This document shows, piece by piece, positions 1 to 64,000 of a stretch of 64,000 bases of DNA. The stretch comes from Natronorubrum aibiense. GTDB taxonomy: Archaea; Halobacteriota; Halobacteria; Halobacteriales; Natrialbaceae. The DNA is taken from the NCBI RefSeq assembly GCF_009392895.1, contig NZ_CP045488.1, positions 1,860,001 through 1,924,000 of the forward strand. The letters run 5' to 3'. Position numbers and translations under genes: made by a program. The notes below the pieces were generated by a model. It searched no databases, was not told where the DNA came from, and saw nothing but the letters and a program-made list of their open reading frames with translations. Position 1 is the stretch's first letter. Each line of letters begins with the position of its first letter.

Positions 1-356
1 GTGACGATGACAACGTCGCTGTCCGTCCGCTGGCGGGTGAACTGCGCTGCGACGTTGCCGTATCCGATGAGGAGGACAGTCCCGACGAAGACGGCGAGCG
101 TCATCGACGTTGTCACCGCGATCAGGCCGAGGGCGACGGTCGCGAGGACGAACGTGATGAGCCCGTAGAGCCGGCCGTCCTCGTAGTCGCTCGGATAGGC
201 GAGGAGATCGAAGAGAGGGCCGTCAGTTACCGCGAAGGCCCCAAGGATCACCACGGCTGCGAGTGCGGCCCCAACCTCAGGGCCACCGAGGGGGACGGCG
301 AGTGCAAACGTACAGATGATCGCAAAGACGCTTGCTCGCCGGACGGGTGCTGTCAC
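1..356 (-). CDS. DUF92 family membrane protein (N-terminal part, runs off window start)
   Basis: The minus strand reads open from a GTG at 354-356 to the window edge, about 118 codons. An in-frame TGA lies 27 nt upstream, and AAAGGA stands about 10 nt before the GTG, so this start is well supported. The visible part has several hydrophobic segments separated by short polar loops, and resembles the DUF92/TMEM19 family of polytopic membrane proteins. The plant member VTE6 of this family acts in phytyl-phosphate phosphorylation (established knowledge). Its position near two UppS-type genes suggests a role with polyprenyl phosphates, but that is inference. The C-terminal part lies outside the window. 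Confidence 0.75.
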   Translation of the reverse strand, partial: MTAPVRRASVFAIICTFALAVPLGGPEVGAALAAVVILGAFAVTDGPLFDLLAYPSDYEDGRLYGLITFVLATVALGLIAVTTSMTLAVFVGTVLLIGYGNVAAQFTRQRTDSDVVIV

Positions 357-483
357 GATATCGAGTCCTTTCTGTGGCGTTCACTTGAAGGTTCGTGAAC
401 CACGCTGTGCCCGTTCTCACCGGTCTCAACGGCGCTGCCCGTCGAACCTGTCACTTGGAAGAAATGCTGTCTGTCTCGAGGAA

Positions 484-567
484 CAGTATCTCGCTGGCAA
501 GTGACGGCACGTTGCTGACGGACCACGATACGTCGCTGGCGAGCCACGACACGTTGCCGACACGTCG
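484..567. repeat. four imperfect 21-bp tandem repeats
   Basis: Positions 484-504, 505-525, 526-546 and 547-567 align as four 21-bp units with a shared core like ACGTYGCTGRC. They lie between the divergent DUF92 and UppS-like genes (gap 357-669). No conserved ORF is recognisable here. Twenty-one bp is about two helical turns, so binding of a regulator is possible but unproven. Confidence 0.6.
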
Positions 568-640
568 TGTCGGCGACCAGTGCGCGAGTTTCGCTGTCGA
601 CCCTGTCTGTGGTCGCCGCGAAGCGAACAAATCCGTAACC

Positions 641-648
641 CTATACCA
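641..648 (+). promoter_or_regulatory. TATA-like box for UppS-like gene
   Basis: CTATACCA lies about 27 nt before the GTG at 670. That is the spacing expected for a leaderless haloarchaeal transcript, and it supports that start over upstream ones. Confidence 0.5.
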
Positions 649-669
649 TCGGACCGGAAACGCAAGCGC

Positions 670-1275
670 GTGGGACTGTACGAACGGTATCTCGCCCTCC
701 GGATTCGCCGTCACGACGGTGAACCGCCGGATCACATCGCGCTCGTGATCACCGAACGCGACCTCCTCGAGCGTGGCGCCTACGAGACGCTGACGGACTT
801 TTTCGACTGGGCGTTCGAGTACGCCTCGCAGGTTACCGTCTACGTCAGCGTCCTCGACGCTGCGGCCGTCCCCGCCTTGCGCCGCGAACTCGAGACGATC
901 GACGCACCACAGGAGGTGGCCGTCCGCGGCCCCGACGATCGGACGCGTGCGGACGCGCCGATCCGCATCGGGATCGGACTCGGCGGCAAACACGAGTTTA
1001 CCAGCGCGGTTCGGACGCTCGCCGAACACGTCGAGGCGGGCGAGCTCGAGCCCGACGACATCGACGCCGATCGGGTCGAAGACCACCTCATCTTCCCTTC
1101 GGAGCCGGATCTCGTGATCAAAACCGGTGCGGAGCGCCTCTCCGATTTCATGATCTGGCAGTCGGTCTACTCGGAGCTGTACTTCACCGACGTCAACTGG
1201 CGGGACTTCCGCAAGCGTGACTTCCTGCGCGCGGTACTCGAGTACTGTAACCGTTCCCGTCGGTTCGGTCGGTAA
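670..1275 (+). CDS. UppS-like (cis-prenyltransferase family) protein, probably degenerate
   Basis: This 201-residue protein resembles the C-terminal half of undecaprenyl diphosphate synthases: a segment near residue 145 (DLVIKTGAERLSDF) matches the family's RTGGE..SNF region and is followed by a WQS.YSELYF-type motif. The N-terminal catalytic motif (DGNRRW/Y) is absent; the equivalent stretch reads HIALVITERD, so the Mg-binding aspartate is missing. It is much shorter than the authentic UppS encoded nearby on the other strand. It may be an inactive partner subunit, as in heteromeric cis-prenyltransferases, or have another role. GTG at 670 was chosen because homologous N-termini begin at this point and a TATA box is suitably placed. 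Confidence 0.8.
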   Translation: MGLYERYLALRIRRHDGEPPDHIALVITERDLLERGAYETLTDFFDWAFEYASQVTVYVSVLDAAAVPALRRELETIDAPQEVAVRGPDDRTRADAPIRIGIGLGGKHEFTSAVRTLAEHVEAGELEPDDIDADRVEDHLIFPSEPDLVIKTGAERLSDFMIWQSVYSELYFTDVNWRDFRKRDFLRAVLEYCNRSRRFGR

Positions 1276-1360
1276 CGCGGGCGGTCAGCACTCCGGGCGA
1301 TGGACGACACGTCTCAGCGTTCTGAACCCTGCTCTACAACCCGTGTGACGTTTCTCAGTC

Positions 1361-2317
1361 TCAGTCGGCGGTCTGACCGCTCGAGTCGAGCCCGTCGCCG
1401 GAGTCGGCGTCGAGACCGGACAATTCCTCGGGCGTGGGCTGTTCGGCCGTTGGCAGCGAGTCGCGGAACCGTTCGACGACCGATTTGGCCTCGACGAGTT
1501 CGGGCTCGCTGATCGCTCCGAGCAAGGCGATGGCTCGGCGGGCGCGAGTCCGTCGCCACGACTCCTCGCGGTGTTCGTACGTGCGAATCCCACGCAGGAA
1601 GTCCGTCTTCGAGAACTCCGGCCAGTAGGGCGTACAGAAGAAGACCGCGGCCTCGTTGCCGTTTGCGTGCCACGGCAGGAAGTTCGAGGTGCGCTCGTCG
1701 CCCCCTGTCCGAATAATGAGATCGACGTCGCGAACTGGCTGGTCGTAGAGTCGGTTTTCGATCGTCTCAACGTCGATCTCGTCGGGCTCGAGCTCGCCCG
1801 CCTCGACGTCGGTGGCAACGCCGTTGATCGCCTCGAGCAACTGTGAGCGGCCGCCGTAGGCCAGCGCAATGTTGAGCACGAACTGATCGTAGCCGCGGGT
1901 TTGCGCTTCGGCGTAGTCGACGGCCTCTTGCACGCGCTCGGGCAGCCGGTCGACTTCGCCGATCGCGCGGATGCGGACCTCGTTGTCGTGGACGCGGTCG
2001 GCGTCGGCGAACTCCCGGAGCTTCTTACAGAGGAGGTCGAACAGCGCCTCGTTTTCCTCGTCCGGCCGGTTGAAGTTCTCCGTCGAGAACGCATACAGCG
2101 TCAACTCTTCGACGCCGATGTCCTGACACCACTCGAGGACGCGTTCGGTCGTTTTGGCCCCCGCGCGGTGACCCTCAGGAGCGTTGTCTCCCTTCCCGCG
2201 AGCGTACCGGCGGTTCCCATCTTGGATCACTGCGACGTGTGTCGGTGCACCGGAGATCTCTCGCGAGAGGACTCGCTCGTAGGCCGCATCGACACGCCGA
2301 CGGAGCCACCGCTTCAT
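1361..2317 (-). CDS. uppS: cis-prenyltransferase (UPP synthase family)
   Basis: This 318-residue protein condenses isopentenyl diphosphate units into long polyprenyl diphosphate, the precursor of the lipid carrier for archaeal N-glycosylation and S-layer sugars. The signature DGNRRYARGKG lies at residues 33-43, with the catalytic Asp near 33. LYAFSTENFNRP and LIIRTGGDERTSNF are also present. It is longer than typical bacterial UppS (about 250 residues), with an extra acidic tail after about residue 260. The gene is convergent with the degenerate paralogue. The ATG start fits the family N-terminus. Confidence 0.95.
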   Translation of the reverse strand: MKRWLRRRVDAAYERVLSREISGAPTHVAVIQDGNRRYARGKGDNAPEGHRAGAKTTERVLEWCQDIGVEELTLYAFSTENFNRPDEENEALFDLLCKKLREFADADRVHDNEVRIRAIGEVDRLPERVQEAVDYAEAQTRGYDQFVLNIALAYGGRSQLLEAINGVATDVEAGELEPDEIDVETIENRLYDQPVRDVDLIIRTGGDERTSNFLPWHANGNEAAVFFCTPYWPEFSKTDFLRGIRTYEHREESWRRTRARRAIALLGAISEPELVEAKSVVERFRDSLPTAEQPTPEELSGLDADSGDGLDSSGQTAD

Positions 2318-2486
2318 TGGACGGCTAGATGTTCTGGTTGCCTATGTGTTTTGTGTGGCACACGGCGTCACGCCATCTCGTCTCGGCGACGGCGCTGTGA
2401 GATGTTGCTGTGGGCCGCCGTCCGGTCTCGACGCGCTGCCCCGGAAATCGTGACGGCTATCAGTCCAGCCGTCTTCGTCTCGCCCA

Positions 2487-2863
2487 ATGGCAGACGTAAT
2501 CGACGACGACCTCTATCAGCGGACCAAAGCGCTTCTCGAGCCCGGTGAGATCGAACTCAACGGTGCTATCGTCCACACCGACTACGACGGGCAAGAAGAC
2601 GTCCAGATGATGCAGGCGACGATCGACGTCGGCGACATCATCGCCGAACACTCGGGCCACGACCCGAAAGATTGCTACGTCTACTCCGGTAACGACGACA
2701 CCGATTTCTCCTCGAACCAGCACCAGGGCCTCACGCTCGAGGACGAGGAGTTCGTCTGGGAGTGCCAGCAACTGCTGCGAAACGGTTCCTTCGACATCGT
2801 CATTTACTCCTCGAGGACATCCGCGAGCTCGGCCACGAGGTCACGGGCGTCCGCGGCGACTGA
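2487..2863 (+). pseudogene. conserved haloarchaeal small protein (DUF5778-like), frame broken near its 3' end
   Basis: From ATG 2487 the frame encodes about 107 residues that look like a conserved haloarchaeal protein (YQRTKALLEPGEIELNGAIV; SNQHQGLTLEDEEFVWECQQ), up to FDIVIY near 2807. It then becomes a Ser/Arg-rich tail that would run to 3185 across the next gene. The expected C-terminus, LEDIRELGHEVTGVRGD followed by TGA, is present in another frame at 2810-2863. This fits a small deletion, perhaps about 28 nt from my recollection of homologues, that shifted the frame. It could be a genuine mutation or an assembly error. Function of the family is unknown. Confidence 0.8.
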
Positions 2864-2989
2864 GTCGGTCGACCGGTGTGATGCGTTCTCCAGCGCTGTT
2901 TGCTGCCGTTGGGCCGTCGTAAGCCGCCGCTCCCGAGGGTATCGGTCCACCGCAGCGGCCGCACGCGTGTCGATAGCACACCATGTCCG

Positions 2990-2999
2990 ATTTCCTTAT
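2990..2999 (+). promoter_or_regulatory. TATA-like box for ahbAB operon
   Basis: TTTCCTTATA lies about 28 nt before ATG 3025. This favours a leaderless start at 3025 rather than the longer reading frame from 2983. Confidence 0.5.
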
Positions 3000-3024
3000 A
3001 GTTGGTCAGTCCCGAGGTCCGTGT

Positions 3025-4101
3025 ATGACTACGGACGTCGACCTGACGGAGCGCGAACGCGCGGTCGTCAACGCGTTTCAGGGCGGATTTCCCGTCACGG
3101 AGCGCCCCTTCGAAGACGCTGCCGCCGCCATGTGCGACCGCGGGGTCGACATCGACGCGACCGAACTGCTCGAGACGATTCGTGAGTTGGATGAGCGCGG
3201 CGTCCTCTCGCGCTTTGGCCCGCTCGTCAACGCACAGGAGATCGGTGGGGCAGCGACGCTCGTCGCCATGCACGCCCCCAAGGACCGGTTCGACGAGGTC
3301 GTCGAGACGGTCAACGCCCACCGCGAAGTCGCCCACAACTACGAACGCGAGCATCCACACCTGAACGTCTGGTTCGTCGTCAGCGTCGCGAACGAGGACC
3401 GCGTCGAGTCAGTCCTCACTGAAATCGAGGACGAAACGGGCCAGAAGACGTACAACCTCCCGAAACAACAGGAGTTCCGCGTCGAGGCGAAGTTCTACGT
3501 CGACGGACCACTCGACGGGAGCGATGGTCCTGCCGGTGTCGACTGTTCCGACCTCGGCCCCGACGTCTCTCAGACCGACCGGTCGACGCTGTCTCCGGCC
3601 GAACGCGACCTCGTCCTCGAGGTTCAGGGCGGGCTCCCCCTGACCGAGACGCCCTACGCCGATGTCGCCGACGCCATCGACGAGAACCACGAGTGGGTCC
3701 TCGAGACGAGCAAACGCTTCGAACAGGAAGGGAAGATCCGCCGCATCGGCGTCGTGCCGAATCACTACGCGCTCGGCTACACGGAAAACGGGATGACCGT
3801 CTGGAACGTCCCGGACGGCGTGGTCGACGAGGTCGGCCCCGAGGTCGCCGCCCTCCCCTTCGTCACCCACTGTTACGAACGGCCACGTCACGACGGCGTC
3901 TGGCCGTACAACTTCTTCGCGATGACCCACGGCCGCAGCGAAACCGAGAGCCAGCAACGGATCGAACAAGTTCGGGAAACCATGCAGGCCCACTGGGACG
4001 TTACTGACGACGACTGGGACTCGCTGTTCTCGAGCCAGATCCTGAAGAAAACCGGGATCCGGCTGGACGAACGCGCTGAAGCGAACACCGAGTCCGCCTA
4101 A
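3025..4101 (+). CDS. ahbAB: siroheme decarboxylase, AhbA-AhbB fusion
   Basis: This 358-residue protein has two tandem Lrp/AsnC-like domains, about 1-160 and 189-358. In the alternative archaeal heme route AhbA and AhbB decarboxylate siroheme to 12,18-didecarboxysiroheme. The second half carries RRIGVVPNHYALGYTENGM near residue 239 and a HCYERP..WPYNFFAMTHG motif, hallmarks of AhbB/NirD-like proteins; the first half carries SRFGPLVN and a HNYEREHPHLNVWFVVS motif. Single-domain homologues usually form heterodimers, so the fusion supplies both halves. It is followed by precorrin-2 dehydrogenase and hemA, consistent with one tetrapyrrole operon. The start at 3025 follows from the TATA spacing. 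Confidence 0.9.
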   Translation: MTTDVDLTERERAVVNAFQGGFPVTERPFEDAAAAMCDRGVDIDATELLETIRELDERGVLSRFGPLVNAQEIGGAATLVAMHAPKDRFDEVVETVNAHREVAHNYEREHPHLNVWFVVSVANEDRVESVLTEIEDETGQKTYNLPKQQEFRVEAKFYVDGPLDGSDGPAGVDCSDLGPDVSQTDRSTLSPAERDLVLEVQGGLPLTETPYADVADAIDENHEWVLETSKRFEQEGKIRRIGVVPNHYALGYTENGMTVWNVPDGVVDEVGPEVAALPFVTHCYERPRHDGVWPYNFFAMTHGRSETESQQRIEQVRETMQAHWDVTDDDWDSLFSSQILKKTGIRLDERAEANTESA

Positions 4102-4150
4102 CGCGCCCCTGTCGATAGCCTCTCACAGCCCCAGCTCACTCACAACCTCC

Positions 4151-4804
4151 ATGATCCCACTCCTCCACGATTTCACGGGGACGACGGTGCTCGTCTTCGG
4201 CGGCGGCCCGGTCGGTGCCCGGAAGGCTCGCCGGTTCGCACGCGAGGCCGAGGTGCTCGTCATCAGCCCCGCGTTCGACGACCGCGATTTCGGCGCAGCT
4301 GAACTGATCCGGGCTGCGCCGGACCCCGACGAGATCGACGGCTGGCTCGAGCGAACCGAGCCGGCCCTGGTCGTCGCCGCCACGGACGACGAGGCAGTCA
4401 ACGACGCCATCGCAACGGCGGCCCGAGACCGCGGTATCCTCCGCAACCGTGCTGATCGGGCGGGCGACCGCGAGCCGGGGAGCGTCGTCGTTCCTGCGAC
4501 GGTTCGTGACGAGCCCGTCGTCGTCTCGATCGCGACCGGCGGGACCGCCCCGGCGCTGAGCAAGCACTTGCGACAGGACCTCGAGGAGACCCTCGACGGG
4601 GCGGGTGCGATGGCGACGGTCTGTGGGCGACTCCGGACGGAGCTCAAATCGCGAGACGTCGACCCCACGCGGCGACGTGAGATCGTCACCGGTGTCGTCA
4701 ACTCGCCAGAGCTTTGGACAGCTTTACGTACGGGTACTTCCAACTGTTGCCAAGTGATCGAGGACGTGTTGGACGCCGAACTGCCTTCGAGGGGTGACCG
4801 TTAG
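4151..4804 (+). CDS. precorrin-2 dehydrogenase / sirohydrochlorin ferrochelatase (CysG N-terminal/MET8 type)
   Basis: This 217-residue protein oxidises precorrin-2 to sirohydrochlorin with NAD and may insert iron to give siroheme. An N-terminal Rossmann motif is clear (VFGGGPVGARKARRFA, about residues 15-30), followed by the region with TGGTAPALSKHLRQ typical of the family. Its stop TAG overlaps the GTG start of hemA by one base (TAGTG), indicating translational coupling. It supplies the substrate for the AhbA-AhbB fusion encoded 50 nt upstream. Whether it also chelates iron cannot be told from sequence alone. Confidence 0.9.
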   Translation: MIPLLHDFTGTTVLVFGGGPVGARKARRFAREAEVLVISPAFDDRDFGAAELIRAAPDPDEIDGWLERTEPALVVAATDDEAVNDAIATAARDRGILRNRADRAGDREPGSVVVPATVRDEPVVVSIATGGTAPALSKHLRQDLEETLDGAGAMATVCGRLRTELKSRDVDPTRRREIVTGVVNSPELWTALRTGTSNCCQVIEDVLDAELPSRGDR

Positions 4805-6132
4805 TGATTCCAGCGGGAATCGTGACCGCTGCACGAGTGACCCACGAGAGCGGTAGTGTCGACGATCTCGCCGCTGCGACGCCCGAGAGCCAGCGAACAG
4901 CCGTCGCAGACCTGTTGTCCGTCCCATCGGTCGAGGAAGCGTACGTGCTCTCGACGTGCAACCGCGTCGAGGCCTACGTCGTCGCCACCGACAGCGCCGT
5001 CGGCCAGGCCGCCCTCGATGGATTTTTCGAACCAGTCGACGACGACGCCGTCGTGCTGGCCGACCACGACGAGAGTCTCCGCCACCTGCTTTCGGTCGCC
5101 GCCGGCCTCGAGTCGGTCGTGCTTGGCGAAGACCAGATCATCGGCCAGGTCCGCACCGCCTACGAGGACGCCCGCAGCGCCGGTGGCATCGGCGAGATGC
5201 TCGAGGCCGCCGTGACGAAGGCGATTCACGTCGGCGAACGCGCCCGGACTGAGACCGAGATCAACGAGGGTGTCGTCTCGCTCGGCTCTGCAGCGACGCG
5301 ACTCGCCGGCCGAACCGTCTCGCTCGAGGGCGCGACTTCCCTCGTCGTCGGGGCCGGCGAGATGGGGCGTCTCGCCGCACGGAGTCTCGCAGACACCGGC
5401 GTCTCGGAGGTCGTCGTTGCAAACCGGACGGTCTCGAACGCCGACCACCTCGCCGCGGAACTCGACGTCGAAGCCAGCGCCGTCCCGCTGGAAGCGCTCG
5501 ACACCGTCGCCAGCGAGGCGGACGTGGTCGTGACGGCGACCGGCAGCGAGGAGCCGATTCTCGGTCCCGACCAGTTCGACGCCGCCGACGCCACAGAGCG
5601 GGTCGTCGTCGACCTCGGCCAACCGCGTGACGTCGTTCCGGCGACCGACTCGCTACAGACCGTGACCGTCTACGATCTGGACGATCTCGAGTCGATCACC
5701 GAGGAAACCAGAGCACAGCGCGCCGACGCGGCCCGCGAGGTCGAGGCGATGATCGACCGCGAATTCGGGTTGCTCTGTGAACAGTACAAGCGAGCGCGCG
5801 CCGACGAGGTGATCGCCGCGATGTACGAGTCCGCGGATCGGATGAAAGAACGCGAACTCGAGACGGCGCTCTCACGGCTTGAGGGCGAGGACTTTTCCGA
5901 CGAGCAGCGCCAGATCGTCGAGGCGATGGCTGACTCATTAGTCAATCAGTTACTCGCGCCGCCGACGAAAAGTCTGCGGGAGGCCGCTGCCGAAGACGAC
6001 TGGAGTACGATCAACACCGCCCTCCAGTTGTTCGATCCCGACTTCGGCGGCGACGACGGGCCGATCGCACCACCGATGAACGCCGGTGCGATGATCCCCG
6101 AGCCTCACCTCGAGGCGACTGACGACGACTAA
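4804..6132 (+). CDS. hemA: glutamyl-tRNA reductase
   Basis: This 442-residue enzyme reduces glutamyl-tRNA(Glu) to glutamate-1-semialdehyde, the first step of C5 tetrapyrrole synthesis. The nucleophilic Cys is in STCNRVEAY (Cys about residue 52), then GEDQIIGQVRTAYEDA, an NADPH-binding motif (VVGAGEMGRLAARSL) and a C-terminal dimerisation domain. GTG at 4804 overlaps the preceding stop and is the only start that gives the full N-terminus. The gene overlaps the convergent small gene at 6129 by 4 nt. With its two upstream neighbours it commits carbon to the siroheme/heme route. Confidence 0.95.
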   Translation: MIPAGIVTAARVTHESGSVDDLAAATPESQRTAVADLLSVPSVEEAYVLSTCNRVEAYVVATDSAVGQAALDGFFEPVDDDAVVLADHDESLRHLLSVAAGLESVVLGEDQIIGQVRTAYEDARSAGGIGEMLEAAVTKAIHVGERARTETEINEGVVSLGSAATRLAGRTVSLEGATSLVVGAGEMGRLAARSLADTGVSEVVVANRTVSNADHLAAELDVEASAVPLEALDTVASEADVVVTATGSEEPILGPDQFDAADATERVVVDLGQPRDVVPATDSLQTVTVYDLDDLESITEETRAQRADAAREVEAMIDREFGLLCEQYKRARADEVIAAMYESADRMKERELETALSRLEGEDFSDEQRQIVEAMADSLVNQLLAPPTKSLREAAAEDDWSTINTALQLFDPDFGGDDGPIAPPMNAGAMIPEPHLEATDDD

Positions 6133-6308
6133 GGCCAGAGTTTGGTCGCGTTGACGATGCAGAACTCGTCGTCCTCTTCGACCTCCCAGATCCGAAGAAC
6201 GAGATGTGCCTTGCAGTAGTACTCGGTCGTTTTGATCCCTGTGTGCTCGTTTCGAAGCACGAGTTGGCAGGTTCCATCGTTCGAGCAGTCTGCAGACAGA
6301 TCACACAT
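6129..6308 (-). CDS. small Cys-containing haloarchaeal protein
   Basis: A 59-residue ORF starts at ATG 6308, and its stop overlaps the 3' end of hemA. It begins MCDLSADCSNDGTCQLVL and later has EYYCKAHLVLRIWEVEEDDE. The spaced Cys/His residues (C2, C8, C14, C34, H37) suggest a small zinc-binding protein of the kind common in haloarchaea. Longer readings extending to 7370 run antisense through other genes and are not real. Function unknown. Confidence 0.65.
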   Translation of the reverse strand: MCDLSADCSNDGTCQLVLRNEHTGIKTTEYYCKAHLVLRIWEVEEDDEFCIVNATKLWP

Positions 6309-6458
6309 AACGCTGCCAGAACGTACTCGACTCGCCGATAAGTCCCTGTCGGTGAATCCGATCTCGGATTCGGGCATCGACCCGTCAAATATTGGGTTTC
6401 GTCCGTCCCAGCCGTGCCCGGCACAATCATTATCTGATTGCGTTCCGTTCGGGCGATC

Positions 6459-6740
6459 ATGGCCGACCTGCTTTCCGACGATGAAATCGAAGCGCAGCTT
6501 CCGGACGACTGGACGCGCGAGGGCGACGAAATCGTCCGGACCTACGAGTTCGACGACTACCTCCGTGGCGTCAACTTCGCCCAGATGGTCGGCGAGATCG
6601 CTGAGGCACAGTTCCACCATCCCGAGATCGTGATCCGCTACGAGGAGGTCGAGATCCGACTGACCTCCCACGAGGAAGGCGGGATCACGGACGCCGATAT
6701 CGAGATGGCCGAACTGATTGAATCCGAACGAGACGCCTAA
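6459..6740 (+). CDS. 4a-hydroxytetrahydrobiopterin dehydratase (pterin-4a-carbinolamine dehydratase)
   Basis: This 93-residue protein has the family's normal length. The motif EAQFHHPEIVIRYEEVEIRL contains the HHP catalytic histidines, followed by a third His in TSHEEGG and Asp in TDAD. The enzyme dehydrates 4a-hydroxy-tetrahydropterin for recycling, and some archaeal members may act in molybdopterin-related pterin chemistry instead. ATG 6459 was chosen over a start at 6438 because the family begins MADLL; an AT-rich box lies about 30 nt upstream. The next gene begins 10 nt downstream. Confidence 0.9.
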   Translation: MADLLSDDEIEAQLPDDWTREGDEIVRTYEFDDYLRGVNFAQMVGEIAEAQFHHPEIVIRYEEVEIRLTSHEEGGITDADIEMAELIESERDA

Positions 6741-6749
6741 CGTCGAGCG

Positions 6750-7139
6750 ATGGACGCCAGCTACGTCTTTCGCGCACAGGTCCGACTCGAGGCCGACGAT
6801 CCGGCGGTCACACTCGAGCCGTCGACGGCCGAGACGAGTGTCACGCTCCGGTATGTGGCACCTGAGCCGGGGACCGAGGGCTGGCTGTTCTTCCGGGATA
6901 CGCTCTGGCGCGGCGAAATAAGCGACCCGTCGTACGGCCGCCAACTCGTCGAGGAGTGGCTCGGTGAGCCGGTCGAATCGGTTTCTTTCAGCGAACTGCA
7001 GGTCGACGAGGCGTACTTCAAGGCGCTGAAAGCCGAAATCGCGGCCGATCTCGAGGCCTTCAACGCCGACACCGTTTCGGAGGTGCTCTCGAAGTATCTT
7101 GGCTCGAGTATTAGAGTGACCGACGGGGCCGCCGAGTGA
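6750..7139 (+). CDS. LWR-salt family protein
   Basis: A 129-residue acidic haloarchaeal protein carries a conserved FFRDTLWRGEISD motif near residues 50-62, the LWR signature for which the family was named. It is a soluble alpha/beta protein without obvious catalytic residues or membrane segments. It starts 10 nt after the pterin dehydratase stop, so the two are probably co-transcribed. Function unknown. Confidence 0.8.
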   Translation: MDASYVFRAQVRLEADDPAVTLEPSTAETSVTLRYVAPEPGTEGWLFFRDTLWRGEISDPSYGRQLVEEWLGEPVESVSFSELQVDEAYFKALKAEIAADLEAFNADTVSEVLSKYLGSSIRVTDGAAE

Positions 7140-7209
7140 GCGTACACCCGTGAAACGCGCTCGAGCAGGCGATACATCTTTACTCGAGACGCCCCTACCA
7201 CAGTGCCCG

Positions 7210-7845
7210 ATGGCTGCCGTGGATCCGTACGACTTCTGGCTGCTCGATCTCGACGGCACGCTCGTCGACGTCGAGTGGTCGTATACCCGTGAGGTGTTCG
7301 ACCGGGTCGGTGACCGGCTCGGGAGAGAGTTCTCCGACCGTGAAGCCGACGTCCTCTGGAGTGGGCTCACCGGCTCGCGCGACCGTCAGCTTCGCCAGTG
7401 GGGGATCGACCCGCAGGAGTTCTGGGACGCCTTCCACGACGAGGAGGACCCGCTTGTCCGGGCCGAACAGACCTATCTGCACGACGACGCCGACTTCGTC
7501 ACCGACCTCGACGTGCCGGTCGGCCTCGTGACCCACTGTCAGGAGTTCCTCTGTGAGCCGGTACTCGAGTACCTCGACATTCGGGACTGGTTCGACGCCC
7601 GCCTCTGCTGTACCGAACAGACCGGCTGGAAACCCGATCCCGAACCCGTCCAGTGCGTGATGGACGATCTCGGCGTCGGACATAACGGCCACCGGGGGGT
7701 TCTCGCGGGCGACGGCTCGAACGACATCGGCGCGGCCTGGAACGCTGGCCTCGATGCGATTCACGTCGAACGCGTCGGCCACGAGCGTCGCGGACAATGC
7801 GTGCGCGGCGATTATCGCGTCCAGTCGTTCGACGACCTGTTCTGA
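7210..7845 (+). CDS. HAD family hydrolase
   Basis: This 211-residue protein has the phosphatase motifs in order: LLDLDGTLVD near residues 10-20 (nucleophilic Asp), the motif II Thr in GLVTHC, the motif III Lys in GWKPDPEP, and motif IV as GDGSNDIGAAWNAG. It is probably a phosphoglycolate-phosphatase-like enzyme; the substrate is not predictable. ATG 7210 was chosen because homologues begin close to the DxDGT motif and a TATA-like TCTTTACTC lies about 25-30 nt upstream. The longer frame from 7150 would overlap that promoter. Confidence 0.85.
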   Translation: MAAVDPYDFWLLDLDGTLVDVEWSYTREVFDRVGDRLGREFSDREADVLWSGLTGSRDRQLRQWGIDPQEFWDAFHDEEDPLVRAEQTYLHDDADFVTDLDVPVGLVTHCQEFLCEPVLEYLDIRDWFDARLCCTEQTGWKPDPEPVQCVMDDLGVGHNGHRGVLAGDGSNDIGAAWNAGLDAIHVERVGHERRGQCVRGDYRVQSFDDLF

Positions 7846-8032
7846 GCCGCCTCGCACTGAGCGGTCTGTCGTTCCACGTTCCCGGTGCACCCACAGGAGG
7901 GTCGCGAGTGTGTTGAACTGACTGACAGGAGTCTGTCTAATTCGTTTTTCACCTTCGCACCGACCAGCGTGACCGCCTCGACGAGACCAAAAAGGATTCA
8001 CGACACCAGCCGGAGACTGTGGTAGACCGCCA

Positions 8033-8227
8033 ATGAAATACTGTCTCAACTGCGGCTGGCAGGCACATGACGACGATCAGGCAGACCGATCTCCGTCACG
8101 GCAGGCGATCGACCACCACGTCGAGACGGGGCATACGATCGACTCGAGCGACGGTGCCGTTCCACCGACGGTCGTTGCTGCCGCCGAGGCGACACTCGAG
8201 ACCGGACGACCGTCCTCGAGCGACTGA
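8033..8227 (+). CDS. small zinc-finger-like hypothetical protein
   Basis: A 64-residue ORF starts MKYCLNCGWQAHDD, with CxxC at residues 4-7 and His residues at 12, 28, 29 and 34 (IDHHVETGH), a plausible C2H2-like zinc site. Such tiny zinc proteins are common in haloarchaea. The 187 nt before it (7846-8032) hold no other gene I can support. Confidence 0.6.
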   Translation: MKYCLNCGWQAHDDDQADRSPSRQAIDHHVETGHTIDSSDGAVPPTVVAAAEATLETGRPSSSD

Positions 8228-8286
8228 TACTCGTATGAGGGCGCGAGCACGTCCACTGTCGGCACCCCGAGAAGCGTCTCGGCCGA

Positions 8287-8940
8287 TCACTCGAGCGGTG
8301 GCTGTTCGCCAGCCGGCTGGAGTTCGTCCCCGACCAGTGTTTCGTAGGCGCGTCGGAACCGTTCGGAGAGCGCCTGATGGGAGATACCCAGTTCGTCGGC
8401 TAACTCCTCCATCGAGATTCCACGCGGAATCTCGAAGTAGCCGTGTTCGAGCGCGGCCTCGAGAGCTTCCTGTTGTTCGGGTGTCAGTCGACTCTCGCTG
8501 TCGGTGACGCTCGTGACGTCGGTGACGCGCCGCAAGTCGACGGAGAGGCCGCTCGCCTCGAGTCGATCGTACGCGTCACAGAGCGCGTCGCGGTTGCGAA
8601 ACCGGACCCGTACCTGCCACCAGCCGTCGGTCCCCCACATCTCGAGCAACGAGCCGCCGTCAGCGAGCAGTTCGTCGCGGAGCCGAACCGTCTCGTCGAC
8701 GAAACTGACGTCGAACAGCAGTCGCGACTGGGTTTCGACGAGCAGTTCGTAGCCGTCGACCGACGGGTCCGCGTCGAAGGCTGCAGTGGCCGTCTCACGG
8801 TCGACGCCGGACACCCAGAGGGAGGGTCGTGTCTTCGACACGGAGGACTCGAGTTCGAACGTGGCGTCGGGTGCGTACTCGAGTGCCGTCCCCAGTGTCG
8901 TCTCCGCCGCGGGTAGCCGGAATTCGGCGATCGTGGACAT
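8287..8940 (-). CDS. bacterio-opsin activator (Bat)-type HTH regulator
   Basis: This 217-residue protein has an N-terminal GAF/HTH-associated region and a C-terminal HTH-10 domain. The C-terminal part (LTPEQQEALEAALEHGYFEI, then GISMEELADELGISHQALSERFRRA) is diagnostic of the haloarchaeal Bat/HTH-10 family of transcription regulators. GTG-ATG are adjacent at the start; ATG at 8940 is used. A T-rich box (ATTTTTACG) lies about 30 nt upstream on the minus strand. The target genes are unknown; the next gene downstream (moeA fusion) is also on the minus strand but is read towards it. Confidence 0.9.
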   Translation of the reverse strand: MSTIAEFRLPAAETTLGTALEYAPDATFELESSVSKTRPSLWVSGVDRETATAAFDADPSVDGYELLVETQSRLLFDVSFVDETVRLRDELLADGGSLLEMWGTDGWWQVRVRFRNRDALCDAYDRLEASGLSVDLRRVTDVTSVTDSESRLTPEQQEALEAALEHGYFEIPRGISMEELADELGISHQALSERFRRAYETLVGDELQPAGEQPPLE

Positions 8941-9049
8941 CACAAGTCGTACACCGTACTGGCGTAAAAATCACTGTTCTGGCGCCTGTGACTGTCCGTT
9001 TCGATGAATCGAACACCGTGCATCTGCCGCCATCCGCCGCGTCCGACGG

Positions 9050-10906
9050 TCAGTACTCCGTGGGCGGTTCCTTGAGGGCGGCCGCGAGTTCACGAACGCT
9101 CTCCTTGTCCGCTCGCGCGGGGGATGCAAGTACGCGAACCGGCTGCTCGCCGAGCGAGACGAAGCCGAGATCGAGCCGGTCGGCGGTCTCGCGCAGGCCG
9201 AGAGCGGCGTCGGCGTCGCCCGCGATGACCTTCCGCGCGGGGCTCTCGTGGGCACGCAGCCCGAGGTCGAAGCCGTCGATCGCGTCGACGAGGTCGCTTC
9301 GGTCCGTCCCGTGGTCGGCCGCGAGGTCGTCAACCGCGGCCTCGAGACTCGAGCGCAGTCCCGAGTCGGTCGTCCGGTTGACGAAGCGGACGTCGCGGTC
9401 GACCAGTTCGGCGAGTCCCTCGAGGTCGTGGGGGTTGCCGGCTCGAACGACTAGCCCCCACTCGCGGCTCCAGCGGCCGAGTTCGTCGGCCTCGAGGTCG
9501 CGCTCGAGTGGCCCCGCAACGACGGCGACGTCCGGGACGCCCTCGCGGAACCGACGGACGGCTGGTCGTGAGCCGACCGAGAGATAGCGCGGGTTCTCCA
9601 GCCGATCGAGCAGCCGGTTCACCGTGGGGTCGTCCTCCCCGACGCCGAGCAGCGTCGGCGGCCGGACGTCCGGCGAGAACAGGTCGACGGTCACCGACTC
9701 GCCGGCCTCGAGATAGTCGGTCTCAGGGTCGACGGTGACGACGCCGTCGGCTTCGGCGAGGCTGGTCGTCGCGCCGCTGCCCTTGTCGACGGGGTAGACG
9801 AGCGTCTCGCCGTCGCCGTTTTGAACGAGTCCGACGGGCATCAGTCGCAGCCGTCCCTCACCGTACCGTTCCGCTCTCGCCATCGTCCCGGAGACCGTCG
9901 CCGCCTTTGGCTCCGGCAGGCCGGCAGCCTCGCGGATCGCCGGCGCAACGAATGTTCGAAAGACCATCATCGCGGAGACGGGATACCCGGGGAGACCGAC
10001 GTAGGCCGACGACTCGAGCCGACCGACGAGCATCGGCTTGCCGGGTTTGACGCTGACGCCGTGGAGCAACAACTCGCCCTGCTCCTCGATGATCCGGTAG
10101 ATGACGTCGACCGCGCTCGCGCTGGTCGACCCCGACGAGAGTACGAGATCGCACTCGCTGGCGGCCTCCCGCAGCACGCGTTCCATCTCCGCTTGATCGT
10201 CGCCTGCGTGGGGGTAGAGCACCGCTTCGCCGCCGGCATCTTCGACCCCCGCGGCGATCGTGTAGCTGTTGACGTCGTAGATCTCGCCGCACCTGCTGTC
10301 GAGGTCCTCGCCCGGACGTACCAGTTCGTCGCCCGTCGAGACGATGCCGACGCGCGGCCGTGCGCGAACGGGCACTTCGTCGACGCCGAGTGCAGAGAGC
10401 AAGCCGATATCTCGCGGCGTAATCGTCGTCCCGGGGCCGAGCGCCCGCTCGCCCGCGGCGACGTCCGCGCCGGCGAACATGACGTTGTCGCCGGGAGCGA
10501 CCGACGTGCGGATTAGCACCTCGTCGCCATCCATATCTGTGCGCTCGACGGGGACCATCGCGTCCGCGCCCGACGGCATCACTGCGCCGGTCGATATTTC
10601 GACGGCCTGGCCGTCCGCGACGTCGATCGTCGGCTCCTCACCGGCGTGGACCGCGCCGACGACCTCGAGTTGAGCCGGATCCGCCTCGTCGGCCCCGAAC
10701 GTGTCCCGCGCCCGGAGCGCGTAGCCGTCCAGACTGGCCCGGTCGAACCCCGGCACGTCGAGTTCGGCGTCGAGTCGGGCAACGAGCACCCGGCCGCGGG
10801 CGTTCTCGAGTGAGACGCGGTCGATGCCACCCTCGAGCGACAGCGAATCGATCGCCTCGCGGGCCGCCTTGGGCGACGCTAGATCGCGAAACTCCTTGCG
10901 GTTCAT
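9050..10906 (-). CDS. moeA: MoeA molybdopterin molybdotransferase fused to a periplasmic-binding-like domain
   Basis: This 618-residue protein inserts molybdate (or tungstate) into adenylylated molybdopterin. The MoeA part covers about residues 1-405: SLDGYALRA, TGAVMPSGADAMVPVE, GIVSTGDELV, SGSTSASAVD and GLPGYPVSAM. The C-terminal 200 residues (after PPTLLGVGEDD) form a PBP-like domain, PF12727 type, found in many archaeal MoeA proteins and thought to bind ligand. ATG 10906 is preferred over upstream GTG/ATG codons because MNRKEFRDL is the family start. A second, shorter MoeA without this domain lies at 16091-17404. Confidence 0.93.
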   Translation of the reverse strand: MNRKEFRDLASPKAAREAIDSLSLEGGIDRVSLENARGRVLVARLDAELDVPGFDRASLDGYALRARDTFGADEADPAQLEVVGAVHAGEEPTIDVADGQAVEISTGAVMPSGADAMVPVERTDMDGDEVLIRTSVAPGDNVMFAGADVAAGERALGPGTTITPRDIGLLSALGVDEVPVRARPRVGIVSTGDELVRPGEDLDSRCGEIYDVNSYTIAAGVEDAGGEAVLYPHAGDDQAEMERVLREAASECDLVLSSGSTSASAVDVIYRIIEEQGELLLHGVSVKPGKPMLVGRLESSAYVGLPGYPVSAMMVFRTFVAPAIREAAGLPEPKAATVSGTMARAERYGEGRLRLMPVGLVQNGDGETLVYPVDKGSGATTSLAEADGVVTVDPETDYLEAGESVTVDLFSPDVRPPTLLGVGEDDPTVNRLLDRLENPRYLSVGSRPAVRRFREGVPDVAVVAGPLERDLEADELGRWSREWGLVVRAGNPHDLEGLAELVDRDVRFVNRTTDSGLRSSLEAAVDDLAADHGTDRSDLVDAIDGFDLGLRAHESPARKVIAGDADAALGLRETADRLDLGFVSLGEQPVRVLASPARADKESVRELAAALKEPPTEY

Positions 10907-11383
10907 ACCCGCAGTTGGTGGGCCGGGGGTAAAAACGTCGGTCGAACGCAACGGGGGGCTGGGCCTCGCCCCCCAGACCATCACGACGGAATCACGCGCG
11001 GATTTTAGGAGCCGCCGAAGAGGGCGCCACGACTGTTTGCTGTCTCACAACGAACTCGCCGGACTGAATTCGAGGACGAGGGTGGCGGTCGGTCCGACGT
11101 ACCGCACGCGCGGATGGGAGGTTGCAAGCGGTACAACAGCGTCGCTGAAACCGTTGCAGTCGACGAAAGCGAGCGAGAAACGACGCTGTGGGCGACGAAA
11201 CGGCGTTACGCCGTCTATAGTAACTGCGCCGGGAGGCCCCACGAAGCGTATGCAACACAGCGATCGACGGACGGCAACGACCGGCACCACCGTGCGCCGA
11301 CGCGCACCGAGGACAGCGGTACAGCCCTCTCCCGTGGTCACTGGCGGGATCGCTGCACCGAAGACACACGGATCGTTCGAGCG
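10907..11383. other. intergenic region without a supported gene
   Basis: There are 477 bp between the divergent moeA and acyltransferase genes. ORFs on both strands show no protein-like composition or recognisable family. One perfect hairpin, 6-bp stem and 3-nt loop, lies at 11200-11214. A CTATAGTAAC string follows at 11215-11224, similar to the end of the MITE at 55275 but too short to call. Confidence 0.5.
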
Positions 11384-12496
11384 ATGACCGGACGAATCTA
11401 CAGTATCGATTCGATGCGAATCGTCGCGATGGTGTTCGTCGTGGCGATTCACACGGATCCGTTCAGAGGGCTCGGCGTGTACGGCAACGTGGCGAACTTC
11501 GTAATCGACTCCGCCGCGCGATTCGTCGTCCCGTTCTTTTTTATGACGGCCGGGTACTTTTTCGCCCGCAAGACCACTCGCCGTAACCTCACTGACTACT
11601 TCAGCAAACGGGCCACGACGATCGTCTCGCTCTATGCGTTCGGACTGGCACTCGCTGCGCCGGTGTTCCTCGCAGGGACGGTCCTGCGTACAGGGGCCGA
11701 AAACGGCGATATCGTCAGCAGCAGCAGTCACAGACTGGCCGAATTCGTGTCGCCGGCGGCGCTTCTGTACTACGGAAATTCGATCTCCGAAATCCTGTGG
11801 TTCCTGCCGGCGCTGCTCTTTTCGTTTGCGTTCGTGTATGTGTTCGTCAGAGCGGACAAGACGACGTATCTGCTCCCGATTTCGCTCGGATTTCACATCG
11901 TCGGCCTCTTGGGGACGAGCTATACGATGTTCGTGGACGTGCCGTTCGAGGTCAGAGACGCGCTGTTCTTCGGGTTCTTCTATACCAGTCTCGGATACGC
12001 TATTTCCGTGCGTGACTGGCAGCCGACGGCGGCGCGGAGCCCGCTCTATCTCGGACTCACCCTCCTTTTCGGCGTGTTCCATCTGGGAGAACGATACGTA
12101 CTTGGCTACGTCGTCGGCGGGGAGACGTTCGCCCAGGGGGTCTACACCTCGAGTTACACCATTGGAACCGCGTTGTTTACGGTCTCGTTGTTCGTCTTTC
12201 TCCTCTCGAGGCCGACGCTCGGGTCGTCCACACCAGTGCCGTCGTGGGGGAACTACGCCGTCGGAATCTACGTCACCCATCCCGCCGTCCTGTACGTGCT
12301 ACAACGGACCGCTGAGGCGCTGCATCTCGCGGGCTACGAGATTCGAGAGACGATCTGGTGGCATCTCGTATTGACTCCAGCGACCTTCTTCGGCGCGCTG
12401 TTCGTCTACATCGCGGTACAACGGGTCGGTACCACCGAAATCGGAAGCACCGCTCTCTCACGGTTGCGCTCGAGTCGCCATCGCGACCCGGAGTGA
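11384..12496 (+). CDS. acyltransferase family 3 membrane protein
   Basis: This 370-residue integral membrane protein has about ten hydrophobic segments. It starts MTGRIYSIDSMRIVAMVFVV, with the family's early Arg (SMRIVA) and the conserved His of VAIHTDPF near residues 22-25, followed by RFVVPFFFMTAGYFF. Members O-acylate sugars or lipids at the membrane. ATG 11384 was chosen because the first transmembrane helix follows directly. The next gene, a MATE exporter on the same strand, begins 120 nt later. The substrate is unknown; a role in surface polysaccharide modification would be typical. Confidence 0.88.
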   Translation: MTGRIYSIDSMRIVAMVFVVAIHTDPFRGLGVYGNVANFVIDSAARFVVPFFFMTAGYFFARKTTRRNLTDYFSKRATTIVSLYAFGLALAAPVFLAGTVLRTGAENGDIVSSSSHRLAEFVSPAALLYYGNSISEILWFLPALLFSFAFVYVFVRADKTTYLLPISLGFHIVGLLGTSYTMFVDVPFEVRDALFFGFFYTSLGYAISVRDWQPTAARSPLYLGLTLLFGVFHLGERYVLGYVVGGETFAQGVYTSSYTIGTALFTVSLFVFLLSRPTLGSSTPVPSWGNYAVGIYVTHPAVLYVLQRTAEALHLAGYEIRETIWWHLVLTPATFFGALFVYIAVQRVGTTEIGSTALSRLRSSRHRDPE

Positions 12497-12616
12497 GAAA
12501 CGAAAAATCGTGATATAATACCCGATGGCAGTACATTCCTTCAGAAACACCAGCGTTCTGTCCCGAAGAACACGATAATATGAAGTCCTTTACTGCTGGA
12601 TCGCAAACGAATTCCT

Positions 12617-14095
12617 GTGAGTTCTCGATGGCGTGACGTGCCGAATCCGTTTCGCTGGCTCCTGCTCTCGATCGGTGCCCTGCTCGCTCGAGCCGGCGTC
12701 ATTGACCGGCGGCGCGTCGAACGGACGACCGACCTCGCGTGGCCCCGGATCGTCACGGGGATCGCCCGGATGTCCAAATCCGCGGCGGACGTCGCGATGG
12801 TCGGCATCGCCCTCGGGCCGGCAGCGATCGCTGGCGTCGGTCTCGCGACGCCGTACTGGGGACTCGCGTTCGGCGTCGGCGGCGGCATCGCCGGCGCGAC
12901 GATCGGGCTGGTTTCCCAGCGCTACACCGGCGGCACCCACGCGGCCCTCTCGCGATCAGTGACGACGAGCGGTCTCGTCGCCCTCGCCGTACTGCTCCCG
13001 CTTGCCGCGCTGTATCTGGCACTGCCACAACAACTGATCGCACTGGTCGGGAACGACGCCGACTCGATAACCTACGGCGCGCGCTATCTCGAGGTCGTTG
13101 CCCTTGGCATCCCGTTCGCAGGGCTGAACCTCATTGCCAGCCGAACCCTCGTCGGCGCCGACGACGCGTGGACGCCGATGATGCTCCGGGCCGGCGGGGC
13201 CGTCGTCAACGTGGCGCTCAATGCCGTCTTGCTGTTCGTCCTCGAGTTGGGCGTCGTCGGCGCGGCGATCGGGACGATCGTCGCGAACGCCCTCGTGCTG
13301 GCCGCGTTCACGGTTGGTTTCGCAGTCGGTCGCCTCCCGCTGCTGGGCGAGTTTCCCGTCACGCTCAGCGTCTCGCAGCTCCCGGCGACGGCCGACGACG
13401 TCCGGAACGTGCTCTCGATCGGCGGGCCGCTCGTCTTTACGAACGTCGCTCGCCGGGCCGCACAGTTCCCGATGCTCGCGATCGTCGCCCTCTTCGGGCC
13501 GAACGTCCTCGCCGCTTACGTCGTCGCCCGTCGCGTCCGGGACCTGATGGACACCCCCGGCTGGGGCTTTTCGCTCGCCTCGAGCAGCCTCGTCGGGCAG
13601 GAACTCGGCACGGGTGACGAAGGGCGTGCGGACACGTACGGTCGCGAATTGCTCTGGTTCGGGACGGGCGTCTATCTCGTCAGCGCGACGCTCGTTCTCG
13701 TCTTCGCCGAACCGATCGGTCGCCTCTTCGTTTCGGACCCGTCGATCCTGCCGCTCGTGACGACGTTCATCGCCGTCGCCTGCGTCAGCGTCGTCTTCCG
13801 CGGCATCAGCGGCGGTGCAACCGGCCCGCTCCGCGCCAGCGGTGATACCCGCTGGCCGTTCTACGGGCAGGTGCTCGGCCTGTACGTTTTTGCCCTTCCC
13901 GTCGCCGCGCTCGGTGCCGTCTCGGCCCCGATTCCGGCGCTCGAGGCCGTGACGTCCTTGGGCATCGAAGCCCTCTACGCGGCGCTGATCCTCGAGACGC
14001 TCGTTCCCGCCGTCGTCACCTACTACCGGTTCGAAACGGGCCACTGGTTGGTCATCAGCCGCGCGTATCGACCTGACTCCGCGCCGGGCGATTAA
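12617..14095 (+). CDS. MATE family efflux protein
   Basis: This 492-residue protein has the twelve-helix MATE architecture in two repeated halves. N-terminal half: SKSAADVAMVGIALGPAAIA, then GLVSQRYTGG. C-terminal half: SIGGPLVFTNVARRAAQFPM, then SLVGQELGTGDEGRAD. These match DinF/NorM-like Na+- or H+-coupled exporters. GTG 12617 begins the frame; the sequence SSRWRDVPNPFRWLLL fits haloarchaeal MATE N-termini. It is on the same strand as the acyltransferase upstream. The substrate is not predictable. Confidence 0.92.
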   Translation: MSSRWRDVPNPFRWLLLSIGALLARAGVIDRRRVERTTDLAWPRIVTGIARMSKSAADVAMVGIALGPAAIAGVGLATPYWGLAFGVGGGIAGATIGLVSQRYTGGTHAALSRSVTTSGLVALAVLLPLAALYLALPQQLIALVGNDADSITYGARYLEVVALGIPFAGLNLIASRTLVGADDAWTPMMLRAGGAVVNVALNAVLLFVLELGVVGAAIGTIVANALVLAAFTVGFAVGRLPLLGEFPVTLSVSQLPATADDVRNVLSIGGPLVFTNVARRAAQFPMLAIVALFGPNVLAAYVVARRVRDLMDTPGWGFSLASSSLVGQELGTGDEGRADTYGRELLWFGTGVYLVSATLVLVFAEPIGRLFVSDPSILPLVTTFIAVACVSVVFRGISGGATGPLRASGDTRWPFYGQVLGLYVFALPVAALGAVSAPIPALEAVTSLGIEALYAALILETLVPAVVTYYRFETGHWLVISRAYRPDSAPGD

Positions 14096-14262
14096 GACGG
14101 GCCGCAGCCGCTGTCCTGATGTGACTGCAGAAAGGGGCGTGGTCGCGCCGGAACCGACGGACGATAGCCCGTATGACCCACCGCGTTCGGCCCGTTCGAA
14201 CTGTCCGTGATAATCGTGAGGAGATAGATGTCTTTTTCACACTGAGTTCCATATCGGTTGGT

Positions 14263-14583
14263 ATGGCTACCCATGGCTTTCAGAACGGTGGTGGCGCGGG
14301 TGTTTCTCTTCCCGATGCTGTTCCGTTCGATCTTCCCCACCTCACTCGATTAAGCTGGGAACTCGGATCGCACGTGGTCGACGACGATGGACACCTGCAC
14401 AGCGAGTGGGAACAACCGGGTGGATCTCGGTCGCTGTCGATCTTCCGTGTCACGGATAACACCGTGATTATACGCATTCGGACGCCTGTGGGCCGGGAGC
14501 GATTCTACGGTGCAGCCCAACTCGATCTCGAGCAGGCCCTGCCTGAACTCGAGGCAGCACCCCGCTGGCACCGTCGGAAGTGA
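14263..14583 (+). CDS. small conserved hypothetical protein
   Basis: A 106-residue ORF from ATG 14263 has a T-rich box (CTTTTTCAC) about 30 nt upstream, suggesting a leaderless transcript. The body is soluble (LSWELGSHVVDDDGHLHSEW; then VIIRIRTPVGRERFYGA), with no membrane segments or Cys motif. I do not recognise a characterised family. It lies 78 nt before the beta-lactamase-fold gene on the same strand. Confidence 0.6.
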   Translation: MATHGFQNGGGAGVSLPDAVPFDLPHLTRLSWELGSHVVDDDGHLHSEWEQPGGSRSLSIFRVTDNTVIIRIRTPVGRERFYGAAQLDLEQALPELEAAPRWHRRK

Positions 14584-14661
14584 CGGGCGCGTTCGGTTCC
14601 GGTTGTCGCGGCCATTGTCGGGAGGACAACGATTACAACCCTCCCGCTTGAGTCGGGTGGT

Positions 14662-15789
14662 ATGGCACGTCTTACCGAAACCGACCGCGAACGGATCACT
14701 GCGCTGTTCGACCGCCACCTCGAGGTTGGCCTCCATCACGGTGCACAGTTGGCCGTCTTCGTCGATGGCGAGCAGGTGCTCGATCTCGCGGGCGGGACGA
14801 CCGGCCCGGACGGGGGCGACGAAACGCCCACCCAGCGCCACGTCCTCTTTTCGTGTACGAAACCGTACGCGGCCGTGACGCTGCACTCGCTCGTCACGGA
14901 CGGCGCGCTCGCGTACGACGACCGCGTCGTCGACCACTGGCCCGGGTTCGCCGACGCGGGCTCCGAAAAGGCCGAGATAACCGTTCGACAGGTGCTCAGC
15001 CACACCGCCGGTCTCCCGCGGGGCGAGATCGACGACCGACCTGATCTGTGGACCGACTGGGACGCCGTCGTCGACGCCCTCGAGTCGATGGAGCCGGTCT
15101 ACCCGCCGGGAGAGGTTCCCGCCTATCACGCGCTGACGTTCGGCTGGCTGGTCGGCGAACTCGTTCGCCGGGTGTCGGGAACGCCGATCGAGACCGTCGC
15201 CGCCGAGCGCGTCTTCGAGCCGCTCGGGATGGACGACACCGGGATCGGCCTTCGAGACCACGAGGACGACGGCGTCGCGACGCTCGTCGCGTTCGAACCG
15301 TTCGACCGCTGTCGCGACCCCGGCGAGGGGCTGGGCGACCACACGAAGGTCGCGGCCCCGTTCAACACCGAGGAGATTCACCGGGCCGTCGTCCCCGCCG
15401 CGACCGGGATCGGAACCGCGACCGATATGGCTCGCTTCTACGCCTGTCTCGCCAACGGCGGCGAACTCGAGGGCACCCGCATCCTCCCGTTCGAGACCGT
15501 CGAGACGATGACGACCCTCGAGGCCGAAACGGACGCCGACGGCACGCTCGGACGGGAGGCGCGGTTCTCGCTTGGCTTCTGGAACGGTGGGACGACGGTC
15601 GCACCCTACGGGTCCCTGTCACCGACGCACGCGTTCGGACACGCCGGACTCGGCAGTAGCGTCGGGTGGGCTGATCCCGAGGAGAACATCGGCTTTTCGT
15701 ACGTGACGAACGGCGTCCGCGACGGATCGTACGAACACGTCGCTCGAGTGAACGCGCTCGCGGATGCAGTTCGGCTCGCGATTCGGTAG
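14662..15789 (+). CDS. serine hydrolase, beta-lactamase class C / EstB family
   Basis: This 375-residue protein has the SxxK catalytic motif SCTK (about residues 64-67). A Tyr motif occurs as YHALTFGW (YxN-equivalent with Ala at the third position), and HAGLGS near residue 330 stands in the KTG position. It lacks a signal peptide, so it is probably a cytoplasmic esterase or peptidase rather than a secreted beta-lactamase. The motif order, and the SHTAGLP and PGEVPAYHAL segments, are typical of the family. No antibiotic-resistance role should be inferred. Confidence 0.9.
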   Translation: MARLTETDRERITALFDRHLEVGLHHGAQLAVFVDGEQVLDLAGGTTGPDGGDETPTQRHVLFSCTKPYAAVTLHSLVTDGALAYDDRVVDHWPGFADAGSEKAEITVRQVLSHTAGLPRGEIDDRPDLWTDWDAVVDALESMEPVYPPGEVPAYHALTFGWLVGELVRRVSGTPIETVAAERVFEPLGMDDTGIGLRDHEDDGVATLVAFEPFDRCRDPGEGLGDHTKVAAPFNTEEIHRAVVPAATGIGTATDMARFYACLANGGELEGTRILPFETVETMTTLEAETDADGTLGREARFSLGFWNGGTTVAPYGSLSPTHAFGHAGLGSSVGWADPEENIGFSYVTNGVRDGSYEHVARVNALADAVRLAIR

Positions 15790-15826
15790 GACGCGGCTCG
15801 GACGAATCGCGCCGCGGGCGGTTGTC

Positions 15827-15970
15827 CTACCCGATCAGCGCCCGGAACACGTCGCTGAACACGATCAGCGTCAGTCCGGCGAGGATGATCAACAGCAGGA
15901 AGCTAAAGAAAATAATGATGGCTTGTCGACCGGTTAGCGACTCCCCTTCCAGCAGTTCGTTTATTTCCAT
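15827..15970 (-). CDS. 47-residue single-helix membrane protein
   Basis: A short minus-strand ORF runs from ATG 15970 to TAG 15827. It encodes MEINELLEGESLTGRQ, then a single hydrophobic helix (AIIIFFSFLLLIILAGLTL), then a short tail ending FRALIG. The clean topology, an acidic N-terminus followed by one helix of about 25 residues, and the absence of a competing gene make it a plausible small membrane protein. Function unknown. Confidence 0.6.
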   Translation of the reverse strand: MEINELLEGESLTGRQAIIIFFSFLLLIILAGLTLIVFSDVFRALIG

Positions 15971-16090
15971 GCGTTGGTGACTGATACACAGACACGCATA
16001 TTAAAAACGATGGTGTTGGCATGCGCGCGCCGATACCAACCCACACGCTCGCCCCATCGTTACCACTCGGCGCTTCGAGACAGTCGTCGA

Positions 16091-17404
16091 TTACGCGTTC
16101 GGTTCCCAGTTCTGGACGACGACAGTCTCGCCCGCCGGAATCCCCTCGCGGTCGTCGTCGACGACCACCCAGCCGTCCGCGAGCGCGACACTCGAGAGGA
16201 CCCCCGATCCGCTCGCTCTGGTCGGCGTCGCGGTGTACGCGGGCTCGTCCCCGCCATCATCGAGCGCGTCGGCCTCGTGAGCCTCGAGTTGTACGCGCGC
16301 GAACGTTCGCGTCCCGGGTTCGCTCGGAATTTTGCGCTCGAGCGTCGCCCGCGTCGTCGGCTGTGGGTCGGGCTCGGTGCCCTCGAGCCAGCGCAGCGTG
16401 GGTCGCAGGAACTGGACGGCGTTGACGATACAGGCGACGGGATACCCCGGCAAGGCGAGGACGGGGGTGTCCTCGACGATGCCGAGACAGACGGGATGAC
16501 CGGGTTTGAGGCCGACACCGTGGACGACCACCTCGCCTAACTCGTCGATCACCTCCGGCAGCAGGTCACGCTTGCCGACGCTCGAGCCGCCGGTCGTGAC
16601 GACGACGTCGTGGGTCAGGTCGCGCTGGATCGCGACGCGCAACGAGTCGTGATCGTCGGTGACGACGTCCCGGTACGTCGCCCGGCCGCCCCAGCGTTCG
16701 ACCAGTCGGGAGACGGTGAGCCCGTTGGTTTCGACGACCTCGCCCGGTCCGGGATCGCCCTCGACGAGTTCCTCACCGGTCGGGATCACGCCGACCGTCG
16801 GCTGTTTCGCGACCGAAACGGACCCGTATCCCGCAGACCGGAGTAAGCCGAGATCCGACGGGCGCAGCCGGTGGCCCACCTCGTAGAGGTGCTGGCCCTC
16901 CTCGACGTCCTCGCCGATCGGAGCGACGTTTTCGCCCGCCGCGACGGCGTCTTCGACCTCGAGTTCGCCGGCCGACTCGAGCGTCTCGACGTGTTCGATC
17001 ATGACGACGGCGTCTGCGCCCTCCGGGAGGGCGCTGCCGGTGTGGACCCGTGCGGCCGTCCCGGGGTCGACGCGGGCGTCGTCACCGACGCCGTCGGCGA
17101 GGCGGAGCACTTCGGGCGAGCGGGCACTGGCTCCGAACGTGTCCGCGGCGCGAACGGCGTAGCCGTCCATCGCCGCCCGCTGGTAGTGAGGGACGTTTCG
17201 GGCGGCCGTGACCGGGACGGCGAGCACGCGCCCGTCCGCGCGGTCGACGTCGACGGTCTCCGTCCCCGTCGCGGCTGGTGTTTCGCCGTCCTCGTCACCG
17301 GCGCTGACGTCCTCGAGGGCGGTTCTGAGTAGTCGACGCGCCTCGTCGACCGGCGTCCGAACCTTGAATCCGGCCTCCTTGCGCTCGCTGTCGGCACCTT
17401 CCAT
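16091..17404 (-). CDS. moeA: MoeA molybdopterin molybdotransferase, single-domain paralogue
   Basis: This 437-residue protein contains only the MoeA part: AMDGYAVRAADTFGA, TGSALPEGADAVVMIE, GVIPTGEELV, TTGGSSVGKRDL and LPGYPVACI. It lacks the C-terminal binding-protein-like domain of the paralogue encoded at 9050-10906. Many archaea carry two MoeA proteins, proposed to be specialised for molybdenum and tungsten (knowledge); which is which cannot be read here. ATG 17404 is chosen; upstream codons back to 17479 give an atypical Pro/Arg-rich leader. Confidence 0.92.
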   Translation of the reverse strand: MEGADSERKEAGFKVRTPVDEARRLLRTALEDVSAGDEDGETPAATGTETVDVDRADGRVLAVPVTAARNVPHYQRAAMDGYAVRAADTFGASARSPEVLRLADGVGDDARVDPGTAARVHTGSALPEGADAVVMIEHVETLESAGELEVEDAVAAGENVAPIGEDVEEGQHLYEVGHRLRPSDLGLLRSAGYGSVSVAKQPTVGVIPTGEELVEGDPGPGEVVETNGLTVSRLVERWGGRATYRDVVTDDHDSLRVAIQRDLTHDVVVTTGGSSVGKRDLLPEVIDELGEVVVHGVGLKPGHPVCLGIVEDTPVLALPGYPVACIVNAVQFLRPTLRWLEGTEPDPQPTTRATLERKIPSEPGTRTFARVQLEAHEADALDDGGDEPAYTATPTRASGSGVLSSVALADGWVVVDDDREGIPAGETVVVQNWEPNA

Positions 17405-17536
17405 ACTCGAAGTCGGGTCGCGGGGCGTCAAAAGCGTAGGGGACGGGAACAGTCGTCCCGGCGGCCGGCCGGAGTACACGGCGTCGAATCCACCGCTACC
17501 GCGGGGTTTTTCGTATCGGCGTTCGAACCTGTAGCT

Positions 17537-17902
17537 ATGTCAGCGCTCCGTGATGCACTGCGGGACCTCTCCGAGGACGTTTTTTTCGATCTGCTCGAGA
17601 GCGAGGACGCGTACCTGCTCGTACTCGATATCCCGGGTGTATCGGCCGAGACGCTCGAGTTGTCGGTCGAGGACGGTCGCATCTCCATCGACGCCCATCG
17701 GGAGAAAGACCCCGAGGACGACTTTCGGTATCTCGAGGAAAACCGGCCACTGTTTCTCGAGTTCGACCTCCCCCTGCCGGCAGATACGACCGGCACGGCG
17801 TCGGAAGCTGTCGTCGAACGCGGCGTGCTCGAGTTGACGCTCCCCAAAACATCGTCGGATGGCGAGACGACGATCGACGTCGTCGACGAGGACACCGACT
17901 AA
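17537..17902 (+). CDS. Hsp20/alpha-crystallin family small heat-shock protein
   Basis: This 121-residue protein has the alpha-crystallin domain at about residues 20-105: YLLVLDIPGVSAETLELSVE (strands 2-3), then GRISIDAHREKD, and near the end VVERGVLELTLPK in place of the usual A-x-x-x-n-G-v-L. It is an ATP-independent holdase chaperone. It lies immediately upstream of the UbiB kinase gene. The promoter is not obvious. Confidence 0.9.
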   Translation: MSALRDALRDLSEDVFFDLLESEDAYLLVLDIPGVSAETLELSVEDGRISIDAHREKDPEDDFRYLEENRPLFLEFDLPLPADTTGTASEAVVERGVLELTLPKTSSDGETTIDVVDEDTD

Positions 17903-17908
17903 CGTGAG

Positions 17909-19619
17909 GTGAGCAAGGCTGGCCCCCCTTCGCGCGTACAAGCGCTTCGTTATCGTCGTCTGGCAGTTTCTCCCCCTGTTGATCGCCTACGCCCGCGACC
18001 GTCGTCGATTTCTGCTGTTCGGCCGGCCTCGACGGGTCGACGCCGAGACCAACCGCCACCGGGCCGAGGTACTGCTCGAGTCGCTGTTGACCCTCGGGCC
18101 GACGTTTATCAAACTCGGACAGCTGCTCTCGACGCGACCAGACATCTTGCCGCCGTCGTACATCGAGGTCCTTGCGTCGCTGCAAGACGACGTGCCGCCC
18201 GCCGAGTGGGCGGCCGCGAAGGCGGTGCTCGAGGACGAACTCGGTCCGCTCGAAGACCACTTCGCCGCGTTCGAAACCGAAGCGATCAGCGGAGCGAGTC
18301 TCGGACAGGTGTATCGGGCCCGTCTCGATGCCGAGACCGATTCGGGGAGGGACAACCCCGACCATGGCCGTGACGTTGCCGTCAAGATTCGTCGGCCGGA
18401 GATCGAACCGCTCGTCAAGGCGGATCTGCGGGTGATCCGCTGGTCGCTGCCGGTCCTGTTGTACTTCGTCGGCGAGTCACGAGCGTTTTCCCTCGAGAAC
18501 CTCGCCGACGAGTTTGCAAAGACCATCCGCGAGGAGATGGACTACGAGCGCGAGGCGACGATGCTTCAGGAGATCCGCGCCAACTTCGACGGCGACGACC
18601 GCTTCGTCATCCCGGACGTAATCGAGAGTCACTCGGGACGGCGCGTGCTCACGATGGAGTACATCGACGGGACGAAGATCAACGACGTCGACGAACTCGA
18701 GCGAAAGGGGATCGATCGCACACAGGTCGCGGAGAACCTCCAGCGATCGTATCTCCAGATGATCATCGACGACGGGGTCTTTCACGCCGATCCACACCCG
18801 GGCAACCTCGCCGTGACCGATGAGGGCCGGGTCGTCTTCTACGATTTCGGGATGTCCGGTCGGGTCGACGAGTTCGTCCAGCAGAAGATCGTCGAGTTCT
18901 ACATCGCGGTCGCCAACCAGGATATCGACGCCATCCTCGATGCACTGACCGAGATCGGCACGCTCTCGCCCGATGCTGACCGAGCGGTGATGGCCGAGGT
19001 GATGGAACTGGCCATTCAGGACGCTCGCGGCGAGGACATCGAACAGTACCGGGTCAACCAGATCGTCGGCCAGATCGAAGACTCGATCTACGAATTCCCG
19101 TTCCGGCTGCCGAAGAACCTCGCGCTCGTTTTGCGGGTCGCGACCGTCGTCGAAGGCGTCTGTGTCACCCTCGATCCGGAGTTCGACTTCATCGACACCG
19201 CGACGAGCTACCTCACCGAACAGGGCTACCGCGAGGAGTCCATCCGCAAGTACCTCGAGGAGTCTGGCCAGCAACTCCGTCGCACCGGCGAGTCGCTGAC
19301 TCGAATCGCGCCGAAAGCCGAGCGCACGCTCGACCGACTCGACCGCGACGACCAGTTCGTCCGGATCGGCGTCGAGGACTCCAACGGCGTGTTCACGACG
19401 CTCGCCAAACGGCTCGTCTACGGCATGTTGCTCACGATGTCGCTGTTCTCGATGGGCGTCCTCTACGCGCTCGAGGCCCCCGAAGCGTCGATCGTCGCCG
19501 CCGTCTTTTCGACGCTGGTCGTGATCCAGCTCTACCGATCGTTCCGTAAACCGCGGTCGACGCGCGTACGTCCGCAGTTCACCCGCCAGAACCTCCGTCA
19601 GCGACGCGACGAGGAGTAG
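17909..19619 (+). CDS. ABC1/UbiB/AarF-family atypical kinase, 5' end disturbed
   Basis: The conserved frame reads back from TAG 19619 to a TGA at 17910-17912 without a good start. Its family N-terminus (LRAYKRFVIVVWQFLPLLIA) precedes the only in-frame TTG at 17979. GTG 17909 would give VSKAGP-LRAYKRF if the run of six C at 17923-17928 were five, so one extra C is suspected. The protein (about 565 residues) has KLGQ (FIKLGQLLSTRPD), the Ala-rich loop GASLGQVYRA, VAVKIRRP, FHADPHPGN and YDFGMSG, the signatures of UbiB-type ATP-binding proteins, and two C-terminal membrane helices. These act in quinone or isoprenoid lipid homeostasis; the exact reaction is unknown. Confidence 0.85.
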
Positions 19620-19678
19620 CCACTCCAGCGCATGTGACGGTGGTCAAACGTTTTTCCGCTGGCGCTCCACTACGTGGT

Positions 19679-20767
19679 ATGAACTACGACCGACTCGCGG
19701 CGCTGTCGCTATCGATCGACGACGTCGCACTCGAGCGACTCGAGCGCGAGACCTCGAGCGAGTTTACCCGCGTGACGACCGAAATCGCCCTCGCCGGCTC
19801 CGACGCCGACGGCGAAACCGTCGTCGGGCGGGGTGAAGACGTCACCTACGAGGCCGACGAGCACGATGCACTCGCCGACACTGGACTGCCCGATCTGACC
19901 GGCGAGTACACCATCGACTCGTTTGCCGACCGGCTCGAGGCGGTCGACCTGTTCCCCGCGGGTGCGCCCGACCGCGAGGTGTTCAGAAACTACCGGCGCT
20001 GGGGCGTCGAGAGCGCCGCGCTCGACCTCGCTTTACGACAGGCCGGCACGGACGTCGCAAGCGAACTCGGACGCTCGCTCGAGCCGGTTCGGTTCGTCGC
20101 CAGCACCCGCCTCGGCGAGCCGCCGACGGCAGACCGCCTCGAGGCGCTTCGCGAGCGGGTCCCCGACCTCGAGTGCAAGCTCGATCCGATCCCCGAGTGG
20201 GACAAAGATCTCGTCGCCGACATCGTCGATACGGTCGGCTCGGACGGCGTTCGCATTCTGGATCTTAAAGGCCAGTACGAGGGGACCGACGTCGACGTCC
20301 CCGCTGACCCCGAACTGTACACGCTCGTGCTCGAGGCGTTTCCTGACGCCGTCCTCGAGGACCCCGCGCTCACCGACGAGACGCGACCGTTGTTCGACGA
20401 CGGCGAGGTGCGCCGTCGCGTCTCGTGGGACGCTCCGATTCACGGTGTCGACGACATCGAGGCGCTGCCGTGGGAGCCCGACTGGCTCAACGTCAAACCC
20501 TCGCGCTTTGGCTCGCTCGAGTCGCTGTTCGAGACGATCGCCTACTGTGCCGAGCGGGACATCCGCTGCTACGGCGGCGGCCAGTTCGAACTCGGCGTCG
20601 GCCGCGGCCAGATTCAGCTGCTGGCATCGCTGTGGTACGCAGACGGGCCGAACGACGTTGCGCCACGAGCGTACAACGATCCCGAACTCGGTGCATCGTT
20701 GCCGTCGAGTCCGCTCGAGCCATCGGCCGAGCCCTGCGGATTTCGGTGGACCGTCGACGGCCGGTAA
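19679..20767 (+). CDS. enolase-superfamily-like protein
   Basis: This 362-residue protein starts at ATG 19679. Features of the mandelate racemase/muconate lactonizing barrel can be seen: ILDLKGQYEGTDVD (a K-containing strand), AVLEDPAL (E at a metal-ligand position), VSWDAPIH and WLNVKPSRFGSLESL. The canonical KxK base pair is not clear, so the activity is uncertain. It may be a family of unknown function shared with Actinobacteria. It lies between the UbiB-like kinase and IF-5A genes, with no clear pathway link. Confidence 0.7.
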   Translation: MNYDRLAALSLSIDDVALERLERETSSEFTRVTTEIALAGSDADGETVVGRGEDVTYEADEHDALADTGLPDLTGEYTIDSFADRLEAVDLFPAGAPDREVFRNYRRWGVESAALDLALRQAGTDVASELGRSLEPVRFVASTRLGEPPTADRLEALRERVPDLECKLDPIPEWDKDLVADIVDTVGSDGVRILDLKGQYEGTDVDVPADPELYTLVLEAFPDAVLEDPALTDETRPLFDDGEVRRRVSWDAPIHGVDDIEALPWEPDWLNVKPSRFGSLESLFETIAYCAERDIRCYGGGQFELGVGRGQIQLLASLWYADGPNDVAPRAYNDPELGASLPSSPLEPSAEPCGFRWTVDGR

Positions 20768-20820
20768 CGGGCCGCTCTCGACGTGTTAACGGACTGACTT
20801 ACTCGAGCAGCCATTCCAAA

Positions 20821-20830
20821 CGGTTTATGG
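20821..20830 (+). promoter_or_regulatory. TATA-like box for eif5A/agmatinase pair
   Basis: CGGTTTATGG lies about 28 nt before ATG 20854, the position of a leaderless promoter element. Confidence 0.45.
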
Positions 20831-20853
20831 CCGTCGGTTGATTACGCCGGGAT

Positions 20854-21228
20854 ATGGCGAAACAGCAGACCGAAGTTCGCGATCTCCAGGAAGGAAGTTA
20901 CGTCATGATCGACGACGCAGCCTGTAAAATCAACGCCTACTCGACGGCCAAGCCGGGGAAACACGGCAGCGCGAAGGCCCGTATCGAGGCCAAAGGCGTC
21001 TTCGACGGCAAGAAGCGCTCGCTCTCTCAGCCCGTCGACGCGAAGATCTGGGTCCCGATCATTGAGCGCAAAAACGGACAGGTCGTCTCGGTCGATGGCG
21101 ACGACATGCAGGTTATGGACTTAGAAACGTACGAGACGATCACGATGCGCATCCCCGAGGACAAAGAGGTCTCCCCCGACGAGAACATCGAGTACCTCGA
21201 GATGGAAGACCAGCGAAAGATCGTCTAA
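20854..21228 (+). CDS. eif5A: translation initiation factor 5A (aIF-5A)
   Basis: This 124-residue protein has normal archaeal IF-5A length. The modification site loop is [12 protein letters not shown], with the deoxyhypusinated/hypusinated Lys at about residue 36, followed by the OB-fold domain. It relieves ribosome stalling at poly-Pro and similar motifs. Its TAA shares one base with the ATG of the agmatinase gene, so the two are translationally coupled. Confidence 0.97.
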
Positions 21229-22091
21229 TGTTTCCCGGGGCGACTGCCGAACGCGAGGGAGCCGATGCGCGAGGACACGAGTCCGATCGTGACGGTGCGA
21301 ACTTCGTGGTCGTCGGTGCGCCCCTGGACGCGACGACGACCTTTCAGCCGGGGACCCGATTCGGTCCCCGCCGCATTCGAACGTTTGCCGAGTCGTTCGA
21401 CGATTACGACCGTCGAACTGACCAGTACTTTTCGGACCTCGACGTCACCGACCACGGTGACGTTCGCGCATGGGACGACATCGAGGCGTACCTCGAGTGG
21501 CTCGAGGGGACGCTTCGGGACGTCGTCTGGGACGACGCCATCCCCCTGATGCTCGGCGGCGAACACACCGTTTCGCTCGCGGGCGCACGCGCGGCCGAAC
21601 CCGAGGTCGTCGTCTCGCTCGACGCCCACCTCGACCTCCGCGATGCCTACGACGGGAATCCGCTCTCCCACGCCGCCGTGATGCGCCGCATTCTCGACGA
21701 CGTCGACTCCGTCGAGGAACTGTTCGTCCTCGGTGCCCGCACCGGGAGCGAAGCCGAGTGGGAGCGAGCGGCCGACGACGACGTGACGGTCGTGGCTCCC
21801 GAGGACGTCGGCGACTGGTCGTTCGCGGACCGACTCGAGGGTCGGGACGTCTACTTGAGTGTCGATATCGACGCTGCCGACCCCGCGTACGCGCCGGGGA
21901 CGGGAACGATGGAGCCCTTTGGCCTCGAGCCACGCGAGTTGCGCGACGTCGTTCGCGACGTGGCACCGCACGCGACCGGATTCGACGTCGTCGAGGTCAA
22001 CGACCGCGACGACGGCCAGACCGCCTCGCTCGCCGGCAAACTCGTCCGCGAGTTCGTCTTTTCGAACGCCGACGGGACTGGCGACGCGTAG
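21228..22091 (+). CDS. speB: agmatinase (ureohydrolase family)
   Basis: This 287-residue Mn-dependent ureohydrolase has the metal motifs GGEHTVS, SLDAHLDLRDAY and SVDIDAADPAYAPGTG. It converts agmatine, or an aminopropylated agmatine product, to putrescine-type amines plus urea. In Haloferax volcanii the agmatinase-like gene beside IF-5A has been tied to the deoxyhypusine modification pathway that uses agmatine (established knowledge). The 1-nt overlap with eif5A fits that link. The frame starts [10 protein letters not shown] at the coupled ATG. Confidence 0.92.
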   Translation: MFPGATAEREGADARGHESDRDGANFVVVGAPLDATTTFQPGTRFGPRRIRTFAESFDDYDRRTDQYFSDLDVTDHGDVRAWDDIEAYLEWLEGTLRDVVWDDAIPLMLGGEHTVSLAGARAAEPEVVVSLDAHLDLRDAYDGNPLSHAAVMRRILDDVDSVEELFVLGARTGSEAEWERAADDDVTVVAPEDVGDWSFADRLEGRDVYLSVDIDAADPAYAPGTGTMEPFGLEPRELRDVVRDVAPHATGFDVVEVNDRDDGQTASLAGKLVREFVFSNADGTGDA

Positions 22092-22337
22092 CGTTCTCGA
22101 TCGGATTTTCCACGCCTCGGGTGGTCTCGACGAATAGTCGCTCGATTACACTCGAGCCGAGCGTCGCTGGTCGAAGGGGCCGTCATTGCAGTCAGTATCG
22201 GTCAGTCCCGTCGACGGATGTGACCGCCTCACGTGGGTCGCTTGCAAATGCATAGCACACGTTGATATGGGCGATCAGTGTCAGATGGTTGTTGATGACC
22301 CCACGAGCAGGCACCGGTCGTTTCATGGTGATCACGC

Positions 22338-24797
22338 ATGAGTGAGCTTCCACCGATGACGTCGGTCAAACGATGGCTCGTGACGACGAATCACAAGGAC
22401 GTTGGGATCCTCTATCTGGTCACAGCGTTGTTTTTCCTCCTGTTCGGCGGCGTCCTCGCGTTAGTGTTCCGGGTGCATCTGTGGGAAGCCGGTGGGATCG
22501 GCCTGCTTTCGGGTAACGAATTCAATCAGGCCGTGTCGGTCCACGGGCTGTTGATGGTCTTCTGGTTCCTCTCGCCGTTTGCGGCTGGTTTTGCGAATTA
22601 CATCGTACCGTTGCAGATCGGCGCGAACGACCTCGCGTTCCCCCGGCTGAACGCTCTGAGTTACTGGTTCTATCTGTTTTCGGGACTCCTGCTTGGCCTC
22701 TCGTTCTTCCAGGGACGGTCGTTTGCGGGTGGCTGGACGATGTACGCCCCGCTAAACGTGCCGATGTATCATCCGGCGCTCGAGGCGGCGACTGGCGGGA
22801 ATGCGACCGTCCTCGCATTGACCCTGTTCGTCTTTTCGATCACGATCGGGACGGTCAACTTCCTCACGACGATCCACCGCTGTCGTGCGGAGGGGCTCGG
22901 ATTGTGGAACGTCCCGCTTTTCACCTGGTCGTGGCTGCTGACGGTGTGGATGATGCTGTTTGCCTTCGCTGCACTGCTTGCCGCTCTGTTGTTACAGACC
23001 AGCGATCGCATCCTCCTGACGCAGTACTTCGCGACCGATCAGGGCTCGAGTCTGCTGTGGGCGCACCTGTTCTGGTTCTTCGGCCATCCGGAGGTGTACA
23101 TCGTCTTCTTCCCCGCGTTGGGGGTCATGTTCGAGACGTTCCAGACGTTCTCCGGGCGACGGATCGTCGGCCGGAAGTGGGTCATCATCGCGATGGTGCT
23201 GGTGGCCGTCCAGTCGTTCCTGGTCTGGATGCACCACATGTTCCTGACGACGATCAATCTGGAGATCAAGACGCTGTTCATGGCGACGACGATCGGGATC
23301 TCGCTGCCCTTCGATCTGATGGTCTTCGCGCTGATCTACACGATGGTCAAGGGGAGGATTCGGTTCACGACGCCGTTTCTGTTCAGCCTCGGCGCACTCG
23401 TCCTGTTCATCCTCGGCGGGATCACCGGAGTTTTCCTCGGGGCCGTCGTGTTGGACTACGAGTTCCGCGGCACCTACTGGGTCGTCGCCCACTTCCACTA
23501 CGTGATGGTCTCGGGCGTCACGGCGTTGATCGCCGGCCTCTACTACTGGTGGCCCAAAATCACCGGGAAGATGTACTCCGAGACGCTCGGCAAACTCAAC
23601 TTCGCCGTCTACTTCATCGGATTCAATCTGTTGTACTTCCCGATGTTCCTCGCCTGGGAGACGCCGCGTCGCGTCTTCAACTATACCGAAGGGACGCAAC
23701 TCTACCATCAGATGGCAACCGTCGGCGCGTTCGTCCTCGGTGCCTCGTTCCTGATCCTCTTTTATACCCTTGCAAAGAGTTGGATATCGGGACCAGAAGC
23801 GCCTGACAATCCGTGGGAGTTCTCCCGGACTGCCGAGTGGGCGACCACGTCGCCGCCGCCGCTCGAGAACTGGGACGGACGGCCGAGCTACGCCAGCGGC
23901 CGCCTCGAGTTCGTCGACGAGTCGACAGCGACCGACGGCGGGGTGATGGCTAACAGCGAACTGCGACAGGAAGAACACGCCGACCACGCCAGTATCTGGC
24001 CGCTCGGCATCGGGTTCGGGACGTTCGTGCTCTTTCTCGGCCTGTCGGGTATCACCCCTTACATGATCTCGTTCGCGCAGGGAACCGGTGCGGCGAGCGA
24101 GTCACTCGTCGGGACGGGTGCCGAAGAGAGCATCATCTACCCGGTGTTGACGGTACTCGGTACCGCGATCCTCGCCTACACGCTCTTCGAGTACGGACGC
24201 GAGTCGTTCCACGCTCCCGATATGGCGGTCGCGGAGCGGTGGCCGTTCGAAGGCGTCGGTACGACGAAACTCGGCGTCTGGTTCTTTTTGGCGTCAGACG
24301 TGATCGTCTTCGGTGCGATCATCGGAGCCTACATCTTCGCTCGTCTCCACGCCGGCTGGGGAACCTGGGAGAGCGTGCCGCCGTCGGCGATGGTCGGCCT
24401 CTTCAACACGTACGTGCTGTTGACCTCGAGTTTCACGGTCGTGCTCGCACTCGTCTTCGCCGAACGGAAGAACAAACGTGGTCTTCTGGCCTCGCTCGGC
24501 GCGACGCTACTGCTCGGACTCGTCTTCCTCGCTGTCAAAGGTTGGGAGTGGAGCTACGAGTTCGCTCACGACGTCTACTGGTTTACCGAACTGCAGTACT
24601 CGATCTACTTCGCGACGACCGGCTTGCACGCCCTCCACGTCATCTTCGGGCTGTTCATCGCTGCGTTCATGGTCTACCGCATCGCGTCGGTCGACGCCTA
24701 TCTCGAAGACGAGCGTCCTGTGGAGTACTTCGGCCTTTACTGGCACTTCGTCGACATCGTCTGGGTCTTCCTGTTCCCGCTGTTTTACCTGCTGTGA
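22338..24797 (+). CDS. coxAC: fused heme-copper oxidase subunit I + III (CoxA-CoxC)
   Basis: This 819-residue membrane protein reduces O2 at a heme-copper centre. Subunit I, about 1-560: heme ligand His 69 (VHGLLMVFW), HPEVY at 250-254 (CuB His and cross-linked Tyr), CuB pair H299/H300 and heme ligands H385/H387 in AHFHYVM. D98 (GANDLAFPR) and E252 would serve a D-channel. At the K-channel position the usual PTGIKVF reads PFDLMVF, with Met 328 instead of Lys. Subunit III follows a hydrophilic linker (about 565-590) and has further membrane helices (GVWFFLASDVIVFG; GLYWHFVDIVWVFLF). No subunit II gene is adjacent. Confidence 0.93.
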   Translation: MSELPPMTSVKRWLVTTNHKDVGILYLVTALFFLLFGGVLALVFRVHLWEAGGIGLLSGNEFNQAVSVHGLLMVFWFLSPFAAGFANYIVPLQIGANDLAFPRLNALSYWFYLFSGLLLGLSFFQGRSFAGGWTMYAPLNVPMYHPALEAATGGNATVLALTLFVFSITIGTVNFLTTIHRCRAEGLGLWNVPLFTWSWLLTVWMMLFAFAALLAALLLQTSDRILLTQYFATDQGSSLLWAHLFWFFGHPEVYIVFFPALGVMFETFQTFSGRRIVGRKWVIIAMVLVAVQSFLVWMHHMFLTTINLEIKTLFMATTIGISLPFDLMVFALIYTMVKGRIRFTTPFLFSLGALVLFILGGITGVFLGAVVLDYEFRGTYWVVAHFHYVMVSGVTALIAGLYYWWPKITGKMYSETLGKLNFAVYFIGFNLLYFPMFLAWETPRRVFNYTEGTQLYHQMATVGAFVLGASFLILFYTLAKSWISGPEAPDNPWEFSRTAEWATTSPPPLENWDGRPSYASGRLEFVDESTATDGGVMANSELRQEEHADHASIWPLGIGFGTFVLFLGLSGITPYMISFAQGTGAASESLVGTGAEESIIYPVLTVLGTAILAYTLFEYGRESFHAPDMAVAERWPFEGVGTTKLGVWFFLASDVIVFGAIIGAYIFARLHAGWGTWESVPPSAMVGLFNTYVLLTSSFTVVLALVFAERKNKRGLLASLGATLLLGLVFLAVKGWEWSYEFAHDVYWFTELQYSIYFATTGLHALHVIFGLFIAAFMVYRIASVDAYLEDERPVEYFGLYWHFVDIVWVFLFPLFYLL

Positions 24798-24898
24798 GGC
24801 TCCCCGTTTTCGGTTGCTGCGGCGCTTATCGCTGCCGGACGACTCCCGGCCCCGACGAACCACTCGCTTACAAGAGTCTCGCGGGGCTACCTCGAGCC

Positions 24899-25666
24899 AT
24901 GGAACTTCCGTCCTTCGTTTCCCGGCTCGACGAGGAACTGCGAACCGACGACTACGCCGACGTCGACGCCAGCGCGAACGGTCTGCAGATCGGCCCCGAC
25001 AGCGGCGCGGTCGATCACGTCGCCTTCGCGGTCGACGGCGTCCGCGAGACGGTCGACCGTGCGGTCGACGCCGACGCTGACGTGCTCGTTACCCACCACG
25101 GGCTCTCGTGGGACGGCTTCGACCGCGTGACGGGACGCACCTACGATCGGATCGCCCCGCTGATCGAACACGACCTCGCGCTCTACGTCTCACACCTTCC
25201 ACTCGACGGCCACCAGGAACTGGGCAACGCCGCCGGCGTCGCCGACGTTCTCGGCCTCGAGGAATGCGCCCCCTTCGGCGAACTCGGCCCGGAGCACATC
25301 GGTCAGCGGGGAACCGCCGCCGAGTCGTACACCATCGACGAACTCTGTGCACGCCTCGAGGATCGCCTCGAGACCGGCGGCCAGCCGGTCCGGTCGCTGG
25401 CGTTCGGCCCCGACGAGATCGAGGAGGTCGCGATCGTCACCGGCAGCGGAACCGACTGGCTGGACGAGGCCGTCGATGCCGGTGTCGACGCCCTCGTAAC
25501 GGGCGAGGGGAAACAGAAAGCCTACCACGAGGCCAAGGAAGCCGGGATCCACGTCGTGTTGGCGGGGCACTACGCGACCGAGACGTTCGGCGTCCGGGCG
25601 CTGCAGGACCTGGTCGATTCGTGGGGCCTCGAGACGAGTTACATCGAGATCCCCACGGGGCTGTAA
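24899..25666 (+). CDS. Nif3-like dinuclear metal-centre protein
   Basis: This 255-residue protein has the Nif3/YbgI family metal-site segments: VLVTHHGLSWDGF (His-His, about residues 61-65), SHLPLDGHQELGN, and near the C-terminus LVTGEGKQKAYHEAKEAGIH followed by LAGHYATETFGV. Family members bind two metals and are annotated as GTP cyclohydrolase I type 2, although physiological activity is uncertain. ATG 24899 is chosen; a TATA-like GCTTACAAG lies about 30 nt upstream. Confidence 0.9.
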   Translation: MELPSFVSRLDEELRTDDYADVDASANGLQIGPDSGAVDHVAFAVDGVRETVDRAVDADADVLVTHHGLSWDGFDRVTGRTYDRIAPLIEHDLALYVSHLPLDGHQELGNAAGVADVLGLEECAPFGELGPEHIGQRGTAAESYTIDELCARLEDRLETGGQPVRSLAFGPDEIEEVAIVTGSGTDWLDEAVDAGVDALVTGEGKQKAYHEAKEAGIHVVLAGHYATETFGVRALQDLVDSWGLETSYIEIPTGL

Positions 25667-25791
25667 CCACCGAGTATCGAGCACCCCGAGTGGTCACGTC
25701 GAAGGCTCGCTCGAGCGCCTCGAGATCCGGTACGTAGCGCCGTCCACCGATGGCGGGCCAACACCGATGGTCTCGGTGTCACTGGTGGCTC

Positions 25792-25982
25792 ATACGGTTT
25801 ACTGTAATTATACTGTCGGACAGCAGTCAGTGAGACGTCGGTCGCGAATTCGCGGCCGTCCTCGGGGATGACGGCCGCAGTAGCGCGACCGGTCTTCGAA
25901 TAGTTCTGTCCGGCAGTATCAATTATTGCCGATCGCCGACCCGTTCTGGCGATCGGCGGTACATAGTTACAGCAATCCGTAT
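25792..25982. mobile_element. composite inverted-repeat (MITE-like) element, outer boundaries
   Basis: The ends are ATACGGTTTACTGTAATTAT at 25792-25811 and, in reverse complement, ATACGGATTGCTGTAACTAT at 25963-25982, matching at about 17 of 20 bases. They enclose a second, inner 110-bp inverted-repeat element (25810-25919) and a perfect 10-bp-stem hairpin at 25928-25957. The right end touches the stop codon of the small exporter gene at 25982. No ORF is present inside, so movement would need a transposase in trans. The stretch 25667-25791 beside it holds nothing else recognisable. Confidence 0.7.
25810..25919 (-). repeat. 110-bp inverted-repeat element, copy 1
   Basis: Terminal inverted repeats ATACTGTCGGACAG / ATACTGCCGGACAG (one mismatch in 14) bound exactly 110 bp. 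Inside are nested stems: GGTCGCG with CGCGACC, and an apical 9-bp stem GCGGCCGTC with GACGGCCGC. In reverse complement it aligns end to end with copy 2 at 45393-45502, which is also 110 bp. Confidence 0.75.
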
Positions 25983-26506
25983 CACGCGAGGCCAAGCACG
26001 GAGACGCCGAACATCGAGAGGACGACCAGCACGACTGTCCAGAGTCCGATACTGACTGTCATCCACCCCGCGACAGCGCGGGCGGAGCTCCCGGCGAGTA
26101 AGGCGACGAGGGCGGCGATATGCACGCCGGTGAGTATCGGCCCGCCGACCGACAGTCCCGCCAATCCGTACCGATCCCACAGCTCCCGCGCTCGAGCGTA
26201 GCGTTCGTGACCGTCGTTCCCGTCCTGCTCGTCCGCCTCGGGATCGGCGCTGCGTCGTCGACCGCGCAGCCACCGCGAGAAGCGCCGGTGGAACGCGACC
26301 ACCACGTAGACCGAGCCGACGTTACCCGCGAACGCGACGAGTCCCGTCGCCACCGGATCGAGTCCCAGTCCGATCGCGACCGGAACGACGACGAGAATCT
26401 CGACCACGGGAATCGCCGCGAAGAGGAAGACGAGCACGTACTGGAGGACGCCGCTTGCGTCCTCGAGCATCGGACCAACGTCGACGAGCAGCGGTGTCAC
26501 GGTCAT
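25982..26506 (-). CDS. small multidrug-export family membrane protein (Sm_multidrug_ex, PF06695-like)
   Basis: This 174-residue protein has about four to five membrane segments: FLFAAIPVVEILVVVPVAIG near residues 26-45, then VATGLVAFAGNVGSVYVVVA, and two near the C-terminus (GLAGLSVGGPILTGVHIAAL). The early PVVE and the late GGP motif are typical of this family. ATG 26506 is used. The name is historical; transport of drugs is unproven. Confidence 0.8.
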   Translation of the reverse strand: MTVTPLLVDVGPMLEDASGVLQYVLVFLFAAIPVVEILVVVPVAIGLGLDPVATGLVAFAGNVGSVYVVVAFHRRFSRWLRGRRRSADPEADEQDGNDGHERYARARELWDRYGLAGLSVGGPILTGVHIAALVALLAGSSARAVAGWMTVSIGLWTVVLVVLSMFGVSVLGLA

Positions 26507-26628
26507 TGGTTGGTACGGGGAGGTAGGTCGTTCTCCGACCGTAGGCGGACACACGAAAAATAGCTGCCGTTACCCGCCAGCGGCCAGTCGGTGGCGACGA
26601 CGAAATACTCGAGTCGTCCACTGCGGCG

Positions 26629-27039
26629 TCAGTACGTCCGATAACTCGTCGAGCCGACGTCGATCCGGACGAGCGTGTTCTCGGCGTAGGCCTCCGGCTC
26701 GGCGTCGTACTTCTCGTTGATTCGCCGGCGTGCCGTCTCCGTTTCGGCCTCGTCGTCGACGACCGTCGCCGTGCCCAGCAGCGTCACCATCCACTTCGTC
26801 GCCCCGCCCTCGTCGTCCTGTATCGAGAGGGCGACTCGAGGATTCTCGCGGATATTGGCCAGCTTTCGGCCCGTCGTCACGATCTCGACCGCGTCGTCTT
26901 CGTAGCGGTACCAGACGGGGGCGACGTGAGGTCGCCCCTCGGTGCAGGTCCCGAGATGGGCCATCAGCGGCTCGTCCTCGAGCAGTCGTTCGGCTTCCGG
27001 TGGAACCGTCACGGTGGGTGTCTCAACGGGAGCGATCAA
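26629..27039 (-). CDS. pyridoxamine 5'-phosphate oxidase-family flavin/F420-binding protein
   Basis: This 136-residue split-barrel protein contains MAHLGTCTEGRPHVAPVWYR and VEIVTTGRKLANIRENPRVALS, the typical cofactor-binding strand and helix of the PNPOx-like superfamily. It is too short and lacks the residues of true PdxH, so it is probably an F420- or FMN-dependent reductase or heme-related protein. F420 genes lie elsewhere in this window, which makes F420 possible. The cofactor is not decided by sequence. Confidence 0.85.
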   Translation of the reverse strand: MIAPVETPTVTVPPEAERLLEDEPLMAHLGTCTEGRPHVAPVWYRYEDDAVEIVTTGRKLANIRENPRVALSIQDDEGGATKWMVTLLGTATVVDDEAETETARRRINEKYDAEPEAYAENTLVRIDVGSTSYRTY

Positions 27040-27276
27040 AAGCGGTCGCCATGAGATTGCGATACCGATCGATCTCGCGAAATCGTGCGAAATGCTCCCT
27101 AGGAAGTTGTTTTCACATTTCTGTCGGCTCGAGAATTATCTATCATGAACTTTTATAACCGATGAGCCTGTAGGGGTGAGTACAGATGTCGGTCGTACAC
27201 GTAGCAGCCTGAATTCCCGTCTCTTGCCCCGACGCTGTCCAGTCCCGTTTCAGACGACACCCACTACCCGACCGAC

Positions 27277-27501
27277 ATGAGCACCCAACACCTGCAGACC
27301 CAGACCGAATCCGAATCGTACTCGACCCAAACGACAACCCCGACCCCAGCCGACACGACGGCCGTTACCGAGGACACGCGAACGGCGACTGATAAGGCTC
27401 CGCGAACGTTCTCCCATCGGAATACGGCTCGCCTCGAGAACCTGATCGACGAGTGGAACACTGCCTTCGCCAACGCAACTGAGTCGGCACGCGGCGCGTA
27501 A
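27277..27501 (+). CDS. small Thr-rich hypothetical protein
   Basis: A 74-residue ORF begins with a low-complexity Thr/Gln/Ser stretch, then a more ordered C-terminal helix (FSHRNTARLENLIDEWNTAF). Its amphipathic end and acidic composition are plausible for a real protein. A TATA-like AACTTTTATAACC stands near 27150, about 120 nt upstream. Function unknown. Confidence 0.45.
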   Translation: MSTQHLQTQTESESYSTQTTTPTPADTTAVTEDTRTATDKAPRTFSHRNTARLENLIDEWNTAFANATESARGA

Positions 27502-27765
27502 GCGAGCGATTTTGCGCTATCGGATCCAAACCGTCTTTGGAGCGGCTGCCATAGCATCGGCCGGCCGATGACGATTCACTCGCTCCGAGCCGGACTCGGC
27601 ACCCGGCGGTGACGAGCCCTATGAGTGCCGAGGCCTTTGAATCACTCAGCAGTCATTTCGCTCGAGTCACACGCTCAGGTTTGCGGCTCGAGTCGACACA
27701 CTGACGGACAAGTATTTGCCCACGCCCTGCGACGCACGTCGGTAGGGCCGAATGGCTCACATATC

Positions 27766-28431
27766 ATGAATGTCGACGAATTCGTTACGACGAACGAACC
27801 GAAAGCAGGCGGCGAGACGTTTCAACTCGAGAATAGCAAGCTTCTCGACATCGATCTCGACGGCTCCGTGATCGCGAAGGCAGGCTCGATGATCGCCTAC
27901 AGCGGCGACATCTCGTTCGAGGGCAAGTCCTCCGCCGAGGGCGGGATTACGGGCTTTCTCAAGGAGAAAACGACGAGCGAGGGAACGCCGGTGATGGAGG
28001 CGACCGGCAGCGGTCACCTCTATCTCGCGGATCAGGAAAAGAAGATCCAGATCCTCGAACTCGATGCGGACGAGGAAATCTCGGTCAACGGAAACGACGT
28101 TCTCGCGTTCGAGTCGAGCGTGAGCTACGAGATCAGGACCATCAAGAGCATCGCCGGCTTTTCGGCGGGCGGGCTGACCAACGTCTCGCTCGTCGGTCCG
28201 GGCAGCGTCGCGATCACGACCCACGGGACGCCGCTGGTGTTGCAGCCGCCGGTTCGGACCGACCCGAACGCGACCGTCGCCTGGAGTGGAGTGACACCCG
28301 GTAGCCACGTCGATAGGGCGTTCTCGAACATGATCGGCCAGTCGTCCGAGGAGACGTATCAACTCGAGTTTAGCGGCACGGAGGGCTTCGTCGTCGTCCA
28401 GCCCTACGAGGAACGCGAACCGCAGCAGTAG
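27766..28431 (+). CDS. AIM24 family protein
   Basis: This 221-residue beta-rich protein has the AIM24/TerD-related double-psi-type repeats: AKAGSMIAYSGDISFEGK near residues 38-55, then GHLYLADQEKKIQILELDAD, and a C-terminal VSLVGPGSVAITTHGTPL. ATG 27766 is chosen because the family start is close to MNVDEF. Members may bind membranes or act in stress; the function in archaea is unknown. Confidence 0.85.
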   Translation: MNVDEFVTTNEPKAGGETFQLENSKLLDIDLDGSVIAKAGSMIAYSGDISFEGKSSAEGGITGFLKEKTTSEGTPVMEATGSGHLYLADQEKKIQILELDADEEISVNGNDVLAFESSVSYEIRTIKSIAGFSAGGLTNVSLVGPGSVAITTHGTPLVLQPPVRTDPNATVAWSGVTPGSHVDRAFSNMIGQSSEETYQLEFSGTEGFVVVQPYEEREPQQ

Positions 28432-28689
28432 CCGGAACCTGTTCGGTTCGCCATCGATTCACACCCGTCCAATCCGTTCCTCAGACGTCGGCGTCGATCG
28501 AGAGCAACGGTGAGCGGGAGCGACGATCCGGTATCGATGCGCTGCCCGTGTTTTCGTGCGCGATCAGGGGAAACACCGTCGGGGGAAATCGTGCCATTTC
28601 ATGTCACAGACTAATCGACGAACCAGTCGGATTGAAGACATTGGTCTGTTCTGTTTTCAAAAAACCCACGGCGTTGGTCACGGGCGACG

Positions 28690-29232
28690 TCACGAAACGT
28701 CGTGTTGTTCGTCGGTGGCTGTTGTCCGAGAGTCGCCTCGAGATCCCGGATAGGCGAGTGCCGCTCCGACCACGAACACGATCGCCGCGAGGTAGATCGG
28801 ACCGAGATGTGTCACCCAGTCGTGGGTAAAGAGGCCGGCGTAGTGCATCGGCAGTGCGATGGCCAGGCCGACCACCGCTGCGATGATCGCCGTCGCCCAC
28901 GCCCACAGTTGTCCGCCGCGGACGCCGTACCACGAAAGCGCCGTGATGGCAATCCCGGTGGTGATAATAAACGCCGCCGTCGCGACGTGGAGATGGTTGA
29001 TATAGTGCATGATAGCGGGATCGATCGCATTGAGCTCCGCTGGCGTAACGCCGTTCAGGGTCGCGACGCCGAGCTCGAAGCCGGTGCCAAAGAACGTTCT
29101 AGCGAGGAAGACGATCCCGTAGCCGACGAACGCGACGCCGGCGAGCGCCATCAGAACCGATCCGACCTGTTCTCTCCGTCCGAGTTCGTGCTCGGTTCCG
29201 TATCGGTCGGCCGCCGTTCGAGTTTCGTTCAT
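28690..29232 (-). CDS. four-helix membrane protein, unknown function
   Basis: This 180-residue protein starts MNETRTAADRYG and has four predicted hydrophobic segments: VLMALAGVAFVGYGIVFLA, the region of IMHYINHLHVATAAFIITTG, WAWATAIIAAVVGLAIALPM and LGPIYLAAIVFVVGAALAYP. Several His residues near the membrane (HYINHLH, HYAGLFTHDW) could bind metal or heme, but this is only suggestive. It follows a DUF1059 gene on the same strand with a 19-nt gap, probably one operon. Confidence 0.7.
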   Translation of the reverse strand: MNETRTAADRYGTEHELGRREQVGSVLMALAGVAFVGYGIVFLARTFFGTGFELGVATLNGVTPAELNAIDPAIMHYINHLHVATAAFIITTGIAITALSWYGVRGGQLWAWATAIIAAVVGLAIALPMHYAGLFTHDWVTHLGPIYLAAIVFVVGAALAYPGSRGDSRTTATDEQHDVS

Positions 29233-29251
29233 ATTGATCACCCGTCGCGAG

Positions 29252-29464
29252 TCAGACCTCGACCGTTTCGACGTGTTGCTCGTCGATCTCCTCGAGCGTG
29301 ACTTCCTTGCCGTGCTGTTCGTTGACGTGATCGCGCGCAATCTCGAGCAGCCGATCCTTGTCGTCTTCTTCGGTGCGCATACGGAAGACGCATCCCGAAA
29401 CCGCCGTATCACATGCTACTTGTAGCGCTGTCGTACTCGTTTCCGATTGTTGGTCGGTTGTCAT
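29252..29464 (-). CDS. DUF1059 family small protein
   Basis: This 70-residue protein matches the DUF1059 pattern VACDTAVSGCVFRMRTEEDD, followed by LLEIARDHVNEQHGK, with the two conserved Cys near residues 18 and 25. It is upstream of the four-helix membrane gene in a likely two-gene operon. A second DUF1059 protein is encoded at 31292-31462. Function of the family is unknown. Confidence 0.8.
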   Translation of the reverse strand: MTTDQQSETSTTALQVACDTAVSGCVFRMRTEEDDKDRLLEIARDHVNEQHGKEVTLEEIDEQHVETVEV

Positions 29465-29609
29465 CGTGATTCCCTCCGGCGGGAGATCGTACGAGGCGGA
29501 CGATGGTGTAGGCATCCCGTGCTGTTCGACCACCCGATGACGATCGTGCAATTGTTGCACGCTGGTCACTGGTTGCAAGCGAGCGGGCCGGCCGTTCTCG
29601 GGCCGCCGA

Positions 29610-30365
29610 TCACTCGGGGAACAGCTCGCGCTCCCGCTCGAGGCCGTCGATCGCCTCGAGGTCGGCGGCCTCGAGTGTCACGTCGAGCGCCGCGAGGTTC
29701 GACTCGAGGTGGTTGCGACCGGAGGCTTTCGGAATGGGGCGGATGCCCTTCGCGGCGAGCCATGCCAGACTGGCCTGTTCGGGCGTGATGCCGTGACGAT
29801 CGGCGACGTCGACGACCGGCTCGATCGTTCCGACGCGACCGCCTGACAGCGGTGAGTACGCGACGAGGGGGTAGTCGTGCTCGCGGGCGTGTGCGAGCCG
29901 GTCCGTGGGCTGGAACAGCGGGTGATACTCGACCTGATTGGCCGCGGGTGGTTCGCCGAGGACGTCGATAAATCGCTCGAGGTCGGCCAGTTCGAAGTTG
30001 CTCACCGCGATGGCGTCGACCACGCCGGCGTCTCGAAGTTCGGCGAGCGCCGGCAGGGTTCGATCCGGATCGTACGCGTCCTTCGGCCGGTGGACGTACA
30101 GCAGGTCCACGTACTCGAGGCCGAGTCGCTCGAGGCTTTCGGCAGTGCTCTCAGCCACTCGATCGAGTTGGTCGATCCAGAGTTTCGTCGCCACAACGAG
30201 GTCATCCCGGTCGACGGACGCGCGATCGATCGCCTCGCCGACGACGGCCTCGTTGTCGTAGATCTGTGCGGTGTCGAGGTGGCGATACCCCAGTTCGATC
30301 GCCGTCTCGATCGGGTCGGGAGCGTCGATACCCATCGTCCCCAATCCTCGCTCCGGGAGTTTCAT
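29610..30365 (-). CDS. aldo/keto reductase
   Basis: This 251-residue NADPH-dependent TIM-barrel oxidoreductase has the AKR tetrad: Asp and Tyr in HLDTAQIYDNE (about residues 29-39), Lys in VVATKLW, and His in LLYVHRPKD. The C-terminal IPKASGRNHLESN segment binds the 2'-phosphate. ATG 30365 (MKLPERGLGTMG) is the family start; the 22 residues upstream are Arg-rich and unlike coding. The substrate is unknown; these usually reduce aldehydes or ketoacids. Confidence 0.92.
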   Translation of the reverse strand: MKLPERGLGTMGIDAPDPIETAIELGYRHLDTAQIYDNEAVVGEAIDRASVDRDDLVVATKLWIDQLDRVAESTAESLERLGLEYVDLLYVHRPKDAYDPDRTLPALAELRDAGVVDAIAVSNFELADLERFIDVLGEPPAANQVEYHPLFQPTDRLAHAREHDYPLVAYSPLSGGRVGTIEPVVDVADRHGITPEQASLAWLAAKGIRPIPKASGRNHLESNLAALDVTLEAADLEAIDGLERERELFPE

Positions 30366-30412
30366 ACCCGATCCTCGCGGTCGGCGACCCTGTATCTGTT
30401 GCAGTCGGCGAG

Positions 30413-31183
30413 TCACATAAATCTGGACCACGGCGACGCCCGTTCGACGTCGCGCAAAACCGCGTGCGTTTCCTCGAGATCCGGGCCCTCAGATCGCCGC
30501 GTGCCGGACCGAACCTGTTGCGGCTCGAGTCCGTGATCGACGTCGACGAACGACTCGAGCTCGAGGTCGTCGATCATCGCCGTGGAACTGATCGACGCGA
30601 TAAGCCGCAGGATCGACGTGTTCACGCCTTTCATCGCCCGTCGCATCCGCCGAAGATCGGCGAGTCGCTGTCTGGTCTCCGCCGGCAGATCCGCCTCGGT
30701 GACGGTCGTTTCCGGGTCGACGTCGAGGTCGGACGGATCGATGACGATGTGGACGTTTCCGATGTCGTTGAAATGAATCCGCTCTCTGTGCTGGCGCAAT
30801 CGGTTGATCCGATCGATCGTATCGTACAGTTCGAACAGCGAGCGCCGGACCTCGGGCGAGAGTCGCAGGAACATCCCAGAGTGTTTCAACTGGTCGAACG
30901 CGGTCGTCGAGAGAGACCCGGGAAACGAGACGACGTATCGGATCTCGATCTTGGTTCCCGGCGGCACCTCGATCGGGAGATCGACCTGCTGGCGCTGCAA
31001 GTCGCCCGTGAGCAGTTCGGCGAGTTCCCGCGTCCGTTCGGTGTTCTGCTCGAGTTCCGCCTGTATCGCCCGGAGCGACTGGATCTCCTGCCACTGATTG
31101 CGAAGATAAAACGTAAGAAAAACGGCAAACAGCGCGGTGACGCCGCCGGCAAGCATCGAAATCACCGCCCCCGTCTCCACCAT
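30413..31183 (-). CDS. membrane-anchored coiled-coil protein, unknown function
   Basis: This 256-residue protein has one N-terminal membrane helix (AVISMLAGGVTALFAVFLTF, about residues 5-24) and then a helical, Gln/Glu/Arg-rich cytoplasmic part (IQSLRAIQAELEQNTERTRE) likely to form a coiled coil. ATG 31183 is preferred over the upstream TTG at 31234 because a TATTTG box lies about 30 nt before the ATG. It overlaps no gene, and the convergent aldo/keto reductase lies behind it. I do not recognise the family. Confidence 0.65.
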   Translation of the reverse strand: MVETGAVISMLAGGVTALFAVFLTFYLRNQWQEIQSLRAIQAELEQNTERTRELAELLTGDLQRQQVDLPIEVPPGTKIEIRYVVSFPGSLSTTAFDQLKHSGMFLRLSPEVRRSLFELYDTIDRINRLRQHRERIHFNDIGNVHIVIDPSDLDVDPETTVTEADLPAETRQRLADLRRMRRAMKGVNTSILRLIASISSTAMIDDLELESFVDVDHGLEPQQVRSGTRRSEGPDLEETHAVLRDVERASPWSRFM

Positions 31184-31291
31184 ACGGTACTGATCGAGAC
31201 CGACGGACAAATACTTCGAGTTGCGCTCGGCCAATCGGCGACTGCGGTATGCGAGCAGCAGCTACATGTCGCTCGCGCGACTCCCCTAGAT

Positions 31292-31462
31292 ATGGTCACG
31301 GAACGGTATCGATTCGAGTGTCGCGACGTCGCCGATTGTGACGTGGTCGTCTACAGCGAGTTCGAGGGGTCGATATACGAGGCTGCCCGATCGCACCTGA
31401 AAGACGTTCACGGCCGCGACGTCACGGACGACGACGTCGCGCCGTACATCGAAGAGCTGTGA
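31292..31462 (+). CDS. DUF1059-like small protein
   Basis: This 56-residue ORF resembles DUF1059: FECRDVADCDVVVYSEFEGS, followed by a helix with LKDVHGRDVTDDDV. The two Cys (about residues 9 and 15) are kept. It is transcribed divergently from the coiled-coil membrane gene. It is a paralogue of the protein encoded at 29252-29464. Confidence 0.75.
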   Translation: MVTERYRFECRDVADCDVVVYSEFEGSIYEAARSHLKDVHGRDVTDDDVAPYIEEL

Positions 31463-31507
31463 ACGCGACTCGGTCCAGCCGCCGACTGGACCGAGCACGG
31501 GGCGCTG

Positions 31508-32290
31508 TCAGCGGTCGGGGTCACGTTTGCGGGCACCGAGTGAAATGCTCCGGACGCCGTACGTCTGGCACGCCCCCTGTGCTCGCTCCGAGATGAACTC
31601 GTAGTCGTCGTTTTCGCGAACCGTCGTGAGCTCGAACCCGGCCGTTTCGAGCAGCGCCGTGTAATCGTCGACCTGTTCGGCGCCGCCGATACAGGCCGCC
31701 CAGAGGTCTGCGTCACGCTTGATGCGCTCGGCCAGTCGAGTCTGACTGGTGATATCCGAGAGCGCCACTCGCCCCTCCGGTTTGAGCACGCGATTGATCT
31801 CCTCGAAGACGCGGTCTTTCGCCGCCGAGAGGTTGATGACGCCGTTCGAGACCACGACGTCGAGCGTCTCGTCTTCGAACGGGAGGTCTTCGATGTATCC
31901 TCGCTCGAAGGCGACGGTCTCCATCCCGTTCTCGTCGCGGAGCTGTCTGGCGTTTGCGAGTTGTTCGTCGGTCATATCGAGGCCGGTCACGCTGCCGTCG
32001 TCGCCGACGTGAAGCGCCGCGACGAACGCGTCCATTCCCGACCCGCTTCCGAGGTCGAGCACGTCGTCACCCGCCTCGAGACCAGCGAGGTCGAAGTGGT
32101 AGCCTACGCCCGCGAAGGAGTCGATCGCTTCGTCGGGAATTCGATCGAGGTCCGCCGGCGAGTAGCCGAGTCGCTCGGCCAGCGCTCGCCCCATCTCGAA
32201 GTGAAACTCCTCGTCGGGAGCGTCGGCGACGTCCCGGTAGACCGATTTGACCTCGCGCTCGAGTCGGTCGACGTCGAGTGATTCAGCCAT
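31508..32290 (-). CDS. class I SAM-dependent methyltransferase (ArsM/UbiE-like)
   Basis: This 260-residue protein has motif I VLDLGSGSGMDAF (about residues 77-89), then DMTDEQLANARQ and VVSNGVINLSAAKDRVFEEI. This resembles arsenite methyltransferases, but the Cys of the GCGNP-type motif is missing (the segment reads FAGVGYH). Only two candidate Cys remain (AACIGGAE; GACQTYG), so arsenic methylation is doubtful. It is the second gene of a minus-strand pair, starting 2 nt after the AhpD-like gene stop. Confidence 0.85.
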   Translation of the reverse strand: MAESLDVDRLEREVKSVYRDVADAPDEEFHFEMGRALAERLGYSPADLDRIPDEAIDSFAGVGYHFDLAGLEAGDDVLDLGSGSGMDAFVAALHVGDDGSVTGLDMTDEQLANARQLRDENGMETVAFERGYIEDLPFEDETLDVVVSNGVINLSAAKDRVFEEINRVLKPEGRVALSDITSQTRLAERIKRDADLWAACIGGAEQVDDYTALLETAGFELTTVRENDDYEFISERAQGACQTYGVRSISLGARKRDPDR

Positions 32291-32292
32291 GG

Positions 32293-32694
32293 TCAGTCAT
32301 CGCTCGCGAGTTGGCCCTGGAAGTGCTCGGCGATCTGTTCGGCTTCGGTCTTGAACGTCTCGAGGTCGTACTCTTGAGCGTGCAACATGGCGCTGTAGCG
32401 GGCGGTGTAACTCGCCAGGAAGGAGAGTTCGGCGAGTTCGTCCTCGGTTGCACCCTGTAGCTGTGCGGCCCCGCGGTGGAAGTGCTGGCAGTACGGACAC
32501 CTGATGTTGGCTGCGACGGCGAGACCGATGAGCTCGCGGTACTTCGCCGGAATCTCGGTCTCGGCGACCAGATACTTCTTGAACGTTGGCCACTCGGCGA
32601 CGAGATCGTCGTCTGGCAACGCCTCGAGAAAGCCCGGGACGATGCCGAGTGTGGATTCGATGTCGGTGATCGTGGTTTCGTACGTGTCTGTCAT
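32293..32694 (-). CDS. carboxymuconolactone decarboxylase / AhpD-like protein
   Basis: This 133-residue all-alpha protein has the AhpD-like redox motif IRCPYCQHFHRG (CxxC plus His, about residues 67-78). Such proteins act as alkylhydroperoxidase components or in detoxification. ATG 32694 is used; it ends 2 nt before the methyltransferase start, a tight operon. A HTH regulator gene (32830-33639) lies upstream on the same strand and may control the pair. Confidence 0.9.
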   Translation of the reverse strand: MTDTYETTITDIESTLGIVPGFLEALPDDDLVAEWPTFKKYLVAETEIPAKYRELIGLAVAANIRCPYCQHFHRGAAQLQGATEDELAELSFLASYTARYSAMLHAQEYDLETFKTEAEQIAEHFQGQLASDD

Positions 32695-32829
32695 GGTTCG
32701 GGTCGCCTCCGTGGCATCCCGATGATACGAGCCCGTGACACCTGTAGGCACCTCGTGCCGGGTGTGCAGCCACTGCCTCTCATGCAGTGGCCGCCCAGCG
32801 TGCAGGCAGTGCCGTGTCGAGACCACTAG

Positions 32830-33639
32830 CTACTGCTCGAGCGCGTCGGCCTCGAGCGGCCGTGCGTCACGCCGGCGGGCCTCGTACGTCGATTCCGCCC
32901 ACTCGCGGGCTGTCGGCGCGTCGGTATCGATAAACACCTGCACCGTCCCGTTGTCGGCGTTGTAGCCACACAGTCCGATCCGCTCGTCGAACAGACAGAG
33001 CCCGTAGGCCGGGAGGTCGTCGTGCAACAGCACGGCCAGATACTCGCTCTCGAGGGGCCCAGCACAGTGGTCCGGGTACGTCGAGAGGATGTGTCGGGCG
33101 ACGGCTGGCGGATCGATGATCTCCGTCGTCATCCCGTCGACGATCCGTCGGCGAAGCTCGTCTTTGCACGGCTCGAGCAAGGCCTGATCGGCGCCGACGA
33201 ACCGAAACCGCTCGGTCTCGCTGAGCAGTGAGACGAAGCGGTTCACCGGACGATATGGATCGTCGGCTCGGGCGACGGTGACGACCGCGTCGGCACCCAT
33301 CTCGACGATGACGTCGCTGACCTCGGCCGGGAGCCACTGCCAGCCCTCCCGAAGCGTTCGTTCGGTTTCGATTCGCTCGAGGAGATCTTGGAGGCCCGAC
33401 ACGACGAACGCGCCGAGCGGTGTCGCCTCGTATCGCGACCTGTCCCGTCGGACCCAGTATCGCGCTTCGAACTCGCGCAGTGTGCGTCCGATCGTGGACC
33501 GCGACGCGCCGGTCAACTCCTGTAACGCGGCTCGACTCTGGGGCGCCGCTGCCACCGCCTCGAGCGTGGTAACGCGATGCTCGGATCGGGCGAGGTACTC
33601 GATGTCGTCGAGCGGCGTCTCACTGTCACTCAAGAGCAT
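32830..33639 (-). CDS. winged-helix transcriptional regulator (FilR1-middle-domain type)
   Basis: This 269-residue protein has an N-terminal winged HTH (LQELTGASRSTIGRTLREFE, about residues 40-60) and a larger C-terminal sensor region of the kind found in haloarchaeal regulators related to the methanogenesis regulator FilR1. It lies 135 nt upstream of, and on the same strand as, the AhpD-like and methyltransferase genes, so it may regulate them or itself. The ligand is unknown. Confidence 0.85.
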   Translation of the reverse strand: MLLSDSETPLDDIEYLARSEHRVTTLEAVAAAPQSRAALQELTGASRSTIGRTLREFEARYWVRRDRSRYEATPLGAFVVSGLQDLLERIETERTLREGWQWLPAEVSDVIVEMGADAVVTVARADDPYRPVNRFVSLLSETERFRFVGADQALLEPCKDELRRRIVDGMTTEIIDPPAVARHILSTYPDHCAGPLESEYLAVLLHDDLPAYGLCLFDERIGLCGYNADNGTVQVFIDTDAPTAREWAESTYEARRRDARPLEADALEQ

Positions 33640-33969
33640 GGGTAACGTACGCGTGCCAGTAGCATAGCTCTGAGCCCTCGTCGTTACGGTCCGACGACCT
33701 CACGGCGATGGTCGAACGCCGGCGTGGGCGCGACACGCTGCGCGGGCCGGGTCGGTGCAGACGGAAGAACCGTCGATCGAACACGAACACCGGTGACGTC
33801 AAACGCAAAATGAGGTTCCGACTCCCAGCGATGCCATCTCCTCTGGCCGAAATACCTGAATTAAAATACATTCATACGGAAAGTACTTATCGCCTTCTTG
33901 CCCAGTAGCACCACGGTATCACCTCTCAAGAGCGGTAACTGCGCTTGGAGTGGGTTGCCTTCATCGACC
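33640..33969. other. AT-richer intergenic region
   Basis: No gene is supported here. The stretch 33840-33900 is markedly AT-rich compared with its surroundings. It contains a TATA-like GTACTTATCGCC near 33882-33893, facing the possible small ORF and the DUF11 lipoprotein gene downstream. Confidence 0.45.
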
Positions 33970-34206
33970 ATGACAATTCGAGACATCGATCAGCGACGGG
34001 ACCGTGACGATCACCTGCGACGGCTGCAGTGGATTGGCGGCGCTCGGCTCCGACTCGGCGACCGACAGCCCGAGTTCGGCCACGAGGAGCGTCGGGCCGA
34101 GGGCCGGACCCACCACCGGTACGAGAGCGGCTGTTGGGATCGACCGCAGCCGCCAGTGACAGGGTCACCCCGCGAAACCGCACGGATCGACTCGAGGGGT
34201 CTATGA
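33970..34206 (+). CDS. possible 78-residue Arg-rich ORF overlapping the lipoprotein start
   Basis: ATG 33970 opens a 78-codon ORF whose TGA overlaps the ATG of the DUF11 lipoprotein (ATGA at 34203-34206), a typical coupled arrangement. A TATA-like box lies 80-90 nt upstream. Against it, the protein is basic and Arg-rich (DIDQRRDRDDHLRRLQW), unusual for haloarchaea, and I recognise no family. It could be a small DNA-binding protein or chance. Confidence 0.3.
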   Translation: MTIRDIDQRRDRDDHLRRLQWIGGARLRLGDRQPEFGHEERRAEGRTHHRYESGCWDRPQPPVTGSPRETARIDSRGL

Positions 34207-36047
34207 GCCACGAGGACGCGATCACCCGCAGGCGTATCCTCCGTGCGATGGGTGCGAGTGGCGCTGTGGCAATCGCAGGCTGTATCGACGGTGGCAACGG
34301 CGGCAACGGTGACGACGACTGCGAGGATCACACGGTCGATCTGCGAACCGGGACGACCGACGGGGTGCCGGATTCGTTCGGGACGACCGATCCCGACTGG
34401 CGCGTCGCGAGCTCGCCCGACGGAACGACGGGACAGGCGATAAGCATCGAGCCGGTCTCCCAGTGGGTCACCCTGTCGACCGCGAACTGGATCGATCCGT
34501 ACGGCACCGGCGGCTGGCCTGCGCCTTCGGACCCGCTCGGTGACTACGTCTACGAGGTCGATTTCGAGGTCCCCGACAGCTGGACCGACGAGCAGTGTGA
34601 ACTCCGCGTCCACCAGTGGTCCGTCGACGACGACGCGACGATCGAACTCGAGGGGCCGTCCGGAACCACCACGCTCGCCCAGGATTCCGGGCACGCGACG
34701 CTGAAAGGGCCGATCAGCCAGCCAATCGGGCCCGGACAGTACACACTGCGAGCGCGGGTGTTCAACAATATGACCATCACCGGGCTGTTGGTCGACGCGG
34801 AACTGGTCTGCGAATGCGATGACGAGCCCGCCGACAAAGTGTGCGACCTCTCGATCAGCAAAACCCACGTCGGTGACGGTGAGCCGGTCGCGTCCGGCGA
34901 GACGACCGGGTTCGAAATTACCGTCTGTAACGACGGCGAGGGTACCTGCCGACCGGGTCCCGTCACGGTCGTCGACGAGCTGCCGGCTGGACTGACGTAC
35001 GTCTCGAGCAGCGGCACCGACTGGACCTGCACCGAAAGCGGCGGCGTCGTCACCTGCGAACACCCCCACGCGAACGGGCTCGGCCCGGGCGACTGTCTCC
35101 CGACGCTCATCCTCGAGGTCGAGGTGGACACCGACGGGGACGACGTTAGCGACGCGATCGTCAACTGCGCCACGGTCGAGCAGGGCGACGCGAGCGCGAG
35201 CAACAAGCGCGACTGTGCGAAGGTCCCGATCCGTCCCGACGAGAGCGGCCACGGCAAGTGCGATCTATCGATTACGAAGACCCACGACGGAACGCACGTC
35301 TCGCCCGGAGACACGACGACGTTCGAACTCACCGTCTGCAACGACAGCGACGCCTTCTGTGACGGGGCGGTTTCGGTCGTCGACTCGCTCCCGAGCGGCG
35401 TCACCTACGCCGCCGCTAGCGGTAGCGGCTGGACCTGTACCGAAAACGGCGGTGTCGTCACCTGCGATCACCAGAATAGCGTCGGGCTGGGTCTCGGTGA
35501 CTGCCTGCCGCCGATCACGCTCGAGGTCGAGATCGGATCGCTCGAGGAAACCGGCGACCGGATCCGCAACTGTGCACGTCTCAAATACGACGACGCCGAC
35601 CCCGACACCAACCGTGACTGCGTCGACGTGCCCGTTCGGCCTCCCGACGGCGGCTGTGATGGCCTCGAGATCGAGAAACGCGCCGCCAGCGACTTCATGT
35701 ACGGCGATCAGGCGACCTACGAGATCGACGTCTGCAACGCCGGCAAAGGCCACTGTGATGGGCGGGTCAGCGTCACCGACGACCTGCCCGACGGCCTCTC
35801 GTTCGTCGCGGCAGCCGGAACCGGCTGGAGCGCCTCGGCTTCCGGCGGCACGGTGACTGCCATCCACACGAACGGCACTGGCCTCGGCCCCGGTGACTGC
35901 CTCCCAACGCTGACGCTGACCGTCGACGTCGCCCCGGCAGACCGGTTCCCCGGCGGCTCCGATGCGGTCCAGAACTGCGCACGGCTCGCCGTCGGTGGCA
36001 CCGTCGTCGACGAGCACTGTGTCTCACACGTGATCACCAATGAATAG
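34203..36047 (+). CDS. secreted Cys-rich lipoprotein with three DUF11 repeats
   Basis: This 614-residue protein has a Tat signal (TRRRILRAMGASG) and a lipobox ending AIAGC near residue 22, so it is exported folded and anchored by lipid. An N-terminal beta domain (about 40-210) is followed by three DUF11 repeats at about 218-345, 352-480 and 485-610. Each contains a DLSISKTHVGDG-like start, LTVCND, WTCTESGGVVTC and a LGPGDCLPT motif. Each repeat carries about six or seven Cys, far above haloarchaeal norms, suggesting disulphides in the cell wall. Function is probably adhesion or surface structure (inference). Confidence 0.88.
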   Translation: MSHEDAITRRRILRAMGASGAVAIAGCIDGGNGGNGDDDCEDHTVDLRTGTTDGVPDSFGTTDPDWRVASSPDGTTGQAISIEPVSQWVTLSTANWIDPYGTGGWPAPSDPLGDYVYEVDFEVPDSWTDEQCELRVHQWSVDDDATIELEGPSGTTTLAQDSGHATLKGPISQPIGPGQYTLRARVFNNMTITGLLVDAELVCECDDEPADKVCDLSISKTHVGDGEPVASGETTGFEITVCNDGEGTCRPGPVTVVDELPAGLTYVSSSGTDWTCTESGGVVTCEHPHANGLGPGDCLPTLILEVEVDTDGDDVSDAIVNCATVEQGDASASNKRDCAKVPIRPDESGHGKCDLSITKTHDGTHVSPGDTTTFELTVCNDSDAFCDGAVSVVDSLPSGVTYAAASGSGWTCTENGGVVTCDHQNSVGLGLGDCLPPITLEVEIGSLEETGDRIRNCARLKYDDADPDTNRDCVDVPVRPPDGGCDGLEIEKRAASDFMYGDQATYEIDVCNAGKGHCDGRVSVTDDLPDGLSFVAAAGTGWSASASGGTVTAIHTNGTGLGPGDCLPTLTLTVDVAPADRFPGGSDAVQNCARLAVGGTVVDEHCVSHVITNE

Positions 36048-36108
36048 CTCTCCCGCGCCGAGATGACCGATCTGCACTGATCGACCGGACGCTCGAGCGC
36101 TCGTGACG

Positions 36109-36675
36109 CTACCGTGGATCCGTCGGTTCGACGCCACAGATGGTCTGGACGCGTTCGACGATGGTGCCGTGAAACCAGACGAGAACGACGACTGAGACGA
36201 CGATGATGACGACCTCGACGACCGTCGACATGAGTCCGAGCGCGACGATCAACGTCGTCGCACAGGCTGCCGGATGGTTCGTGTCGGACCAGAGCATTGC
36301 AATCGTCGTGAGCAGCATCGAGACGATACCGCTGATGACCAGCCTGCCGATGTCTGCCGAAAACCGTTCGCCGTGCTCGAACGCGTCGACGACGACCAAC
36401 CCGTCGGCAAAGAGCACATACGCCGCCAATCCACAGATGGCTGCAATCGCGTGACCACCGACGACGTGGTAGGCACCTTCAGCGCGCGGTTTCTCGCCGG
36501 TTGCGAGGAGGTACGCTGACGGGCCCAGACTGGGGAACAGAAACGGCTGTCCCGACCCCCATGCGAGTGCACCGAGGAGTACGAAGTGAAGCGTGACGTT
36601 GGTGCCGGCGCTGAGATCGTCTCGGACGTCGATCGACCCGCCGGCGCTATCGCGCACTCGATCGAACAACCCCAT
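36109..36675 (-). CDS. HPP family integral membrane protein
   Basis: This 188-residue protein has about five membrane helices. The family features are visible: FLFPSLGPSAYLLAT, a central GGHAIAAICGLAAY, and SDTNHPAACATTLIVAL (the HPA motif, with His-Pro). HPP proteins are predicted transporters; plant and cyanobacterial members carry nitrite (established for some). ATG 36675 is the start. Confidence 0.85.
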   Translation of the reverse strand: MGLFDRVRDSAGGSIDVRDDLSAGTNVTLHFVLLGALAWGSGQPFLFPSLGPSAYLLATGEKPRAEGAYHVVGGHAIAAICGLAAYVLFADGLVVVDAFEHGERFSADIGRLVISGIVSMLLTTIAMLWSDTNHPAACATTLIVALGLMSTVVEVVIIVVSVVVLVWFHGTIVERVQTICGVEPTDPR

Positions 36676-36773
36676 CGACTGGGATATCCCGGGGCGCGAG
36701 TATAAACGACTGGCCGTCACCTGCACCGGTTCGGACCATCGGATAGCTGGGTCCCCCGTTTCGGTCGGCAACG

Positions 36774-37823
36774 TTAGTCCACGTCATCGCCATAGGAGAC
36801 CTCGAACGGCCCGGCTTCGGGCTCCTTCTGGGGTAGCATCGGCCCGATCGACGCGGTTCGGCGGGTGACGGCGGCGGTGCGGAGAATGTACGACGCAAGC
36901 AGCGCGAGCGGCGAAACGACGACTGCGATGAGTCCACTGACGACGTACGGAAGGTAGGTACCGCCGATGGTTGCGCCGCTGAACCCACCGTAAAGTAAGC
37001 CGATCGTCATCGCTGCCAGAATCGCCGGGACACCACAGTAGAGCGTCAACTGCGAGAAGCGCGTGAGTTCCCGCTGTAAGTACGTCGTCTTGAAGTGCTC
37101 TCGAGCGGTAATAAACAACTTGAGCGCGTTGATCAATCCCTCGAGTTCGGCCACCGCCTCCGACGACAGCGACGCCCCGTCCCGTTCACGAAGCTGTCTG
37201 GCGACGTAGAGCTGCCAGGCAGCGTCGTAGGCGATCGCCGTCGACACGGCGGTAAACGTCCCGAACGTCGTGTGCTCGAGCGTCTCGTGTGTTCGGTCGG
37301 TGCTCGCGTCGATGCTGTTCGTGAACTTGCGGAGCAACTCGTTTCGGTCGGTATCATCGGTGTCGGCGAGGGCAGTGGCGTGTGCGGCGATCGTTTCGAT
37401 GAGCAGTTCGAGGAGTTTCGTCGGTGCTGCTGGACTCGCCGGCACCTTCGACTGTACCGCGATGTCGTTTCGAATATCGATGATGCCCTCGAGTTGATCG
37501 CGAGCGTCGTTCGCCGATGCAAACTCCTGTGAGAGGATGAGCTGGTTGATCGAGACGACGAGCGTGACGAGCGAGAAGGTGCCGGCGATCATCCCGCTGG
37601 CGAGTCGGGTGACCGAACCGTCGTTGGTGAACGAGATCACGCCGATCGCGTGCAAGCCGAGAAAGAGCACGAAGACGAGCAGCGAGATGCTGGCCGCGAT
37701 GAGCGACCGGTTCCCGTTGACCAGCACCCACTCCCGAAACTGGGCCAGCGGGCCGGTTCGTCTCCCCATATCGATGCCGTGAGATTCGAGTGTATCGTCG
37801 GCTCCGGATGCCCCCATATGCAC
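36774..37823 (-). CDS. four-helix membrane protein, unknown function
   Basis: This 349-residue protein (or 347 from the second ATG at 37817) has two N-terminal membrane helices (SLIAASISLLVFVLFLG, then GTFSLVTLVVSINQLILS), a hydrophilic central part of about 150 residues, and two C-terminal helices (GVPAILAAMTIGLLYGG; GLIAVVVSPLALLASYI). This arrangement with a large cytoplasmic middle resembles families of unknown function found in haloarchaea. It lies 98 nt upstream of the HPP gene on the same strand. Confidence 0.7.
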   Translation of the reverse strand: MHMGASGADDTLESHGIDMGRRTGPLAQFREWVLVNGNRSLIAASISLLVFVLFLGLHAIGVISFTNDGSVTRLASGMIAGTFSLVTLVVSINQLILSQEFASANDARDQLEGIIDIRNDIAVQSKVPASPAAPTKLLELLIETIAAHATALADTDDTDRNELLRKFTNSIDASTDRTHETLEHTTFGTFTAVSTAIAYDAAWQLYVARQLRERDGASLSSEAVAELEGLINALKLFITAREHFKTTYLQRELTRFSQLTLYCGVPAILAAMTIGLLYGGFSGATIGGTYLPYVVSGLIAVVVSPLALLASYILRTAAVTRRTASIGPMLPQKEPEAGPFEVSYGDDVD

Positions 37824-38032
37824 TCGTCAGTGGAGTCGACAATAAGGGCCTGCGTTGCATATCCTGCCGACTCGAGAGTGCGGGTGACCCGGCTTGGTCA
37901 CGAGTGTCTCCGAGCGGAGTGGAGCGCTGCCGGTTCAGGGCCGAGACTAAAATGGGTCCGTGGTGACAGGGCGAGTATGACTCGTCATAGAACCGACCGT
38001 TTGGGCACCGACACACGCCAGCTGCGGGGGCG

Positions 38033-38533
38033 ATGGCGATGACGCGCTCGACAGCATCTCGCCGACGGTTCCTCGCCGCAGTCGGGGCCGGGACGACCGC
38101 CGTACTAGCTGGCTGCAATGACGGCGGTGTCAGCGGCCAACCCGAGTACGAAACGGGATCGGTCGGCAATACCAGCGGCGGGAACCGTTCGGCCGCGGAG
38201 ATGACTGCGGCGGAATCGCTCGCCCAACAGGAGACTCACGACGGCGTCACACCGCTCGATGCGGTGACGATCACGGATCACGAGTTCGTCCTCGAGGACG
38301 GGTTTCGCGGCTCGACGGTTCAGGGAACGGTCGAGAACACCGGCGATGATCGGATCGCTCTCGTCGAAATCCGCGTTCGCGTCTTCGACGACAGCGGGGC
38401 TCAGATCGGTCAGTATCTCGATAGCACCGGCGATCTGGCCGCGGCGGCGACCTGGTCGTTTCAGGTCGTCGTCCTCAAACCACCGTCGGATGTCGCGCGC
38501 TACGACATCGCCGTCCTCGGGACGCCGGCGTGA
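38033..38533 (+). CDS. Tat-exported lipoprotein (FxLYD-like)
   Basis: This 166-residue protein has a twin-Arg signal (ASRRRFLAAVGAGTTAVLAG) with a lipobox Cys near residue 28, a low-complexity Ser/Gly linker, and a beta-sandwich domain with VQGTVENTGDDRIALVEIRV, typical of the FxLYD family of extracytoplasmic proteins. A second ATG follows two codons in. Function is unknown. Confidence 0.75.
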   Translation: MAMTRSTASRRRFLAAVGAGTTAVLAGCNDGGVSGQPEYETGSVGNTSGGNRSAAEMTAAESLAQQETHDGVTPLDAVTITDHEFVLEDGFRGSTVQGTVENTGDDRIALVEIRVRVFDDSGAQIGQYLDSTGDLAAAATWSFQVVVLKPPSDVARYDIAVLGTPA

Positions 38534-38601
38534 CCGACGACCGCTACGCCTGCTGCTCGAGTCCACGTAGACCGTCGCCCATCGCCCGCGGTCGGGGTTC
38601 G

Positions 38602-38949
38602 TTAGCGAGGATCGTCTTCGATGAGTTCGTCGGCGACACCCTCGTACACGTCGTCGAGCGAGAGCCCGAGCGTGTACGCCGGTCGCCCCTTCCCGGTCGG
38701 TGACGTCCGATCGGTTTTGATCTCCTCGACGAAGCCCTCGTCCTCGAGACGGTACAGCGATCGCATGACGTCCGCTTCAGTGATCGTTCCGACGACTTCC
38801 GTGTCGACGCCCTCGAGTTGCGTCTGACAAACCTGCCGGAGGTCGTGTGTCTGGACGGGTGTCTCGTCCTCGCGGTGTTTTGCGGCGACGGCCAGCAGGA
38901 TTACCTGCTCTGTCAGCGAGATTTCATCAAACCGGGATTCAGTGGCCAT
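38602..38949 (-). CDS. winged-helix DNA-binding protein
   Basis: This 115-residue protein starts MATESRFDEISLTEQVILLA. Its body (VMRSLYRLEDEGFVEEIKTD, then GRPAYTLGLSLDDVY) is a small PadR/Cdc6-WH-like winged helix common in haloarchaeal regulators. An AT-rich block at 38990-39020 lies upstream on its coding strand. The target is unknown. Confidence 0.75.
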   Translation of the reverse strand: MATESRFDEISLTEQVILLAVAAKHREDETPVQTHDLRQVCQTQLEGVDTEVVGTITEADVMRSLYRLEDEGFVEEIKTDRTSPTGKGRPAYTLGLSLDDVYEGVADELIEDDPR

Positions 38950-39129
38950 AGCTGGACTTACACGTCAACCGTGGTAGTCGTTGCTTTTCTATTCATAACA
39001 TAATAAGAGAAAAATACTGGGATGGAAACCGCTCCCGACTCCACTCCGATAGAGTCGACCGTGTTTCGCTCTCGACTGTACTGACCGGTCGAATCGCAGT
39101 CGTGGTCGCTGTCAGCTGCCGACGGGTGC

Positions 39130-39957
39130 TCAGGTGTCCTCTTCGTCCTGCAACTCCGTCAGTTCGGCCTCGATTTCACTCTCGTCGACGTCGGATTCGA
39201 GGTCGTCGAGGGCCGCCTCGTCGACCGCCGACGCGTCGTCGGTTTCCGGTTCGGCTTCGCTGGCCCCCATCTCGGATTTGAGCGTCTCGAGTTCGGCTTC
39301 GACGCCGCTGTCGGTCGAGAGCGCCTCGAGTTCGCGGTCGATGTTGTCTTTGTCCGAGAGCACGTCGTCGAACGCGCCGGTTTCGTGGAGTTCGTCGAGT
39401 GCCGCGGAGCGCGCTTCCATATCCTCGGTCCGCTCTTCGGCGCGTTCGATGGCGCGCCCGACGTCTTCGAACTCCTCGCCCGTCGCTGTCATGGCTTCCG
39501 AAACCGTCGAACTCGCCTCGGCGGCCTCGTAGCGGGCTTTCATCGTCTCTTTTTTCGTGCGGAACTCCTCGACGCGACTCTGGAGTTCGTTTTTCTGCTC
39601 GATCAGTTTGTCCTGCTGGCTCTGTAACTCGGAGATTTGGCGCTCCAGATCCTCGATCTGGTTCATCTTCGTCTTCTTTTTCTCGAGCGCGCGGCGTGCC
39701 AGATCCTCGCGGTCCTGCTGGACGGCGGTGCGTGCCTGATCGTTGTGTTTGTCGACGTTTTCCTCGAGGCGACGTTTCTGCATCTCGAGGCGCTTTTTCT
39801 GTGTGGTGAGGTCGGCGATACCGCGTTTGACCTGCTGGAGTTGGTCGCGCATCTGCTCGTAGGAGTAATCGAGCGTCTGCGTCGGATCCTCGGCCCGGTT
39901 GAGCACCGAGTTGATCTTCGACCGGATGACGTAGGAGGTCCGAGAGAGGATGCCCAT
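39130..39957 (-). CDS. pspA: PspA/IM30 (Vipp1-like) membrane-remodelling protein
   Basis: This 275-residue, almost wholly coiled-coil protein starts MGILSRTSYVIRSKINSVLN, the amphipathic N-terminal helix of the PspA/Vipp1 family. It continues AEDPTQTLDYSYEQMRDQLQ and long heptad-rich helices. The C-terminal 60 residues are acidic and low complexity. Family members assemble on membranes under stress and in halophiles are expressed under salt or envelope stress (knowledge). The start and length fit the family. Confidence 0.93.
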   Translation of the reverse strand: MGILSRTSYVIRSKINSVLNRAEDPTQTLDYSYEQMRDQLQQVKRGIADLTTQKKRLEMQKRRLEENVDKHNDQARTAVQQDREDLARRALEKKKTKMNQIEDLERQISELQSQQDKLIEQKNELQSRVEEFRTKKETMKARYEAAEASSTVSEAMTATGEEFEDVGRAIERAEERTEDMEARSAALDELHETGAFDDVLSDKDNIDRELEALSTDSGVEAELETLKSEMGASEAEPETDDASAVDEAALDDLESDVDESEIEAELTELQDEEDT

Positions 39958-40076
39958 ATGCCTACGTATCGTTCGTCACCCTTAAAAACATCACATCAGC
40001 GACAGTCCGTGACGAAATCGACCCGTTCGCCGGTGTTTCTCGCCGATTTAAGTATCCTGCACGTCGATGATGTCCC

Positions 40077-40694
40077 ATGAGCGACGTCCTCATCCCCGGC
40101 GGTCGTGACGTTCGCGGAACCCTCACGGAACCGGCCGGCGACCCGGCTGCGGTCGTCGTCGCCTGTCCGCCCCACCCACAACACGGCGGACACCGATCTG
40201 ATCCGCGCCTCGTCGCGGTGAGCGAGCGACTGGCCGAGGCTGGCATCGCCTGTCTCCGGATCGACTACGGGCCGTGGGACGACGGCTACGGCGAGCGCGA
40301 AGACGTTCGCAACGCCATCCGCTGGGCTACCGACCGGGACGAGGCCGACGTTCCGGTCGGTGTCTTCGGCTACAGCTTCGGAGCCGCACAGGCGCTGCTC
40401 GCCGCAGCAGACGTCGACCGCGAGGTCGCCGCCATCTCCGTGCTCGCACCTCCAACGCGTCTCGATGACGACCTCGACGCGCTCGCAGCGCTCGAGGCCC
40501 TCGCGTGTCCGGTCCAACTCCTCTACGGCGAGCGGGATTCGACCGTCGACTGCGAGCCGCTCGTCGAGCGCGCCCGCGAGCGTGGCGACACGGTCACGGG
40601 GCTGTCGGGCGATCACTTCTTCGTTGGCCAGCACGGAAAGATCGCGGACGCGGTCGGCGGGTTTCTCGAGGACGTGTTGCTCGAGTCGGCGTAG
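40077..40694 (+). CDS. alpha/beta hydrolase (dienelactone hydrolase-like)
   Basis: This 205-residue protein has the nucleophile elbow GYSFGAAQ (about residues 98-105), an oxyanion segment VACPPHPQHGG, a late acid in YGERDSTVDC and the catalytic His in SGDHFF. The family includes dienelactone hydrolases and serine esterases. It is convergent with HerA at 40713, leaving 18 nt between the two stop codons. Confidence 0.88.
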   Translation: MSDVLIPGGRDVRGTLTEPAGDPAAVVVACPPHPQHGGHRSDPRLVAVSERLAEAGIACLRIDYGPWDDGYGEREDVRNAIRWATDRDEADVPVGVFGYSFGAAQALLAAADVDREVAAISVLAPPTRLDDDLDALAALEALACPVQLLYGERDSTVDCEPLVERARERGDTVTGLSGDHFFVGQHGKIADAVGGFLEDVLLESA

Positions 40695-40712
40695 CCCACT
40701 CGTGGTTCCGTC

Positions 40713-42569
40713 TCAGTCGCGGCCGTGACGGGTGAGACACTTCGGGAGGCCGATCAACTCGACGGGTTCGGAGTTGTCTGGCGAGTAGACGACCATCTGG
40801 CCTTTCTCCATGTAGGGCACCTTCGACTCTAAGTTGCTGGGGATGTTGACGCTCTTGATGGCGTCCTCGTCGCCTAAGTTCAGAACGACTGTGGTGTTGA
40901 TCTGCTTGAAGACGGCGTCGTGGATGTCCTGTGGATCCTGCGTGATGAGGAACAGTCCCAGCCGCTCTTTCCGGCCCTGTTTGGCTGCCTCGGTGAACTT
41001 CCGGATGACCTTGCCCGCCTGCACGCTGTCGGCGTCGGTCAGGAAGTTGTGGGCCTCGTCCATCCCCAACACGAGTGGCGTCTCCTTGATTCGGTCGTAG
41101 GTCGGATCGTTCGAGAGTTTCTGGTCGATCAGCAGTGACGAGACCGCGAGGACGACCGCCTCGGTCGCTCGCGTATCGTTGATGTGGTACGTTGGGACGA
41201 CCGTCAGCCCGCCGGGACGGACGAAGTCGTGGACCAGTTCCGTAATCGGCCGGGCGTCTTGATCGAAGACGTGGCCGAAGCCGAGCACGCGCCGGCGGAC
41301 GGCGTCGAACGTCGCCTCGTGAACTCGGCCCGATTCGTCGAGTTCCTCGCGCAGCGCGGGGTCGTCGAGGAACGTCGTAAACTCCTCGTAGGTCCCGTCG
41401 CGGCCGTACTGGTCGCGAAACCGCGGCAACAGGACGCTCACGAGCGCGCCGTACTGGTTGTCGTTCAGCCCGCTGCCCGCGACCAGCCACGGGTTCTCGT
41501 GGACCATCGCGAACGGAATCGTGAACTCGACCTGTTTCGCGCGGTGATGGCCCGCCGAATAGGTGGCCGACCCGACTTTCGGGATGAACGCCGTCGTATC
41601 CTCGTGCCCGCCGTAGGCGATGCCCTCGCGCTCGAGTCGGCGGGCGAACTCGCTATCGAGGGCGGGGTTGTCGTCGTGCATCTGGGCGTACTCGTCCTGT
41701 GGGTCGAACTGGACGACGGCGGTGCCGACCTCGCGGCCGTCGGCCATCGGGTACGTGCGCTCGTCGGCGAGATACTGCCGAAGGATGTTCTTTGCGCCGT
41801 GAGTTTTTCCGGAGCCAGTGCCGCCCGCGATCAGCGTATGGCGGAAGACGAGTGGGTCGCCAGACGCGTAGTCGTCTTTCAGCCGGTAATCGATCGTCGG
41901 CGGCGACGCCGCCGTCCGAACTTTTTCCCCGCCGACGGAGAGGTGGCCGAGGAAGACACCGTCCTCGGGCATCTTCAGCCCGGTTTTGATCGCTTCGATG
42001 TCGTCGGCCGTCCGGATCACCGTCTGGGGTTTCGGGACGCGGTCGGTCATTCGCCGTTTCAACTCACCGTCATCGTCGTAGAGGACCGCGACCGGCTCGA
42101 GGCTCGCGACGAACTTGTAGTCGGCTTCGTCGACCTCGTCGGTTCGCATCGCCCGGCGGGCGTGGATCTCCGTCGCGTCGTCGGCGTGGTACTGCTGGGC
42201 GTACTCGAGTCCGGTGATCCGACAGAACAGCGTTTCCCCGTCGGGATAGGGCGCGAGCAGGTAGCTGCCGATGCGAATCGACGAGCGGTTGCCCTGCGTG
42301 ACGTACGCCCGCAGCGTGGTGTCCTCTTCGTCCTCGGCGATGCGCAATCCCTGGGAGACACAGAGCGTCCCGATGCCGACGTCTTCGCCGCGTGGGTCGA
42401 CGGCAGTGCGTTCGAACGACGCAGTCGTTCCGTCGTCCGGACTTGTCGGGTCGTCGGCACTCGAGGCAGCTGCCGATAGTTCGCCACTATCAGCAGCGTC
42501 GTCGGCTGTTGCGTCGGAACCCGCGTCTGACTCGGCGTTGAAATCGCCGAAGTCACCCAGATCGGTCAT
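40713..42569 (-). CDS. herA: HerA helicase/translocase
   Basis: This 618-residue protein has an acidic, low-complexity N-terminus (about 1-60), a HAS-like barrel, and the FtsK-HerA ATPase core: Walker A GGTGSGKTHGAK near residue 250, Walker B VLGMDEAHNF, and LFLITQDPQD. With NurA it processes double-strand break ends during recombination. ATG 42569 is taken; the frame open to 43301 is an antisense artefact. NurA is encoded 1.4 kb away on the same strand, separated by a DUF7344 regulator and a small gene. Confidence 0.92.
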   Translation of the reverse strand: MTDLGDFGDFNAESDAGSDATADDAADSGELSAAASSADDPTSPDDGTTASFERTAVDPRGEDVGIGTLCVSQGLRIAEDEEDTTLRAYVTQGNRSSIRIGSYLLAPYPDGETLFCRITGLEYAQQYHADDATEIHARRAMRTDEVDEADYKFVASLEPVAVLYDDDGELKRRMTDRVPKPQTVIRTADDIEAIKTGLKMPEDGVFLGHLSVGGEKVRTAASPPTIDYRLKDDYASGDPLVFRHTLIAGGTGSGKTHGAKNILRQYLADERTYPMADGREVGTAVVQFDPQDEYAQMHDDNPALDSEFARRLEREGIAYGGHEDTTAFIPKVGSATYSAGHHRAKQVEFTIPFAMVHENPWLVAGSGLNDNQYGALVSVLLPRFRDQYGRDGTYEEFTTFLDDPALREELDESGRVHEATFDAVRRRVLGFGHVFDQDARPITELVHDFVRPGGLTVVPTYHINDTRATEAVVLAVSSLLIDQKLSNDPTYDRIKETPLVLGMDEAHNFLTDADSVQAGKVIRKFTEAAKQGRKERLGLFLITQDPQDIHDAVFKQINTTVVLNLGDEDAIKSVNIPSNLESKVPYMEKGQMVVYSPDNSEPVELIGLPKCLTRHGRD

Positions 42570-42631
42570 ATCAGATCCATCCGGCCGGGCCCACAAACAC
42601 GTTTCCCTCCCGGCGGCGCTGGTCGCTCTGC

Positions 42632-42648
42632 CTATAGTAGCCACTGAA
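42632..42648. repeat. solo MITE end (17 bp)
   Basis: CTATAGTAGCCACTGAA is identical over 17 bp to the right end (in reverse complement) of the 159-bp MITE at 55275-55433. A matching second end was not found within the gap 42570-42733. A hairpin, AGAGC/GCTCT, follows at 42657-42670. It sits 63 nt upstream of the herA ATG, with ACTATAG facing herA on the minus strand. Confidence 0.6.
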
Positions 42649-42733
42649 CGTCTGCGAGAGCATGCGCTCTGGTCGAACGAGTCGGTGAAAAGAGCGGCCA
42701 TCACCAGATCGACAGCGGTGGTCGACGGCTCGA

Positions 42734-43366
42734 CTACTGGACGAGCGGAATCGCCTGCTCCCGTCCCGCGACCACGCCGGCCTCGTGGTCGAACTCGAGC
42801 ACGCCAGCGTCCGCGAGCATGGGGAGGTGCGTGTGAGACAACAACAGCGCACCGTGCTCGGGGTCGGAGAACGCGTCGGTATCGCGAGCGGCCAGTTCCG
42901 ATGCGAGTCGCTCGAGGTCCAGTGGCCGGTCGTGATCGGCAACCATCGTGCAGACGCGGAATCGAACCGGGTGAACGAGCGCATCGAGCAGTTGCTTGCA
43001 GTTCTCGCGCTCGCACACCTCGAGCAGCGACGTAAGCGTCGTGGGCGCGATCGGCAACTCGTCGACGAGTTCGACGCCGTTCTCGTCGTCCCACTCGACG
43101 ATGTCGTAGTCGGCCAGCCGCGGCAGATGGTTGTGCCGGAGGCTGAGCCGGACATCGTCCCGTGCCCGGTGTGTCGAACACTCGAGCGGTTCGTTCTCGA
43201 CGATGGCCGTCGTCAGTTCCGTCAGCGACAGTCGTGTTCGACTGGCACCGAGAACGGCGAGGAGACGAACCCGTCGTGGATGACGGAACGCGTCGTACCA
43301 CTCCGCCGGAATATCCTCGAGCGACGCTGGCTCGCTGTCACCGCTGGCGTGAGCGTCCGGACTCAT
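42734..43366 (-). CDS. two-domain DUF7344 HTH regulator
   Basis: This 210-residue protein contains two tandem DUF7344-type winged HTH domains: first with HPRRVRLLAVLGASRTRLSL near residues 28-47 and LRHNHLPRLADYDIVEWDDE; second with HPVRFRVCTMVADHDRPLDL and LSHTHLPMLADAGVLEFD. Such proteins are haloarchaeal regulators. It separates herA from the small gene and nurA, on the same strand as both, and may regulate repair genes (inference). Confidence 0.85.
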   Translation of the reverse strand: MSPDAHASGDSEPASLEDIPAEWYDAFRHPRRVRLLAVLGASRTRLSLTELTTAIVENEPLECSTHRARDDVRLSLRHNHLPRLADYDIVEWDDENGVELVDELPIAPTTLTSLLEVCERENCKQLLDALVHPVRFRVCTMVADHDRPLDLERLASELAARDTDAFSDPEHGALLLSHTHLPMLADAGVLEFDHEAGVVAGREQAIPLVQ

Positions 43367-43654
43367 TGTTCGTAGGGAGCGGTGCAGCGTCCATAAGCCC
43401 GCTTCCAAAAGGATTTGGGTCGGGAATCCCGGATTACTCGAGTAACGAACTGCTACCCCACTCAGACGGCCGAAATGCCGCTCGAGAGGGTTCGAGGCTC
43501 GTGAACGCGTCGACGAATCGCCGCCGGAGGGGCCGTCGACTGCCACACGAATCTCCCCTGTTGTCTCTCATCGGTCGACGCCACCGTCCTCGAGCGTCGC
43601 AGCAACTGGTCAGCGAGCACTGTCTTTTTGCAGCCACAACGCCTAGAGACGCGT

Positions 43655-43990
43655 ATGATACTGGTACGCGGTCGTGCCGGCGGCACTGAACTCACTGGCA
43701 CGCTGTACGAACGGGGCGAGCGAGCGCCCTCGTTCCGCGGCGCGCCCGACGAAGATGCCGCGTACGTGTGGGTCTGTGACGAGTTTTACGAGGTCGACAG
43801 CGGCGGCTCGACGCAACTCGTCGACGGCCGCGAGGTCCACCTCGCGTTCGAGTCGCCGATGCCACGCGGCTTCGACACCCGAGAACAGGCTCTCGAGGGG
43901 GCCAAAGAACACGTCCGAACGCAGTTCGCCCGGATCGGCGTCGATCCGGCGGACGTCGCCCTCGAAGTCGAAAAGGAGGCCGAGCCCTAG
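43655..43990 (+). CDS. conserved hypothetical protein opposite nurA
   Basis: A 111-residue protein starts MILVRGRAGGTELTGTLYER and has YVWVCDEFYEVDSGGSTQLV and a C-terminal helix (EQALEGAKEHVRTQFARIG). ATG 43655 is used. Its stop overlaps the 3' end of nurA by 4 nt, so the genes converge. Its function is unknown; its place between HerA and NurA genes is worth noting. Confidence 0.7.
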   Translation: MILVRGRAGGTELTGTLYERGERAPSFRGAPDEDAAYVWVCDEFYEVDSGGSTQLVDGREVHLAFESPMPRGFDTREQALEGAKEHVRTQFARIGVDPADVALEVEKEAEP

Positions 43991-45267
43991 TACGGTTCGT
44001 CGGCCCAGCGGTGGTCGTCGTAGGTTCGATCCTGCGACGTATCGAACTGCGTCTCGAGCGTCTCGCGAAGCGACCGTTTCTCCGAGCGACTGATTCGAGC
44101 GAGTTCGTCCGCCTTTTCGACGATCGTCGGCGGCCCGTGAGCGATCGCGACGTCCTGTAACAACTGGATCGTCAACCGCTCGCGGGTCTCGGGATCGCGG
44201 GTGAACGCGTAGGGGGCCTCGATCCGGTAGACGAGGTCGTCACGGGGATCGTAGACGACGAAGAAGGTGACTTCGTACTCCTCGAGTGAGTGTTCGCGCT
44301 CGACGCCGAGAGCGTCGCCGTCGACCGACAGCGGCCGGTCGACGCCGCCGCGGGAGCGAAACCAGTTGGTGTACGTCAGTGCCGACGTCTCTCGCTCCCA
44401 GCGGTCGCCGTCGACGTCGGGGACGTACTCGCCGCGCTCGAGTAAGCGGGTAAACAGCGCCGAGTCGTCACTCCACGGGCTGGCGACGTCGACGTCGCGT
44501 TTGTTCTTCAGCGTCCGTGTAATGACGCGGGTTGCCGGGTTCTTGACGAAGCCGACGAGCGGCACGCCCCGGTCGACGAAGCGCTCGACCAGTCGAACGT
44601 AGTTCTCGAGGACCGTCGTCGGCCGCGGGTCCTCGAGCAGAAAGTCCGCCAGATCGGGGTGTTGATCGGCCCACCGGAGCAGGCCGCGCGGATACAGCGG
44701 GCCATCCAGGACGAGCAGGTCCTCGACGTCGGCGGCGTGGTCGCAGGCGTGTTTGCTCTCGGCGAGATAGAGCGCCAGCGCGTGGACGACGCCTTCGGCG
44801 AAGCGTGGTAACGGCGGGATTTTCACGGCTCGACTCCGGCTGTAGCCTTCGTCGAACGTCCCCCACGTCTCGTCGACCGTCATCGTCTCGTCGTTCGAGT
44901 GGACGGTCATCACGGTGGTTCGCGATCGGTGGAGGTCGAGGTCGCTCGGCGTCGCGCTCATGGCGGCCTGTGCGATGTCGATGACGAGGCCGTTCTTGAA
45001 CGTCGTCGGGTTGATCGTCCCCGCGTCGAGGCCGTGTTCTGTTGGAAACGGCCGCTCGTGGAGGGCGACGTCCTCGCAGTCGACGAGTCGGCGGCGCTGG
45101 TCGTCGACCGGCTCGAGGATCGTCCGACCGTTGTGGTCGACGAGTGGGTTCAGAAACGAGTCCCAGACCGTCTCGGCGAACGCACGGCGGTCGCGCTCGT
45201 CGGCTCCGTGGTCGATCCGTCTGGCGAGTCGCGCGATGCCATCGAAATGGACCGGATCGAGAGTCAT
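43987..45267 (-). CDS. nurA: NurA 5'-3' nuclease
   Basis: This 426-residue protein matches haloarchaeal NurA nucleases, which with HerA (encoded nearby on the same strand) resect DNA ends. Metal-binding acidic residues are expected in LVIDIAQAAMSA near residue 95 and in LLVLDGPLYPRG; further conserved is FVKNPATRVITRTLK. Starts at ATG 45267. HerA and NurA are usually adjacent; here they are separated by two genes. Confidence 0.9.
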   Translation of the reverse strand: MTLDPVHFDGIARLARRIDHGADERDRRAFAETVWDSFLNPLVDHNGRTILEPVDDQRRRLVDCEDVALHERPFPTEHGLDAGTINPTTFKNGLVIDIAQAAMSATPSDLDLHRSRTTVMTVHSNDETMTVDETWGTFDEGYSRSRAVKIPPLPRFAEGVVHALALYLAESKHACDHAADVEDLLVLDGPLYPRGLLRWADQHPDLADFLLEDPRPTTVLENYVRLVERFVDRGVPLVGFVKNPATRVITRTLKNKRDVDVASPWSDDSALFTRLLERGEYVPDVDGDRWERETSALTYTNWFRSRGGVDRPLSVDGDALGVEREHSLEEYEVTFFVVYDPRDDLVYRIEAPYAFTRDPETRERLTIQLLQDVAIAHGPPTIVEKADELARISRSEKRSLRETLETQFDTSQDRTYDDHRWADEPY

Positions 45268-45392
45268 CGTCTGTGACTTTCATACTGACTGCTGTAAGTC
45301 AGTACCGGTGCAACCGCGACCACCCTTCGGTTGCACGATATATCGTTAGATCGCATCAGCCCACCCGAAAAAGTCAGCGGTGGTCAGCGCTG

Positions 45393-45502
45393 ATACTGCC
45401 GGACAGAACGATTCGCGCACCGATCGCACGCGACCGGTCGTCGCCGGAGGCGGCGAGCCGTGAGACGCGATCGGACGTTTACTGACGTTTGTCTGGCAGT
45501 AT
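45393..45502 (+). repeat. 110-bp inverted-repeat element, copy 2
   Basis: Ends ATACTGCCGGACAG and, in reverse complement, ATACTGCCAGACAAACG. The length is exactly that of copy 1 at 25810-25919. Outer conserved bases include ACTGCCGGACAGAAC, ATTCG and ACTGAC; the centre differs but is again self-complementary (GATCGC with GCGATC, then a longer stem with a GGA loop). The ORF-free content suggests a MITE or a structured RNA element. Confidence 0.75.
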
Positions 45503-45570
45503 GAGTTCCGACGGACTATACTGGACCTACCGGAGCGATTCACTCGCGTACGGGTAAATTACTATCAGAA

Positions 45571-45580
45571 AAATTATTTA
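45571..45580 (+). promoter_or_regulatory. TATA-like box for zinc-ribbon gene
   Basis: AAATTATTTA lies about 30 nt before ATG 45609, supporting that start over ATG 45591. Confidence 0.45.
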
Positions 45581-45608
45581 TCCGGGTCACATGGAGGCTA
45601 CTGTCCTG

Positions 45609-45899
45609 ATGTCCAAGCGAGGTCTGAAAGCGACCGAAACCGACGACGATGCGATCAACTGGCGACAGAACGGCTCGAGTGTCACGCTGTACGACGAAGC
45701 CAACTCCGACGCCTGGGTTCGAATGACGTTCGAAGCTGGTATTCCTCCCGAACATCGGCTCTACATGATCTGTGACGAGTGTGGGGCGGTTTTCGCCCAA
45801 CGAACGACTCCCGGTCACAGCACCGTCTGTGGCGACTGCGGCACGACGTTCGACCACCGCCCCAATTCGGAACTCGAACGCGGCGATTCGACCAACTAG
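45609..45899 (+). CDS. zinc-ribbon haloarchaeal protein
   Basis: This 96-residue protein ends in two zinc-binding knuckles, MICDECGAVFAQ and TVCGDCGTTFDH (CxxC x2), forming one zinc ribbon. The N-terminal 55 residues (LKATETDDDAINWRQNG) include a VRMTFEAGIP segment of unknown fold. ATG 45609 was chosen by TATA spacing; 45591 would add six residues. Function unknown; probably nucleic-acid or protein binding. Confidence 0.75.
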   Translation: MSKRGLKATETDDDAINWRQNGSSVTLYDEANSDAWVRMTFEAGIPPEHRLYMICDECGAVFAQRTTPGHSTVCGDCGTTFDHRPNSELERGDSTN

Positions 45900-46001
45900 A
45901 CGCGCCATTCACGACAAAATCTGGCTGCTCGAGAAATATAACAGATTACTTGTATTTTAGCCCGACGAGCGACGGCGTCGAACCCCGCCGCCCAGTCGAG
46001 A

Positions 46002-46436
46002 TCACTCGAGGAACCGATCTCGAACGTCTCCAGTCGGAAGCAGACACTGGTCTTTTGTGCCGAACACCCGATAGCGGTGGTCGGCAACGAGGTCGTACAC
46101 CCCGTCGCGAAGTCGGCGCGGGAGGAATCGAACCGGGCCGAGGAGGCGATACACGCCACCCAGTCGCTGTGCGATTCGGATCACGGCGGCCGATTTCACG
46201 TAGCTGTCCTCGCCCTCGAGCAATACGACCGACTCGAGGGACTCGGTCTCGAGGCCGTGCTCGGCCAGCAACTGCTGGCCGACGCCGGACTGCAGCGACG
46301 CGAAGTGGAACTGCCCCTCGGGATCGCGTGGAATGATGAACTGTACGAACCCGTGACAGAGGTTGCAGACGCCGTCGAAGAGGACGATCGGGGCGTCGTC
46401 CGGCACGTCCGCTGTCATTACCCTGTGTTCGGCCAT
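46002..46436 (-). CDS. DCC-family thiol-disulphide oxidoreductase (DUF393)
   Basis: This 144-residue protein (138 if ATG 46418 is used) has the family's DxxCxxC motif VLFDGVCNLCHGFV near residues 18-31, and a YVKSAAVIRIAQRL segment. It is predicted to be thioredoxin-like. The start at 46418 gives the more usual N-terminus for the family; 46436 is the longer option. Substrate unknown. Confidence 0.85.
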   Translation of the reverse strand: MAEHRVMTADVPDDAPIVLFDGVCNLCHGFVQFIIPRDPEGQFHFASLQSGVGQQLLAEHGLETESLESVVLLEGEDSYVKSAAVIRIAQRLGGVYRLLGPVRFLPRRLRDGVYDLVADHRYRVFGTKDQCLLPTGDVRDRFLE

Positions 46437-46546
46437 GACGAAGTTCAGCGTTCCGGTCAGGGGCCCCGCCGGCGCTGTTTTGCCCGCGCCAACGGACTCA
46501 CGACGACAACGACAGCTAGTTACGACAGGCTGGCGACCGGTCGCAC

Positions 46547-48070
46547 ATGGATGCTGCGCTGATTATCCTCGACGGGTGGGGACTCGGCGACGGAACGAGC
46601 AGAGACGCCGTCGACGCGGCCGAGACACCGACGTTCGACGCGCTGTCGCGAGCGGGCGCGGACGGCTCGCTCGAGGTTGCCGGCCGACGCGTCGGCCTCC
46701 CCGAGGGCCAGATGGGCAACAGCGAGGTCGGACACCTGAACATCGGGGCCGGACGGGTGGTCTACCAGGAGTACACGCGGATCTCGGATTCGATCGCCGA
46801 CGGCTCCTTCCGCGAGAACGACGCGATCAATACGGCGTTCGACCACGCGCGCGAAAACGACGGCCGGGTCCACTTCCTCGGTCTCGTCAGCGACGGCGGG
46901 GTCCACTCGGATCACGAGCACCTCCACGCGCTGATCGAACTCGCGGCCGACCGCGACGTCGAGGCCGTCACCCACGCATTTACCGACGGGCGGGATACCT
47001 CGCCAACCGGCGGGCGGGAGTACCTCGCCACGCTCGAGGACGTCGTCGACGAACACGGCACCGGCGACGTGGCGACCGTCACGGGCCGGTACTACGCGAT
47101 GGACCGCGACCAGAACTGGGAGCGGACCAAGCGAGCCTACGACGCCATCGTGGACCGCGACGCCGAGTGGACGGCCAGTTCGGCCGTCGACGCCGTCGAG
47201 GATTCATACGACCGGGGCGAGACCGACGAGTTCGTCGAACCGACCCTCGTTGCGGACCAAACCGCACTCGAGGACGGCGACTCGGTCGTCTGGTTCAACT
47301 TCCGCTCCGATCGGGCTCGACAGCTCACGCGGCTGCTCGCCGACATCCGCTCGGAGGACTGGGCCGACGCGTTCGAACTCAGCCCGCCCGAGACGGAGGT
47401 CGTGATGATGACCCAGTACGACAAGACGTTCGACCTCCCGATTGCGTACCCGCCGAACCAGCCCGAACAGGTGCTCGGCGAGGTGCTCGCCGACGCGGGC
47501 AAGACACAGCTTCGGATCGCCGAATCCGAGAAGTACGCCCACGTCACCTACTTCTTAAACGGCGGCCGCGAGGTCGAGTTCGATGGCGAGATCCGCAAGA
47601 TCGTCGAGAGTCCCGACGTGCCGACCTACGATCTCCAACCCGAGATGAGCGCACCCGAGGTGACGGAGACAGCGGTTGAAACGATCCAGACCGACGATCC
47701 AGACGTTCTCGTACTCAACTACGCCAACCCCGACATGGTCGGCCACACCGGCGACTACGAGGCCGCGATCGAAGCCGTCGAAGCCGTCGACACGCAACTC
47801 AGCCGACTCGTCGACGCGCTCGAGGCCGCCGGCGCACACGTCCTGATCACTGCGGATCACGGCAACGCCGACGACATGGGAACCGAAGACGACCCCCACA
47901 CGGCTCACACGTACAACGAGGTGCCGCTCGTCTATCTCGCCCCCGACGGCACCGACGGTGGTCACACCGTCCGCGAGGGCGGCACGCTCGCGGACATCGC
48001 GCCGACGATGCTCGAGTATCTCGGAGTCGACCAGCCACCCGAGATGACTGGCGAGTCACTGCTCGAGTGA
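46547..48070 (+). CDS. gpmI: 2,3-bisphosphoglycerate-independent phosphoglycerate mutase
   Basis: This 507-residue Mn-dependent enzyme interconverts 3- and 2-phosphoglycerate. The metal Asp in LIILDGWGLG, the phospho-Ser motif QMGNSEVGHLNIGAGR, TDGRDTSP, FNFRSDRARQ, AESEKYAHVTYFLNGG, NPDMVGHTG and ITADHGNADD are all present. Its length is typical of BPG-independent GpmI (about 510). ATG 46547 is the only fitting start. Confidence 0.97.
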   Translation: MDAALIILDGWGLGDGTSRDAVDAAETPTFDALSRAGADGSLEVAGRRVGLPEGQMGNSEVGHLNIGAGRVVYQEYTRISDSIADGSFRENDAINTAFDHARENDGRVHFLGLVSDGGVHSDHEHLHALIELAADRDVEAVTHAFTDGRDTSPTGGREYLATLEDVVDEHGTGDVATVTGRYYAMDRDQNWERTKRAYDAIVDRDAEWTASSAVDAVEDSYDRGETDEFVEPTLVADQTALEDGDSVVWFNFRSDRARQLTRLLADIRSEDWADAFELSPPETEVVMMTQYDKTFDLPIAYPPNQPEQVLGEVLADAGKTQLRIAESEKYAHVTYFLNGGREVEFDGEIRKIVESPDVPTYDLQPEMSAPEVTETAVETIQTDDPDVLVLNYANPDMVGHTGDYEAAIEAVEAVDTQLSRLVDALEAAGAHVLITADHGNADDMGTEDDPHTAHTYNEVPLVYLAPDGTDGGHTVREGGTLADIAPTMLEYLGVDQPPEMTGESLLE

Positions 48071-48242
48071 ATGCGAGCGCCGTCGCTGCGGGCGAACGTG
48101 TTCGTAGGACGCGAACGTGGCAATCTCGACCGAGTCTCAAAAAAGTCGGCTGAGACGGTCCGAAAGCGGGTCGAAGTCGGCTGCTCGGTTCGGCCGTGGG
48201 TGTGGCAGACCGCTCGAGCGACGTTCTCGGTCTTCGTTTCCC

Positions 48243-50411
48243 TCAGTTGCCTCGCTCGTCTGCACACTGACCGCGTCCAGGATGGTCGTCGTCGTGACCA
48301 CGTCCCGGAGTGTTAGCCCCTTGGTTTCTGCGTCCGGGGTGGTCGTCGTCGCCGGGACGACGACCGGGGATGCCGTTCTCCGGGGGCTCGTACACGTAGA
48401 GACAGTCGTTGCTGTAGGAGCGGCCGAACTGGTCGGCGTCCTCACAGCAGAGAACCCGGCCGTCGTCCATTACGTAGACGTTGTCGACGTTGATGAGCGC
48501 GTCATCTGCGACGTCCGCCGGATCGCTCGCGTCCGGCCCGACGATGACCGGCTCGAGCGTCGAGACGTTGAAATCCGACTCGAGTTCCGCCCGGTAGACG
48601 ACGCCGCCGTCGACTCGCTCGAGTTGGATGTCACCGACGCCCTCGTAGCCCTCTTCGGTGGACATGTCGTCGTTGAGCTCGGAGATAGCAAAGTAGACGT
48701 AATCTCCTGGGCCGGCCCCTTCGACGCTGTCGACGCCTTCGGCCTTGTTGAACTCAATGCTCGCACCGATCTCTTTGGCGGCGGCGCGCGTTTCGAGGAA
48801 CGGCACGCGACGGAGCTCCGGATCGACGCCGTCGGGACCGTCGGCCTCGTACTGGTCGGCCCAGCGAACGATCTCCTCGTCGGTGATGTAGTCCTGATTC
48901 CCGTTTTCGACGACTTCCCTGTCGGCTTCCTCGAGAGCGGTTTCGAGGTCCGTTTCCCAGTCAGTTTCGGCGTGGGTCTCGAGGTAGTCGACCTGCGTGA
49001 TGTCGTCGTAGTCGGCGATCCACGACTCGATCTCGCGGTTACTGGCGTGGCCGAGTTCCAGCCACTCGATCTCGAGGTCGACCGCAGCTGGTGGGAGTTC
49101 GCGAGCGGCTTCCTCGTTGGTCACTTTCGGCGCGTAGAGGGTGCCAGCGACGTCCATCGGATCGTCGTAGTCGTCGATCGGCTCGTCGGCGACGAACTTG
49201 TAGATCCCTTTGCTGTCGCCGTCCGAGCAGCCGTAGACCGTCTTTCGATCGGACTGTACGTCCGGAGCTTCCCAGGCGGCCCGGCCCATCACGTAGTACT
49301 TGACGGGTTGTGGCGGGTCGGCCGTCGGCTCGCGGAAGTCGATGTGATAACCATACCGGTAGGGGTTCGGATAGATGTCGCCGATCGGCTCGAGCGTGTT
49401 GTCGTCGTCGCCCTGATTGACGGGGTCGGCACCGAGGTAGTAGGCGAGGAACTCGATACCCGTCAGCGACCAGTACCCCTGTACGCTCCAGGCGTCGCTG
49501 CCGTAGTAGTCGTCGACGGCGCTCTGGACCGCCGAGGGGTTCGGTCGGTTCCAGAACTCGTGGGCTCCGCGGCGTCCCTTTCCGGTTCCCGCGTCCACGA
49601 TATCGCCGACCGTCGCGGCCAGCGAGACGCGCGGGTGGGCGTAGTTCTCCTCGGAGGAGAGCATCGTGTTCCACGGGCTCAGATCTCCGTAGCAGTTGAT
49701 TCGCGTCCCGCCGAGGTCGCGCATCGGCTCGGTGTTGGCGAGATTGATGGCGTTCTCGAGGTCGGCTTCCCACTCGCCATCGCTGGTCCGACTGATCGGG
49801 ATTCGAGAGACGTTCCCGGGGCTGTTCTCCCAGTTCGTAAAGAGGTAGCCCTCTGTGCCGTCCTCGTTTGTGGCGACGAACTCGTTACAGTCGGGGTTGT
49901 ACGCGGCGTCGCCATACTGGGTGCCCGCGAACGCCTCCGTCGTGATGTTCTGGCCGTCGGGTGTCTGGACGACGCCGAGTTCCTCGGTGCCGCCGTTGAT
50001 CTCCTCGTGTGCTTGTGCGAGGAACGTGTAGTCGCTGTCGGCACCGCGGACGATTCCCTGCTCCGCGTTCGTCTGCGGTGTCGACAGCTCGTCGAAGTCG
50101 TCGTTAGTACCGTCGAACTCGAACTGGAACCCGCTGAAGTAGCCGATCCCGGCTTCGTCGTACGGGGCGGGGTTGTCCCGACTCGGGTGCTGGAGACTGT
50201 ACAGCAACGAGCCATCCTCGAACACGAACGGACCGGTGACCTCCGCGCCGAGTGCGGTCGACGAGAACCGCTTCAACTCCCCTTTCACGTGCGGTGCGAG
50301 GGGCGTATCCGGGTCCTCCGGTTGGTCCGCACTCGCGACACCAGCAACGCTTGCACCCAGCGCCGCAGCGACCGAGGCTTCCATCAGGTTACGTCGAGTT
50401 AAATCGACCAT
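48243..50411 (-). CDS. Tat-secreted PhoX-family phosphatase (DUF839)
   Basis: This 722-residue exported protein has a Tat signal at its N-terminus (TRRNLMEASVAAALGASVAG). It resembles PhoX/DUF839 phosphatases, with GTRINCYGDLSPWNTML in place of the PhoX cofactor-Cys region, and GAHEFWNRP. PhoX enzymes use calcium and iron and act on phosphate esters outside the cell. The C-terminus is a Gly/Arg/Asp-rich tail with two GDDDHPGRR/HDDDHPGRG-like repeats. A TATA-like CATATAAAAATTC is about 30 nt before the ATG, suggesting a leaderless transcript. Confidence 0.88.
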   Translation of the reverse strand: MVDLTRRNLMEASVAAALGASVAGVASADQPEDPDTPLAPHVKGELKRFSSTALGAEVTGPFVFEDGSLLYSLQHPSRDNPAPYDEAGIGYFSGFQFEFDGTNDDFDELSTPQTNAEQGIVRGADSDYTFLAQAHEEINGGTEELGVVQTPDGQNITTEAFAGTQYGDAAYNPDCNEFVATNEDGTEGYLFTNWENSPGNVSRIPISRTSDGEWEADLENAINLANTEPMRDLGGTRINCYGDLSPWNTMLSSEENYAHPRVSLAATVGDIVDAGTGKGRRGAHEFWNRPNPSAVQSAVDDYYGSDAWSVQGYWSLTGIEFLAYYLGADPVNQGDDDNTLEPIGDIYPNPYRYGYHIDFREPTADPPQPVKYYVMGRAAWEAPDVQSDRKTVYGCSDGDSKGIYKFVADEPIDDYDDPMDVAGTLYAPKVTNEEAARELPPAAVDLEIEWLELGHASNREIESWIADYDDITQVDYLETHAETDWETDLETALEEADREVVENGNQDYITDEEIVRWADQYEADGPDGVDPELRRVPFLETRAAAKEIGASIEFNKAEGVDSVEGAGPGDYVYFAISELNDDMSTEEGYEGVGDIQLERVDGGVVYRAELESDFNVSTLEPVIVGPDASDPADVADDALINVDNVYVMDDGRVLCCEDADQFGRSYSNDCLYVYEPPENGIPGRRPGDDDHPGRRNQGANTPGRGHDDDHPGRGQCADERGN

Positions 50412-50654
50412 CAGGCTAGTACCACCACACCACGGTATAGAATTTTTATATGAGTGGTCTATATCAGTGTATTTCAGAAAGAAATATACTGGATCCTATG
50501 TAGCTGTTCTTGCCACCTCGTATCGGTCTCATCATCGTACCGTCTCGGTGTCCGTTCGGTACTCAAGGGACCATCTGCAGACGGCTGTTCCCGTCGCTGC
50601 TGGTCCTGGACTGTCTGGAGACAAAAGAACGATCAGTCGGCGGTCGATCGGCGG

Positions 50655-51080
50655 CTACTCGAGCCCCTGCTCGACCGCGTTCGCCCGAATCTCTCGAGCG
50701 CGCTCTCGAACGGACGCAATGTAGCGTTCGATCTTCGGGGGCGTTTTGCCGTAGAACGAGGCGACCCAGTTCAGATCAGTTCCGGGCATGGTCAGAAAGT
50801 ACGCCGCGAGCGTGTCTCGGCCGGCCTGAATGACTTCCGGGGGCACGCCACGCTCACCGGTGCCCTCCTCCTGAAAGCCGTTCGTATCGAAGTAGACGTC
50901 GGCGTACAGCGTCGCCAGCTCCGGATCGTGGAACGTCATCGGAACGTGCTGAGGGGCGTCGAATCGGTATCGGGGATCCCCCTCATCCGACGTGGACTCG
51001 AGGATCCGCACGTCCAGAATGTATGCTTCGTAAACCGATTCCGTGCCGTCGTTCGATGACCGGGTAGATGCTTCGGACAT
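50655..51080 (-). CDS. conserved hypothetical protein
   Basis: This 141-residue acidic protein has a mixed fold: the segment YILDVRILESTSDEGDPRYR, then a helical C-terminus (PPEVIQAGRDTLAAYFLTMP, IERYIASVRERAREI). I do not recognise the family. Codon use and acidity fit the genome. It stands upstream of an untranslated gap and next to the PhoX gene. Confidence 0.65.
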   Translation of the reverse strand: MSEASTRSSNDGTESVYEAYILDVRILESTSDEGDPRYRFDAPQHVPMTFHDPELATLYADVYFDTNGFQEEGTGERGVPPEVIQAGRDTLAAYFLTMPGTDLNWVASFYGKTPPKIERYIASVRERAREIRANAVEQGLE

Positions 51081-51499
51081 TGGGTATCGACATCGCTGGG
51101 CAGCGGCTCAGACGAGCCCGCCGCGTGTCTCCGCATGCCACGAGTACGGGTATGAGTATTGCTAATAGCAGTCCTGACAGTCACGAATCGCTCACGAACG
51201 GTATAGAGGGCTACGTTCGTTGCCTAGCCCGTCTCCTCTATGATGTATCAACATTTATTGTTCCAATCCGCTGCTTCCTCGCGAACGTGTTAGCAGTGAA
51301 AATTGCCGCCACCGTCTCGACGGTGGCCGCTTTCGACTTCGCGGTGATCCGTTCTTCGATCGCGTGTGGACGACGTTCGTCTCTCGAGAGCTGTGCTCCG
51401 TGGTCCCGTTGCTGGTAATATCTGCCCACAGCTCGGTCGAATTCCGAACGGACGAGAGTCTCTAGTGGTTTTACTTAGTCTGCCTGCAACGACGCTGAT
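51081..51499. other. intergenic region, no supported gene
   Basis: The 419-bp gap has ORFs on both strands, but none resembles a protein. A perfect hairpin of 9-bp stem and 2-nt loop stands at 51308-51327. The TATA box of metY is at about 51468-51477. Confidence 0.5.
51468..51477 (+). promoter_or_regulatory. TATA-like box for metY
   Basis: GGTTTTACTTA-like sequence about 26 nt before ATG 51500; a leaderless start is likely. Confidence 0.45.
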
Positions 51500-52795
51500 A
51501 TGAGCGACGATTCCGATTCGGATGCCCACCGATTTGCCACGAATAGTGTTCATGCCGGTCAAGAACCCGACCCGACGACGGGTGCCCGCGCACCACCGAT
51601 CTATCAGACAACGTCCTACGTCTTCGACGATACGGACCACGCTGCCGCGCTGTTCGGACTCGAGGAGTTCGGCAACATCTACTCGCGGATCATGAACCCG
51701 ACGAACGCGATGTTAGAAGACCGCATCGCGTCGCTCGAGGGCGGCGTCGGCGCGCTGGCCACGTCGTCAGGAATGGCCGCGTTCGACCTCGCGACGTTCA
51801 TCCTCGCGGAGGTCGGCGACAACATCGTCTCCTCGTCGGCGCTGTACGGCGGGACCTACACGTATCTCACCCACACGGTCGCAAAGCGCGGCATCGAGAC
51901 GAAGTTCGTCGACACGCTGGATTACGACGCCTACGAGGAGGCGATCGACGACGACACCGCCTTCGTCCACTTAGAGACGATCGGCAACCCCGCGCTCGTC
52001 ACGCCGGACATCGAACGCATCGCCGACATCGCCCACGACCACGACGTCCCGCTCTTCGTCGACAACACCTTCGCGACGCCGTATCTCTGCCGGCCGCTCG
52101 AGCACGGCGCGGACCTCGTCTGGAACTCGACGACGAAGTGGCTCACCGGTTCGGGGTCGACGGTCGGCGGCATCCTCGTCGACGGCGGCTCGTTCCCGTG
52201 GCCCGAGGGCGACTACCCCGAAATCACCGAACCCAACCCCGCCTACCACGGCGTCAACTTCTACGAGACGTTCGGCGACGCGGCGTTCTCGATCGTCGCC
52301 CGCACTCGCGGGCTGCGCGACCTGGGCAACCAGCAGTCGCCGTTCGACGCCTGGGTCACCCTGCAGAAACTCGAGTCACTGCCGCTGCGGATGGAGAAAC
52401 ACTGCGAGAACGCGATGGCCGTCGCCGAGTTCCTCGAGGACCACGACGCCGTCGACTGGGTCAACTACCCCGGTCTCGAGAGCCACGAAACCCACGAGGA
52501 AGCGAGCAAATACCTCGAGGGCGGCTACGGCGGCATGATCACGTTCGGCCTCGAGGGCGGCTACGACGCCGCCGAGACGGTCTGTAACGAGGTCGACCTG
52601 ACGAGCATGCTCGCGAACGTCGGCGACGCGAAGTCGCTAATCATCCACCCCGCGAGCACGACCCACCAGCAACTCACTGAGGAGGAGAAACTCGCAAGCG
52701 GCGTCACCGACGACCTCGTGCGTCTTTCGGTCGGCATCGAAGACGTCGACGACGTGATCGCCGATCTCGAGCAGGCGATCGACGCGGCGAAATAA
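51500..52795 (+). CDS. metY: O-acetylhomoserine (thiol)-lyase, PLP-dependent
   Basis: This 431-residue enzyme makes homocysteine from O-acetylhomoserine and sulphide. The family segments are clear: [20 protein letters not shown], the PLP-Lys motif [16 protein letters not shown] (Lys about residue 213), and at the C-terminus [16 protein letters not shown]. In many haloarchaea a homoserine acetyltransferase gene is adjacent; none is here within the window. Confidence 0.94.
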
Positions 52796-53236
52796 GGTCG
52801 GTCATCGGTTAAAACCCGGCGTTCGGTGTGCAGCTCGGTTGGGAGTGCAGCGTCAGTTCTCGTGAGATCGACGATGCTGTCTCTCTACCGACCGGTTGGT
52901 CGAGGACGGCGTCTCCGGGGGTTGCGAGTCGCTCCCGGCGTCGCTGTCGGCGTGGCTCGAGCGGGAACCGATCGGGAGTCCGCAGCCGGCTTCGCCGTCC
53001 ATTCCGAGGAGACGAGCGAACCGACGGCGTTCGGCGGCATGTCTATCGAGAGTCATGCCACTTGAGAACGGCCGGATCCGTTGTAGTAATGCAGGACATT
53101 TCACGCGGAAACGGACGACTACGATCGTGAAACAGTCGGGTTCCGTCGGTCGGTTTGTGCGCGTAACCGTTCACTGTCATCCGGAACGGCCACCGGCAGC
53201 GTAACGCCCTTCTCTCCGAATCCCTTTCGTTCGGGT
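52796..53236. other. intergenic region, no supported gene
   Basis: The 441-bp gap has several short ORFs (for example 52853-53104, minus) but no family resemblance and no clear promoter-start pairing. Confidence 0.5.
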
Positions 53237-53767
53237 ATGACCGATCTTCCTGCCGCCGTTGCCCGCGAACTCGAGGCACACGACGCGTTCGCCTCGGCGA
53301 ACGACACCGCTGACTACGCCTTGACGACGACCGTCTTTGATGCGACCGTCACCGCAGTCGAGGCGGAGGGCAAACGAGACGGCCGCTTTCGGGTGACGGT
53401 CACGCTGCCGACGCTCGACGCTGCCGTCGCCGGGGAAACCGTCGCTTCCGTCGTCGAAGACGGCTGGTTCGAAACCCTCGAGCGCCGCCTCGAGGACACC
53501 TACACCGTCGCACAGACGAGCACACACGAGGCGCCGATCGTCGAGCGCGAATCGGACGACGTCACGGTCACGCTCGAATACGTCGCCTGGAACGCGACCG
53601 AAGGCGTCGCGGATGCCAAAGCACTCATCGAGTACGTCGAAGGCACGTACGCACAGGGACTCATCCCCGGCTACGAGTACCGCGGCCGGGCCGCGACGCT
53701 GCTCGAAAACGCCCAGAGTCGTGGCCAACAAGCTGCAGACGGCGATCGCGGCGGGATGCCGATGTAG
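53237..53767 (+). CDS. conserved haloarchaeal protein (DUF5813-like)
   Basis: This 176-residue acidic protein contains FRVTVTLPTLDAAVAGETVA, DGWFETLERRLEDTYTVAQT and GLIPGYEYRGRAATLLENAQ. It is alpha/beta, soluble and without catalytic signatures. I believe it belongs to a haloarchaeal family of unknown function, possibly DUF5813; this is not verified. It converges with the RAM-domain gene at 53776. Confidence 0.7.
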   Translation: MTDLPAAVARELEAHDAFASANDTADYALTTTVFDATVTAVEAEGKRDGRFRVTVTLPTLDAAVAGETVASVVEDGWFETLERRLEDTYTVAQTSTHEAPIVERESDDVTVTLEYVAWNATEGVADAKALIEYVEGTYAQGLIPGYEYRGRAATLLENAQSRGQQAADGDRGGMPM

Positions 53768-53775
53768 CGTCGAGA

Positions 53776-54006
53776 TCAATCCATCGCGATGTACGTTTTC
53801 GTCTCACTGACACCGTCGAGCGCTTGCATGTGTGAGGAGACGGCTTTGAGGATATCGTAGACTTCGGCCGCGTCGATTTCGGCGATGATGTCGTAGTTGC
53901 CGGCGACGATGTGGGCGTCGGTGACCGGCTCGAGATCCCTGATCGCGTCGAGCAGCCCCTCGGATTTTCCGGCGGCCGTTTTGACCATAATAAACGCGTG
54001 AACCAT
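53776..54006 (-). CDS. stand-alone Lrp/AsnC RAM-domain protein
   Basis: This 76-residue protein contains only a RAM (Lrp/AsnC effector-binding) domain, with no HTH: MVHAFIMVKTAAGKSEGLLD, IVAGNYDIIAEIDA and KTYIAMD. It is a paralogue of the protein encoded at 54847-55077; both end in TYIAMD and lie either side of a TrkA gene. Confidence 0.85.
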   Translation of the reverse strand: MVHAFIMVKTAAGKSEGLLDAIRDLEPVTDAHIVAGNYDIIAEIDAAEVYDILKAVSSHMQALDGVSETKTYIAMD

Positions 54007-54127
54007 CTGTCGAGGGTGTGGTACACCATGTCATGACTAAAGTCTTTGCCCGAGCGCGGCCGACCACGATCGAGTGGTGTGGTATCTGGGGACAAGCTTA
54101 TTGACGGGGGCGAGCGTACCCCTGCCC

Positions 54128-54847
54128 ATGCGGTTCGTGATCATTGGTGCCGGACGGGTTGGCCTGCGCACGGCGCGTGTCCTGCGCGACGAGGGCCACG
54201 ACGTGACGTTGATCGAACAGGACGAGGCGATGATCCGACGCGCGCGCGAGCAGTCGTTTCGTGTCGTCGAGGGCGACGGCTCCCGCGAGGACGTCCTCGA
54301 GGACGCCGGCATCACCGATGCCGACGCGGTGGGCGCGCTGACGAGCGATCTGAACGTCAACTTCACCGCCTGTATGATCGCCAACCACTACGGCTGTCGG
54401 ACGATCATGCGAATCGACGAGGCCTACCGCGAGGGCATCTACCGCAAGTACGCCGACGAGGTCGACGAGGTGATCTATCCCGAGCGTCTCGGTGCGATCA
54501 GTGCGAAAAACGCCCTGCTCGGGGGAACGATCCGCGCAATCGCGGACATCGCCCCGCGCTTGCAGGTCGTCGAACTGACGATCACCAACGGCGCGCCCGT
54601 CAACGGCTACACGATCAGCGAACTGCAACTGCCCGCCGACGCGACGGTCCTCGCCTTCGGCAAGCACGACCAGCCACTCGAGATCCCGAACGAAGACCTC
54701 TCGATCGAAGACGGCGATCGGCTCGTCGTCCTCGCGGATTTCGATGTGTTGAACGAGGTGCGCCAACTGCTGGTCGGCGAGTCACCGCGTGAAGCCGCCG
54801 CGAACGCAGGCACGGACGCGACGTCGGGCACTGGAGGTGTCAACTGA
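54128..54847 (+). CDS. trkA: TrkA-type K+ channel/transport regulator (RCK protein)
   Basis: This 239-residue protein has an N-terminal NAD-binding RCK domain (VIIGAGRVGLRTARVL; GSREDVLEDAGITDADA) and a C-terminal TrkA-C domain (APVNGYTISELQLPADATVL, then GDRLVVLADF). It regulates K+ uptake, central for a salt-in halophile. Its stop overlaps the ATG of the RAM-domain gene by one base (TGATG). ATG 54128 is the family start; a TATA-like AGCTTATTG stands about 30 nt upstream. Confidence 0.9.
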   Translation: MRFVIIGAGRVGLRTARVLRDEGHDVTLIEQDEAMIRRAREQSFRVVEGDGSREDVLEDAGITDADAVGALTSDLNVNFTACMIANHYGCRTIMRIDEAYREGIYRKYADEVDEVIYPERLGAISAKNALLGGTIRAIADIAPRLQVVELTITNGAPVNGYTISELQLPADATVLAFGKHDQPLEIPNEDLSIEDGDRLVVLADFDVLNEVRQLLVGESPREAAANAGTDATSGTGGVN

Positions 54848-55077
54848 TGGTTACGGCATTTATTATGATCAAGGCGAACACGGGCGAGGCGGACCGACTT
54901 CGAGAGAACATCGAATCGATCAGCGGCGTACAGTCGGCACACATCGTCGCCGGCGACGTCGACATCATCGCGAAAGCCCAGGTCGAGACGCCCGCGGCGG
55001 TCAAAGACATCGCCGCGACCCAGATTCAGGGGATCGACGGCATCGAGAGCACCCAGACGTACATCGCGATGGACTAG
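54847..55077 (+). CDS. stand-alone Lrp/AsnC RAM-domain protein
   Basis: This 76-residue RAM-only protein (MVTAFIMIKANTGEADRL, then IVAGDVDIIAKAQVETPAAV) is translationally coupled to trkA. It likely assembles into a dimer or higher ring and binds a small effector, possibly modulating the TrkA protein (inference). Confidence 0.85.
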   Translation: MVTAFIMIKANTGEADRLRENIESISGVQSAHIVAGDVDIIAKAQVETPAAVKDIAATQIQGIDGIESTQTYIAMD

Positions 55078-55274
55078 CGGTTCGTCACTACCGATTGCCC
55101 TTCGTCCGATCAGTTCGGTACGAAAGTAACGAATGTCTAGTCAGAGCGCGAAAACCTTTTGGACAGTTTGTCTACAGGGCGTACTATTGTCGTTTGTGCA
55201 GTACACGAGTGGACCGTCGCGCTCGTTGCGCTGCTCGACGAGGTGGTCGTCTCCGCGGTCCAATCCGCTGGCGC

Positions 55275-55433
55275 GCTATAGTAACAACTGAAACGATGTA
55301 CACACGCATCGCACAGCGAACGGGTCACGTCGTTCTCCGCTCGCCAGTTCGCGGTTCTCGCTCCGACGGTCGCATCGAACCGCGCTCCCGTCGTGCGATG
55401 CGGTGTGCATTGACTTTCAGTGGCTACTATAGC
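55275..55433. mobile_element. 159-bp MITE with imperfect terminal inverted repeats of about 40 bp
   Basis: The left end, GCTATAGTAACAACTGAAAC..., and the right end in reverse complement, GCTATAGTAGCCACTGAAAG..., match over about 40 bp with a 2-nt gap; both continue into GCATCGCAC. The centre is non-coding. The right end overlaps the 5' part of the following ORF, whose GTG (55420) lies inside the repeat. No clear target-site duplication was found. The sequence 55078-55274 beside it has no supported gene. Confidence 0.75.
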
Positions 55434-55662
55434 TCACGTCGCCCGACGTCGAGTGATGTCGGTCCTTCTCGAACACGACGTACTGCGGCGAGAACAGTTA
55501 GCACGAGAGCTCGCCGAGGACGACGACGTTCCGAAGACTAATACGGAACGCATCGACGTCGAACTTCATCACTACCACCTCCCGAAACTCGATGCCGAAC
55601 AGTTCGTCGACTACGACTGCCGTAACGGAGACGTCGTCCTGTGGAAGATTTCGACACCGTAG
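55420..55662 (+). pseudogene. DUF7344-type HTH protein, 5' end replaced by MITE
   Basis: The reading frame gives VARRRVMSVLLEHDVLRREQ, then VELHHYHLPKLDAEQFVDYD, a DUF7344 winged helix. The usual N-terminal residues before RRR are lacking, and the first codons lie inside the MITE right end. Either the insertion truncated the gene, or the MITE now supplies the start. If expressed from GTG 55420 it would be an 80-residue protein beginning MATIAHVARRR. Related two-domain protein at 42734-43366. Confidence 0.6.
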
Positions 55663-55730
55663 CCGAACTGATCGACCCGAAGTGAGATGGTCTCCACTGT
55701 CCTGAACCGGTACCGATGCGATCTCGTCGG

Positions 55731-56339
55731 CTACTCGTCGGCTACCGCGTCGGCTACCGCATTTTCGACCGCTTCGAGTACCGTCGCCGGCTCTTGGGTC
55801 GCATCGATGCGGACGAATCGGTCGGGGTCGCGCTCGAGCAGTCGTTCGTAGTTCTCGGCGACCGACTCGAGGTAGTCGGCGCGCTCGAACTTGTTCGTCG
55901 CGCCGGCCCGCGTTGCGGCCGTCTCGGGGTCGACGTCGAGATAGAGCGTCAGGTCCGGTTCGATCGAGAACGGCTCGTGGATATCGACAACGTACTCGAG
56001 TGGGTCGTCGACATCGAGTCGCGACGAGTTCTCGAGGGTCGCCCCCTGATAGGCAAAGCGCGAGTCGGCGTAGCGATCCGAGATCACGAGGTCACCGCGC
56101 TCGAGTGCAGGCTCGATCACTCGTGAGAGGTGGGCAGCGTGATCTGCGGTGTAGAGAAACAGCTCGGCCAGCGAGTCGGCGTCGTCGTCCTCGATCGAGC
56201 GGTAGACGGCCTTGCCGTACCACGAGTCGTGTGTCGGTTCGCGCGTAAACGTGGCGTCGGGATAGGCGTCCTGAAGCCCCTCTCGGACCGTCGTCTTGCC
56301 GCTGCCGTCGAGTCCCTCGAGCGTGACCAGCATGCTCAC
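55731..56339 (-). CDS. tmk: thymidylate kinase
   Basis: This 202-residue protein phosphorylates dTMP to dTDP. The P-loop GLDGSGKTT (about residues 9-17), the DRY-type motif [14 protein letters not shown] and [12 protein letters not shown] are present. The start may be GTG 56339 or, more usually for the family, ATG 56333 (MLVTLEG). Confidence 0.95.
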
Positions 56340-56436
56340 ACCTGCGGACGAGAGCTATTACAATCTGTCGAGACCCGTCGTGGTCCAACCCACGAAGGCG
56401 ATCAGGTATTTATCGCTGTAGCGGCATATTGTACGT

Positions 56437-57357
56437 ATGAAGGTTCTCGTTGCCGGCGGTACCGGGTTCATCGGTACAGCGCTCTGTACGGAACTGCACG
56501 ACCGTGGTCACGAGGTGACGGCCCTCTCGCGAGACCCACGAGGCACCGACCTCCCCGCGGGCGTCGAGCGGGCACGGGGTGACGTCAGCGCCTACGACTC
56601 GATCGCCGAGACTGTCGCCGGCCACGACGCCGTCGTCAATCTCGTCTCGCTCTCGCCGCTGTACCAGCCACGCGGCGGTGCCGACCACGAAACCGTCCAC
56701 CTCGGCGGTACGGCGAACCTCGTTCGGGCCGCCGAAGACGGCGACGTCGAGCGGTTCATCCAGTTGAGCGCCCTCGGTGCCGATCCCGATGGCGACACCG
56801 ACTACATCCGCGCGAAGGGTAACGCCGAAGCCGTCGTCAGAGATTCACATCTCGAGTGGACGATCTTTCGGCCCTCCGTGGTCTTCGGCGACGGCGGCGA
56901 GTTCCTCGAGTTCACCAAACAGTTGACGACGCCGTACGTGACGGGGCTGCCGGGCGGTGGCAAAACCCGATTCCAACCAATCTGGGTCGGCGATCTGGTC
57001 CCGATGATCGCGGATGCACTCGAGGACCCAACGCACGTCGGCGAGATCTACGAGATCGCTGGGCCCCAGATCGTCACGCTCGCGGACGCGACGGAACTCG
57101 CCTACGAGGCCGAGGGGAAATCCGTCAGCATCGTCTCGATTCCGATGCCGCTTGCGAAACTCGGGCTAACGGCGGCGGACTCGGTCCCGTTCGTTCCCTT
57201 CGGCTCGGATCAGGCCCGATCACTCGAACTGAACAACACCGTCGTCACCAACGACGTGACCGCGTTCGGCCGTTCGGAAGACGACCTGCTCACTCTCGGT
57301 TCGTATCTCGGCGTCGACGCCGACAGCAAACTCGAGGCACGCCGGCAGTCCGCCTGA
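56437..57357 (+). CDS. NAD(P)-binding protein, complex I NDUFA9-like / atypical SDR
   Basis: This 306-residue protein has the Rossmann motif GGTGFIGTAL (about residues 7-16) and is similar to atypical short-chain dehydrogenases related to NDUFA9: RFIQLSALGADPDGDTDYIR, then WTIFRPSVVFGDGGEF. It starts at ATG 56437. Possible roles include quinone-linked or sugar-nucleotide chemistry; none is fixed by sequence. Confidence 0.85.
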   Translation: MKVLVAGGTGFIGTALCTELHDRGHEVTALSRDPRGTDLPAGVERARGDVSAYDSIAETVAGHDAVVNLVSLSPLYQPRGGADHETVHLGGTANLVRAAEDGDVERFIQLSALGADPDGDTDYIRAKGNAEAVVRDSHLEWTIFRPSVVFGDGGEFLEFTKQLTTPYVTGLPGGGKTRFQPIWVGDLVPMIADALEDPTHVGEIYEIAGPQIVTLADATELAYEAEGKSVSIVSIPMPLAKLGLTAADSVPFVPFGSDQARSLELNNTVVTNDVTAFGRSEDDLLTLGSYLGVDADSKLEARRQSA

Positions 57358-57580
57358 GTCACCAGTCTCGTTACCCCGTTCGATTCACGTCGCTTTCCAC
57401 TTCTTTCATTTCTTCCCAGAGAATCAACAAAACCGGTGTTTTCCAGCCAGTCGAACCACATAAAGCACGGTTTCGCTGCGGGCAACAGTCCCGCGAATGG
57501 CCGAGTCAAGTCACGGTATCTCGGTCCCTGCTGTCAGTCCGATAAACACAACATGAGCGGTGACATTCACGGCAACAAAA

Positions 57581-57590
57581 GACTTATGTC
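57581..57590 (+). promoter_or_regulatory. BRE/TATA-like box for cetZ
   Basis: AAAAG followed by GACTTATGTC fits the haloarchaeal BRE-TATA consensus, about 50 nt before ATG 57635, leaving a short leader. Confidence 0.45.
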
Positions 57591-57634
57591 CTTGATAACA
57601 CTGGTTTCAATCCAACGGAGCCCCCTAACAAACA

Positions 57635-58816
57635 ATGAAGCTGGCGATGATCGGATTCGGACAGGCTGGTGGGAAAATCGTCGATCGCTTTCTCGATTAC
57701 GACGATCGAACGAACAGCGGAATCGTCCGTGCGGCGATCGCTGTTAACTCCGCGAAAGCGGATCTCATGGGTCTCGAGAACATTCCACAGGAGAACCGCG
57801 TACTCATCGGCCAGGCCCGCGTAAAGGGCCACGGCGTGGGTGCAGACAACGAACTCGGCGCGGAAGTCGCCGAGGAAGACATCGACGAGGTACAGAACGC
57901 GATCGACGCGATTCCGACCCACGAAGTCGACGCATTTCTGGTCGTCGCCGGCATGGGCGGTGGGACCGGTTCGGGCGGTGCGCCCGTCCTCGCGAAGCAC
58001 TTGAAACGGATCTACACCATCCCCGTCTACGGACTCGGCGTGCTGCCGGGAACCGACGAGGGTGGCATCTACACGCTCAACGCGGCACGCTCGTTCCAGA
58101 CGTTCGTCCGTGAAGTCGACAACCTGCTCGTCTTCGACAACGACTCGTGGCGACAGACCGGCGAGTCCGTCGAGGGCGGCTACGAACAGATCAACGAAGA
58201 GATCGTCCGCCGATTCGGCATTCTCTTCGGTGCCGGCGAGGTCGGCGACGGACAGGAAGTCGCCGAAAGCGTCGTCGACTCCTCCGAGATCATCAACACG
58301 CTCTCGGGCGGCGGCGTCTCGACGGTCGGCTTTGCGAGCGAAGAAGTCGACCTGAACACGGGCGGTGGCCTGCTCTCGCGGTTTACCGGCGGCGACGGCG
58401 GCGCTGACGACAATCTCGACGCCGCGAATACGACCAACCGCATCACGAGTCTCGTCCGCAAGGCCGCACTCGGCCGGCTGACACTGCCGTGTGAGATCGA
58501 AGGCACCGAGCGTGCTCTGCTCGTGCTGTCGGGTCCCTCGGAATATCTGAACCGAAAAGGCATCGAACGCGGCCGCAAGTGGCTCGAGGAGGAAACCGGG
58601 AGCATGGAAGTCCGTGGTGGGGACTTCCCCCGGCAGGAGCCGGAAGTCGCCGCGGCGATCTTGCTGTCGGGTGTGACGAACGTCCCGCGGATCAAGCGCC
58701 TGCAGCAGGTCGCCATCGAGGCCCAGGACAACATCGAAGACATCCAACAGGAAAGCGAAGAGAACTTAGAGAGCCTCGTCGAAGACGACGAGGACGAACT
58801 CGAGCCACTGTTCTAG
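57635..58816 (+). CDS. cetZ: CetZ, tubulin/FtsZ-family cell-shape protein
   Basis: This 393-residue protein has the tubulin-family GTP-binding glycine motif GMGGGTGSGGAP (about residues 105-116), preceded by an N-terminal MKLAMIGFGQAGGKIVDRFL. The length and the conserved acidic C-terminus (EDDEDELEPLF) match haloarchaeal CetZ1, which controls rod shape and motility in Haloferax volcanii (knowledge). It lies 278 nt after the NDUFA9-like gene, behind its own promoter. Confidence 0.95.
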   Translation: MKLAMIGFGQAGGKIVDRFLDYDDRTNSGIVRAAIAVNSAKADLMGLENIPQENRVLIGQARVKGHGVGADNELGAEVAEEDIDEVQNAIDAIPTHEVDAFLVVAGMGGGTGSGGAPVLAKHLKRIYTIPVYGLGVLPGTDEGGIYTLNAARSFQTFVREVDNLLVFDNDSWRQTGESVEGGYEQINEEIVRRFGILFGAGEVGDGQEVAESVVDSSEIINTLSGGGVSTVGFASEEVDLNTGGGLLSRFTGGDGGADDNLDAANTTNRITSLVRKAALGRLTLPCEIEGTERALLVLSGPSEYLNRKGIERGRKWLEEETGSMEVRGGDFPRQEPEVAAAILLSGVTNVPRIKRLQQVAIEAQDNIEDIQQESEENLESLVEDDEDELEPLF

Positions 58817-58938
58817 GCTCGAGGGTCAGTCTCGATCGACGGCGCCAGCGATCGCGTTCGGTTGGGGGCACGACGGTGGCGCTGACGCCGCGTTCGGGTC
58901 CGACGTGTTTTTGACCGTACTCGGGCTACGTTCTGGCG

Positions 58939-59613
58939 ATGCACGTCGTCGTCCCGTTTGCTGCGACCGACCCGAAGACGCGGCTCGCGTCAGTCCTGAC
59001 GTCGGCGGAGCGATCGACGCTCGCGCGAGCCATGCTCGCGGACGTCCTCACCGCAACTGTGGAGGTAGGGACGGAGCCGACGGTGGTGTCGACGGCCCCG
59101 CTCGACCTCGATACACTGTCACTCGAGGCTACCATCCGAGACGCCGTCTCGGTGACAGTCGACGACCGACCGCTGACCGAAGCCGTCAACGCACGACTGC
59201 CGCCCAATCACGATGATGCGCCCACCGCCGTTATCATGGCCGATCTCGCGCTCGCGACGCCCGACGCACTCGTGACCCTCTTTTCGCGTGACGCCGACGT
59301 CGCCATCGCACCGGGACGAAGCGGTGGGACGAACGCGCTCGTCGTCTCTCATCCCGATTTTCGGGTGGACTACCACGGGGCGTCGTATCTGGATCACTGC
59401 GAAATCGCTCGCGAAGTCGGGGCGGGCCTCGAGACAGTCGACTCCTTTCGGTTAAGTACCGACATCGACGAACCCGACGACCTCGCTGAGATTCTCATCC
59501 ACGATACTGAAACCGACCGCGCGCCCGCCTGTCTTCGGGAGTTGGGATTCGCACTCGAGACGCGGGACGGTCGCGTCGGCGTCGCCCGATTCGAGGAGAC
59601 GACACGAGAGTAA
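58939..59613 (+). CDS. cofC: 2-phospho-L-lactate guanylyltransferase
   Basis: This 224-residue protein activates 2-phospholactate (or a related acid) with GTP for coenzyme F420 synthesis. It has the family motifs VVPFAATDPKTRLASVLT, with the nucleotide-binding N-terminus, PGRSGGTNALVVSHPDFRVD and DIDEPDDLAEIL. The start at ATG 58939 (MHVVVPF) is usual. It is followed by cofG on the same strand. Confidence 0.92.
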   Translation: MHVVVPFAATDPKTRLASVLTSAERSTLARAMLADVLTATVEVGTEPTVVSTAPLDLDTLSLEATIRDAVSVTVDDRPLTEAVNARLPPNHDDAPTAVIMADLALATPDALVTLFSRDADVAIAPGRSGGTNALVVSHPDFRVDYHGASYLDHCEIAREVGAGLETVDSFRLSTDIDEPDDLAEILIHDTETDRAPACLRELGFALETRDGRVGVARFEETTRE

Positions 59614-59637
59614 GACAGCCCCAACCGAAGTGAAGCG

Positions 59638-59647
59638 CTTATCTGCT
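59638..59647 (+). promoter_or_regulatory. TATA-like box for cofG
   Basis: CTTATCTGCT near 59638-59647 lies about 27 nt before ATG 59669, favouring that start for cofG over GTG 59630 and ATG 59648. Confidence 0.4.
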
Positions 59648-59668
59648 ATGCGGTACCAATCCGACGTA

Positions 59669-60841
59669 ATGATTGCCGGGGCGAGCGAGTACGGTGTCGA
59701 CGTTTCGATCGACGACGCAGCGGTCGCTGACCTGCTTTCGGTCACGCCCGACGATGTCGACGCGCCCGAGGCGTTGACGTTCGCCCGAAACGTCTTCGTC
59801 CCGCTGACGACGGCGTGTCGCTACACCTGTACCTACTGCACCTACTTCGACGCGCCCGGACAGGCCTCGCTGCTCAGCCTCGAGGAGGTCCGCGACATCT
59901 GCAAACGGGGAGCCGACGCGGGCTGTACGGAAGCCCTGTTTACGTTCGGTGACGACCCCGACGACCGCTACACCGAGATCCACGACCAGCTCGCCGAGTG
60001 GGGCTACGACTCGATTCACACCTACCTGCGCGACGCCTGTGAGGTCGCCCTCGAAGAGGGCCTGCTCCCCCACGCCAATCCGGGCGACCAGACCCGCGAA
60101 CAGCTGGCCGCCGTCGCCGACGTCAACGCCAGCATGGGCGTGATGCTCGAGACGACCGCCGAGGTCGACGCACACGCCGGTCCCCGGAAGAAGGAACCGG
60201 GACAGCGCTTACGAACCATCAAAAACGCGGGCGAACTCGACGTCGCCTTTACGACGGGGATCCTCGTCGGCATCGGCGAGTCCTGGCGCGACCGCGCGGA
60301 GAGTCTGCTCGCGATCCGCGAACTCCACGAGCGATACGACCACATTCAGGAGGTGATCGTACAGCCGGTCGTGAACAACGAGCGCTGGGACGATGGCTCG
60401 CCCGCCCTCGAGACGATGCGCCGGGTGACGGCGATGGCCCGTGTGGCGCTGCCCGAAGAGGTGTCGGTGCAGGTGCCGCCGAATCTCGCGCCCGCCCGCG
60501 ACCTGATCGACTGTGGCGTCGACGATCTGGGCGGTGTCTCGCCGGTCACGGACGACCACATCAACCCCGATTATAAGTGGCCCGCGCTGCGCGAACTCGA
60601 GGAGATCGCCGATTCCGCGGAGCTACCACTCGGGGAACGGCTGCCGGTCTACGAACGGTTTCTGCCCGCTGACCTACGACCCGACGGGTTCGACGGCGTG
60701 GCGGCCGACGGCACGGCTGGCGCGAGTGGCAGTCGTGATCCGAACGCGGATCGCGAGTGGATTTCGCCGACGATTCGGGACGAGATCGCGGCCGACGATG
60801 TTGCCGGCGAGCGGTACCAAACGGTGCTGCGTGGCGAGTAG
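59669..60841 (+). CDS. cofG: 7,8-didemethyl-8-hydroxy-5-deazariboflavin synthase, CofG subunit
   Basis: This 390-residue radical SAM protein uses the product of CofH to close the deazaflavin ring of F420. The cluster motif is CRYTCTYCTY (CxxxCxxC, about residues 45-52). Also seen are GCTEALFTFGDDPDDRY, TTGILVGIGESWRDRAES and the VPPNLAPA region. ATG 59669 follows family N-termini (close to EYGVD); ATG 59648 is an alternative. Confidence 0.93.
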   Translation: MIAGASEYGVDVSIDDAAVADLLSVTPDDVDAPEALTFARNVFVPLTTACRYTCTYCTYFDAPGQASLLSLEEVRDICKRGADAGCTEALFTFGDDPDDRYTEIHDQLAEWGYDSIHTYLRDACEVALEEGLLPHANPGDQTREQLAAVADVNASMGVMLETTAEVDAHAGPRKKEPGQRLRTIKNAGELDVAFTTGILVGIGESWRDRAESLLAIRELHERYDHIQEVIVQPVVNNERWDDGSPALETMRRVTAMARVALPEEVSVQVPPNLAPARDLIDCGVDDLGGVSPVTDDHINPDYKWPALRELEEIADSAELPLGERLPVYERFLPADLRPDGFDGVAADGTAGASGSRDPNADREWISPTIRDEIAADDVAGERYQTVLRGE

Positions 60842-60844
60842 GCA

Positions 60845-61297
60845 TTAAAAATAGTCTTCGTGAACCGCGAGTCCCTCCTCCTCGAGCACTGGCCCCTCGA
60901 CGGTCGTCGTCGCGTCGGATCGCTCGACCACTTCCTCGCAGGCGATCTCTATCACCGAGTCGTCGCGAATCCCTGATAGCGAGTCGACGGAGACACTGTA
61001 GACGACCCGGCCCAGTCCCGCGTAGGCGATCGCGCTCGCACACATCGGACACGGCTCCGTGCTGGTATACATCGTATACGACGCGCGTTCGTCGGCCTCG
61101 AGTTCGCGGGCGGCCCACCGCGCCAGTTTGAACTCCGGATGGGCGGCGATATCGTCGTCCGTGAGCGTCGTGTTCTCGGCCGTCCGAACGACGTCGTCGC
61201 CGACGACGAGCAGCGAGCCGAAGGGGGTGTTGCCGTTGTCGACTGCGGTCCGTGCGAGGTCGATCGCCCGCCGAATGTGGGAGTTGTCCGTAGACAT
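60845..61297 (-). CDS. nucleoside/guanine deaminase (CDA-fold)
   Basis: This 150-residue zinc-dependent deaminase has the HPE motif (IAAHPEFKLAR, with HPE in place of the usual HAE) and the PCxxC motif TSTEPCPMCASAI. Start MSTDNSHIRRAIDLAR at ATG 61297. It probably deaminates guanine or a nucleoside; a tRNA target is less likely because TadA-specific residues are not evident. The convergent gene cofG ends 3 nt before its stop. Confidence 0.88.
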   Translation of the reverse strand: MSTDNSHIRRAIDLARTAVDNGNTPFGSLLVVGDDVVRTAENTTLTDDDIAAHPEFKLARWAARELEADERASYTMYTSTEPCPMCASAIAYAGLGRVVYSVSVDSLSGIRDDSVIEIACEEVVERSDATTTVEGPVLEEEGLAVHEDYF

Positions 61298-61418
61298 GCT
61301 CGACCTATTCGTTGCTATCGCTGAAACGCTTCCCCTCACGTACGCTGTGGTCTCGATGTCCGTCTCAACCTTCCAGTGAAAGATAATAAAAGAGAGATCA
61401 GGCACCGCACTGAGGTGA

Positions 61419-61649
61419 TTACGACTCGTAAAGCAAGTCGAGGAAGAGCGCGACCGCCGCTACGCCTGCGATATACGGGAGCACCCCGAAGAAGTGTGTA
61501 GTCGTTCGAGACGGGTCTATCCAAGCGTTGACAGTGAAGTACAGGAAGCCGACCAGCATGACGACGAACAGCGCTGCCAAGGAAAACTGGAGGAGAAGTA
61601 CCACATCCGTCACCCGATCCTCAAATCGACCGGCATCGAATCGGAGCAC
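61419..61649 (-). CDS. small two-helix membrane protein
   Basis: This 76-residue ORF begins with GTG 61649 and has two hydrophobic segments, LLLQFSLAALFVVMLVGFLY and FGVLPYIAGVAAVALFLDLL, joined by a short polar loop. An AT-rich ATAAGATATAG lies just upstream on its coding strand. The topology is convincing, the function unknown. Confidence 0.6.
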   Translation of the reverse strand: MLRFDAGRFEDRVTDVVLLLQFSLAALFVVMLVGFLYFTVNAWIDPSRTTTHFFGVLPYIAGVAAVALFLDLLYES

Positions 61650-61777
61650 TATATCTTATTTGTCGGCAGACATATCTGTTCAAACAAATGAACAATACTT
61701 CAATATATCGTCAGCGGCGGCTATCGACGTTCACAACACATCACAGCGTTATCATGCTCTGCAGTCGAAAACGTCGT

Positions 61778-62419
61778 ATGCACGTCGATCTGACCCACTC
61801 CGTCGAGAACGGGATGCAAACTTACCCCGATGACCCACCCGTCGTTATCAGGTCACACGCGACTCACGAAGAACACGGGGCCCGTGTCTCCGCCCTCGAG
61901 TGCGGCAGTCACACCGGAACGCATGTCGACGCCCCGGCCCACATCGACTCCGATGGGAACACGCTCGAGGCCTACCCGCTCGAGCGGTTCGTCTTCGACG
62001 CCGTTCGGGTCGACTGTCGCGACCTCGGCGCTCGCGAGCCGATTCCGGCGAGTCGGATTCCTGACGTCGATGCCGATCTCGTGGCGTGCTGGACGGGGTG
62101 GGACGTCCACTGGGGCACCGAGCGGTATCTCGAGCATCCGTATCTCTCGCCGACTGCGGCTGAAGCGTGTGTCGAGCGCAGACTCGACGTCGCCGTGGAT
62201 ACGCTCAATCCCGATCCGACGCCGACGGTCACCGCGGGTGCGGACGAACCCGACGGGTTCGTCGCACACCACACGCTGCTGGGCAACGGACAGTTGATCC
62301 TCGAAAACATAACGAACCTCGAGGCGGTCGGTGATCGGTTCGAACTTCGGGCGTACCCGCTCGCGCTCGACAGCGACGGCGCACCGGTGCGGGCCGTTGG
62401 CGTCACGTACATGGAATAG
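61778..62419 (+). CDS. cyclase family protein (kynurenine formamidase-like)
   Basis: This 213-residue protein has the HGTHVDAPxH metal motif as GSHTGTHVDAPAHIDS (about residues 43-58), and an N-terminal VDLTHSVENGMQTYP. Such enzymes hydrolyse N-formylkynurenine or related amides; the substrate here is unknown. ATG 61778 is chosen because the family begins close to this motif; the 30 upstream residues look non-coding. Confidence 0.88.
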   Translation: MHVDLTHSVENGMQTYPDDPPVVIRSHATHEEHGARVSALECGSHTGTHVDAPAHIDSDGNTLEAYPLERFVFDAVRVDCRDLGAREPIPASRIPDVDADLVACWTGWDVHWGTERYLEHPYLSPTAAEACVERRLDVAVDTLNPDPTPTVTAGADEPDGFVAHHTLLGNGQLILENITNLEAVGDRFELRAYPLALDSDGAPVRAVGVTYME

Positions 62420-62462
62420 TTATGCCACCCTCAGTCGCGCCGGCCGAACAGAGTCCGTCCGG

Positions 62463-62741
62463 CTACGATTCGACGATCCGGAACTGATCCGGCGCGGCTT
62501 CCTCGAGCGTGGCATCCTCACGGAGTTTCACGATCTTGCCCGTCGGCTGGGGCTCGACCTCGGCGGGGGCGTCGACCGACTCGAGGGTGCCGAGCAACTG
62601 TGCTTTCGGCGGTTTCTGGGCGGCGCCACAGTCATAGATCGTGAGCAGGCCGCGATCGCTGTCCTCGCGTTCGTAGACGACCACGTGGGCGTGATTGGGC
62701 AGTCGCCAGCTGGCGTCGTCGGTCTGAAAGAGGTGGTTCAT
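62463..62741 (-). CDS. conserved haloarchaeal protein of unknown function
   Basis: This 92-residue protein contains WRLPNHAHVVVYEREDSDRG, LLTIYDCGAAQKPPKAQLLG and DATLEEAAPDQFRIVES. It is beta-rich with one Cys and no obvious active site. It is on the minus strand, downstream of cofH, with a 71-nt gap. Confidence 0.7.
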   Translation of the reverse strand: MNHLFQTDDASWRLPNHAHVVVYEREDSDRGLLTIYDCGAAQKPPKAQLLGTLESVDAPAEVEPQPTGKIVKLREDATLEEAAPDQFRIVES

Positions 62742-62812
62742 GTCGGTGGCAATGGGTGGCAGTCACAAAAAGTGCTCCCACCGCTGTCGGAATCGAGAGA
62801 CGCCAGCGGCGA

Positions 62813-64000
62813 TCAGTCGTCGGCCGGCGGCGCTCTCTCCTCGGGCGTCAGGATCGGCGTCCCGTCGGCCTTGGGTCCCAGTTGTGGACCGAACGGCGGG
62901 TCGTCGGGGTCGATAACACGGCGTGTTTCGTAGTCCGTCGAGCGCTCGACCGGAATTCGGCCGATCGAACTGATGAGGTCGACGTAGTCTTCGAACGAGC
63001 GGAACTCGCCGTAGCCACCGCCGGCGCGCTTGGTGATCTCCTCGGAGAGGATCGTTCCCATGAAGTCGTCGGCCCCACACGAGAGCATCTTCAGCCCCTG
63101 CTCGTCGCCGTATTTGACCCACGAGGACTGGATGTGCTCGATGTTGTCGAGAAAGAGCCTCGAGACGGCGATCATGAGTTCGTCCTCGTCGGTGCTCGCG
63201 CCGCCGGAGACGACGTCGTGTTCGAAAAGCGGCGTGTTCTGGTGGATAAATGAGAGGGGAACGAACTCGGTAATCGTTCCGGTTCGGTCCTGCAGTTCGC
63301 GGATGCGTTGGAGGTGTAGCGCGCGGTGGGCCTCGTTCTCGACATGGCCGTACATGATCGTCGCCGTCATATCGAGGCCGACGGTTGCGGCGGCTTCCAT
63401 CGCCTCGAGCCACCCTTCTGTACTGATCTTGCCGGGACAGATAACCTCGCGGACCTCCTCAACGAGGATCTCGGCGGCCGTGCCGGGCACCGTATCGAGG
63501 CCGGCCTCTTTGAGTCGGCCGTAGACGTCCTCGTAAGACCAGTCGGTGCCACGCCGGGCATGATAGGCCTCCTCAGGCGTCATCGAGTGGACGTGGACCC
63601 CGTCGACGCTCATCGCCGCCATCTGCTCGGCGTAGGTTCCGGGGTCGGTTTCGTAGGCTTCGGGGGGCTTGTAGTTGACCGCCTTCGGGTCGGGGTGGGC
63701 CTCGAGAATCTCGCGGTGTTCCGCGTCCAGCGCGAACGCGGGGTGGAGTCCGGAAACCGAGGTTACCTCGTAAATGCCGCGTTCGGCGGCGTCAGCGACG
63801 ATTTCGCGGGACTCGTCGGGCGTTTTCGTGAATCCAGCGCTCTCCATCTCGGTGCCGCGTTCGAAGGTGTGAGCGGCGTCTTTGAAGTTACAGAACAGAC
63901 AGCCCACGTTACAGGCCGTCGTGACGTTGTTGTTCAGATTGGCGATGAAGGTGACCTCCTCACCGACGACGTCAGCGCGTCGGCGATCGGCAGCCTCGAG
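62813..64000 (-). CDS. cofH: 5-amino-6-ribitylaminouracil-tyrosine transferase CofH (partial, runs off window end)
   Basis: The minus strand is open from TGA 62813 through 64000. Upstream of the first GTG (63907) the frame continues with DVVGEEVTFIANLNNNVTTA and CNVGCLFCNF (CxxxCxxC, the radical SAM cluster), so the start is outside the window. Conserved parts include EVTSVSGLHPAF, MYGHVENEAHRALHL and FVPLSFIHQNTP. CofH joins tyrosine to the ribitylaminouracil for F420. CofG and CofC are encoded about 2-4 kb upstream in the window. Confidence 0.94.
   Translation of the reverse strand, partial: LEAADRRRADVVGEEVTFIANLNNNVTTACNVGCLFCNFKDAAHTFERGTEMESAGFTKTPDESREIVADAAERGIYEVTSVSGLHPAFALDAEHREILEAHPDPKAVNYKPPEAYETDPGTYAEQMAAMSVDGVHVHSMTPEEAYHARRGTDWSYEDVYGRLKEAGLDTVPGTAAEILVEEVREVICPGKISTEGWLEAMEAAATVGLDMTATIMYGHVENEAHRALHLQRIRELQDRTGTITEFVPLSFIHQNTPLFEHDVVSGGASTDEDELMIAVSRLFLDNIEHIQSSWVKYGDEQGLKMLSCGADDFMGTILSEEITKRAGGGYGEFRSFEDYVDLISSIGRIPVERSTDYETRRVIDPDDPPFGPQLGPKADGTPILTPEERAPPADD

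Follow-up and report, generated by a model that had tools for sequence, protein, structure and literature searches.

The 64,000-nucleotide window analysed here, from the haloarchaeon Natronorubrum aibiense (contig NZ_CP045488.1, positions 1,860,001 to 1,924,000), holds two inverted-repeat elements of equal length, and the question is whether these are mobile DNA of the MITE type or copies of a structured RNA, two readings between which the original prediction made no choice. Direct reading confirmed the positions and lengths of the two 110-bp copies (25810-25919 and 45393-45502), and their ends match as claimed, the copies aligning over 110 columns when read on opposite strands. They are mutually inverted: the minus strand of copy 1 starts with ATACTGCCGGACAGAAC, as does copy 2. 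Since a target duplication accounts for the outermost base at either end, the element proper, here termed family A, spans 108 bp and not 110 bp. We consider it highly probable that family A is a mobile, non-autonomous, MITE-like DNA transposon, which would be moved by an enzyme acting in trans and whose hairpin would serve mobility. The features referred to below are as follows.

25811..25918, plus strand: family A element, copy 1 (108 bp, subfamily 1, terminal inverted repeats TACTGTCGGACAG..CTGTCCGGCAGTA; R1 covariance-model match of 123.8 bits)
25808..25810, no strand: TTA, target copy to the left of copy 1, which differs by one base from that on the right
25919..25921, no strand: right target copy of copy 1, TCA
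25838..25846, plus strand: left arm (TCGGTCGCG) of stem 2 in copy 1, at alignment columns 28-36
25884..25892, plus strand: right arm of stem 2 in copy 1, at alignment columns 74-82
25852..25860, plus strand: left arm (GCGGCCGTC) of stem 3 in copy 1, the apical 9-bp stem, at columns 42-50
25870..25878, plus strand: right arm (GACGGCCGC) of stem 3 in copy 1, at columns 60-68
25793..25981, no strand: family B element split by copy 1 (78 bp without the insert; its own target duplication TCA at 25790-25792 and 25982-25984)
45394..45501, minus strand (orientation chosen to put the AGTCA arm first, matching copy 1): copy 2 of the family A element, 108 bp long and of subfamily 2 (R1 match of 93.8 bits on the minus strand)
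45391..45393, no strand: left target copy of copy 2, TGA
45502..45504, no strand: right target copy of copy 2, TGA
45283..45355, no strand: family B-like element in a decayed state, close to copy 2 (bordered by TCA at 45280-45282 and 45356-45358; similar sequences occur throughout the genus, and a B-type terminal inverted repeat (TIR) is seen in relatives)

Copies, ends and target duplications

More copies exist than the two first noted: a covariance-model search returned 26 matches in the Natronorubrum genome, some sites being counted on both strands. Across the order, the model matched 31 of 146 evenly drawn Halobacteriales genomes, most strongly in the same family, and some of the matches outside the host's family were members of family D, described below. 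A pattern search detected paired ends in 8 of 21 genomes and none with a reversed control pattern, and a first catalogue compiled from fetched DNA comprised 131 family A copies. When both exact ends were required, a genome-collection scan yielded at least 120 stretches; the matches listed were haloarchaea, including Natrialba, Natronorubrum, Natronolimnohabitans, Halobellus, Halococcus and other Halobacteriales, together with one MAG labelled only Euryarchaeota. Viral contigs gave four single-end matches, and Haloquadratum plasmid PL47 gave no match to the element. Within the window, the TIR string alone was found five times at up to 3 mismatches compared to 3.5 expected, which is not significant, unlike the occurrence of paired ends. 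The element is non-coding, and nearly all copies measure 75-110 bp, with lengths clustering at 75-79, 95-99 and 106-108 bp. The two subfamilies, 1 with copy 1 and 2 with copy 2, agree in length and in both asymmetric arms (AGTCA.., AAC[GT]ATT); outside the host's family the same TIR often encloses unrelated interiors. In three loci (L221, L222 and L097) the inner part seems flipped with respect to the arms, as would result from recombination in the stem. Matching flanks surround family A copies in Natronorubrum and Natrononativus (L009 and L056), reflecting either an old shared insertion or a site hit twice.

The base to the left of ATACTG usually equals the base to the right of CAGTAT, with a T two positions out on the left and an A two positions out on the right. 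Shifting the boundary inward by one base gives an element TACTG..CAGTA flanked by TNA. Identical flanks were present in 35 of the 45 first-listed copies, which had been picked by their ends alone, in 97 of the 131 copies of the first catalogue (96 of these TNA), and in 115 of 146 copies from a wider sample of many haloarchaea; both larger catalogues admitted weaker copies by their flanks, so that their raw percentages lean upward. Under an assumed base composition, identical TNA flanks are expected by chance at about 0.0003 per site. The lack of identical flanks in about one quarter of the catalogued copies is attributed to decay. The 13-bp TIR itself is paired in 94.1% of cells.

The copy 2 locus lacks the element in all nine of the other Natronorubrum genomes. 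Neither window copy is present in relatives, but as their intergenic DNA is too diverged to give an exact junction, empty sites were read from nested insertions. Sequences like the right flank of copy 1 recur at many other sites; this flank is part of a family B element, B being a second set of elements with the TIR TACGG..CTGT, mostly 77-80 bp long and carrying identical flanks in 37 of 49 cases, all of them TNA. Family B adjoins both window copies: copy 1 is nested in one member, and a decayed one lies near copy 2. Removal of copy 1 and one TNA restores a 78-bp family B element that differs from another B copy by 4 substitutions and no gap. Reciprocally, removing a nested B element from an A copy in locus L095 leaves a gap-free 108-bp family A element. 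Both cases thus document, at single-base resolution, an insertion accompanied by a 3-bp duplication.

These junctions bear on whether the repeats are instead dispersed binding sites of a regulator. Each TIR is near-palindromic (CTGTCNGACAG being itself a palindrome), and lone 15-bp palindromes TACTGTCGGACAGTA do occur (L112, L126 and L370), possibly as collapsed elements or as independent protein-binding sites. However, target duplications and gap-free empty sites demonstrate insertion, and lone palindromes can be collapsed elements, which makes regulator sites a very unlikely explanation compared to transposon ends.

Covariation and decay of the hairpin

Folding beyond that of random sequence, as originally proposed, was borne out for both copies: scored as single strands against shuffles, z values were -6.7 and -7.9 for copy 1 and -4.5 and -2.9 for copy 2. 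Similarly, the replacement of a G-C by an A-T pair pointed out from these two copies recurs across the family, with 38 A-T and 36 G-C at column pair 31/79 of an 80-copy alignment. The conserved covarying stem also held, both subfamilies sharing one stem register. Taken together, the TIR, stem 2 (columns 28-36/74-82) and stem 3 (columns 42-50/60-68) are paired in 91.5% of cells in the 80 full-length copies, compared to 24-52% in controls with one side slid by 1-3 columns. RNAalifold applied to the mixed alignment gave a partly different fold, and the named structure was scored directly instead. Cells changed on both sides numbered 165, versus 62 in shuffles.

Because shuffles ignore relatedness, changes were also mapped by parsimony on a tree, which was built from 108 columns and is weakly resolved. 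On its internal branches, Watson-Crick pairing was kept or restored 22 times and broken 25 times, whereas on terminal branches it was kept or restored 13 times and broken 142 times (p=2e-8 for the contrast). The structure is therefore kept in progenitor lineages and not in resident copies, which fits a need for it in DNA-level mobility. Mispairs comprised 99 G.T and 95 A.C (column pair 36/74 excluded), which implies that neither strand is favoured. We read the hairpin as a DNA-level feature that is kept while the element is mobile and lost afterwards.

The strong predicted fold and the covarying stems are also what would be seen if a small RNA or a 3'-UTR element with a selected fold had spread as a repeat, and the element often lies just behind stop codons. 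Against this, G-U is tolerated no more than A-C, as the strand-symmetric mispairs show, pairs decay in resident copies, and no Rfam family reached threshold on either window copy. Moreover, the orientation of the element relative to host genes is random (27:30), which counts against a role in the transcript. We thus regard a structured RNA as extremely improbable. The RNA half of the original alternative is not supported by these results, pairs being freely broken in individual copies, and the MITE half is supported, given the many copies, the TIRs, the 3-bp TNA duplication and the gap-free empty sites. Elsewhere in the window, the only above-threshold Rfam match is the sR-tMet C/D-box guide RNA (RF02163, 73 bits) at 27563-27635 on the plus strand.

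Insertions at stop codons

To place insertions relative to genes, the flanks were joined to reconstruct each empty site, and genes were predicted by a simple codon-usage script for which these loci also served as the training set. Of 193 intact family A and B insertions, 58 (30%) fall precisely at a predicted stop codon, compared to 1.9% of matched TNA sites. A further 18% of insertions, versus 3.5% of matched sites, lie in the 60 bp downstream of the stop, and 13% versus 68% in coding sequence. For family A at non-coding sites, pentamer-matched controls gave a stop-codon odds ratio of 4.5, and in family B alone stops hold 15 of 30 non-coding insertions. TAG was used in none of 62 stop-codon cases, although it makes up a quarter of nearby stops; a TNA rule, which TAG cannot fit, requires this. 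Curated plasmid annotation, which is independent of the script's gene calls, revealed six exact stop-codon cases among about 19 annotated loci inspected: a CPBP protease, a PHP-domain gene, a VOC-family gene, a glycosyltransferase, a universal stress protein and tpiA. Duplication of TGA or TAA recreates the stop codon and so leaves the protein as it was. Both window copies lie off stop codons, copy 1 within the B element and copy 2 at a site classed as intergenic.

The excess at stop codons may reflect target choice, survival of harmless insertions, or both. If survivorship alone were responsible, any TNA would be hit and copies damaging genes or promoters would be lost. The five-fold depletion of coding sites agrees with this, as does the fall of enrichment with distance from 15-fold at the exact stop to 5-fold in the next 60 bp downstream, 2-fold in the 60 bp upstream of a start and 1.35-fold far from genes. 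However, enrichment at the exact stop is three times that in the next 60 bp (p=9e-7 with matched TNA-site controls), though insertions at both should be about equally harmless. Survivorship alone is hence a serious contender, to which we give somewhat less than an even chance.

For the transposon itself, we envisage that a transposase supplied in trans would recognise the 13-bp inverted repeats. The asymmetric subterminal boxes would probably contribute to recognition, as would the near-palindromic core. The enzyme would make a cut with a 3-bp stagger at a target that has TNA at its centre, and the element would be inserted between two TNA copies. Sites at gene 3' ends, above all TGA and TAA stops, are strongly over-represented, with the TNA copy rebuilding the stop. 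Resident copies would then decay, and mobile progenitors would retain the hairpin.

Related families, helper candidates and known systems

A further set of elements, family D, consists of 80-bp hairpins with the TIR TAGTAGCCATTGA and TA flanks in YTAG-like sites, present in Halomicrobium and others. Many near-identical copies were found in loci L244, L245 and L306-L312 (Halomicrobium) and L021, and one is nested in a family A element. The family A model matches family D with an E value of about 1e-9. Compared at the same offset, the subterminal boxes of family A agree with those of D at 12 of 18 positions (P=4e-4) and with those of B at 13 of 18 (P=1.5e-5), P values that are somewhat optimistic since copies had been oriented by their boxes beforehand. 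This suggests that similar arms are combined with different ends in families A, B and D. More speculatively, and in our estimate less likely than not, these families could represent a Halobacteria-wide class of 75-110 bp hairpin transposons whose transposase actively picks stop codons that the 3-bp duplication rebuilds. Such a class would be modular, family A (TACTGTCGGACAG, TNA), family B (TACGG..CTGT, TNA) and family D (TAGTAGCCATTGA, TA in YTAG-like sites) bearing different 13-bp ends on similar subterminal boxes (AAGTCA.., AAC[GT]ATT), such that a core could swap its ends and target rule.

No transposase gene with these ends was found among the loci and genomes searched. No long element with these ends came to light at DDE_Tnp_1 loci in eight genomes, in searches with single ends across twelve genomes from the genus and the family and with exact ends across 15 further genomes, or in the roughly 0.94 Mb of DNA that the genome-collection scan supplied. 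The TIR string likewise matched no paper in the collection searched. Three candidates were rejected. A 1.6-kb putative autonomous element in locus L385 resolved into two separate 79-bp elements flanking a host gene. The 5.9-kb end pair in L293 was taken as two elements, as one end belongs to a 98-bp element with matching flanks; the other end has a similar, decayed partner about 100 bp inside. ISNpe15, beside an element in L477, appears to be inserted within that element and has its own TIR.

The domain families PF13340 and PF13359 are associated with transposases that make TNA or TWA duplications. The IS1031 group of the IS5 family, with which DUF4096 (PF13340) is associated, targets TNA and shares the 3-bp TNA duplication with family A, but PF13340 occurred in none of the 146 Halobacteriales genomes. 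PIF/Harbinger-type elements have a 3-bp TWA target and resemble the present elements in their T-N-A-like 3-bp duplication and their MITE derivatives, but PF13359 (DDE_Tnp_4) was equally absent from the same set. Like MITEs in general, family A is short, non-coding, multi-copy and non-autonomous, with TIRs and a target duplication; it differs in that the DNA searched yielded no autonomous relative sharing its ends. REP/BIME-type palindromes are likewise short dispersed hairpins near gene 3' ends, from which family A is set apart by its discrete TIRs and target duplication.

By description, the closest published kind are the A-type small mobile repeats (SMR-A: HqIRS42, HqIRS43 and HqIRS55) of Haloquadratum walsbyi, reported in 2011 with a mobilisation that was considered enigmatic (PMC3119063). 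Both are about 110 bp long and non-coding, with prominent inverted terminal repeats and many copies per genome; both have repeats unrelated to known transposons and no known helper, and both are found inside other mobile elements. SMR-A elements are reported to make no target duplication and to prefer near-terminal palindromes of PATEs and IS605-type elements (PMC3119063), unlike family A with its 3-bp TNA duplication and stop-codon excess.

Altogether, the duplication, the ends and a target rule are now defined for an SMR-A-like class that has gap-free empty sites and is broadly distributed, which turns the missing transposase into a concrete search problem. This helper and the target preference are the points worth pursuing. 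When an element inserts at a stop codon and its duplication recreates that codon, a compact genome is enlarged in a simple way with its proteins unaltered; this illustrates how a transposon could distribute hairpins downstream of genes genome-wide.
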